A stretch of 29,368 bases of DNA, taken from Bordetella parapertussis (GTDB lineage Bacteria; Pseudomonadota; Gammaproteobacteria; Burkholderiales; Burkholderiaceae_C). This document shows, piece after piece, positions 1 to 29,368 of this stretch; the first letter of the stretch is position 1, and the number at the start of each line of letters is the position of its first letter. A model generated the notes under the pieces. That model was not told the DNA's origin. It did no database searches and saw only the letters and a program-made list of their open reading frames with translations. Made by a program: the position numbers and the translations under genes. The stretch spans positions 1 through 29,368 of the forward strand of contig CAMATW010000032.1 in NCBI GenBank assembly GCA_945861305.1, written 5' to 3'.

Positions 1-108
1 TTGCTGGAAAAAGTCGATGTACCCGTGGTCACCAACGGCGGTCCAGCGCTTAAACAAATCGCCCAAGAGCGCGGGTGGCGTATCCTCGACCTTTTCGAGA
101 CTTCATGA
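1..108 (+). CDS. HAD-family hydrolase, C-terminal end (partial)
   Basis: Only the last 35 codons are present. The frame is open from base 1 and ends in TGA at 106-108. The tail contains VTNGGPALKQIAQERGW followed by a hydrophobic RILDLF end. This resembles the C-terminus of HAD subclass IB phosphatases of the SerB-like type, where a conserved 'V-x-T-N-x-x-P-A-L' strand follows the last Asp motif. The catalytic DxD motif lies outside the window, so the substrate cannot be judged. The stop codon overlaps the pcnB start codon (ATGA at 105-108), which suggests translational coupling. The assignment rests on a short tail and on family memory. Confidence 0.6.
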   Translation: MLEKVDVPVVTNGGPALKQIAQERGWRILDLFETS

Positions 109-1568
109 TCAGCAAAATCATCAACCGTTTGATGGGCAAGTCCAGCCCCAAACCTCCCCCCAAGTTTGGCCAACGGCGTGTCATCAGCGAACAGGACCAT
201 GGCATTGACCATACCTTGGTCGACGAACGCGCCATGAACGTGGTGCGCACCTTGCAAGAGCGTGGCTTTGAAGCCTATATCGTGGGCGGTGCGGTGCGGG
301 ACTTGCTGGTGGGCTTGAAGCCCAAAGACTTCGATGTCGCCACCAACGCCACCCCTGAAGAGGTGAAAGCCTGTTTTCGCCGCGCCTTCATCATCGGGCG
401 GCGTTTTCGCATCGTCCATGTGGTGTATGGCCGAGGCCGTGAACACGAGGTGATCGAGGTCTCCACCTTCCGCGCTTACCTTGACAGCAACGACGCCGAG
501 CAGGTCAGCGGTAATGAACGTACCAGTAAAAAAGCCCTCTCCAATATGACCCATGCGGTGGATGCCAGCGGCCGTGTGTTGCGCGACAACGTGTGGGGTC
601 CGCAAGAAGAAGACGCGGCGCGGCGCGACTTCACCGTCAACGCCATGTACTACGACCCCTTGACCGGCGATGTGATTGACTACCACCATGGTTTGGAAGA
701 CGGCAAGAAACGCGTCTTGCGCATGATTGGCGACCCCGCCGCCCGTTACCGCGAAGACCCTGTGCGCATCATCCGCGCGGTGCGCTTTGCCGCCAAGTTA
801 AACAACCTGGGTTTCAAAATAGAGCCGCGTACCGCCAAGCCCTTGAAGGCCTCGGTGGGTTTGCTGGCTGATGTGCCGCAAAGCCGTTTGTTTGACGAGA
901 TGCTCAAGCTTTTACAAACCGGCCACGCGCTGGCCAGCATCGATCAACTCAAAACCTTAGGCATGGCACGGGGCATTTACCCGCTCTTGGATGTGGTGGT
1001 CGAGCGCGTCGATTCCGAATTTGTGAATGCCGCTTTGCAAGACACAGATCGCCGAGTAGGCGAGGGTAAGCCCGTTGTACCCAGCTTTTTGCTCGCTTGC
1101 GTGTTGTGGGCCGATGTGCGCGAAGGTTGGCAGGTGCGCAGCGCCGAGATGTCCACTTTCCCTGCTTTGCAAGAAGCCATCGAAGATGTGTTCAATGCCC
1201 GTATCGGCGACGTATCGGGGCGCGGCAAATTGGCAGGCGATATGCGAGAAATTTGGACCATGCAACCGCGCTTTGACAAACGCAGTGGCAGCGCCCCTTT
1301 TGGCTTGGTCGAGCAAGCGCGGTTTCGTGCCGGTTTCGATTTCATGCGCCTGCGAGCTGAAGTGGGCGAGATTGAGGAAGAACTGGCCGATTGGTGGGAA
1401 ACCTTCAGCACGGCAAGCGACGACACCCGCGCTGACATGCTGTCAGCCGTGAAGCCTGCGCCTCGTGCGGTAAAGGCCGATAGCACACCTGTTGCGCGTA
1501 AGCGCCCACGGCGTCGGCGCAAGCCTGCAGGTAGTGGCTCAAGCAGCGGTGGCGACACAGCTGCGTGA
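105..1568 (+). CDS. pcnB: Poly(A) polymerase I
   Basis: This encodes a 487-residue class II nucleotidyltransferase that adds 3' poly(A) tails to RNA and so marks it for decay. The N-terminal domain shows the GG-x-VRD motif (GGAVRDLLVG, about residues 61-70) and the catalytic Asp pair in PKDFDVAT (about 74-76). It continues with RRFRIVHV, RRDFTVNAMYYDP (about 172-184) and the helix EDPVRIIRAVRFAAK. These are PcnB/CCA-enzyme hallmarks. The very basic C-terminus (ARKRPRRRRKP) is typical of PcnB and not of CCA-adding enzymes, and fits RNA binding. I chose the ATG at 105 because it overlaps the upstream stop codon and begins MISKIINRLM. An in-frame start at 75 would lie inside the upstream gene. 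folK follows with a short overlap. Confidence 0.93.
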   Translation: MISKIINRLMGKSSPKPPPKFGQRRVISEQDHGIDHTLVDERAMNVVRTLQERGFEAYIVGGAVRDLLVGLKPKDFDVATNATPEEVKACFRRAFIIGRRFRIVHVVYGRGREHEVIEVSTFRAYLDSNDAEQVSGNERTSKKALSNMTHAVDASGRVLRDNVWGPQEEDAARRDFTVNAMYYDPLTGDVIDYHHGLEDGKKRVLRMIGDPAARYREDPVRIIRAVRFAAKLNNLGFKIEPRTAKPLKASVGLLADVPQSRLFDEMLKLLQTGHALASIDQLKTLGMARGIYPLLDVVVERVDSEFVNAALQDTDRRVGEGKPVVPSFLLACVLWADVREGWQVRSAEMSTFPALQEAIEDVFNARIGDVSGRGKLAGDMREIWTMQPRFDKRSGSAPFGLVEQARFRAGFDFMRLRAEVGEIEEELADWWETFSTASDDTRADMLSAVKPAPRAVKADSTPVARKRPRRRRKPAGSGSSSGGDTAA

Positions 1569-2031
1569 GCCCGTCAGTGCCATCGTGGCACTTGGCGCCA
1601 ATTTGGGTGACCCTGTCGCTACCCTGCGTCAAGCTTTGGCAGACATCGCCGCATTGCCCCATACCCAACTGCTGCAAGCATCCCCTTTTCTAAGCAGCGC
1701 ACCGCTGGACGCGGATGGCCCTACCTATATCAACGCCGTGGTGCTCCTTGAAACCCGACTCAATGCGGTTGAGTTGTTGCAAGTCTTGCAAGGTTTAGAG
1801 AGCGCGGCTGGGCGCACCCGAGACTATCGTCACGCACCGCGCACCCTAGATTTGGATCTGCTTTTTTACGGGGATGCGCTAATGCAAAGCAAATATTTAA
1901 GCTTGCCCCATCCGCGGTGGACACAACGCGCTTTTGTGTTGCTGCCCTTGCAAGCGGTGTGCCCTGAGAAAGTGACGCCAGATATGCTGGCTGCCGTTGC
2001 CGACCAAGCCTATGCTTGGCTGGAGGCCTAG
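1549..2031 (+). CDS. folK: 6-hydroxymethyl-7,8-dihydropterin pyrophosphokinase
   Basis: HPPK transfers pyrophosphate from ATP to 6-hydroxymethyl-7,8-dihydropterin, the step before dihydropteroate synthase in folate synthesis. The protein (160 residues from this start) opens with the family signature VALGANLGDP. It carries the second signature RTLDLDLLFYG with its metal-binding Asp pair, then LPHPRWTQRAFVLLPL, which is the usual substrate-loop and C-terminal pattern. The GTG at 1549 is preferred because it gives the short family-typical N-terminus before the first strand. TTG at 1492 or GTG at 1534 are possible but lie deep inside pcnB. The overlap with pcnB is about 20 bases, and pcnB-folK adjacency is common in proteobacteria. 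Confidence 0.9.
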   Translation: MATQLREPVSAIVALGANLGDPVATLRQALADIAALPHTQLLQASPFLSSAPLDADGPTYINAVVLLETRLNAVELLQVLQGLESAAGRTRDYRHAPRTLDLDLLFYGDALMQSKYLSLPHPRWTQRAFVLLPLQAVCPEKVTPDMLAAVADQAYAWLEA

Positions 2032-2035
2032 GCGG

Positions 2036-2482
2036 TCACTGGGAAATTTTTCGTGCTTCTTCTATTTGGTATTCAAAGTAGCGCTGAAAGCCATAGGCCA
2101 AGGTGGAGAGCAAAGCGGTGGTACCCACCATCAAAGACAAGACCAAGGCACCCACGGTCAGCCAGTTGGTGGCACCGGCGGGCGACTCCACTTCGTCTTG
2201 CGGGTTGTATGTGCTGTTCCAGCGCTCAGTAGACATCAAGCCCCAGTAAATCGCGTTCAGCGCACCGCTGGCAATTGTGATACCTAAGAGGGGCAGCAGC
2301 CACCAGCTGAGCGGGTCGTCCACGCCAAAATCTTGGGCTCTCTGAAAGCCATACAAACCCAGCAGGGTGGGCCAAGGCAAAACCCAAGCCAGCCAATCGC
2401 CTTTGCCAAACATGTAAAAACGGTGCAGGCCAAAAGGGCCACCCAAAAAGCTCAACCAAGTCGCCAATGTTTTATTTTTCAT
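2036..2482 (-). CDS. TM2-domain membrane protein
   Basis: This is a 148-residue integral membrane protein. Near its N-terminus, TWLSFLGGPFGLHRFYMFGK matches the TM2 domain pattern: a Gly-Gly-x-x-Gly-x-H-R-F-Y turn between two helices. Further hydrophobic stretches follow (SWWLLPLLGITIASGAL and WLTVGALVLSLMVGTTALL), so about four transmembrane segments are likely. The function of bacterial TM2 proteins is not established. I chose the ATG at 2482 because the residues upstream of it belong to antisense reading of the GNAT gene. It lies 8 bases downstream of the GNAT stop on the same strand, so the two probably form one transcript. It ends 4 bases from the convergent folK stop codon. Confidence 0.75.
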   Translation of the reverse strand: MKNKTLATWLSFLGGPFGLHRFYMFGKGDWLAWVLPWPTLLGLYGFQRAQDFGVDDPLSWWLLPLLGITIASGALNAIYWGLMSTERWNSTYNPQDEVESPAGATNWLTVGALVLSLMVGTTALLSTLAYGFQRYFEYQIEEARKISQ

Positions 2483-2490
2483 ACAAAGGA

Positions 2491-3045
2491 TTATCGGTTT
2501 GGCGGCGTGAGCTCGCTGGCAGGGCTGGAATCTCCCAAGCCCAAGGCTTTTTGCATGAACACCGTGTCCAGCCACTGACCGTGTTTCCAACCGCTGGCTT
2601 TCAAGATGCCTGACTGCTCAAAACCCAAGCTGCGGTGCAACCCCATCGAGCTTGCGTTGGCCGAGTCGCCAATGACCGCCAGCATTTGCCGAATACCCAG
2701 CGCCTCACAATGGCGCAAAAGTTCTGCCAGCAAGGCGCGTCCCATGCCTTGACCCGCATGGTCGGTGTGGATGTAAACCGAGTCTTCGGCTATGAAACGA
2801 AAGGCAGGGCGGGGCCTGAAGGCACCCGCATAGGCAAATCCCAACACCTCGGTACCACGGCTGGCGACCAAGTGCGGCAAGCCTTTGGCTAGCACGTCAG
2901 CGCGGCGGCGTGTCATTTCGTCTAGGTCAGGCGCATCTAATTCAAAGCTGCCCTTGCCATGCGTCACATGGTGGGCGTAGATCGCGGTAATGGCTGGCAA
3001 GTCGGCTGGCGAACTGGGTCGGATAAGCAGGGTGGGCGGGGGCAT
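2491..3045 (-). CDS. GNAT-family N-acetyltransferase (PAT/MddA-like)
   Basis: This encodes a 184-residue acetyl-CoA-dependent acyltransferase. The opening LLIRPSSPADLPAITAIYAHHV and the following HGKGSFELDAPDLDEM are characteristic of the phosphinothricin/methionine-sulfoximine acetyltransferase subgroup. The acetyl-CoA loop is HTDHAGQGMGRALLAELLRH (Q/R-x-x-G-x-G/A type). IGDSANASSMGLHRSLGFEQ and a late WKHGQWLDTVFMQ complete the fold. Relatives acetylate small toxic amino-acid analogues or methionine derivatives, but the substrate cannot be read from sequence. The start is an ATG just upstream of the rpsP promoter region, so this gene and rpsP are transcribed divergently. The Pro-rich C-terminal tail beyond the GNAT fold looks dispensable. 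Confidence 0.85.
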   Translation of the reverse strand: MPPPTLLIRPSSPADLPAITAIYAHHVTHGKGSFELDAPDLDEMTRRRADVLAKGLPHLVASRGTEVLGFAYAGAFRPRPAFRFIAEDSVYIHTDHAGQGMGRALLAELLRHCEALGIRQMLAVIGDSANASSMGLHRSLGFEQSGILKASGWKHGQWLDTVFMQKALGLGDSSPASELTPPNR

Positions 3046-3057
3046 GGGTGCTCAGTC

Positions 3058-3063
3058 TATAAT
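3058..3063 (+). promoter_or_regulatory. -10 box of the rpsP operon promoter
   Basis: A perfect TATAAT lies 83 bases before the rpsP start, in the gap between the divergent GNAT gene and rpsP. No good TTGACA box is seen 16-18 bases upstream, because the region is G-rich. The -35 part is therefore weak or the promoter needs an activator. Transcription would start near 3070. Confidence 0.6.
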
Positions 3064-3072
3064 GGCAGGCTT

Positions 3073-3120
3073 TTCAGCGAGCGCTGGCCGGGTGGTCATG
3101 TCGCGTGTCTCATCGCTGAA
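3073..3120 (+). promoter_or_regulatory. Structured rpsP 5' leader (stem-loop)
   Basis: TTCAGCGA at 3073-3080 pairs perfectly with TCGCTGAA at 3113-3120, closing a 48-base element. Inside it, TGGCC and GGTCA can form a smaller stem around a GGGT loop. It would begin just after the expected transcription start and lie upstream of the Shine-Dalgarno sequence AAGGA before rpsP. Leaders of ribosomal protein operons often bind the encoded protein; whether this one does is inference. Confidence 0.5.
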
Positions 3121-3146
3121 TCAAAGTCTGCACCCAAGGATAAACC

Positions 3147-3398
3147 ATGGTCGTCATCCGACTTTCACGCGGCGGCGCAAAAGCCCGCCCCTTTTTCAAC
3201 ATTGTTGTGGCTGACAAACGCGTTCGCCGCGATGGCCGTTTTATCGAGCGCATCGGTTTTTACAACCCTATCGCCTCTGGTGGTGAGGAAGGCTTGCGCA
3301 TTGCCCAAGACCGTCTGAGCTACTGGGTCGGCGTGGGCGCGCAAACTTCGCCTACCGTGGACCGCCTGATCAAACAAGCCGGCAAAACTGCCGCTTAA
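3147..3398 (+). CDS. rpsP: Ribosomal protein bS16
   Basis: This 83-residue small-subunit protein helps fold the 5' and central domains of 16S rRNA. The sequence begins [20 protein letters not shown] and continues with [20 protein letters not shown] and PIASGGEE, which are diagnostic S16 segments. The length equals the family norm. An AAGGA Shine-Dalgarno sequence precedes the ATG. It is the first gene of the classic rpsP-rimM-trmD-rplS operon, 18 bases before rimM. Confidence 0.98.
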
Positions 3399-3416
3399 AA
3401 GCCCATCCCCAAGCCC

Positions 3417-3989
3417 ATGCAACCCGCTTGGGAGCCTGCTGAATTACCAGCGGATGCTGTCGAAGTCGGGCGCATTCTGGATGCTTGGGGACTTAAGGGT
3501 TGGCTGAAAATCCTCCCTCACAGCGCCTCTCCCGAGGCGCTGTTTTCGTCTAAACGCTGGTTTTTACAACCCAATGAACGCGGTGCCTCACCTTTCAGTG
3601 GCACAGTATTGTTGCGTGTGCGTGAAGCCAAAGAGCATTCGGACAGCGTGGTGGCTTGCATCCAGCAATTGGATGACCGTGACGTCGCAGAAAGCCTCAA
3701 AGGCGCTCGCATATTTGTACCTCGCTCGAGTTTCCCCACCCCTGCCATCGACGAATACTATTGGGTGGACCTGATGGGTTTACAGGTGCAAAACCGCGAG
3801 GGCGTCAATTTAGGCGAGGTCACCGAGTTGTTGTCCACCGGCCTGCAAACGGTGCTGGTGTTGCGCGAAGCGGTAACCGACGGTGAAGGCAAACCCATTG
3901 AGCGCATGATCCCCTTTGTCTCCGCCTATGTCGATGCGGTGGACATCCAAGGCCGCCTCATCACGGTGGACTGGCAAGCCGATTACTGA
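3417..3989 (+). CDS. rimM: Ribosome maturation factor RimM
   Basis: RimM is a 30S assembly factor that binds S19 and helps mature the 16S rRNA 3' domain. The 190-residue protein begins its RimM domain with VEVGRILDAWGLKGWLKILP (family pattern GxIxxxhGlkGelkv). After the linker comes the PRC-barrel domain, recognised by EYYWVDLMGLQVQNREGVNL and ending with MIPFVSAYVDAVDIQGRLIT. Length and domain order are normal. The position between rpsP and trmD is the conserved context. Confidence 0.96.
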   Translation: MQPAWEPAELPADAVEVGRILDAWGLKGWLKILPHSASPEALFSSKRWFLQPNERGASPFSGTVLLRVREAKEHSDSVVACIQQLDDRDVAESLKGARIFVPRSSFPTPAIDEYYWVDLMGLQVQNREGVNLGEVTELLSTGLQTVLVLREAVTDGEGKPIERMIPFVSAYVDAVDIQGRLITVDWQADY

Positions 3990-4016
3990 ACGCTGCACTT
4001 GCCGCATACTTTGACC

Positions 4017-4778
4017 ATGCGCGTTGACATCATCACCTTGTTTCCCGAACTTTTCCCCGCTTTTTTGCAAGCTGGTGTGACGCGACGCGCCTATGACAGC
4101 GGGCAGCTAGACGTCAAAACCTGGAACCCGCGTGACTACGCCGAGGGCAACTACAAGCGGGTGGACGACCGGCCTTTTGGCGGTGGCCCTGGCATGGTCA
4201 TGCTGGCTGAACCACTGTCGGCTTGCTTGGCAGCAGTTCGTGCTGACAGCGGCTTGAATCGGCAACGTGCCCCGCTGGTGTATTTTTCTCCTGTGGGTGA
4301 GGTCTTGAACCAAAGCTTGGTAGTGCGCGGCGGTCAAACCGATGGCGTGGTGTTGCTGTGCGGCCGCTACGAGGGCATAGACCAGCGCTTCATTGACGCT
4401 TATGTGGATACCCAAATCAGCTTGGGTGACTTTGTGCTCTCGGGTGGGGAAATCGCGGCCATGGCTTGGCTTGATGCGCTGGCGCGTTTGCAACCCGGTG
4501 TTTTGCACGATGAGCAAAGCCATTTGCAAGACAGTTTCACGCCAGCCCTAAGCGGTTTGCTGGACTGCCCGCACTACACCCGTCCCGAGGTATGGCAAGA
4601 CCAAACGGTCCCCGATGCCCTGCTGTCGGGTCACCATGCGCAAATTGCCGCTTGGCGACGCCAGCAAAGCCTGACGCTGACCGCCCAAACCCGCCCGGAC
4701 TTGCTAGAAAAAGCTCGCCAGTCAGGGCTTTTAAACCGCGCAGATGAGCAACTGTTGGCCAATAAGCCCAAGGCTTAG
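4017..4778 (+). CDS. trmD: tRNA (guanine-N1)-methyltransferase
   Basis: TrmD is a SPOUT-class enzyme that methylates G37 of tRNAs with G36 (Leu-CUN, Pro, Arg-CGG), using S-adenosylmethionine, and so prevents +1 frameshifting. The 253-residue protein begins MRVDIITLFPELF and shows NYKRVDDRPFGGGPGMVM and VVLLCGRYEGIDQRF. The trefoil-knot SAM site is SLGDFVLSGGEIAAM, followed by the C-terminal LPHYTRPEVW-type motif (here CPHYTRPEVW). The ATG at 4017 is chosen because TrmD proteins start exactly at MRxDxxTLFPE. A TTG at 3999 would add six non-family residues. One likely substrate, tRNA-Leu(UAG), is encoded later in this window. Confidence 0.97.
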   Translation: MRVDIITLFPELFPAFLQAGVTRRAYDSGQLDVKTWNPRDYAEGNYKRVDDRPFGGGPGMVMLAEPLSACLAAVRADSGLNRQRAPLVYFSPVGEVLNQSLVVRGGQTDGVVLLCGRYEGIDQRFIDAYVDTQISLGDFVLSGGEIAAMAWLDALARLQPGVLHDEQSHLQDSFTPALSGLLDCPHYTRPEVWQDQTVPDALLSGHHAQIAAWRRQQSLTLTAQTRPDLLEKARQSGLLNRADEQLLANKPKA

Positions 4779-4787
4779 CCAGCCAGC

Positions 4788-4793
4788 TATAAT
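4788..4793 (+). promoter_or_regulatory. -10 box of a separate rplS promoter
   Basis: A perfect TATAAT sits 10 bases after the trmD stop and 91 bases before the rplS start. No clear -35 box is visible. Transcription would start near 4800, giving a leader of about 84 bases. It would let rplS be made at higher levels than rimM and trmD. Confidence 0.55.
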
Positions 4794-4812
4794 AGTTGGC
4801 TCTCGATCCTCT

Positions 4813-4863
4813 GGATGGCCGCCTCGTGTTTCAAACACCATAGGCCTTTTGTGTAGCGCATCC
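4813..4863 (+). promoter_or_regulatory. Structured rplS 5' leader (nested stems)
   Basis: Nested pairing is visible: GGAT at 4813-4816 with ATCC at 4860-4863, GCCT at 4821-4824 with AGGC at 4842-4845, and GTGTT at 4826-4830 with AACAC at 4834-4838 around a TCA loop. A short CTTTT follows the inner hairpin. This could be a binding site for L19 or an attenuator-like element. Its function is inference. Confidence 0.45.
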
Positions 4864-4883
4864 ACGATCATTGTGAGGACATC

Positions 4884-5267
4884 ATGAATCTCATCCAGAC
4901 TCTGGAACAAGAAGAAATCACCCGTATGGGCAAGAAAATCCCGGTTTTCGCCCCTGGCGACACCGTGGTGGTCAGCGTGAACGTGGTCGAGGGAACACGC
5001 AAACGTGTGCAGGCCTTTGAAGGCGTGGTCATTGCCAAGCGCAACCGCGGCATCAACTCCAACTTCATCGTTCGCAAAATCTCCAGCGGTGAAGGCGTTG
5101 AGCGTACTTTCCAAACCTACAGTCCTTTGATCGCAGCCATTGACGTCAAACGCCGTGGCGATGTGCGTCGCGCCAAGCTTTACTATTTGCGCGAACGCAG
5201 TGGTAAATCTGCCCGTATCAAAGAAAAACTCACAGCCAAAGCAGCACCTGCTGCTGCCGCTAAGTAA
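4884..5267 (+). CDS. rplS: Ribosomal protein bL19
   Basis: This large-subunit protein sits at the 30S-50S interface near bridge B8. The 127-residue sequence shows [37 protein letters not shown], and the signature [19 protein letters not shown]. The C-terminus is a low-complexity Ala/Lys tail (KAAPAAAAK), a common extension in betaproteobacteria. The start is preceded by GTGAGGAC, an acceptable Shine-Dalgarno sequence. A terminator follows at 5295-5326, closing the S16 operon. Confidence 0.98.
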
Positions 5268-5294
5268 GACCTCCCCCAAGGTCTGCTTGAAACT

Positions 5295-5326
5295 AACCGC
5301 CCCAGTTCACGCTGCGGCGGTTTTTT
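5295..5326 (+). terminator. Rho-independent terminator after rplS
   Basis: AACCGCC (5295-5301) pairs with GGCGGTT (5316-5322) around a 14-base loop, and the stem runs into TTTTTT (5321-5326). It lies 27 bases after the rplS stop. It also argues that the NUDIX gene starts downstream of 5326. Confidence 0.8.
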
Positions 5327-5346
5327 CTGAGCCCCCAATTACCGTT

Positions 5347-6066
5347 TTGGTTTCCTTGACCCAAATCCCTCGTTTTTCCCCTGAATCCGCCGAGGTTTTG
5401 GGATGGGATGGGCATTTGCCTCGCGTGCCTTTGCAAAGGCTTGGGCCTTTGGGGTTGCGACAGCATTTCGCGACACCACCTGTTTGGCAGCCCGATGCCA
5501 TGCTGGAGCCCCCGTTAAACCCTCTGAAACCACCGGTGGATGCCGCAGTCCTCGTGGGGGTGGTGATGCGACCCCAACCCAGTGTGTTGCTCACGCTCAG
5601 AACCGCCCATTTGTCGACCCATTCGGGTCAGATTGCCTTTCCTGGGGGGCGCTTAGACAAAGGCGATGCTGATGCGGTGGCAGCGGCGCTGCGCGAGTCG
5701 CAAGAAGAGGTGGGTCTGGATCCCTCCCATGTCGAGATCTTGGGTCAATTGCCCTTGTACCTCACCGGCACGGGTTTCAGGGTCACGCCAGTGGTGGCTT
5801 TGCTTGACCCCGCGATGCGTCTGACCGCCAATCCGCATGAAGTGGCGCAAGTGTTTGAGGTGCCGCTGGCGCATGTGATGAACCCTGCCAACCACTGCCG
5901 CCATGCGGTGGAATGGTCAGGCGCGCGGCGCGAATGGTTCTCGATGCCTTATGAAGACGCTGAGCAAAAACGCTTTATTTGGGGCGTGACTGCAGGTATT
6001 TTGCGCAACCTGTATTGTTTTTTAAGCACTGACCCCGGTCAGGCTGGGTCAAACGCTGAGTCTTGA
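5347..6066 (+). CDS. CoA-pyrophosphatase-type NUDIX hydrolase
   Basis: This belongs to the NUDIX hydrolases that cleave the diphosphate of coenzyme A or acyl-CoA to 4'-phosphopantetheine and 3',5'-ADP. LLTLRTAHLSTHSGQIAFPGG matches the extra CoA motif (LLTxRxxxLxxHxGxxxFPGG), shown here in two parts: LLTLRT and HSGQIAFPGG. It runs into the NUDIX box, whose metal-binding end is ALRESQEEVGL. The N-terminal part (PRFSPES, GHLPR, ATPPVWQPD) matches the family lead-in seen in Burkholderiales. The first ATG (5503) would therefore truncate it. I place the start at TTG 5347; TTG 5356 is equally possible, and no good Shine-Dalgarno sequence is visible. The next gene begins 13 bases after the stop. Confidence 0.82.
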   Translation: MVSLTQIPRFSPESAEVLGWDGHLPRVPLQRLGPLGLRQHFATPPVWQPDAMLEPPLNPLKPPVDAAVLVGVVMRPQPSVLLTLRTAHLSTHSGQIAFPGGRLDKGDADAVAAALRESQEEVGLDPSHVEILGQLPLYLTGTGFRVTPVVALLDPAMRLTANPHEVAQVFEVPLAHVMNPANHCRHAVEWSGARREWFSMPYEDAEQKRFIWGVTAGILRNLYCFLSTDPGQAGSNAES

Positions 6067-6079
6067 CTATCATGCAGGC

Positions 6080-7054
6080 ATGAGTTTTTTCGCACTTTTA
6101 TTCGCTTTCTTGCTAGAACAAGCTCGGCCATTGAGTTTTGGAGAAAGCCTTGAGCGAATCTGGCAAGCTTGGTCTGACAAGGTAAGCAACACGCTAGACA
6201 CCGGTGACCAACGCCATGCTTGGACAGCTTGGGGCATAGCCATCGGCTTGCCCTGCTTGCTGGTGTGGGTGGTTCATTATGTTTTGGCGTGGTATTTGGG
6301 TTGGGTATTTGCCATGGTGTGGAGTGTGGCCGTGCTATATGCCACTTTGGGTTTTCGCCATTTCAGCCATCACTTCACCGGCATTCGTCATGCCTTGTCG
6401 GTGGGTGACGATGTGCTGGCCAACACGCTTCTCTCACAATGGTCTGGTGCCAAAGGCGAAAACCTCTCCCGCGAGGAAATCATTCGCCATGTGATCGAAT
6501 ATTCAGCCATTGCGGCGCACCGGCATGTGTTTGGCGTGGTGGTCTGGTTTGTGGTCTTTGCTGGTTTGGGATTAGGCCCCGTCGGCGCGATTTTTTATCG
6601 ATTAAGTGAATTTTTATCCCACTCTTGGGAAAGCTCCAAAACGTCGGGTTTGTCAGAGGCCAAGCACAACAGTCCCGCGCTGCAAACCTCTGCTGCTAAA
6701 GCTTGGCGCAGTGCAGACTGGTTGCCTGCCCGATTGACCGCTTTAAGTTTTGCAGTGGTTGGCAATTTCGAAGACGCAGTCGAGGCTTGGCGTCACGATG
6801 CCGCGCATTTCCCCGATTCCAACGACGGCGTGGTGCTTGCCGCCACCTCGGGTGCCATCAATGTGCGTTTGGGTGGCAAAAATTTAGGTCTACCAGACGA
6901 TGAATCGCTACTCACCCCTAGTGCAGTAGAGACCACACAAGGGCGTGAGCCTGAGTTGTTCCACCTGCGCAGCATGGTGGGCTTGGTTTGGCGTGCTGTG
7001 GTGATGTGGATGTTGTTGCTGGCGCTTTTGACTTTGGCACGTTTACTGGGCTGA
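6080..7054 (+). CDS. CobD/CbiB-family membrane protein
   Basis: This 324-residue polytopic membrane protein resembles the CobD/CbiB family. In cobalamin synthesis CbiB attaches aminopropanol phosphate to adenosylcobyric acid. Supporting features are the N-terminal FFALLFAFLLEQARPL, a VGDDVLANTLLSQW segment, EIIRHVIEYSAIAAHRHVFG and the GPVGAIFYRLSEFLSHSW segment (CbiB pattern GxxxAxxYRxxN). Further support comes from the late region about WRHDAAHFPDSNDGVVLAATSGA. About five hydrophobic segments are visible, the last at the C-terminus (WRAVVMWMLLLALLTLARLL). No other cobalamin gene lies in the window, so a true CbiB role is doubtful. AmpE-like or other roles are possible. It is probably co-transcribed with the NUDIX gene. 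Confidence 0.75.
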   Translation: MSFFALLFAFLLEQARPLSFGESLERIWQAWSDKVSNTLDTGDQRHAWTAWGIAIGLPCLLVWVVHYVLAWYLGWVFAMVWSVAVLYATLGFRHFSHHFTGIRHALSVGDDVLANTLLSQWSGAKGENLSREEIIRHVIEYSAIAAHRHVFGVVVWFVVFAGLGLGPVGAIFYRLSEFLSHSWESSKTSGLSEAKHNSPALQTSAAKAWRSADWLPARLTALSFAVVGNFEDAVEAWRHDAAHFPDSNDGVVLAATSGAINVRLGGKNLGLPDDESLLTPSAVETTQGREPELFHLRSMVGLVWRAVVMWMLLLALLTLARLLG

Positions 7055-7059
7055 TTTGC

Positions 7060-7953
7060 TTAGTAGGTTTTAGGCGCCGACAGTTCTGCAAAAAGCTCGG
7101 TGTAAATTTTGTATCGCCCTGGGTCTATGAATTGTTCAAGCAAAGCTTGGCGCACTCCGCAATCAGGTTCATGCACATGGCTGCAGTTGTGGAATTTGCA
7201 GTGATCTGCATGGACGGCAATATCAGGCATACAAGATGCCAATGCATTTGGGGCTATATGGTGTAGACCAAATGCTTGAAAGCCCGGCGAATCCATCAAT
7301 GCTGTTTTTTTGGTTGCATCTACCCAATACCAAGTGGTGGAGGTGGTAGTGTGTTTGCCCGACTGTAAAGCTTGAGAAATGATATTTGTCGCTGCGTTGG
7401 CATCGGGCACCAAGCGGTTGATCAGCGTGCTTTTGCCAGCACCCGAGGGGCCAAGCACCAAGGTGACGCGGTTGGCAAGTTCGCTGTTTAGGGCGCTCAG
7501 ATCTTGCTCAAGTTTTTTCAGGCTCAGGGGCAACACCAGACAGCCGAGTTCTTGGTAGGGCAGGAGTTTTTGCCAAGCTCTCGCAAACGCATCGCCCAAG
7601 TCTTGCTTATTCAAACCAATCAAAGCGCGGATGCCCTCATGGCGAGCAGCAATCAGGGCTCGCGACAATTGGCTTTGTGAAAAATCGGGCTCTGCTGCAA
7701 CGAGTACCAATACTTGGTCGATATTGGCCGCAAATGATTTGGTTCGAATTTCATCTTGGCGGTAGAAGATGTTTTTTCGGGTTTCGATGGATTCGATGCT
7801 GCCGCCATCTTCGCTGGCGCTCCACTGCACATGGTCGCCGACCACCGCGTGGTTTTTTTTACCGCGGGGGTGGCAAATACGGCGTTCACCCTTTTCATCT
7901 TCCACCCAGACATGGCGACCATGGCTGGCAACCACCAAGCCTGTGTTGTTCAT
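7060..7953 (-). CDS. rsgA: Small ribosomal subunit biogenesis GTPase RsgA
   Basis: RsgA is a circularly permuted GTPase that acts late in 30S maturation and releases RbfA. The 297-residue protein has the expected order: an N-terminal OB fold, then G4 (NKQD, 115-118), G1 (GPSGAGKST, 168-176) and G3 (DSPG, 221-224). A C-terminal zinc finger follows, with the spacing C-x4-C-x-H-x5-C (Cys252, Cys257, His259, Cys265). G4 preceding G1 is the defining permutation. The ATG overlaps the stop of the upstream M48 gene by 4 bases, so the two are translationally coupled. The stop lies 5 bases from the convergent CobD-like gene. Confidence 0.96.
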   Translation of the reverse strand: MNNTGLVVASHGRHVWVEDEKGERRICHPRGKKNHAVVGDHVQWSASEDGGSIESIETRKNIFYRQDEIRTKSFAANIDQVLVLVAAEPDFSQSQLSRALIAARHEGIRALIGLNKQDLGDAFARAWQKLLPYQELGCLVLPLSLKKLEQDLSALNSELANRVTLVLGPSGAGKSTLINRLVPDANAATNIISQALQSGKHTTTSTTWYWVDATKKTALMDSPGFQAFGLHHIAPNALASCMPDIAVHADHCKFHNCSHVHEPDCGVRQALLEQFIDPGRYKIYTELFAELSAPKTY

Positions 7954-9206
7954 GCAGTCAGCCGCGCAAGCCGTTGAGCAGCAGGGGGGTGGGAGTGGTA
8001 AAAAGCCACATAAAGCGGATCGGGGGTTAGCGTAGACGCATTGTCTTGGTAGAGCTTGAGAAGCGCTTGGCGCAAGTCAGCGCCATTGGCGTATTTGCAA
8101 GCAAAGGCATCTGCTTCAAACTCATGCTGACGTGAGCGGGCTGAGTGCCAAGGCGTGGTGACAAAAGTGATGAGCGGCACGAACAACATGAACAGCAGTA
8201 GTGCGATTGCATCGTTGGCGCTAGCTAGGTGCGGTTGAATGCCTAAGCCCTCAAAAAACCAAGTCTGGGTGCTGAGCCAACCCAAGCCAGCAAGACCCAC
8301 CAAAGTGAAAGCAAAACTGCTGAGCAAAGATTTTGGAATGTGTTTGAGCTTTGCATGTCCCAATTCGTGGGCCAGCACCGCTTCCATTTCATCGGGACTC
8401 AGTTGCTTGAGCAACGTGTCAAAAAACACCACACGTTTTTGTTTGCCTAGGCCAGTGAAGAACGCATTTGAATGGGCCGAGCGACGGCTGCCATCCATGA
8501 CAAAAAAACCGTTCGCTTGAAAACCCGTACGGTGCATCAAGGCAATGACACGGTCTTTCAGGGTCACATCCTCCAGTGGCTGAAACTTATTGAACAAGGG
8601 CATGATGAAGCTGGGCGCCAGCCACATGACAAACAACTGGTAAAAAACCAAAACACCCCAAGAGATCATCCACCACCATGTGCCGCCGGATTGCATCAAA
8701 TACAGCACCAACCACAGCAAGGGCAAACCCAATGCGGCGCCCAATAAAACACCTTTGAGCATGTCGCTTAACCACAGCCCCAAGGTCATGCGATTGAAAC
8801 CAAACGATTGTTCGATGTGAAAGGTTTGCACATACGACAGGGGCAAACTGACCACAGCGCTGATGAGTGTGAAACTCACCACCAAGCAGATTTGTTGCCA
8901 CATGCCAGGACCGATGAGGTTGAGCAAAACTTGGTCCAGCAATCCTAAGCCGCCGAGTAAGGTCCACATCACCAACACGGCTGTGTCAAGTGCCAAGTCC
9001 AAATGACCTAAGCGCAATTTCGCGATGGTGTAATCAGCGGCTTTTTGGTGAGCTGCAGCATCAATGACAGAGGCGAATGCATCGGGAACTTTGGCACGGT
9101 GCAGCGCTACGTGACGCATTTGACGATTAGCAAGCCAAAACTTTATGAGCAGGTTGAGCACCAGCAAGCTGGAAAAAAAGAAAGTAAAGGTTAGAGAGGT
9201 AATCAT
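7950..9206 (-). CDS. M48-family membrane metalloprotease (Ste24/CAAX-protease-like)
   Basis: This 418-residue integral membrane zinc protease is related to Ste24p. The catalytic motif HELGH, within [14 protein letters not shown] at about residue 275, supplies two zinc-binding His residues and the catalytic Glu. The third ligand is the Glu in [10 protein letters not shown] near residue 365. Long hydrophobic helices flank both: an N-terminal [20 protein letters not shown], several between 90 and 210, and two after the HExxH helix. Bacterial members act in membrane protein quality control. Their true substrate is unknown, since bacteria lack CAAX prenylation. I chose ATG 9206 over the adjacent GTG 9209. 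The orn start is only 27 bases away on the other strand. Confidence 0.9.
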
Positions 9207-9233
9207 CACTTTAGTTTAGAGGACAATGGTCGC

Positions 9234-9827
9234 ATGAACATGACCGTACCGAATAGCCCTGCTGCCACCGAAAATACTGTGTTGTCCAAATCGGATGAAA
9301 ACCTTGTCTGGTTGGATTGCGAGATGTCTGGACTTGATCCCGAAAAAGACAAGCTGCTGGAAATTGCAGTGGTGGTGACGGGGCCGCATCTGACGCCGCG
9401 CAAAGAAAGCCACGTGTGGGTGCTCCACCAATCCGACGCTGTCCTCAATGGAATGGATGCTTGGAACAAAGGGACGCACGGCAAAAGCGGTTTGATTGAC
9501 AAAGTCAAAGCCTCCACCTTGGATGAAGAGCAAGTGCAAGAGCAACTCATTGCATTTATGAAGCAGTATGTTTCAAAAGGTGTGTCGCCTATGTGCGGCA
9601 ACACCATCAGCCAAGACAGGCGTTTTTTGGTCAAGTACATGCCTAAATTCGAAGCTTGGTTTCACTATCGGAATTTGGATGTCAGCACTCTCAAAGAACT
9701 TTCCAAACGATGGAAACCTGAAGTGTATGCCTCGTTCAAGAAGCAACAAAGCCATACGGCCTTGGCCGATGTGCACGAATCGATTGACGAACTGGTGCAT
9801 TACCGCGAGCATTTTTTGAAGCTTTAA
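9234..9827 (+). CDS. orn: Oligoribonuclease
   Basis: Orn is a DEDDh 3'-5' exonuclease that degrades the last RNA dinucleotides, including pGpG from c-di-GMP turnover. Visible catalytic residues are Asp28 and Glu30 in [16 protein letters not shown], Asp128 in ISQDRRF, and His174/Asp179 in [15 protein letters not shown]. The 197-residue protein is slightly longer than the E. coli enzyme because of an N-terminal extension of about 18 residues before [10 protein letters not shown]. The ATG at 9234 follows AGAGGA (9218-9223) at a usable distance; the in-frame ATG 9240 is an alternative. Its neighbour is the divergent M48 protease gene. Confidence 0.96.
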
Positions 9828-9859
9828 AAATATTTCTCAGGGTAGACCCTAATCCGTGC

Positions 9860-9865
9860 TACAAT
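9860..9865 (+). promoter_or_regulatory. -10 box of the rhlE-like helicase gene
   Basis: TACAAT in the 198-base gap between orn and the helicase gene is a good -10 hexamer. The sequence 17 bases upstream is a poor -35. Transcription would start near 9872 and give a leader of about 150 bases. Confidence 0.5.
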
Positions 9866-9875
9866 ACCCGATGTT

Positions 9876-10018
9876 GGGTCATTGACCCGCTTGCTACATC
9901 TGCCTCACACCTTGGGTTCATAGAGTTGAACCACTCCAACATTCATTTATTGGCTTGCTTTGTTTGAAGGTTGATGTTTTTCCAACCTTTGAACGGAGCG
10001 CCCGCCGTTAGGCAGGGC
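9876..10018 (+). promoter_or_regulatory. Structured 5' leader of the DEAD-box helicase gene
   Basis: Three hairpins can be drawn. GGGTC/GACCC (9876-9880 with 9884-9888) forms around ATT. A long stem is centred on AAGGTTG/CAACCTT (9967-9973 with 9983-9989) and extends to 9963/9993 with wobble pairs. GCCCGCC (10000-10006) pairs with GGCAGGGC (10011-10018) around GTTA with one bulged base. The last stem holds the only Shine-Dalgarno-like purine run near the ATG at 10026. Helicase or cold-dependent opening would be a natural control, but this is inference. Confidence 0.5.
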
Positions 10019-10025
10019 TTTATCT

Positions 10026-11531
10026 ATGACTGATCTGAATTCCCACACCTTAGTTGACGTTGTTCTTGACACAACCGACGACTCCTCGATCGCAACAACA
10101 GTTACACCCCCGAAAGCCAACGCTGTTGATGGTTCTGGCTTTGTCGAAATGGGGCTTGCCCCCGAATTGCTCGCCGCATTGCGCGACTTGTCGTTCACCC
10201 AACCTACCCCAGTACAAGTTCGTGCCATCCCTTTGGCTCTGCAAGACAACGCCGACAAACCGGCCAACGATTTGCTGGTCTCCAGTCAAACTGGCAGCGG
10301 TAAAACGGCAGCGTTTTTGCTGCCTGTCATGCACACTTTGTTGCAACAACAAAAGCAGGCAGAAAAGGCCGAAAACAAGGCTTGGGCTGAAAAGGTTGCC
10401 CAAGCTGTTGAGCGTGGCGAGGAAGCCCCTAAAAAGCCACGTCGCAAAAATCCCACCGACACCCGCCATGTCAAACCTGCCAACCCCGGTGCTTTGATTT
10501 TGTGTCCCACCCGCGAGTTAGCCCAGCAAGTGGCCAAAGATGCCATTGATTTGGTGCGCCATTGCAAAGGATTGCGTATCGCTTGTGTGGTGGGTGGCAT
10601 GCCTTACCCTTTGCAAATTGCCCGTTTGCACAATGCAGACTTGGTTGTTGCCACACCTGGGCGTTTGCTTGACCTGCAGCGCTCCAAACAATTGCATCTA
10701 GACAAAGTGCAGTTCTTGGTCGTCGATGAAGCCGACCGCATGCTCGATTTGGGCTTTGCCGAAGATTTGGCTGAGGTTCACAAACTCACCGAAAAACGTC
10801 GCCAAACCATGATGTTCAGCGCAACATTTGCGCCTCGCATTCAGCAGTTGGCGGCTCGCATCATGCGAACCCCCCAGCGCTTGCAAGTTGACTCACCCCA
10901 AGAAGCGCATGCCAATATCAAGCAAGTGCTGTTTTGGGCTGATAACCAACAGCACAAGCGCAAGTTGCTTGACCATTGGTTACGTGACACCACCATTGAC
11001 CAAGCCATTGTGTTTGCATCTACTCAAATTGAATGCGATGCTTTGACTGAAGATCTTCAACAGGTAGGTTTTTCTGCCGTTGCTTTGCATGGCGCTTTAA
11101 GCCAAGGTTTACGTAACCGTCGCTTGCAGGCCTTGCGCGATGGTCGAGTGCAAATTTTGGTGGCTACCGACGTTGCGGCCCGCGGCATTGATGTGCCCAG
11201 CATCAGCCATGTGTTCAATTTTGGCTTGCCCATGAAGCAAGAAGACTATGTTCACCGCATCGGTCGCACAGGTCGTGCCGGGCGTGATGGCTTGGCCGTG
11301 ACTTTTGCCGAATGGCGTGACCGTCGCAAGATTTTGGATATTGAACATTTCACACAGCAGCCATTACGCGCTGACATGATCCCTGGCTTGGAGCCCACCC
11401 AGCGCGCACCTCGCGCACCCAGTGGTGCTGAGCCCAAGCGCTTTGGCAAGCCTTCAGGTGGTCGCTCTTACGCAGGCGCCGCTGCCAAGCGCGGTTCTGG
11501 CTTTAAACCACGCGGCCCAGCCCGCGGTTGA
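10026..11531 (+). CDS. RhlE-type DEAD-box ATP-dependent RNA helicase
   Basis: This is an RNA-unwinding ATPase active in ribosome assembly and RNA decay. The 501-residue protein shows a Q-motif region (FTQPTPVQVRAIP, 57-69), motif I SSQTGSGKT (86-94), motif Ia PTRELAQQ, VATPGRLLDL, motif II DEAD (234-237) and motif III SAT (265-267). The second RecA domain carries ATDVAARGIDV and HRIGRTGRAGRDG. A charged insert of about 45 residues (108-152, rich in Lys, Glu and Ala) separates motifs I and Ia and would protrude from the first RecA domain. The C-terminus is a basic Gly/Arg/Pro-rich tail typical of RNA-binding helicase tails. It is probably monocistronic. RhlE is the closest subgroup I recognise; the exact paralogue name is uncertain. 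Confidence 0.92.
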   Translation: MTDLNSHTLVDVVLDTTDDSSIATTVTPPKANAVDGSGFVEMGLAPELLAALRDLSFTQPTPVQVRAIPLALQDNADKPANDLLVSSQTGSGKTAAFLLPVMHTLLQQQKQAEKAENKAWAEKVAQAVERGEEAPKKPRRKNPTDTRHVKPANPGALILCPTRELAQQVAKDAIDLVRHCKGLRIACVVGGMPYPLQIARLHNADLVVATPGRLLDLQRSKQLHLDKVQFLVVDEADRMLDLGFAEDLAEVHKLTEKRRQTMMFSATFAPRIQQLAARIMRTPQRLQVDSPQEAHANIKQVLFWADNQQHKRKLLDHWLRDTTIDQAIVFASTQIECDALTEDLQQVGFSAVALHGALSQGLRNRRLQALRDGRVQILVATDVAARGIDVPSISHVFNFGLPMKQEDYVHRIGRTGRAGRDGLAVTFAEWRDRRKILDIEHFTQQPLRADMIPGLEPTQRAPRAPSGAEPKRFGKPSGGRSYAGAAAKRGSGFKPRGPARG

Positions 11532-11545
11532 AATAGCTTTGGGGC

Positions 11546-12730
11546 CTATCGCTCGTTGAGTGATGTCCCTAAAGTTTTGATCACTGGTTTTAACAAATAG
11601 GTAAGCAAGTTGCGCGTACCTGTGCGTATGTCTATGCTAGCTGTCATCCCTGGTTTGATTTCCATCGATGTGACCTTGGGATTCTCTTGGTCTTTCGCTA
11701 TTCGGATATTGACCTTGTAATACACACTGGGTTGACCATTGGGTGTGTTGACCAATGAACCTTGTGCATTATTGTCAGACAGTGTGTCGGGACTGATATC
11801 GATCAACTCTCCTTTCAGATTACCGTAAATGCTGTAGTCATATGCGTCAAGCGTGATGAAGACAATTTGCCCTTTAACCAACTGACCAATGTCGGATGGA
11901 GTTACTTTGGCCTCTAGTAGCAAAGCGTCACCCACAGGCGCTATTTGCATGAGCTCGTCGCCAGGCCTTAGCACTCCACCCAGTGTATGGATTTTCAAGG
12001 TCTTCACTATGCCATCCATGGGGGCCATGATGTCGGTATGTGACAACAAGTTTTCAGCACCGTTGAGTTTTTGGTTTTGGCTAGATAATTCATCCTCAAT
12101 TCGTGTTAACTCGGTACGGGTGTCTTGTAAATATTTGTTTTTTGTAGCGGCTATACGCCCTTCAATTTCAGTGACTTGGCGTTTGGCACGCAAAACATCA
12201 AGCTCGCTGACATCTCCACTTTTAAACAAGTTGTCGTTCATACGCTTTTCTTGTAAGGCCATGGCCAAAGCATCTTGCATGGTGCGCAACTCTTCATCAA
12301 GCGAGCGCTTTCGCTGCATGTAAAGGCCTTGCTGGGCAGACACAAACTCTGGATAGCGCTTGAACTCAGCTCCAAATTGAGGAGTTTCAAAATGCACCTC
12401 GGCTTTGGCGCGTAACAAAGATGCCTTGAGCGACATCATTCGAGAGCGCGTCTCTTCTAGGTTGGCCTGAACCCGTTCTTTTTCGAGCACAGCCAGTAAC
12501 TGCCCACTGGTGACGGTGTCGCCCTCTTTAACTGCGAGTTCTTTCAAAATGCCACCATCGGCGGTTTGTACCAATTGGGTTCTGGCGCTCAAAATGACCT
12601 GACCCGTGGTGTGTACCGTTTGGTCAATTTCAAAGTAGCCTGCCCAAGCAATAAACCCACCCAAGCAGGCGCATAGAAGCAGTATTAATCGGCCACTGCG
12701 CTTATCCTCGTATACGTAGTCGTCGCTCAT
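11546..12730 (-). CDS. Type I secretion periplasmic adaptor (HlyD family)
   Basis: This 394-residue membrane-fusion protein should link the inner-membrane ABC transporter to the TolC-like channel. A short cytoplasmic N-terminus (MSDDYVYEDKRS) precedes one membrane helix (GRLILLLCACLGGFIAWAGYF, broken here as GRLILLLCACLGG and FIAWAGYF). Next come the first biotinyl-lipoyl half (LVQTADGGILKELAVKEGDT), a long alpha-hairpin coiled coil (about 110-230) and the second half (APMDGIVKTLKIHTLGGVLRP). The C-terminal MEIKPGMTASIDIRTG segment is the HlyD-family beta-barrel signature, followed by LLTYLLKP. The ATG overlaps the ABC gene stop by 4 bases, making it the third gene of the operon. Confidence 0.9.
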   Translation of the reverse strand: MSDDYVYEDKRSGRLILLLCACLGGFIAWAGYFEIDQTVHTTGQVILSARTQLVQTADGGILKELAVKEGDTVTSGQLLAVLEKERVQANLEETRSRMMSLKASLLRAKAEVHFETPQFGAEFKRYPEFVSAQQGLYMQRKRSLDEELRTMQDALAMALQEKRMNDNLFKSGDVSELDVLRAKRQVTEIEGRIAATKNKYLQDTRTELTRIEDELSSQNQKLNGAENLLSHTDIMAPMDGIVKTLKIHTLGGVLRPGDELMQIAPVGDALLLEAKVTPSDIGQLVKGQIVFITLDAYDYSIYGNLKGELIDISPDTLSDNNAQGSLVNTPNGQPSVYYKVNIRIAKDQENPKVTSMEIKPGMTASIDIRTGTRNLLTYLLKPVIKTLGTSLNER

Positions 12731-14859
12731 GCTGTTTTTGCGGTAGTGCGAATAGGTGTGACAGGATTTGGATTTTGCAAACGTTCCAACACTTTGTCTT
12801 TGGGGCCATCCAACACAATTTCATGGTTTGCCACCACAATTAATCTATCTACTAAGGTAAGAAGTTCGTGTTTGTGGGTGGTCATGACCAAGGTGTCTGT
12901 GGGTCGTAAGGTTTGCGATAACGCTTGGATAAGTTTCTGTTCGGTTTGCCTGTCCATTGAAGAGGTGGGTTCATCGAGAAGCCAAATTTTGGGGCTTCGC
13001 AAAAAAACACGGGTGAGATGAACCAATTGGCGCTGACCTGCAGACAACCCCATACCCCCCTCAGAGATCGGCAGTTGCAAGCCTTTAGGGTGTACTTTGA
13101 TAACCAATTGAAGCAAACCTGTTTTCTCTGCTGCCGCCAGCAATGTGTCGTCACCTGGGTCTAACAGGCCCAGGATGAGGTTCTCCCGCAAGGTGCCAGC
13201 AAATAGGCGACCTTCTTGCGCTAAGAACCCCATGTTCTCAGACAACAGGGGTTTGTTCAGTTGGGTGATGTCCATGTGGTCAAGCAACACTCTTCCTTCT
13301 TGTGGCTTGTACATGCCAGACAGCAATCTAAGTAAAGTGGTTTTGCCTGAACCAATGGGGCCGATGATGCCAATTTTTTCACCTGCTTGAATTTGCAGTT
13401 TATTGACTTGCAACGCTTTTTGGGCATTACCTTGATAAGCTGTACTGACTTTTTCTACCAAGTATGAACCTTGAACAGTCTCAGGCATGAGAGGATGTTC
13501 ATGGCCATGGTGGTCGTCTTCCAATTTCCACATGCGGTCCAAACCTTGTAAGGCTGCTTTAACATGACCCCACTGCAAAAGTAAGGATGGCAACATGCTC
13601 ACAGGCGTCAAAATGCGGCCAGCCAAGATGGAGCAAGCAATCAAGCCCCCTATGGTGGTCATGCCCGCAGACACCAACAATGCGCCTAGGGCCACAATCA
13701 GGATATAGGCGACTTGTTGAAGAGTAGCCGTGGTGTGTTGGTTCCTCTCGGTGATATGTCGCAAAGTGATTTCATGGTTTCGGGACTCATCTGCGGCGCC
13801 CATCCAACGGCTGAGCATTCGCCACCCGCCTTGTCCAGACTTGATGGTTTCTGCTCCTTCAATGGTTTCAACCAAGATGCCGGTTTTAAAGTTGCTTAGG
13901 TGTGTGGCGCTACTGGCCAATTTTTCGATGCGTTTGCGATGCCAGATGCCACTGAAGAATGCCAGCAAAAAAAACAAAATGGGAATTGCGGTAAGAACAG
14001 GATGACCCACAAAACCAATCAGTACCAAAAAGATGACTACAAAAGGTGCATCCACCATCAAGTGGGTGGTGGCAGTGGTGAGAAAACTGCGCACAGTTTG
14101 ATAGGCACTCATTTGGGCCGCCAAACTACCCACACTTGAAGGCATTTGGTCGAGCCGGATCGACAGCAAGCGCATGAACACCTTGCGCGATAACTGCTGA
14201 TCTACCGAATCAATGAGTACATCGTAAAGCGATGATCTTGCGTGTTTCATCAAGTATTCCACCGCCAGTGCCATCAACACACCCAACGTCAGTACCGTTA
14301 AAGTTTGCGTGGCATTGGTGGGAATGACACGGTTGTAGATTTGCATACTGTAGAGCGAGGTGCCCAACACCAAAATATTGATGGCCATGGTTGCCAACAT
14401 GATTTCAAACAAGCGCGTAGGGTGTGAGAACAACTGCTGTTTGATGAGGCTGTAGACGGGACTGGTGGAGGAATCAAAAGGCTGTAACAAAGACAGCTTG
14501 ACCAAATGTGTTTTCTTTTGGATAGGCCTATCGCTGGTGGATTCAGCAAACTTTTGCTGTTCTTCCACCCAAGTCTCAATGATCCATTTCCCATGCGCGT
14601 TTTGTCCGCGAACCACGAACCATCCCACCAAAGGGTTATGCGCCAACAAAGGCATATTGGCAGGATCGGGTTTACGAAACCAGCGTGGTTGAGGCACATT
14701 CAAAACACGACCAAGAGCATTGATGGCCTGTTTCACACTCCGTGGCTTGCGTTGCTTGACATCAGCGACGGCTTGCAATAAGGCTGAGCGGTCTATGGGG
14801 TTTTGTTGCAGTTGCGCAATGCGAACCATGCAGGCCGGTAATGAAGCGAGTGTGCTCAT
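12727..14859 (-). CDS. Type I secretion ABC transporter with degenerate C39-like domain
   Basis: This 710-residue half-transporter exports protein substrates in one step. The N-terminal region of about 130 residues resembles the C39 peptidase fold, but no Cys sits where the catalytic one should be. It is therefore probably a non-cleaving substrate-docking domain, as in HlyB and LapB. A six-helix ABC membrane domain follows (about 135-430). The nucleotide-binding domain has Walker A GPIGSGKTTLL (near 500), signature LSAGQRQ (near 603, a variant of LSGGQ), Walker B IWLLDEPTSSMD (near 623) and an H-loop (MTTHKHE). I chose ATG 14859 because it forms an ATGA overlap with the TolC-like stop; GTG- or ATG-like starts farther upstream lie inside that gene. 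Confidence 0.92.
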   Translation of the reverse strand: MSTLASLPACMVRIAQLQQNPIDRSALLQAVADVKQRKPRSVKQAINALGRVLNVPQPRWFRKPDPANMPLLAHNPLVGWFVVRGQNAHGKWIIETWVEEQQKFAESTSDRPIQKKTHLVKLSLLQPFDSSTSPVYSLIKQQLFSHPTRLFEIMLATMAINILVLGTSLYSMQIYNRVIPTNATQTLTVLTLGVLMALAVEYLMKHARSSLYDVLIDSVDQQLSRKVFMRLLSIRLDQMPSSVGSLAAQMSAYQTVRSFLTTATTHLMVDAPFVVIFLVLIGFVGHPVLTAIPILFFLLAFFSGIWHRKRIEKLASSATHLSNFKTGILVETIEGAETIKSGQGGWRMLSRWMGAADESRNHEITLRHITERNQHTTATLQQVAYILIVALGALLVSAGMTTIGGLIACSILAGRILTPVSMLPSLLLQWGHVKAALQGLDRMWKLEDDHHGHEHPLMPETVQGSYLVEKVSTAYQGNAQKALQVNKLQIQAGEKIGIIGPIGSGKTTLLRLLSGMYKPQEGRVLLDHMDITQLNKPLLSENMGFLAQEGRLFAGTLRENLILGLLDPGDDTLLAAAEKTGLLQLVIKVHPKGLQLPISEGGMGLSAGQRQLVHLTRVFLRSPKIWLLDEPTSSMDRQTEQKLIQALSQTLRPTDTLVMTTHKHELLTLVDRLIVVANHEIVLDGPKDKVLERLQNPNPVTPIRTTAKTA

Positions 14860-16124
14860 GGTTTGGAATTGACGGGTGAGTAGTTGTCGCTCGTCAAAAT
14901 ATGCAGGTGCCAACTGGTTTGCAGTTCTGCCCCGCGCACCTCAGCCAATTGCATTTCGTTTTGAGCCACATCTTTGGCTACGGTCATCAAGTCAAGCCAA
15001 GTCTTTCGCCCTGCATTGAACTGTCGCTCAAAGGACTCCAGTACTGCCATCGAGGACTGCAATGCCCCTTGGATTGCTTGCATTCTTTGTTGCAAGGATC
15101 GAATCACACTCACATCATTGATAACCAGTTCCCGAACAAGTCGTTCTTGCGATTGAATTTCGAATTCACTGGTATCTTCTTGCGATTTGGCGGCGGAGAT
15201 CTGAGTGAAGGAAGACAAGCCGGGCCCGAATTTGCTGCTTACCCCAATGAAGACACGCGTGTGTGCATTGGTATCTGTTGAAAAATAGTTTCCATATTGG
15301 CGTTCTGCGCGTATATAAATATCGGGTTTTAAGGCTGACTCTTTTTCTTGCTTACTAGCGCGAGAAATCACCGCCTGCGCTTTGGCTTTTAATAAATCAG
15401 GCGAATGCAACTGAGCATTGGCCAGCAAGCTTTCAAGCAGCTGCGTATGTTGAATAGGGCCCGTTTTATCCGCTTGCAGTTGCGTGGCGATAAGGGTATT
15501 TCCCGTTAATTCAATCAGTTTATGAATGGCCAATTCAGCCTGCAACTTGGCTGAAAACAGTTCACCCGAGGTTGCATCAAGTCGACCTTGCACGAGTGCG
15601 AGGTCACTTTGGGGGGAGACCCCTTGGGTAATGCGATTTTGAGCTTGCTGCAAAAGTTTTTGGTGAATGACTAAACTTTTCTCGATCGATTGCGCTTTCA
15701 ACTCCGCGCTACTCCAATCAGAATAGGCCTGAACCACTTTGAGCGCAATGTTTCGGCGAGTCTCGCGCACACTGGCTTGGCTGAGTTGCAAATTGGCCTT
15801 GGCTTTGTCTAGTTGGGCCGTGAATTGACCGCCGGTGAAGATGGGTTGGGTGATGCGAACGGTAGCGACGCCATCACTTCCGATATAGCTTGGGTCAGCG
15901 CTGTTTTTTTTAACACTCTCGTAACTGAGTTGTGGGGTCGGGTATCTTTGGTACTCAGCAGTTTCAATGCCGATTTGCGCTGATTTTTCATTAGAAAGTT
16001 GGGCGCGCACAGAAGGGTGTGATTCGATGGCCAGTTGAATCAGTTGCCCCAAATTCAAGGTTTGTGCGGTAACTAAGCTATGCAACAGGCTGAATAAAAC
16101 ACCAATAAAAAACCGAGGGGACAA
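14856..16124 (-). CDS. TolC-family outer-membrane channel of the type I secretion system
   Basis: This outer-membrane efflux protein should form the exit duct. The 422-residue sequence starts with a signal peptide (RFFIGVLFSLLHSLVTA, cleavage likely before QTLNLGQL). It then shows the two OEP repeats: LAIESHPSVRAQLSNEKSAQ opens the first, and ITQPIFTGGQFTAQLDKAK is the typical first beta/coil junction. The second repeat includes LHSPDLLKAKAQAVISRAS and FNAGRKTWLDLMTVAKD. The only credible start is TTG at 16124, and no Shine-Dalgarno sequence is visible. No in-frame ATG occurs before the signal peptide. It leads the operon tolC-like, ABC, hlyD-like, facing the AT-rich intergenic region. Confidence 0.9.
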   Translation of the reverse strand: MSPRFFIGVLFSLLHSLVTAQTLNLGQLIQLAIESHPSVRAQLSNEKSAQIGIETAEYQRYPTPQLSYESVKKNSADPSYIGSDGVATVRITQPIFTGGQFTAQLDKAKANLQLSQASVRETRRNIALKVVQAYSDWSSAELKAQSIEKSLVIHQKLLQQAQNRITQGVSPQSDLALVQGRLDATSGELFSAKLQAELAIHKLIELTGNTLIATQLQADKTGPIQHTQLLESLLANAQLHSPDLLKAKAQAVISRASKQEKESALKPDIYIRAERQYGNYFSTDTNAHTRVFIGVSSKFGPGLSSFTQISAAKSQEDTSEFEIQSQERLVRELVINDVSVIRSLQQRMQAIQGALQSSMAVLESFERQFNAGRKTWLDLMTVAKDVAQNEMQLAEVRGAELQTSWHLHILTSDNYSPVNSKP

Positions 16125-16517
16125 TATACGCAGTGTGAACTTGGAAATCTGAAAAATCGAATATTTTTTGAAAAAATCTTTAAATAACAGCTTATTATGA
16201 GTTTTTTCAAATGTATAACTTTAAAAAAATTGGTTTATAAAGGCACTTTCTTCCTTCATCTCATTTAAGCGTTGCAAAACAACCTCGAATTCACTAATTG
16301 GTGAATTATTTTGGTAATTTTGAAATATTGTTCGGCTTTTATAATGAATTAATAATAACTTTAATAATATAAAATATGAATACTATTATATATATTTAAT
16401 TTTGTATTTTTGAAGGCTTTCATCATTAATTGAAATTTTTTTCAATGAAATCAATAGCTTCAACAAAAAACTTAATTTTTATTGATTTTTTGCTAAGATA
16501 ACGATTAAGGAGCATGT
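16125..16517. other. AT-rich divergent intergenic region between T1SS and bactofilin operons
   Basis: This 393-base stretch holds no convincing gene. A hand count of 16141-16500 gives 75 G or C in 360 bases, about 21%, against roughly 42-62% in sampled coding lines. Long A and T runs and TATATA-like steps suggest curved DNA suited to H-NS/MvaT-type or IHF binding. It must contain the promoters of both operons, but no hexamer pair stands out. TAAGAT at 16494-16499, preceded by TG as in extended -10 boxes, is a weak plus-strand candidate. ATTGAA/TTCAAT at 16429-16434 and 16441-16446 forms a small inverted repeat. Confidence 0.75.
16288..16307. promoter_or_regulatory. 20-base near-palindrome, candidate operator
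   Basis: AATTCACTAATTGGTGAATT is symmetric at 9 of 10 base pairs (only T8/G13 breaks it). It sits near the middle of the AT-rich divergent region, about 165 bases from the TolC-like start and 211 from the first bactofilin start. Such dyads are typical of dimeric repressors or activators. The protein that would bind it is unknown. Confidence 0.45.
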
Positions 16518-16895
16518 ATGGCTAATCAATCCGATTCTTTAGAAAGCGTTGTCATTGGTGACGGCGTGGTTGTCAAGGGTGCGTTTACCGTTCCTTTAAA
16601 AGCTGTGATAAACGGCGTGATAGAAGGTGACTTGACGGCACAAGAGGTCTTGATTGGCCCAACAGGACGTATCACTGGCCGTGTTTCGGCCAAGGTTATT
16701 GACGTTCGCGGCCAGCTTCACAACACCATCGTCAGTGAAAAAAGCCTGATTGTTCGCGCTACTGGAAAAATTGTGGGCAAAATTCACTATTCGGAAATTG
16801 AGATTGAAAAGGGTGGCGAAATTGAAGGCGAGCTCAGCCAAGGCGCCGAGCCAACAGCCCCCCTCGTATCTGCCCCTAGCCCTATAAAGCCCTAA
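16518..16895 (+). CDS. Bactofilin (first copy)
   Basis: Bactofilins polymerise without nucleotide into membrane-associated filaments that position cell-wall enzymes or appendage factors. The 125-residue protein is almost all bactofilin domain (about 8-108). It starts with ESVVIGDGVVVKGAF and repeats short beta-helix rungs such as INGVIEGDLTAQEVLIGPTG, VSAKVIDVRGQL and KIHYSEIEIEKGGEIEGELS. A short Pro-rich C-terminal tail follows (PTAPLVSAPSPIKP), and the N-terminal tail is only about 7 residues. A strong AAGGAG (16507-16512) precedes the ATG. It is the first gene of a four-gene cluster with an M23 peptidase, a second bactofilin and a RodZ-like protein. Confidence 0.9.
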   Translation: MANQSDSLESVVIGDGVVVKGAFTVPLKAVINGVIEGDLTAQEVLIGPTGRITGRVSAKVIDVRGQLHNTIVSEKSLIVRATGKIVGKIHYSEIEIEKGGEIEGELSQGAEPTAPLVSAPSPIKP

Positions 16896-16906
16896 GTTTT
16901 CTTAGG
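16891..16906 (+). promoter_or_regulatory. Stem-loop between first bactofilin and M23 gene
   Basis: CCTAAG (16891-16896) pairs perfectly with CTTAGG (16901-16906) around a TTTT loop, followed by TTTAATT. The stem includes the bactofilin TAA stop codon. The T-run is too weak for a clear terminator. It might attenuate read-through or protect the upstream mRNA end, giving more bactofilin than peptidase. Confidence 0.4.
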
Positions 16907-16923
16907 TTTAATTACCAAGATTT

Positions 16924-17976
16924 ATGCGTTTTGCGATCAGTCCTCTAATAGTTCAATTGCGAGCTTTGCCGAACCTTGTGCGACAGCTTTGGGTTCGCGA
17001 TTACCAAGACGTCAAACTCATCATTGAGCAAAGTGGCGATTTGCGTTACTTCAATATACCTGCGCGCATTCAGCGGGTCTTCGCTCGCGGTACTATCGTT
17101 TTGAGTTCAGTTACCATTTGTAGTTTGATGGTTTTATCAGTTACCTCCTTATTGCTGGGCATCAGCCGCGCTCGTCTTGAGCGCTCGCATGAAGAGGTTT
17201 TCAGGGCCTTGATCAGCAGCACCGCCGAATCTCAGCAGGATATAGAAAACCAACAAGCATTGACCGAGGAACAGATGGTGAGCTTGGCGCAAACCATTCG
17301 CGATCGTGACATGAGTATTCGCCGTTTTGTTGAAACCTCAATGGTGGCTGTTTCTGAAGAAAACGACGACCTTAAGTCACAACTGGTAACTTCTGGATTG
17401 ACTGAAAAAATCATCAAAATCATTCAGCAAAACTCTGCAAATGGCGGCTTCTCCTTGGATGATGATTTACAGGCCAACCCTTTGATGCGTGGCAAGGTCG
17501 CGGAAGAGTTGTCCACCAACCGCTCTTTGCGTGAAGTGCTTTACGCTTTGCCTAATCGTATGCCGGTGACCAATTTCAGCTTTTCCTCTGACTTTGGTAT
17601 CCGTAAACACCCACTTACCGGCAAGTCCCATTTCCATACTGGTGTTGATATGATGAGCGAAACAGGAGACGATAAAGTCTTTGCCGTCAAGCCTGGCGTT
17701 GTAGTTATGTCAGAATTTCACCCCCAGTATGGCAACACCGTTGTCGTTCGTCACTCCAATGGAGTGGAGTCTCTGTATGCTCACATGGCACAGTTGTTGG
17801 TCAAAGTGGGCGATAAAGTGACAACCGACAATGTCTTGGGCTATATTGGTAACACTGGATTTTCTACCGGCAAGCATCTGCATTTTGAGATATTGGTGGG
17901 AGGTTATCCTGTGAACCCTCAAAAAGTGATCCGTACCGCCCAATATGTTCAGCAAATCCAAAACAAACAGCCCTAA
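16924..17976 (+). CDS. Membrane-anchored M23 peptidoglycan endopeptidase
   Basis: This 350-residue protein should cut peptide cross-links in peptidoglycan. It has a cytoplasmic N-terminus of about 55 residues and one transmembrane helix (about 57-79, TIVLSSVTICSLMVLSVTSL). A periplasmic coiled coil follows (about 82-165, with many Glu/Gln heptads such as ESQQDIENQQALTEEQMVSL). The C-terminal M23 domain has intact zinc ligands: His238 and Asp242 in HFHTGVDMM and His320 in KHLHFEILVGGYPVNP. SDFGIRKHPLTGKSHFH is the typical M23 entry. It lies between two bactofilin genes and its 3' end overlaps the second. Bactofilin-M23 pairs are known in other bacteria (CcmA/Csd1 in Helicobacter, BacA/LmdC in Hyphomonas). 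By analogy it would be positioned by bactofilin filaments. Confidence 0.92.
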   Translation: MRFAISPLIVQLRALPNLVRQLWVRDYQDVKLIIEQSGDLRYFNIPARIQRVFARGTIVLSSVTICSLMVLSVTSLLLGISRARLERSHEEVFRALISSTAESQQDIENQQALTEEQMVSLAQTIRDRDMSIRRFVETSMVAVSEENDDLKSQLVTSGLTEKIIKIIQQNSANGGFSLDDDLQANPLMRGKVAEELSTNRSLREVLYALPNRMPVTNFSFSSDFGIRKHPLTGKSHFHTGVDMMSETGDDKVFAVKPGVVVMSEFHPQYGNTVVVRHSNGVESLYAHMAQLLVKVGDKVTTDNVLGYIGNTGFSTGKHLHFEILVGGYPVNPQKVIRTAQYVQQIQNKQP

Positions 17977-18415
17977 TCCGGCGGTCCAGAGCTCTACAGT
18001 TGCCCCCCAGCCTGTCGCTCCTGTACAGTCACCAATTCCCAGCGAGCCGGTTCCGCTAGATCAACCTCAGAGAAATACCATGATGGATATCATTTCTTCC
18101 AATGCTTCGAAACCCTCTATTTTGAGTGAGGGCTTTTCTTTTCGAGGTGAAATTTCCGCCAAGGGTGCCATTCATGTTGAAGGCTCTCTCAATGGTCAAG
18201 TTCAAGTGGATGAACTCACCATAGGTTCGCGTGGCCAGGTTGAAGGTGTGGTGACTTGCTCGAGCCTGCATATCAAGGGTAAGTTTTCAGGCACAGCCAC
18301 CTGCAGCGAGCTGATCGTGACCTCTTCTGCATCAGTAGATGGCCATGTTGTCTACCAAACTTTGTCGGTACAAAAAGGCGCCTCTATCAAGGGCGAGTTG
18401 CTGCTGGTAAAGTAA
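17945..18415 (+). CDS. Bactofilin (second copy)
   Basis: This is a second bactofilin of 156 residues. It has a disordered Pro/Ser-rich N-terminal tail of about 60 residues (VAPQPVAPVQSPIPSEPVPL) and then the bactofilin core (about 62-156), from SILSEGFSFRGEISAKGAI through VEGSLNGQVQVDELTIGSRG to SVQKGASIKGELLLVK. The tail layout is the reverse of the first copy: a long N-tail and no C-tail. The ATG lies 32 bases inside the end of the M23 gene, in another frame, so the two are translationally linked. No strong Shine-Dalgarno sequence is visible. The two bactofilins are divergent enough to be distinct subunits rather than a recent duplication. Confidence 0.9.
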   Translation: MFSKSKTNSPNPAVQSSTVAPQPVAPVQSPIPSEPVPLDQPQRNTMMDIISSNASKPSILSEGFSFRGEISAKGAIHVEGSLNGQVQVDELTIGSRGQVEGVVTCSSLHIKGKFSGTATCSELIVTSSASVDGHVVYQTLSVQKGASIKGELLLVK

Positions 18416-18445
18416 AGACTTTCGCTGACCCGCTTAAGGCTTGGA

Positions 18446-19303
18446 ATGTCGGATGTTTCTCAAATAGACGGAAGTGCGGTACGTTTGTGCCGCGAAGCCC
18501 AAGGCTGGGCAATCAACGATCTCGCTGCCAGGGCCTGTTTATCGGTCAAGCAGGTTCGCCAAATTGAAGAGGGCGGCCTGAGTTCTTTTTACAGCGAGAG
18601 CGTCAAACTTACTGCGGCAAGAAAAATTGCAGCTCTTTTGCAACTTAGCGAAGATCAGCTATTCGGCCAAGTACCACCTGCTACTTCTCCTCTCGAGGAA
18701 GATGCGCTCTTTTTTGCTTCTCAATCGACACCTGCAAGCGTCTTAGCTTCAATTACTACCCAACCTTTTTCTGTGCCGGATAAAACCCAGACAGATTCTT
18801 CAGGCGTTCATTTGATCCGCAGCGAGGCCCTGCACATCTTGGCGCAACCGCCCGAGATTGACTGGACAAGTTCCTCACCTGAGGCTGATGAAACCAGAAA
18901 AGCTCAAGACCTGCCCAAAACGCTAGTTAATGCGACGGCTATCAAGGATTCAAGCTCAACTGCGGCAGATGTGACAAGCCCCTCGGGTAATTATTTCCTG
19001 AAAATATTGGTCTTGTTTTTGGTGGCGATCGCTGTGGCTGCCTTGATGCGTCCTAGGCCTGTGGAACCCACTGCATCCTCGCCAGAAGCTTCGACAGGGC
19101 AAAGTATGACCCCACCCGTGGCCCCTGCACTAGGGGAGTCTTCAACATCTGAAACTGGGGCTGGAGCAGCCGCTGAGCTTGCTGCAGGCCAAGCTGATGG
19201 CAAACTCTCGGCAGCGTCAGATTTAAGCCCCGTTAACCCAATTACAAGCAGCGGTGCGGTCCCTGCGACGGCTCCAGCAGCTAAAGCACCCTCTGAGCGT
19301 TAA
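18446..19303 (+). CDS. RodZ-like protein: cytoplasmic HTH, one membrane helix, periplasmic tail
   Basis: This 285-residue protein has a RodZ-type layout. An Xre/HTH_25-like domain occupies about residues 10-70 (LCREAQGWAINDLAARACLS, VKQVRQIEEGG, ARKIAALLQLSEDQLFG). A poorly conserved cytoplasmic linker runs to about 180, then a transmembrane helix (about 182-203, FLKILVLFLVAIAVAALM). The periplasmic tail of about 80 residues is Ala/Ser/Pro/Thr-rich. In RodZ the HTH domain binds MreB rather than DNA. This protein lacks the folded beta-domain (DUF4115) expected at the RodZ C-terminus. It follows the second bactofilin by 30 bases and so probably belongs to the same module. A membrane-bound regulator is the alternative. 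Its TAA overlaps the hemH stop on the other strand. Confidence 0.75.
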   Translation: MSDVSQIDGSAVRLCREAQGWAINDLAARACLSVKQVRQIEEGGLSSFYSESVKLTAARKIAALLQLSEDQLFGQVPPATSPLEEDALFFASQSTPASVLASITTQPFSVPDKTQTDSSGVHLIRSEALHILAQPPEIDWTSSSPEADETRKAQDLPKTLVNATAIKDSSSTAADVTSPSGNYFLKILVLFLVAIAVAALMRPRPVEPTASSPEASTGQSMTPPVAPALGESSTSETGAGAAAELAAGQADGKLSAASDLSPVNPITSSGAVPATAPAAKAPSER

Positions 19304-20394
19304 GTCTCTGCGCCCATGGCCAGCGCTGCCTTGCGAGAGGCTTGAGCCTCATGGGCGGGTGCAGGGTGCAAAGGCCAGCCAGCCAGATGAGAAGTCGCTA
19401 AATCTTCCAAGGCTTGAATCCATAAGGGGCTGTCATTCAGGCAAGGGATATAGCCATAAACCTCTCCACCCTCTTCAAGAAACGCCTCTTTGACTTCCAT
19501 GGCAATTTCTTCCAAGGTTTCCAAGCAGTCGCCGACAAAACCAGGGCAGACGATATCCATGGACTTCAATCCAGCTCTTGCCAATTCCCGCACCGTGGGC
19601 TCGGTGTAGGGCTCTAGCCATTTGGCTTTACCAAACCGAGATTGAAAGCAAACTCTATATTGATCTTTGGATAAACCTAAAGCGTGCGCTAACAAACGTG
19701 CAGTTTTATGGCATTCACAGTGGTAAGGATCGCCTAATTTCAAGGTGCGGGCAGGCACACCGTGAAAGCTCATCACCAGCAGTTCATTGCGGCCGTGGGT
19801 TTGCCAGTGGCGTTGAATGCTGTCGGCAAGCGCGGCAATATAGCCAGGGTGGTCATGGTAGTTGTTGACAAAGCGCAACTCGGGTACGCGGCGAGTGCGC
19901 AAAGCCCAGGCATAAACCGCATCAAACACGCTTGCTGTGGTGGTGGCCGAATACTGAGGGTAGGCGGGTATGACCAGCACGCGGTTGACGCCTTCTTGTT
20001 TAAGTTCATCAAGCACCTTTGCAACAGCTGGGGAGCCATAGCGCATCATCAAACGGACCTGAACCCCACGGTTGTTCCACTTTTGATGCAAGGCATCGGC
20101 TTGGCGTTGCGACCACACTTTCAAAGGCGAACCTTCGTCGGTCCAGATACTTGCGTATTTTTGCGCCGACTTGGCCGGACGCACCCGCAAGATGATGCCG
20201 TGCAGGATCAGAAGCCACAAAAAGCGGGGGATTTCCACCACCCTAGGGTCGCTTAAAAACTCAGCCAAATATCGGCGCAAGGCAGGTGCGGTGGGTGCGT
20301 CAGGGGTGCCGAGGTTGCAATAGACGATGGCGGTACGGGAGGCTTGCCCATGGGCGTAAGCAGGCTCTAGGCTAAAACGGGGTTCGATAGACAT
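19300..20394 (-). CDS. hemH: Ferrochelatase
   Basis: HemH inserts Fe2+ into protoporphyrin IX in the last step of protoheme synthesis. The 364-residue protein shows the N-terminal AIVYCNLGTPDAPTAPALRR and LSDPRVVEIPR motifs, then IPAYPQYSATTTASV. The metal-binding His is His211 in LLVMSFHGVPART, and the acidic active-site helix is CPGFVGDCLETLEEIAME. Length is normal for proteobacteria. It is the last gene of the hpnC-hpnD-hpnE-hemH run, 14 bases after hpnE. Its TAA overlaps that of the convergent RodZ-like gene in a TTAA, so little room exists for terminators. Confidence 0.96.
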   Translation of the reverse strand: MSIEPRFSLEPAYAHGQASRTAIVYCNLGTPDAPTAPALRRYLAEFLSDPRVVEIPRFLWLLILHGIILRVRPAKSAQKYASIWTDEGSPLKVWSQRQADALHQKWNNRGVQVRLMMRYGSPAVAKVLDELKQEGVNRVLVIPAYPQYSATTTASVFDAVYAWALRTRRVPELRFVNNYHDHPGYIAALADSIQRHWQTHGRNELLVMSFHGVPARTLKLGDPYHCECHKTARLLAHALGLSKDQYRVCFQSRFGKAKWLEPYTEPTVRELARAGLKSMDIVCPGFVGDCLETLEEIAMEVKEAFLEEGGEVYGYIPCLNDSPLWIQALEDLATSHLAGWPLHPAPAHEAQASRKAALAMGAET

Positions 20395-20408
20395 GGCAGT
20401 ATTTTCAC

Positions 20409-21641
20409 CTATTGCAGCAAGGCATCGGCCGCGGCAAAACCGCTGCGAACCGCGGCTTCCAAAGTAGCCGGGTAGGGCCCTGCCACGTAATCACCACAAG
20501 CCCAGATACCAGTGCAGACCTGCATGGGGGGACGCACCAGCGAAGGCATGCAAGCGAAGGTGGCGCGTTTTTCCACCACGGTGGTCAACAGGCTGGCATC
20601 GTGAATGTCCAGTTGATCACGCAGTTGGCCCATGACTTGCTGGGTGATGGTGTCTCGCTCGCCAGCGCTTGCGCTCACCACCAAGGCCAGCACACCTTGC
20701 CATGCGGGTTCTGCACTGAGACGGCCTTTGTCAAACGCAAATTGCGCGGGGGCTTGGGGGTGGCTGTGCAGGGCCAGGATGGGCTGCGGCCAAGTCAGGC
20801 GCTTGGCAGTGCGTACGTACACGGTGGCGATAGCGGTGTGTGCCAAACCAGCAGCTATGACCGACCATTCGGGGGCAATTTCCTGGGTTAGCTTCGCTGC
20901 TTCCCATGGCGGACATGCCAGCACCACGGGGTGTTGCAGCCATGGACCTAGTCCATCCACGCGTTGTTGGGTTTGCACCACTGCGCCATGAGCGGTCAAC
21001 CAAGCATGGGCTGCGTCGGGCATCAGGCTGCCCAAATCCACCTTGGGCAGCAACATATCGCTGCTCCCCTTTCCCAACCAGAGTGCATCTTTCAGCACGG
21101 TCAGAAAAATTTGGCCACTGGCGTGTTCGGCGGGCAGGTTCAAAGCAGAAACGCAAAGGGGCTCTATCAGTTCTTGCATGACCTTTGGCGTCAGACCTTG
21201 GCACAGTTGCGCCACCGTCATCCGCGCATCACACACAAAGCCTTGGGTTTGCCAGCGACTGGCTTGGCGCAGCAAGCTGAGTTTGTCTGACCAAGACCAA
21301 CCAGTTGCCATGCAAACGCCCATTAAAAGGTTCAGCGGTGCGGGTAAGGAGGCTAGGGACAGCCCCTGACCATCCCAGCGTTTTAAATGCAAGGGCAAGC
21401 GCAACAAGGTGGCTTCGGTAGCGACGCCCACTGTTTGTAAAAGATGCAAGGTGTCTCGGTAAGCGCCAATCAAAATATGCTGGCCGTTGTCCAAGGACAG
21501 GCCTTCATGAACCACCCGTCTGGCGCGACCGCCCAACTGGGGTGCGGCTTCGAGCAGTCGTACCGCAAAGCCTTTTTGGGTTGCGCGAACCGCAGCGGCC
21601 AAGCCGGCCCAGCCGCCACCGATGATGGTCACGCGGGTCAA
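20409..21641 (-). CDS. hpnE: Hydroxysqualene dehydroxylase/oxidoreductase
   Basis: HpnE is an FAD-dependent amine-oxidase-fold enzyme that converts hydroxysqualene to squalene. The dinucleotide-binding motif is at the N-terminus (VTIIGGGWAGLAAAV, Gly8-Gly13), followed by ARRVVHEGLSLDNGQHILIG and a C-terminal FAD-contact region GIWACGDYVAGPYPATLEAA. The true start is taken as TTG 21641, which overlaps the hpnD stop (TTGA) and gives MTRVTIIGGG. The open frame continues far upstream, but that part is antisense-quality sequence inside hpnD. GTG 21632 is an alternative. It follows hpnC and hpnD in the standard squalene order. Confidence 0.9.
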   Translation of the reverse strand: MTRVTIIGGGWAGLAAAVRATQKGFAVRLLEAAPQLGGRARRVVHEGLSLDNGQHILIGAYRDTLHLLQTVGVATEATLLRLPLHLKRWDGQGLSLASLPAPLNLLMGVCMATGWSWSDKLSLLRQASRWQTQGFVCDARMTVAQLCQGLTPKVMQELIEPLCVSALNLPAEHASGQIFLTVLKDALWLGKGSSDMLLPKVDLGSLMPDAAHAWLTAHGAVVQTQQRVDGLGPWLQHPVVLACPPWEAAKLTQEIAPEWSVIAAGLAHTAIATVYVRTAKRLTWPQPILALHSHPQAPAQFAFDKGRLSAEPAWQGVLALVVSASAGERDTITQQVMGQLRDQLDIHDASLLTTVVEKRATFACMPSLVRPPMQVCTGIWACGDYVAGPYPATLEAAVRSGFAAADALLQ

Positions 21642-22477
21642 AACCGCCCCAAGGCCTGCATTTTCCAAGCCAACCAAAACTTGCGCAAAGGCGTCAGCGC
21701 CACACGTTGGCGCAGCACGGGAAAACCCGCTGCTTGGATTTTCATCAGCAAGGTTCGGTAAATGCTGGTCATCATCAGGCCAGGTTTTTGGCTGCGCCAA
21801 TCGGCTTGAGGCAAAGCGGCCAAAGCTTGTTCGTAAAGGCCTTGGGCACGTTCGTAGTGGAACGTCATCAAGGCTTGAAAGCCGGGGCTGTCGCGTCGCT
21901 CCAAAATGTCTTTGGCGCTCACCTCGAACTGCTGCAACTCGTTTACCGGCAGGTAGATGCGCCCACGCAAAGCGTCTTCGCCTACGTCGCGGATGATATT
22001 GGTGAGTTGAAACGCCAAGCCCAATTGGTGGGCATAGTGGGTGGTTTCCTCTTGGCTTTGCCCAAAAATGCGTGCAGCCACTTCGCCCACCACGCCGGCC
22101 ACCAAATGGCAGTAGCGTTGCAGGCCGGCAAAGTCTAGATAGCGTGTTTGGTTCAAATCCATTTGGCAACCCGCAATCACATCTTGCAGGTGTTGGACTG
22201 TGATGCCAAAGTCAGCAGTCAAGGGCATCAAGGCTTTCATCACTGGATGCTGGGCATTACCAGCAAAACTGCTTTGCACCTCCATTTGCCACCAATTCAG
22301 TTTTTGGGCTGCCACCGAGGGGTCTTGTACCTCGTCCACCACATCGTCAACCTCTCTGCAAAACGCATAAAAAGCGGTGATGGCAGCCCGCCTGTGAGGG
22401 GGGAGGAATAAAAAAGCGTAATAAAAACTGCTGCCTGAAGCGGCGGCTTTTTGTTGAACATAGTCTTGCGGCGTCAT
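21638..22477 (-). CDS. hpnD: Presqualene diphosphate synthase
   Basis: HpnD condenses two farnesyl diphosphates to presqualene diphosphate. The 279-residue protein has both Mg2+-binding Asp-rich motifs of the squalene/phytoene synthase family: DDVVD (44-48) within YAFCREVDDVVDEV, and DVGED (164-168) within NIIRDVGEDALRGRIYLP. SGSSFYYAFLFLPPHRRAA is the usual family opening. The HpnD assignment over phytoene synthase (CrtB) rests mainly on the adjacent hpnC and hpnE. The stop overlaps the hpnE start. Confidence 0.92.
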   Translation of the reverse strand: MTPQDYVQQKAAASGSSFYYAFLFLPPHRRAAITAFYAFCREVDDVVDEVQDPSVAAQKLNWWQMEVQSSFAGNAQHPVMKALMPLTADFGITVQHLQDVIAGCQMDLNQTRYLDFAGLQRYCHLVAGVVGEVAARIFGQSQEETTHYAHQLGLAFQLTNIIRDVGEDALRGRIYLPVNELQQFEVSAKDILERRDSPGFQALMTFHYERAQGLYEQALAALPQADWRSQKPGLMMTSIYRTLLMKIQAAGFPVLRQRVALTPLRKFWLAWKMQALGRF

Positions 22478-22528
22478 GGTGGCGATTGTGGCATCCAGCC
22501 CTGCAAGACAGCTTGCATGGGGTCTTTT

Positions 22529-23290
22529 TCACATCCAAGCGGATCGCCAAGCCACGTTAAGCCAGTCCAGGCCCTTGAGCACAGGGCGGTGCTGGAAGGC
22601 GTCTACATCTTCAAGCTTACCCAGCACCCGTAACCCCCCTTGCACCACCAGACGCAACTCCCAGCCCCCACGCCCTGGCAAGGTGTGTACCACTGGGCTG
22701 CCTTGACGCATCAAGGCGCGGGCAAAAGCGGTTTCTTCGGAAAGTGTCGCGTTGTCGGGCAGGTAATGCCTGCCGCGTGGAATATCAACGCTCAAGTCTT
22801 GCCAAAAGTTGATCAGTTGCAAGGCCGAACAAATGGCGTCGCTTTGCGCCAAAGAAGCGCTATCTTTCACGCCATACAAATGCAGCAACAACCTGCCAAC
22901 GGGGTTGGCCGAGCGGCGGCAGTAGTCCAGCAGTTCCTCACGCGAGGCGTAGCGCCGCTTTTCATGGGTGTAGTTGACGTCTTGGGTGAATGCGTCGAGC
23001 AGGTCGAGCAAGGGTTGTAAGGGGATGGCGTGTTGGCGTATTTGCGCAGCCAAAGGCGTGAAGACCTGCGGCCATTGGGCGCTGACATGTCCAGTGGTGG
23101 TACAGGCCAGCAGGTCTGATTCCATGGCCTTCAAGCTTGACAAGCGGCTGTGGGCATCCGCAACCCCTTCATCAGCGATATCGTCAGCTGTTCTGGCAAA
23201 GTGGTAGATAGCTACCACCGCTGGGCGTAAGTGCGCGGGGCACAGCCAAGAGGCAACAGGAAAATTTTCGTAATGGTCTATGGACGACAT
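22529..23290 (-). CDS. hpnC: Hydroxysqualene synthase
   Basis: HpnC converts presqualene diphosphate to hydroxysqualene. The 253-residue protein belongs to the same isoprenoid synthase superfamily as hpnD. It has DDIAD (36-40, in FARTADDIADEG) as the first Asp motif and the variant QDLSVDIPRGRHYLP as the second. The opening HYENFPVASWLCPAHLRPA is characteristic of HpnC. I chose ATG 23290 over a GTG at 23314 because it starts right before SSIDHYENF and clears the divergent pump promoter. The gene heads hpnC-hpnD-hpnE-hemH, with 51 bases before hpnD. Confidence 0.92.
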   Translation of the reverse strand: MSSIDHYENFPVASWLCPAHLRPAVVAIYHFARTADDIADEGVADAHSRLSSLKAMESDLLACTTTGHVSAQWPQVFTPLAAQIRQHAIPLQPLLDLLDAFTQDVNYTHEKRRYASREELLDYCRRSANPVGRLLLHLYGVKDSASLAQSDAICSALQLINFWQDLSVDIPRGRHYLPDNATLSEETAFARALMRQGSPVVHTLPGRGGWELRLVVQGGLRVLGKLEDVDAFQHRPVLKGLDWLNVAWRSAWM

Positions 23291-23307
23291 GGTTTTTCGA
23301 TTGTCGC

Positions 23308-23336
23308 TTGACACACCAAGGTTGTAGAATTAGATT
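23308..23336 (+). promoter_or_regulatory. Promoter of the RND efflux operon
   Basis: A perfect TTGACA (-35, 23308-23313) stands 17 bases from TAGATT (-10, 23331-23336, four of six matches). It lies in the 90-base gap between divergent hpnC and the adaptor gene. The start point would be near 23343, inside the palindromic operator. Confidence 0.65.
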
Positions 23337-23350
23337 ACTAACCGGTCAGT
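23337..23350. promoter_or_regulatory. TetR-type palindromic operator upstream of the RND pump
   Basis: ACTAACCGGTCAGT is a 14-base dyad around ACCGGT with six of seven pairs symmetric; flanking bases extend it partly. It directly follows the -10 box, an ideal repressor position. TetR-family regulators of RND pumps often use such short dyads. No tetR gene is adjacent, so the regulator would be encoded elsewhere. Confidence 0.55.
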
Positions 23351-23380
23351 CATTAAAATTCCCCAGAAGAAAGCCCAGTC

Positions 23381-24466
23381 ATGCCGCATTTATCCCGATT
23401 TTTCTTGCTTGCCGTCATGATGGGGTTGGTGGCTTGTTCGCCGCCACCTGCCACCCAAGAACCGGTGCGCTCGGTCAAGGTCATCCAAGTGGGGGAAACC
23501 GCCTTGGGAAGCTCCACCGAGTACGCAGGCGAGGTCAAAGCGCGTATCGAGTCGCGCTTGGGCTTTCGCGTAGGCGGCAAATTGGTCTCAAGGCATGTGG
23601 AGCTGGGGCAACGTGTCAAGGCAGGTCAGTTGCTGGCAGAGATAGATGCCCAAGATTACCGATTAACCGTAGATGCAGCCCGCGCACAAATCAATGCAGC
23701 CATCACCAACCGCGATTTGGCTGCTGCCGATTACAAGCGATACAAAGAGCTGCGTGACAAAGAGTTCATCAGCGGTGCCGAGTTAGAGCGACGCGAAACC
23801 ACCCTCAAAGCTGCGCAAGCCCAAGTCGACCAAGCGCAGGCGCAGTTGTCTGCACAAACCAACCAAGTGGCCTACAGCAAGTTGGTGGCCGACAAAGCGG
23901 GTGTTGTCACTGGCATCGAAGCCGAAGCCGGGCAGGTGGTGAGTGCGGGCATGCCCGTGTTGCGCTTGGCACAAGACGGCCCCCGGGATGTGCTGTTTGC
24001 GGTCCCTGAAGACAAGGTTGCCAGCCTGCAGCGTGGCCAAAGTGTGCAAGTGAAGTTTTGGGGCAGTGAAGAGCAGCACAAAGCTTCGGTGTATGAAATT
24101 GCTGCAAGTGCAGACCCGATTACCCGCACTTTTGGCGTCCGCGTAGCGTTAAACGCGACTGTGACTGCACCGCTTGGCAGCACAGTGACGGTCAGCATCG
24201 AACCCAGCCCTTCCGCTGGCATACAAAAAATCAAACTCCCCACCAGTGCCCTGAGGCAAGAGGGTGGCAAGACCATGGTGTGGGTGTTGGACATGGCCAC
24301 CATGACGGTGAAATCCCAAGAAATTCAAGTGACCACCGCTGACGGCAATGAAGCGGTGGTCAACAGTGGCTTGCAAGCCGGCCAGCAAGTGGTGGTGGCG
24401 GGTGTGCATGTGCTCTCGCCTGGGCAAAAAGTCACCTTGTTTCAGTCTGCTGGCACCAAGCCATGA
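23381..24466 (+). CDS. RND efflux periplasmic adaptor lipoprotein
   Basis: This 361-residue membrane-fusion protein should bridge the RND pump to an outer-membrane channel. A lipoprotein signal peptide ends in the lipobox LVAC, with Cys19 the expected lipidated residue. The RND adaptor order follows: first lipoyl half (LGFRVGGKLVSRHVELGQRV), an alpha-hairpin (about 90-150, ERRETTLKAAQAQVDQAQAQ), second lipoyl half (KAGVVTGIEAEAGQVVSAG), a beta-barrel and a membrane-proximal domain ending near VLSPGQKVTLF. The stop overlaps the pump start by 4 bases (ATGA). No outer-membrane factor gene follows, so the channel is supplied from elsewhere. Confidence 0.93.
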   Translation: MPHLSRFFLLAVMMGLVACSPPPATQEPVRSVKVIQVGETALGSSTEYAGEVKARIESRLGFRVGGKLVSRHVELGQRVKAGQLLAEIDAQDYRLTVDAARAQINAAITNRDLAAADYKRYKELRDKEFISGAELERRETTLKAAQAQVDQAQAQLSAQTNQVAYSKLVADKAGVVTGIEAEAGQVVSAGMPVLRLAQDGPRDVLFAVPEDKVASLQRGQSVQVKFWGSEEQHKASVYEIAASADPITRTFGVRVALNATVTAPLGSTVTVSIEPSPSAGIQKIKLPTSALRQEGGKTMVWVLDMATMTVKSQEIQVTTADGNEAVVNSGLQAGQQVVVAGVHVLSPGQKVTLFQSAGTKP

Positions 24467-27400
24467 GCGGCCCACACGAAGCCAAAAAGGGCTTTAACCT
24501 GTCCCTGTGGGCGCTCATGCACCCAGCCCTTACCCGCTACCTGATGGTGGTGTTGATGGTCTTGGGTGTGACTGCCTATTTCCAGTTAGGACAAGACGAA
24601 GACCCGCCGTTCACCTTTCGTGCCATGGTGATTCGCACCTATTGGCCAGGCGCGACCGCCCAGCAAGTGGCTGAACAAATCACCGACAAGCTCGAGCGAA
24701 CCCTGCAAGAGGCGCCTTTTGCTGACAAGATTCGCAGCTACTCCAAGCCGGGCGAGTCGCAAATCATTTTCCAGATCAAAGACTCCTCCAAAGCCTCTGA
24801 GGTCGCCAACGTCTGGTACACGGTACGCAAAAAAGTTGGCGACATGCGTCAGACCTTGCCGCTAGGGGTTATCGGGCCATTTTTCAACGATGAATTTGGC
24901 GATGTGTATGGCGTGATTTATGCCATTGAGGCCCAAGGCTTTTCCATGGCTGAAATCCGTGACATCGCCGATGATGTCAGGCAGCAATTGCTTCGCGTGA
25001 CCGATGTCTACAAAGTGGAATTGTTTGGCAGCCAAGACGAAAAAATCTACATTGAAATTGCGCAAAAGCGCTTGGCCCAACTGGGCTTGGACTTGAATGC
25101 GGTGCTGGCGCAACTCGGGCAGCAAAACGCGGTGGAAAGCGCCGGCACCATGCAAACGCCTTTGGACGTGGTACAAATCCGTGTTCAAGGTCAGTTCCAA
25201 GCGATTGAACAACTTAAAGCCATGCCCATCCGAGGCGCTTCAGGGCAGCAAATCAAGTTGGGCGATATCGCCCAGATTCAGCGCGGTTATGTGGATCCAG
25301 CGTCCGTCAAGGTGCGCTTTCAAGGCAAGCAAGTCGTGGCTTTGGGTGTATCCATGGCCAAGGGCGGCGACATCATTGCCTTGGGCAAAGCCTTGCGTGA
25401 GTCAACATCAAAAATTCAATCCAACCTGCCCCATGGCGTGACATTGGTTCAGTTGCAAGACCAACCCAAGGCGGTCGAACGTTCCATCAGTGAATTCGTC
25501 AGTGTCTTGATCGAGGCCGTGTTGATTGTGTTGGCGGTCAGCTTTGTGTCATTGGGTTGGCACAAGGGTGGGCGCTTTGGTTGGTACATCGATATGCGCC
25601 CCGGTTTGGTGGTGGGCATCACCATCCCCTTGGTGCTGGCCATGACATTCTTGGCCATGTATTACCTCGGCATTGGTTTGCACAAGATATCGCTAGGTTC
25701 GCTCATTATTGCCTTGGGCTTGTTGGTGGACGACGCCATCATTGCGGTGGAGATGATGGTGCGCAAAATGGAGGAGGGCTTTGACAAAGTTCGCGCCGCC
25801 ACCTTTGCTTACGAGGTGACGGCCATGCCCATGCTGACGGGCACCCTCATCACCGCCGCAGGTTTCTTGCCGATTGGTTTGGCCAAATCGGTGACAGGTG
25901 AATACACTTTTGCGATTTTTGCGGTCACTGTCATTGCTTTACTGCTGAGTTGGTGGGTATCGGTGTTTTTTGTGCCTTATTTAGGAACCTTGATCCTCAA
26001 GGTCAAGCCGCATGTTGTGGGCGGTGCCCACCAAGAACTGTTTGACTCAGCCTTCTACAACACCTTTCGACGCACAGTGAACTGGTGCGTCAAGCACCGC
26101 TGGTTGACGATTGCCGCCACAGTGCTGATCTTTGCGCTGGGGATTTTTGGTATGGGCAAAGTTCAGCAGCAGTTTTTCCCTGACTCCAGCCGTCCCGAAA
26201 TCATGATGGACATCTGGTTTCCCGAAGGCACCAGTGTCGCCGCCAACGAGGCCTTGAGTCTTCAAGTGGAAAAGCGCTTATTAGCCACGAACGGCGTGGA
26301 ATCCGTCAGCTTGTGGGTTGGCTCTGGTGTGCCGCGTTTTTATCTGCCCTTGGACCAAGTTTTCCCGCAAAGCAATGTATCGCAATTCATTATTCAGCCC
26401 AAAGATTTGAAGCTGCGTGAAAGCCTGCGGGTGGCGTTGCCAGCCATCATGGCCAAAGAATTTCCCGATGTGCGTGCCCGTGTGAAGTTGTTGCCCAATG
26501 GCCCGCCTGTGCCTTTCCCCGTGCAATTTCGCGTGGCTGGTCCTGACCCCCATGCTCTGCGTTTACGGGCTGACGAGGTCAAGGCCGTGATGCGAACCAA
26601 CGCCAATACCCGAGGTGTGAACGACAACTGGAACGAGTCCATTAAGGTGATTCGTTTGGCCGTTGACCAAGAAAAAGCCCGTGCTTTGGGTGTGACCAGT
26701 CAGTCGATTGCGCAAGCGTCGAGGGTGTTGCTGAGCGGCACCACGGTGGGTCAGTTCCGAGAAGGCGATCAATTGATCGATATCGTGCTGCGCCAACCGC
26801 AGACTGAGCGACAAGCCATCACTGACCTTGGCAACGCCTATGTGCCCACAGCCTCAGGCAAATCGGTACCGCTCTTGCAGGTGGCCAAGCCGCAGTTCAC
26901 TTGGGAGCCAGGGGTGATGTGGCGCGAGAACCGCGACTACGCCATCACTGTTCAATCCGACATCGTTGAAGGCTTGCAAGGCGCCACTGTTACCGCACAG
27001 TTGTTGCCCGAGTTGAAAAAATTGGAAAAACAATGGGCGTCCGATGGACATGCAGACTACCGCATCCATGTGGCTGGGGCGGTTGAAGAAAGCTCTAAAG
27101 GCTCGGCCTCCATAGCTGCAGGTTTGCCCTTGATGTTGTTCGTCACCTTCACCTTGCTGATGTTGCAGTTGCAAAGCTTTAGCCGCGCTTTGCTGGTGTT
27201 TCTCACCGGACCGATGGGCATTGCTGGCGTTGCCTTGGCTTTGCTCACGCTAGGTCGTCCCTTTGGCTTTGTCGCTTTGTTGGGCGTGATTGCCCTGATG
27301 GGCATGATTCAGCGCAACTCGGTCATCTTGATCGACCAAATCGAGCAAGACCGTGCCAATGGTGTGCCTGCATGGGACGCCATCGTCGAGTCTGCAGTCA

Positions 27401-27582
27401 GGCGTTTGCGACCCATTGTGTTGACTGCCGCCGCCGCTGTATTGGCCATGATTCCGCTGTCACGCAGCGTGTTTTGGGGGCCTATGGCCGTGGCCATCAT
27501 GGGTGGTTTGATCGTGGCGACTGTGCTGACTTTGTTGGCTTTACCTGCCATGTACGCCGCTTGGTTCAGGGTTAAGCGGTAA
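24463..27582 (+). CDS. RND-family efflux transporter permease
   Basis: This 1039-residue proton-driven inner-membrane pump has about 12 membrane helices and two large periplasmic loops. The proton-relay Asp pair of helix 4 is present (GLLVDDAIIAVEMM, Asp423-Asp424). The first helix is at LTRYLMVVLMVLGVTAYFQL and the repeat half begins at KHRWLTIAATVLIFALGIF. The presence of two Asp residues and the general HAE1-like layout point to drug, dye or solvent export rather than SecDF or heavy-metal roles; CusA-type Met clusters were not noticed. Substrates cannot be inferred. It is not the hopanoid transporter HpnN, which belongs to a different branch of the RND superfamily. A strong terminator follows. 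Confidence 0.93.
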   Translation: MSGPHEAKKGFNLSLWALMHPALTRYLMVVLMVLGVTAYFQLGQDEDPPFTFRAMVIRTYWPGATAQQVAEQITDKLERTLQEAPFADKIRSYSKPGESQIIFQIKDSSKASEVANVWYTVRKKVGDMRQTLPLGVIGPFFNDEFGDVYGVIYAIEAQGFSMAEIRDIADDVRQQLLRVTDVYKVELFGSQDEKIYIEIAQKRLAQLGLDLNAVLAQLGQQNAVESAGTMQTPLDVVQIRVQGQFQAIEQLKAMPIRGASGQQIKLGDIAQIQRGYVDPASVKVRFQGKQVVALGVSMAKGGDIIALGKALRESTSKIQSNLPHGVTLVQLQDQPKAVERSISEFVSVLIEAVLIVLAVSFVSLGWHKGGRFGWYIDMRPGLVVGITIPLVLAMTFLAMYYLGIGLHKISLGSLIIALGLLVDDAIIAVEMMVRKMEEGFDKVRAATFAYEVTAMPMLTGTLITAAGFLPIGLAKSVTGEYTFAIFAVTVIALLLSWWVSVFFVPYLGTLILKVKPHVVGGAHQELFDSAFYNTFRRTVNWCVKHRWLTIAATVLIFALGIFGMGKVQQQFFPDSSRPEIMMDIWFPEGTSVAANEALSLQVEKRLLATNGVESVSLWVGSGVPRFYLPLDQVFPQSNVSQFIIQPKDLKLRESLRVALPAIMAKEFPDVRARVKLLPNGPPVPFPVQFRVAGPDPHALRLRADEVKAVMRTNANTRGVNDNWNESIKVIRLAVDQEKARALGVTSQSIAQASRVLLSGTTVGQFREGDQLIDIVLRQPQTERQAITDLGNAYVPTASGKSVPLLQVAKPQFTWEPGVMWRENRDYAITVQSDIVEGLQGATVTAQLLPELKKLEKQWASDGHADYRIHVAGAVEESSKGSASIAAGLPLMLFVTFTLLMLQLQSFSRALLVFLTGPMGIAGVALALLTLGRPFGFVALLGVIALMGMIQRNSVILIDQIEQDRANGVPAWDAIVESAVRRLRPIVLTAAAAVLAMIPLSRSVFWGPMAVAIMGGLIVATVLTLLALPAMYAAWFRVKR

Positions 27583-27622
27583 GCGCATCTTTGGCTCAAC
27601 CCGGGGCGGGTAGAATTTAGTC

Positions 27623-27650
27623 TTGACCGATTTCAGATGGGCGGTATGTT
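27623..27650 (+). promoter_or_regulatory. Candidate tRNA-Leu promoter overlapping the terminator
   Basis: TTGACC (27623-27628), a 16-base spacer and TATGTT (27645-27650) form a plausible promoter whose start (near 27657) lies in the second arm of the terminator hairpin. TAGAAT at 27611-27616 is another possible -10, but no -35 is well spaced from it and its transcript would meet the terminator before the tRNA. Confidence 0.4.
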
Positions 27651-27676
27651 CAGACACACCGCCCATTGTTTTTTTT
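27637..27676 (+). terminator. Rho-independent terminator after the RND operon
   Basis: ATGGGCGGT (27637-27645) pairs perfectly with ACCGCCCAT (27658-27666) across a 12-base loop. After TG comes a run of eight T (27669-27676). It ends just 8 bases before the tRNA gene. Confidence 0.85.
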
Positions 27677-27683
27677 CAATCCC

Positions 27684-27770
27684 GCGCGGGTGGCGAAATT
27701 GGTAGACGCACCAGGTTTAGGTCCTGACGGTAGCAATACTGTGGGGGTTCGAGTCCCCCCCCGCGCACCA
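27684..27770 (+). tRNA. tRNA-Leu (anticodon UAG)
   Basis: This 87-base class II tRNA has an acceptor stem GCGCGGG/CCCGCGC, the D-arm sequence GGCGAAATTGGTAGACGC typical of tRNA-Leu, and an anticodon loop TTTAGGT with TAG at 27718-27720. The variable arm is CGGTA/TACTG around GCAA, and the T-arm is GGGGG/CCCCC around TTCGAGT. The 3' CCA is encoded. UAG reads CUN leucine codons. The anticodon stem has one C-A mismatch at its outer pair. G36 with a following G37 makes it a TrmD substrate. Confidence 0.97.
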
Positions 27771-27819
27771 ATGCCTGCCCAAAGCCCTGCGCTTTTATGT
27801 TTAGAGATGGAGAATCCTC

Positions 27820-29133
27820 ATGGCCGTGAATGTTGAAACCTTGGAAAAGTTGGAACGCAAAATCACTTTGACGTTGCCGGCCACTGTGATCCAAAACGAA
27901 GTCAATGCTCGTTTGAAGAAACTGGCTCGCCAAGTCAAGATTGACGGATTTCGCCCAGGTAAAGTGCCCATGAACATCGTGGCGCAACGATACGGTTACA
28001 CGGTGCATTACGAAGTCATGAACGATAAGGTGGGTGAGGCTTTCAACCAAGCCACCATAGAAGCCCAATTGCGTGTGGCCGGCCAACCCCGCATCAGCGA
28101 AAAAGAGCAAGCCACTGAAGGTGAAATGGCATTTGACGCCATCTTCGAGGTGTACCCAGAAGTGAAGATGCAAGACTTGGCGCAGGTCACCATTGACAAA
28201 TTGCAGGCCGATGTCACTGACGAAGCCATCGACAAAACAGTTGAAATTTTGCGCAAACAACGCCGCACCTATGCCCAGCGCTCACTCGACTCGACAGCCG
28301 ATACCGATGACCGCGTGACGGTGGATTTCGAAGGCAAGATTGACGGCGAGCCTTTTGATGGTGGCCGGGCCCAAGACTTCCAGTTCGTGGTGAGCGAAGG
28401 TCAGATGCTGCAAGAGTTTGAAGCCGCCGTCAAAGGCATGAAAGTAGGCGAGAGCAAAACCTTCCCCTTGGCTTTTCCCGCTGACTACCAAGGCCGTGAA
28501 GTAGCCGGTAAAACCGCCGACTTCATGGTGACCTTGAACAAGCTTGAAGCCAGCCATTTGCCAGAAGTAACTGACGAGTTGGCCAAATCGCTGGGCGCTG
28601 TTGACGCCACCGTTGCTGGTTTGCGTGGCGATATCCGCGGCAACCTCGAGCGCGAAGTGAAGTTCCGCTTGCTCGGGCGCAACAAACAAGCGGCTCTGGA
28701 TGCTTTGGTCGAGCACGCAGAACTCGACTTGCCAAACTCTATCGTGCAAGCTGAACTCGATCGCATGGTGCAAGGCGCCCGTGAAGAACTGAAACAACGC
28801 GGCATCAAAGACGCTGACAAAGCGCCTATCCCTGAAGATGTGTTCAAACCGCAGGCTGAGCGCCGTGTACGCATGGGTTTGGTGGTCTCCGAATTGGTGC
28901 GCCAGCAAGGCTTGCAAGCCACACAAGACCAAATCAAAGCCCATGTGGAAGAACTGTCTGCCAGCTATGAAAAGCCTATCGAGGTGCAGCGTTGGTATTA
29001 CAGTGATAACCGCCGGATGGCCGAAGTAGAGGGCATTGTGATTGAGCAAAACGTCACCAACTACGTGTTCTCATTGGCCAAAGTCAATGAGAAAGCCATC
29101 AGCTTTGACGAATTAATGGGACAACAAGCCTAA
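27820..29133 (+). CDS. tig: Trigger factor
   Basis: Trigger factor is a ribosome-bound chaperone and prolyl isomerase that meets nascent chains at the exit tunnel through protein L23. The 437-residue protein has the N-terminal ribosome-binding domain with the signature GFRPGKVPMNIVAQRYG (an F-R-x-G-K-x-P loop). A FKBP-like PPIase domain follows (about 155-245, beginning DDRVTVDFEGKIDGEPFDGG), then the long helical C-terminal arms. GGAG precedes the ATG at a good distance. It lies 18 bases before clpP, the usual tig-clpP-clpX order. Confidence 0.97.
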   Translation: MAVNVETLEKLERKITLTLPATVIQNEVNARLKKLARQVKIDGFRPGKVPMNIVAQRYGYTVHYEVMNDKVGEAFNQATIEAQLRVAGQPRISEKEQATEGEMAFDAIFEVYPEVKMQDLAQVTIDKLQADVTDEAIDKTVEILRKQRRTYAQRSLDSTADTDDRVTVDFEGKIDGEPFDGGRAQDFQFVVSEGQMLQEFEAAVKGMKVGESKTFPLAFPADYQGREVAGKTADFMVTLNKLEASHLPEVTDELAKSLGAVDATVAGLRGDIRGNLEREVKFRLLGRNKQAALDALVEHAELDLPNSIVQAELDRMVQGAREELKQRGIKDADKAPIPEDVFKPQAERRVRMGLVVSELVRQQGLQATQDQIKAHVEELSASYEKPIEVQRWYYSDNRRMAEVEGIVIEQNVTNYVFSLAKVNEKAISFDELMGQQA

Positions 29134-29151
29134 GCAGGCTGGAGAAACGCA

Positions 29152-29368
29152 ATGAGTGCATTAGACATACAAGCTCTGGGCATGGTCCCAGTCGTCATCG
29201 AGACCAGCGGTCGGGGCGAACGCGCTTACGACATTTACTCGCGTCTCCTGCGCGAACGCGTCATTTTTTTGGTGGGCCCGGTCAATGACCACACGGCCAA
29301 TTTGATCGTTGCGCAGTTACTTTTTTTGGAGAGTGAAAATCCTGATAAGGATATTTCGCTCTACATCA
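29152..29368 (+). CDS. clpP: ATP-dependent Clp protease proteolytic subunit (5' part)
   Basis: Only the first 72 codons are present before the window ends. They include [40 protein letters not shown] and [20 protein letters not shown], the well-conserved ClpP N-terminal region. The catalytic Ser, His and Asp lie beyond the end. GGAG stands before the ATG. It is co-oriented with tig and probably co-transcribed. Confidence 0.97.

Follow-up and report, generated by a model that had tools for sequence, protein, structure and literature searches.

Four closely spaced genes in a 29,368-nucleotide stretch of DNA (the window) from an aquatic-type bacterium encode the bactofilin BacX, a predicted LmdC-like M23 endopeptidase, a second bactofilin, BacY, and HTH-TM, a RodZ-like bitopic protein without RodZ_C (table 1). 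This four-gene set is kept together in all examined relatives and is therefore probably involved in the local shaping of the cell wall. The fourth protein fails the tests for RodZ beyond its HTH and its bitopic layout, and its putative role in a bactofilin–M23 unit would be new.

Table 1. Features of the four-gene cluster (positions in the window).
Feature	Position	Strand	Basis
BacX, bactofilin, 125 aa	16518..16895	+	ORF; Pfam Bactofilin
LmdC-like bitopic M23 endopeptidase (predicted), 350 aa	16924..17976	+	ORF; Peptidase_M23; PDB relatives
Predicted cytoplasmic beta-hairpin (residues 30-45 of the M23 protein), which may bind bactofilin	17011..17058	+	AlphaFold2 strands 30-36/39-45, pLDDT about 72-79
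TM segment of M23 protein, residues 63-81	17110..17166	+	hydropathy 2.11; part of AlphaFold2 helix 47-103 (pLDDT at most 89)
M23 catalytic domain, residues 237-332	17632..17919	+	Pfam, alignment A4, PDB relatives
M23 C-terminus/BacY N-terminus dual-coding overlap, 32 nt	17945..17976	+	ORF coordinates; loci comparison
BacY, bactofilin, 156 aa	17945..18415	+	ORF; Pfam Bactofilin; MFSKSKTN N-terminus
HTH-TM, RodZ-like bitopic protein without RodZ_C, 285 aa	18446..19303	+	ORF; Pfam; NCBIfam; hydropathy
RodZ-type HTH, residues 1-75; F48-Y49-S50; V53/A57 at MreB-contact positions	18446..18670	+	alignment
Linear motif RSEALHILAQPPE, residues 125-137, in poorly conserved linker	18818..18856	+	alignment
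TM helix of HTH-TM, residues 183-201	18992..19048	+	hydropathy 2.64; AlphaFold2 helix 182-201, pLDDT 83-89
C-terminal tail of HTH-TM, residues 204-285, 61% P/A/S/T, no RodZ_C match	19055..19300	+	composition, Pfam

Gene order and its conservation

The genes and the spacing that an earlier note on this DNA had described were reproduced at exact coordinates, with gaps of 28 nt from bacX to the M23 gene and of 30 nt from bacY to the HTH-TM gene and a 32 nt overlap between the M23 gene and bacY. The bactofilins that flank the M23 gene are two different proteins, as the note had stated: both match Pfam Bactofilin (PF04519; E=9.9e-20 for BacX and 1.5e-22 for BacY; scores of 71.1 and 80.1 bits against a gathering cut-off of 27.9), and they are 24% identical over 102 positions. 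The co-occurrence that it had proposed to test was borne out in 66 related loci, where, as far as the contigs reach, BacX is in place at 65 of 65, BacY at 64 of 64 and HTH-TM at 62 of 62 (at L012 the BacY frame is broken after 88 codons). These loci were all found via the M23 protein and belong to one group, mostly Limnohabitans-like Comamonadaceae, so that, being related by descent and retrieved through one of the four proteins, they are not independent. A search across Burkholderiales, which the note had proposed, showed that the unit is not general there, with the M23 protein occurring in just one of the 349 members of the order sample, namely the search centre itself.

In eight locus pairs, dN/dS was 0.018–0.146 for BacX, the M23 protein and BacY and 0.154–0.322 for the HTH protein, values that are rough because dS exceeds 1 in many comparisons (up to 2.35) but fit purifying selection on all four genes. 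The four genes also share one phylogeny. It could still be argued that this is an ordinary bactofilin–M23 pair with two co-inherited, functionally separate neighbours, since gene order can persist by descent within the one group that supplied all loci, and hemH, too, lies downstream of the module in 52 of the 66. We regard this as very improbable, given that the four genes stay together at eight loci with different surroundings (L041, L045, L046, L054, L059, L060, L061 and L064; no hemH match downstream of the module in the stretch examined) and that the M23 protein and BacY have coding sequence in common.

Two further elements were considered and rejected. The upstream type I secretion genes, a TolC/ABC pair, are not counted as part of the unit; homologues of the pair border it at five loci (L001, L003, L004, L008 and L011; 49–92% identity). 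A hairpin at 16891-16906, between bacX and the M23 gene, was discarded as an attenuator after folding of the same stretch in other loci revealed, by eye, no common structure. Promoter-like sites (four found versus 3.9 in shuffles) and terminator-like sites (two versus 3.6) occurred at about or below the numbers in shuffled sequence.

Bactofilins and endopeptidase

The two bactofilins differ at their N-termini. BacY begins with MFSKSKTN, which resembles the membrane-targeting sequence MFSKQAKS of BacA and includes F2 and K4, both among the critical residues of BacA (PMC12448750), whereas BacX starts with MANQSD and has no such MF-type start. This membrane-targeting-type start of BacY is encoded within the M23 reading frame. 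At 61 of 65 loci, the window included, the MF-start frame continues into the bactofilin; it is missing at L025, L028 and L039, bases are masked there at L049, and at L017 the bactofilin frame is cut by the contig end. The overlap measures 32 nt in 52 of the 61 loci with an MF-start frame (again including the window) and 26–32 nt in 60 of them, and M23 wobble positions, nearly fixed inside the overlap, vary immediately before it. BacX groups with a bactofilin from two other genomes (L121/L124; set support 95/89), which has an LmdC-like stub beside it and a RodZ-like HTH gene opposite.

The M23 protein (Pfam Peptidase_M23, E=4.7e-29) was expected from the earlier note to be a membrane-anchored peptidase, and it does carry a single hydrophobic segment as well as the residues H238, D242, H287, H318 and H320, which align with solved M23 enzymes (PDB relatives 3slu, 6muk and ShyA). 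All five, among which we take the zinc ligands to lie, are invariant in a 47-sequence alignment (A4) of the window protein and 46 of the 120 matches listed from a total of 442. The protein is predicted to have the bitopic layout of LmdC, i.e. a cytoplasmic beta-hairpin, a TM helix and a periplasmic M23 domain, and its gene adjoins a bactofilin gene; between TM segment and M23 domain, where LmdC-type peptidases have a periplasmic coiled coil, AlphaFold2 gives helices at low confidence, and it models the catalytic domain poorly. In Rhodospirillum rubrum, an equivalent hairpin recruits LmdC to BacA (PMC10945521). In layout and gene adjacency, BacX and the M23 protein appear to match the known bactofilin–LmdC pair.

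The fourth protein

By its N-terminal HTH and bitopic layout, HTH-TM supports what the earlier note had called a RodZ-type protein, but its identity as RodZ did not hold up. The HTH_25 match is barely over the cut-off (E=1.1e-5; 25.6 versus 24.6 bits), RodZ_C (PF13464) gives no match at E up to 0.01, and the score for the NCBIfam RodZ equivalog NF008109 is 20.4 bits where 208 are required. Moreover, the aromatic residues described as needed for MreB binding (F60 and Y64 in E. coli, Y66 and F70 in Chlamydia CT009) are replaced by V53 and A57, both invariant in alignment A3, when the MreB-contact positions are mapped via CT009 (4gqm) and the rodZ of L126. These positions do not discriminate cleanly, since the short rodZ of the Limnohabitans type has F/L and RodZ_C-bearing proteins of L120/L123 have V/A. 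The gene lies between bacY and, next downstream, hemH, and not at the ispG locus. In the linker, RSEALHILAQPPE is invariant or nearly so in a 57-sequence alignment of near homologues; in a wider set of 60 complete HTH-TM frames it is present in 26 and was not found in 34. The AlphaFold2 model is poor (mean pLDDT 48.8), and the HTH-TM alignment, run as a profile against the PDB, returned nothing at E up to 1.

Alternatively, HTH-TM might be a membrane-bound transcription regulator that acts on the operon itself or on genes for the envelope. The recognition-helix region, with Q39-G44 invariant, is among its most conserved parts and several sources annotate homologues as XRE-family regulators, but the HTH has a net charge of -1, RodZ domains look alike (that of E. 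coli RodZ is described as an HTH that does not bind DNA) and related HTH genes are linked to bactofilins at other loci as well, all of which makes a regulator improbable.

RodZ-like genes across the group

This linkage extends beyond the module. Among 14 genomes of the group, five non-module pairs of HTH_25 and bactofilin genes lie no more than 3 kb apart, with 0.31 expected at random. That RodZ-type HTH genes accompany bactofilins in general was not borne out in a phylum sample of 68 other bactofilin-bearing genomes (79 bactofilins, 150 HTH_25 matches), where no pair occurs within 14 kb and the nearest is 14.9 kb apart. Other loci of the group combine RodZ2, a second RodZ-like protein, with a bactofilin and a response regulator, or an HTH protein with a bactofilin, MreB2 and a histidine kinase, the latter identified by Pfam as the gene following MreB2.

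Could HTH-TM be a working replacement of RodZ that, with an altered interface, still binds MreB and links the elongasome with the bactofilin–M23 scaffold? In eight of the 14 group genomes in which ispG was found, rodZ is absent from the rlmN–ispG interval; in the nine outside the Limnohabitans type, the best HTH_25 score is at most 38.6 bits, compared with 54 bits or more in 66 of the 68 other genomes, and MreB is present in seven of these nine with at least 483 bits. Divergent proteins with RodZ_C over the cut-off (in G325, G223 and G347) belong to the same HTH subfamily, and, because those of G325 and G347 have V and A at the aligned contact positions, a protein could lack the aromatics and still function as RodZ. 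Three points speak against such a replacement: these very substitutions at positions that MreB binding requires in E. coli and Chlamydia, the presence of RodZ2, a better candidate, in six of the nine genomes, and the retention in Limnohabitans-type genomes, alongside the module, of a short rodZ at the ispG locus. On balance we consider it unlikely.

A broader and still doubtful possibility is that a RodZ-related subfamily of the Limnohabitans-like Comamonadaceae has switched partner from MreB to bactofilins. Together with the RodZ2 and MreB2 loci, the module would then be part of a multi-bactofilin network, in part under two-component control, which takes over some of the role of the elongasome, canonical RodZ having been lost in several lineages.

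Discussion

It is fairly probable that the four genes form a single operon for local cell-wall remodelling, which would work as follows. Membrane-bound BacY filaments, targeted by the MFSKSK start, and BacX filaments would jointly build a static scaffold. This scaffold, most likely via BacX, would capture the cytoplasmic beta-hairpin of the LmdC-like protein, and the endopeptidase domain would thereby be placed at a chosen site, where it could cut peptide cross-links. HTH-TM would be a RodZ-related bitopic adaptor, whose HTH may serve the bactofilin scaffold and not MreB in the usual way or, in the lineage of the window, a partner that docks through the RSEALHxLAQPPE motif.

The earlier note had read the cluster as a complete module of scaffold, wall cutter and membrane linker. 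Co-conservation, the LmdC layout and one bactofilin start of the membrane-targeting type agree with this; the RodZ identity does not hold, and the unit is not general in Burkholderiales. The cluster is probably a shape module, in which HTH-TM may act as the linker and which might operate at a pole, in a stalk or in curvature. Two of four strains in the table of one Limnohabitans paper, which may or may not carry the module, are curved rods, the only hint toward curvature.

Bactofilin–M23 modules are known to influence both the curvature of cells and the growth of stalks. By adding a RodZ relative to such a pair, this compact, probable operon offers a candidate for the link from the scaffold to the membrane and to the elongasome. 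No bactofilin–M23–RodZ-like operon is mentioned among the titles and abstract openings listed for bactofilins with M23, RodZ or helix-turn-helix, and a search for bactofilins with Limnohabitans, Polynucleobacter or Comamonadaceae found no paper. Sequence records titled Limnohabitans sp. B9-3, JirII-31 and Jir61 contain the module (L022, L042 and L053), which makes bench work feasible.

Comparison with known systems

With E. coli-type RodZ, HTH-TM shares the N-terminal HTH_25, one TM helix and a C-terminal tail, but it differs by lacking RodZ_C and the MreB-contact aromatics, by its location away from ispG and by a score far below the NCBIfam cut-off. In Helicobacter pylori, the bactofilin CcmA likewise functions with M23 proteins (Csd1/Csd2) and bitopic partners such as Csd5, with adaptors from other families and no known RodZ-type HTH. 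Several bactofilins acting together are also found in Rhodomicrobium vannielii (PMC10259793), which, in contrast, is an MreB-less organism; the terms 'M23' and 'operon' are absent from the main text of that paper. The BacA–LmdC system of Hyphomonas neptunium and R. rubrum (PMC10945521) resembles the present unit in that a bactofilin adjoins a bitopic M23 peptidase whose TM helix is preceded by a cytoplasmic beta-hairpin; in H. neptunium the bacA and lmdC genes have an overlap of 17 bp. What the present unit adds is a second bactofilin and the RodZ-like HTH-TM, with the M23 gene placed between the two bactofilins.

Results

The four-gene module and its surroundings

The reading of four consecutive genes as bactofilin, M23 endopeptidase, bactofilin and RodZ-like protein was upheld in its frames, coordinates, gaps and overlap by ORF positions and Pfam, which matched two bactofilins (BacX and BacY, 24% identical), one M23 peptidase and, barely above cut-off, one HTH_25 domain (in the HTH-TM protein). 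All four ORFs lie on the plus strand; two junctions are gaps (28 and 30 nt) and one is an overlap of 32 nt. The flanking genes are on the opposite strand: type I secretion genes (TolC/ABC/HlyD) upstream of the module, hemH downstream of it. Homologues of the secretion genes lie next to the module in 5/66 loci. The intergenic stretch 5' of bacX (16125-16517) is AT-rich (GC 0.381 in block 16001-17000), and the count of promoter-like sites in it did not exceed that in shuffles.

Coordinates of the module and of related gene arrangements
Feature	Position	Strand	Remarks
BacX	window 16518-16895	+	ORF; Pfam bactofilin
M23 peptidase	window 16924-17976	+	ORF; Pfam M23
BacY	window 17945-18415	+	ORF; Pfam bactofilin
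HTH-TM	window 18446-19303	+	ORF; Pfam HTH_25
TolC, type I secretion ABC and HlyD genes adjoining module	window 11546-16124	-	ABC: TIGR03375, 636 bits vs 693
HTH_25 soluble protein-bactofilin-MreB2 row	L140:1676-5727; L139:4470-8586		response regulator opposite; MreB2 474-476 bits
Long cluster by Min genes	L130:279-9203; L131:4532-13662		RodZ2-M23-bactofilin-BacX-M23-BacY-HTH-TM opposite bactofilin-minE-minD-minC
LmdC-like stub	L121:6760-7128; L124:7078-7446	-	adjoins BacX relative; RodZ-like HTH gene opposite

Conservation of the gene order

Scanning genome contigs with the M23 alignment via two peptide patterns, which more diverged forms would escape, yielded 66 loci. Their titles refer to Limnohabitans, Comamonadaceae, Burkholderiales or Betaproteobacteria, and many also name a lake or pond; the exceptions are L001 (Bordetella parapertussis), L012 (Burkholderiaceae), L019 (Sulfuritalea) and L066 (Alcaligenaceae). 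The closest relative, L001 (91% in M23), comes from a metagenome assembly, and its title looks wrong when set against its other relatives. Wherever contigs extend far enough (ends cut L014, L017, L019, L027 and L066), BacX is present in 65/65, BacY in 64/64 and HTH-TM in 62/62 loci, counting an HTH-TM gene in L031 recovered from the reading frame without a BLAST match; BacY of L012 is interrupted by a frame change. hemH follows the module in 52/66 loci, and in eight loci whose contigs continue without a hemH match the four genes are still adjacent.

The order proposed for a search across Burkholderiales is kept in 66 loci as far as contigs reach, but a full-length M23 protein occurs in only 1/349 order genomes (E <=1e-45), the search centre alone. 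In the family sample, 27/250 genomes matched at E <=1e-30, three at full length and 24 mainly in the M23 domain; outside this group of mostly Limnohabitans-like Comamonadaceae the full-length protein is rare. The HTH-TM alignment matched 1/274 class genomes at 1e-10, again the search centre, and 21/349 order genomes at 1e-3, six of them at 1e-10, where the five non-centre genomes contribute proteins not from the module.

The peptidase and the two bactofilins

Approximately residues 214-337 of the M23 protein could be aligned to M23 enzymes of solved structure, and H238, D242, H287, H318 and H320 are invariant in a 47-sequence alignment. In the AlphaFold2 model, residues 30-45 are predicted to form a beta-hairpin (pLDDT ~72-79), after which comes a long helix containing the TM segment; the remaining model is mostly below pLDDT 50.

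BacY starts with MFSKSKTN, close to the membrane-targeting sequence MFSKQAKS of C. crescentus BacA (PMC12448750), whereas BacX lacks a start of this type. The BacY start codon lies inside the M23 frame, and an MF-start frame continues into the bactofilin in 61/65 inspected loci, window included, with overlaps of 32 nt (52 loci), 29 nt (seven), 26 nt (one) and 11 nt (one). Across the 52 loci with a 32-nt overlap, third codon positions of M23 hardly vary over the initial part of the overlap but do so immediately upstream. Such a frame was not found in L025, L028 and L039 among these 65 loci, and L049 contains masked bases. At L028:3720 and L039:1705 an MF start lies in the overlap, its frame stopping after 19-25 codons, and the bactofilin core frame starts instead at MMDIISSN.

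In the bactofilin tree BacY forms a separate clade, and BacX groups with the bactofilin adjoining an LmdC-like stub in L121 and L124, both from 2-Mb, perhaps Polynucleobacter-like genomes (set support 95/89). This stub resembles the N-terminal part of the group's second M23 protein, has no M23 domain and gave no Pfam match.

HTH-TM and RodZ

In HTH-TM an HTH (1-75) is followed by a weakly conserved linker, a single TM segment (183-201) and a tail rich in P/A/S/T; conservation was assessed on the window and 56 of the best 120 of 218 matches. The linker motif RSEALHILAQPPE (residues 125-137) recurs in 26/60 complete frames, window included. The label 'RodZ-like' is borne out by HTH_25 and the one TM segment, but not by the NCBIfam RodZ score (20.4 vs a cut-off of 208), by RodZ_C, for which Pfam found no match in HTH-TM, or by V53/A57, where rodZ of L126 has F/F. 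Mapped via 4gqm, the counterparts of these positions are F60/Y64 in E. coli and Y66/F70 in Chlamydia (PMC4047632). This aromatic test is not sharp, because at the MreB-contact positions F and L occur in the short rodZ of both L143 and L144, and V and A in the relatives from L120 and L123 that do carry RodZ_C. An HTH tree, weak because it contains 24 short sequences, clusters HTH-TM with RodZ2, the group's second RodZ-like protein, and with the L120-L124 proteins, split from ispG-locus rodZ and the small HTH of the MreB2 (second MreB) locus (support 97/95).

A rodZ lies 5' of ispG in 6/6 genomes that we labelled Limnohabitans-type (G006, G009, G010, G011, G014, G477) and is missing beside ispG in 8/8 others with ispG; ispG itself was sought and not found in G002. 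An HTH_25 search of the nine non-Limnohabitans-type genomes gave nothing above 38.6 bits, many of these genomes being metagenome assemblies. Among window relatives, L153-L160 and L173 have no rodZ between rlmN and ispG.

Linkage of HTH_25 proteins and bactofilins

The 14 module-bearing genomes encode 81 bactofilins, 4-8 each. In the phylum sample bactofilins occur in 69/160 genomes, and 68 of the phylum genomes (G006 excluded) hold 79, with at least four in only one genome. Nineteen HTH_25 matches (E <=0.01) in the 14 genomes lie within 3 kb of a bactofilin, 14 of them in the module itself, the basis on which the genomes were picked. The other five, all at E <=0.001, compare with 0.31 expected by chance, yet all come from one group and are not five independent events. 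At the phylum control limit of E 0.001, which the module HTH_25 of G005 and G014 slightly exceeds, the nearest pair on the same contig in the 68 phylum genomes is 14.9 kb apart; pairs divided between contigs are invisible in both sets.

Two non-module pairs belong to the MreB2 rows, with a histidine kinase after MreB2 in L140; in L141 and L142 RodZ2 adjoins a bactofilin, with a response regulator alongside in L142; and the fifth involves RodZ2 within the long L131 cluster. There, as in L130, RodZ2, a second M23 gene and a third bactofilin precede the module. Pfam, run on L130, matched MinE, MinC and a MinD/ParA-type ATPase, and RodZ2 of L130 matched RodZ_C under the cut-off (20.0 vs 23.9).

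Discussion

The earlier interpretation of scaffold, cell-wall cutter and membrane linker is partly supported. The putative operon would use a double scaffold of bactofilins to position an endopeptidase acting on the cell wall, a step that we think may be inferred from published work in other bacteria, e.g. R. rubrum, where recruitment of LmdC by BacA requires a cytoplasmic hairpin (PMC10945521), and from the predicted hairpin. HTH-TM would serve as membrane adaptor, as we think gene linkage suggests. A paper on Limnohabitans tabulates four strains, of which two are curved rods (PMC3031073), in agreement with a putative role in curvature. Bactofilin and M23 genes are reported to be adjacent in 226 species (PMC10945521); the module is a variation on this already known kind, and is new as a variant.
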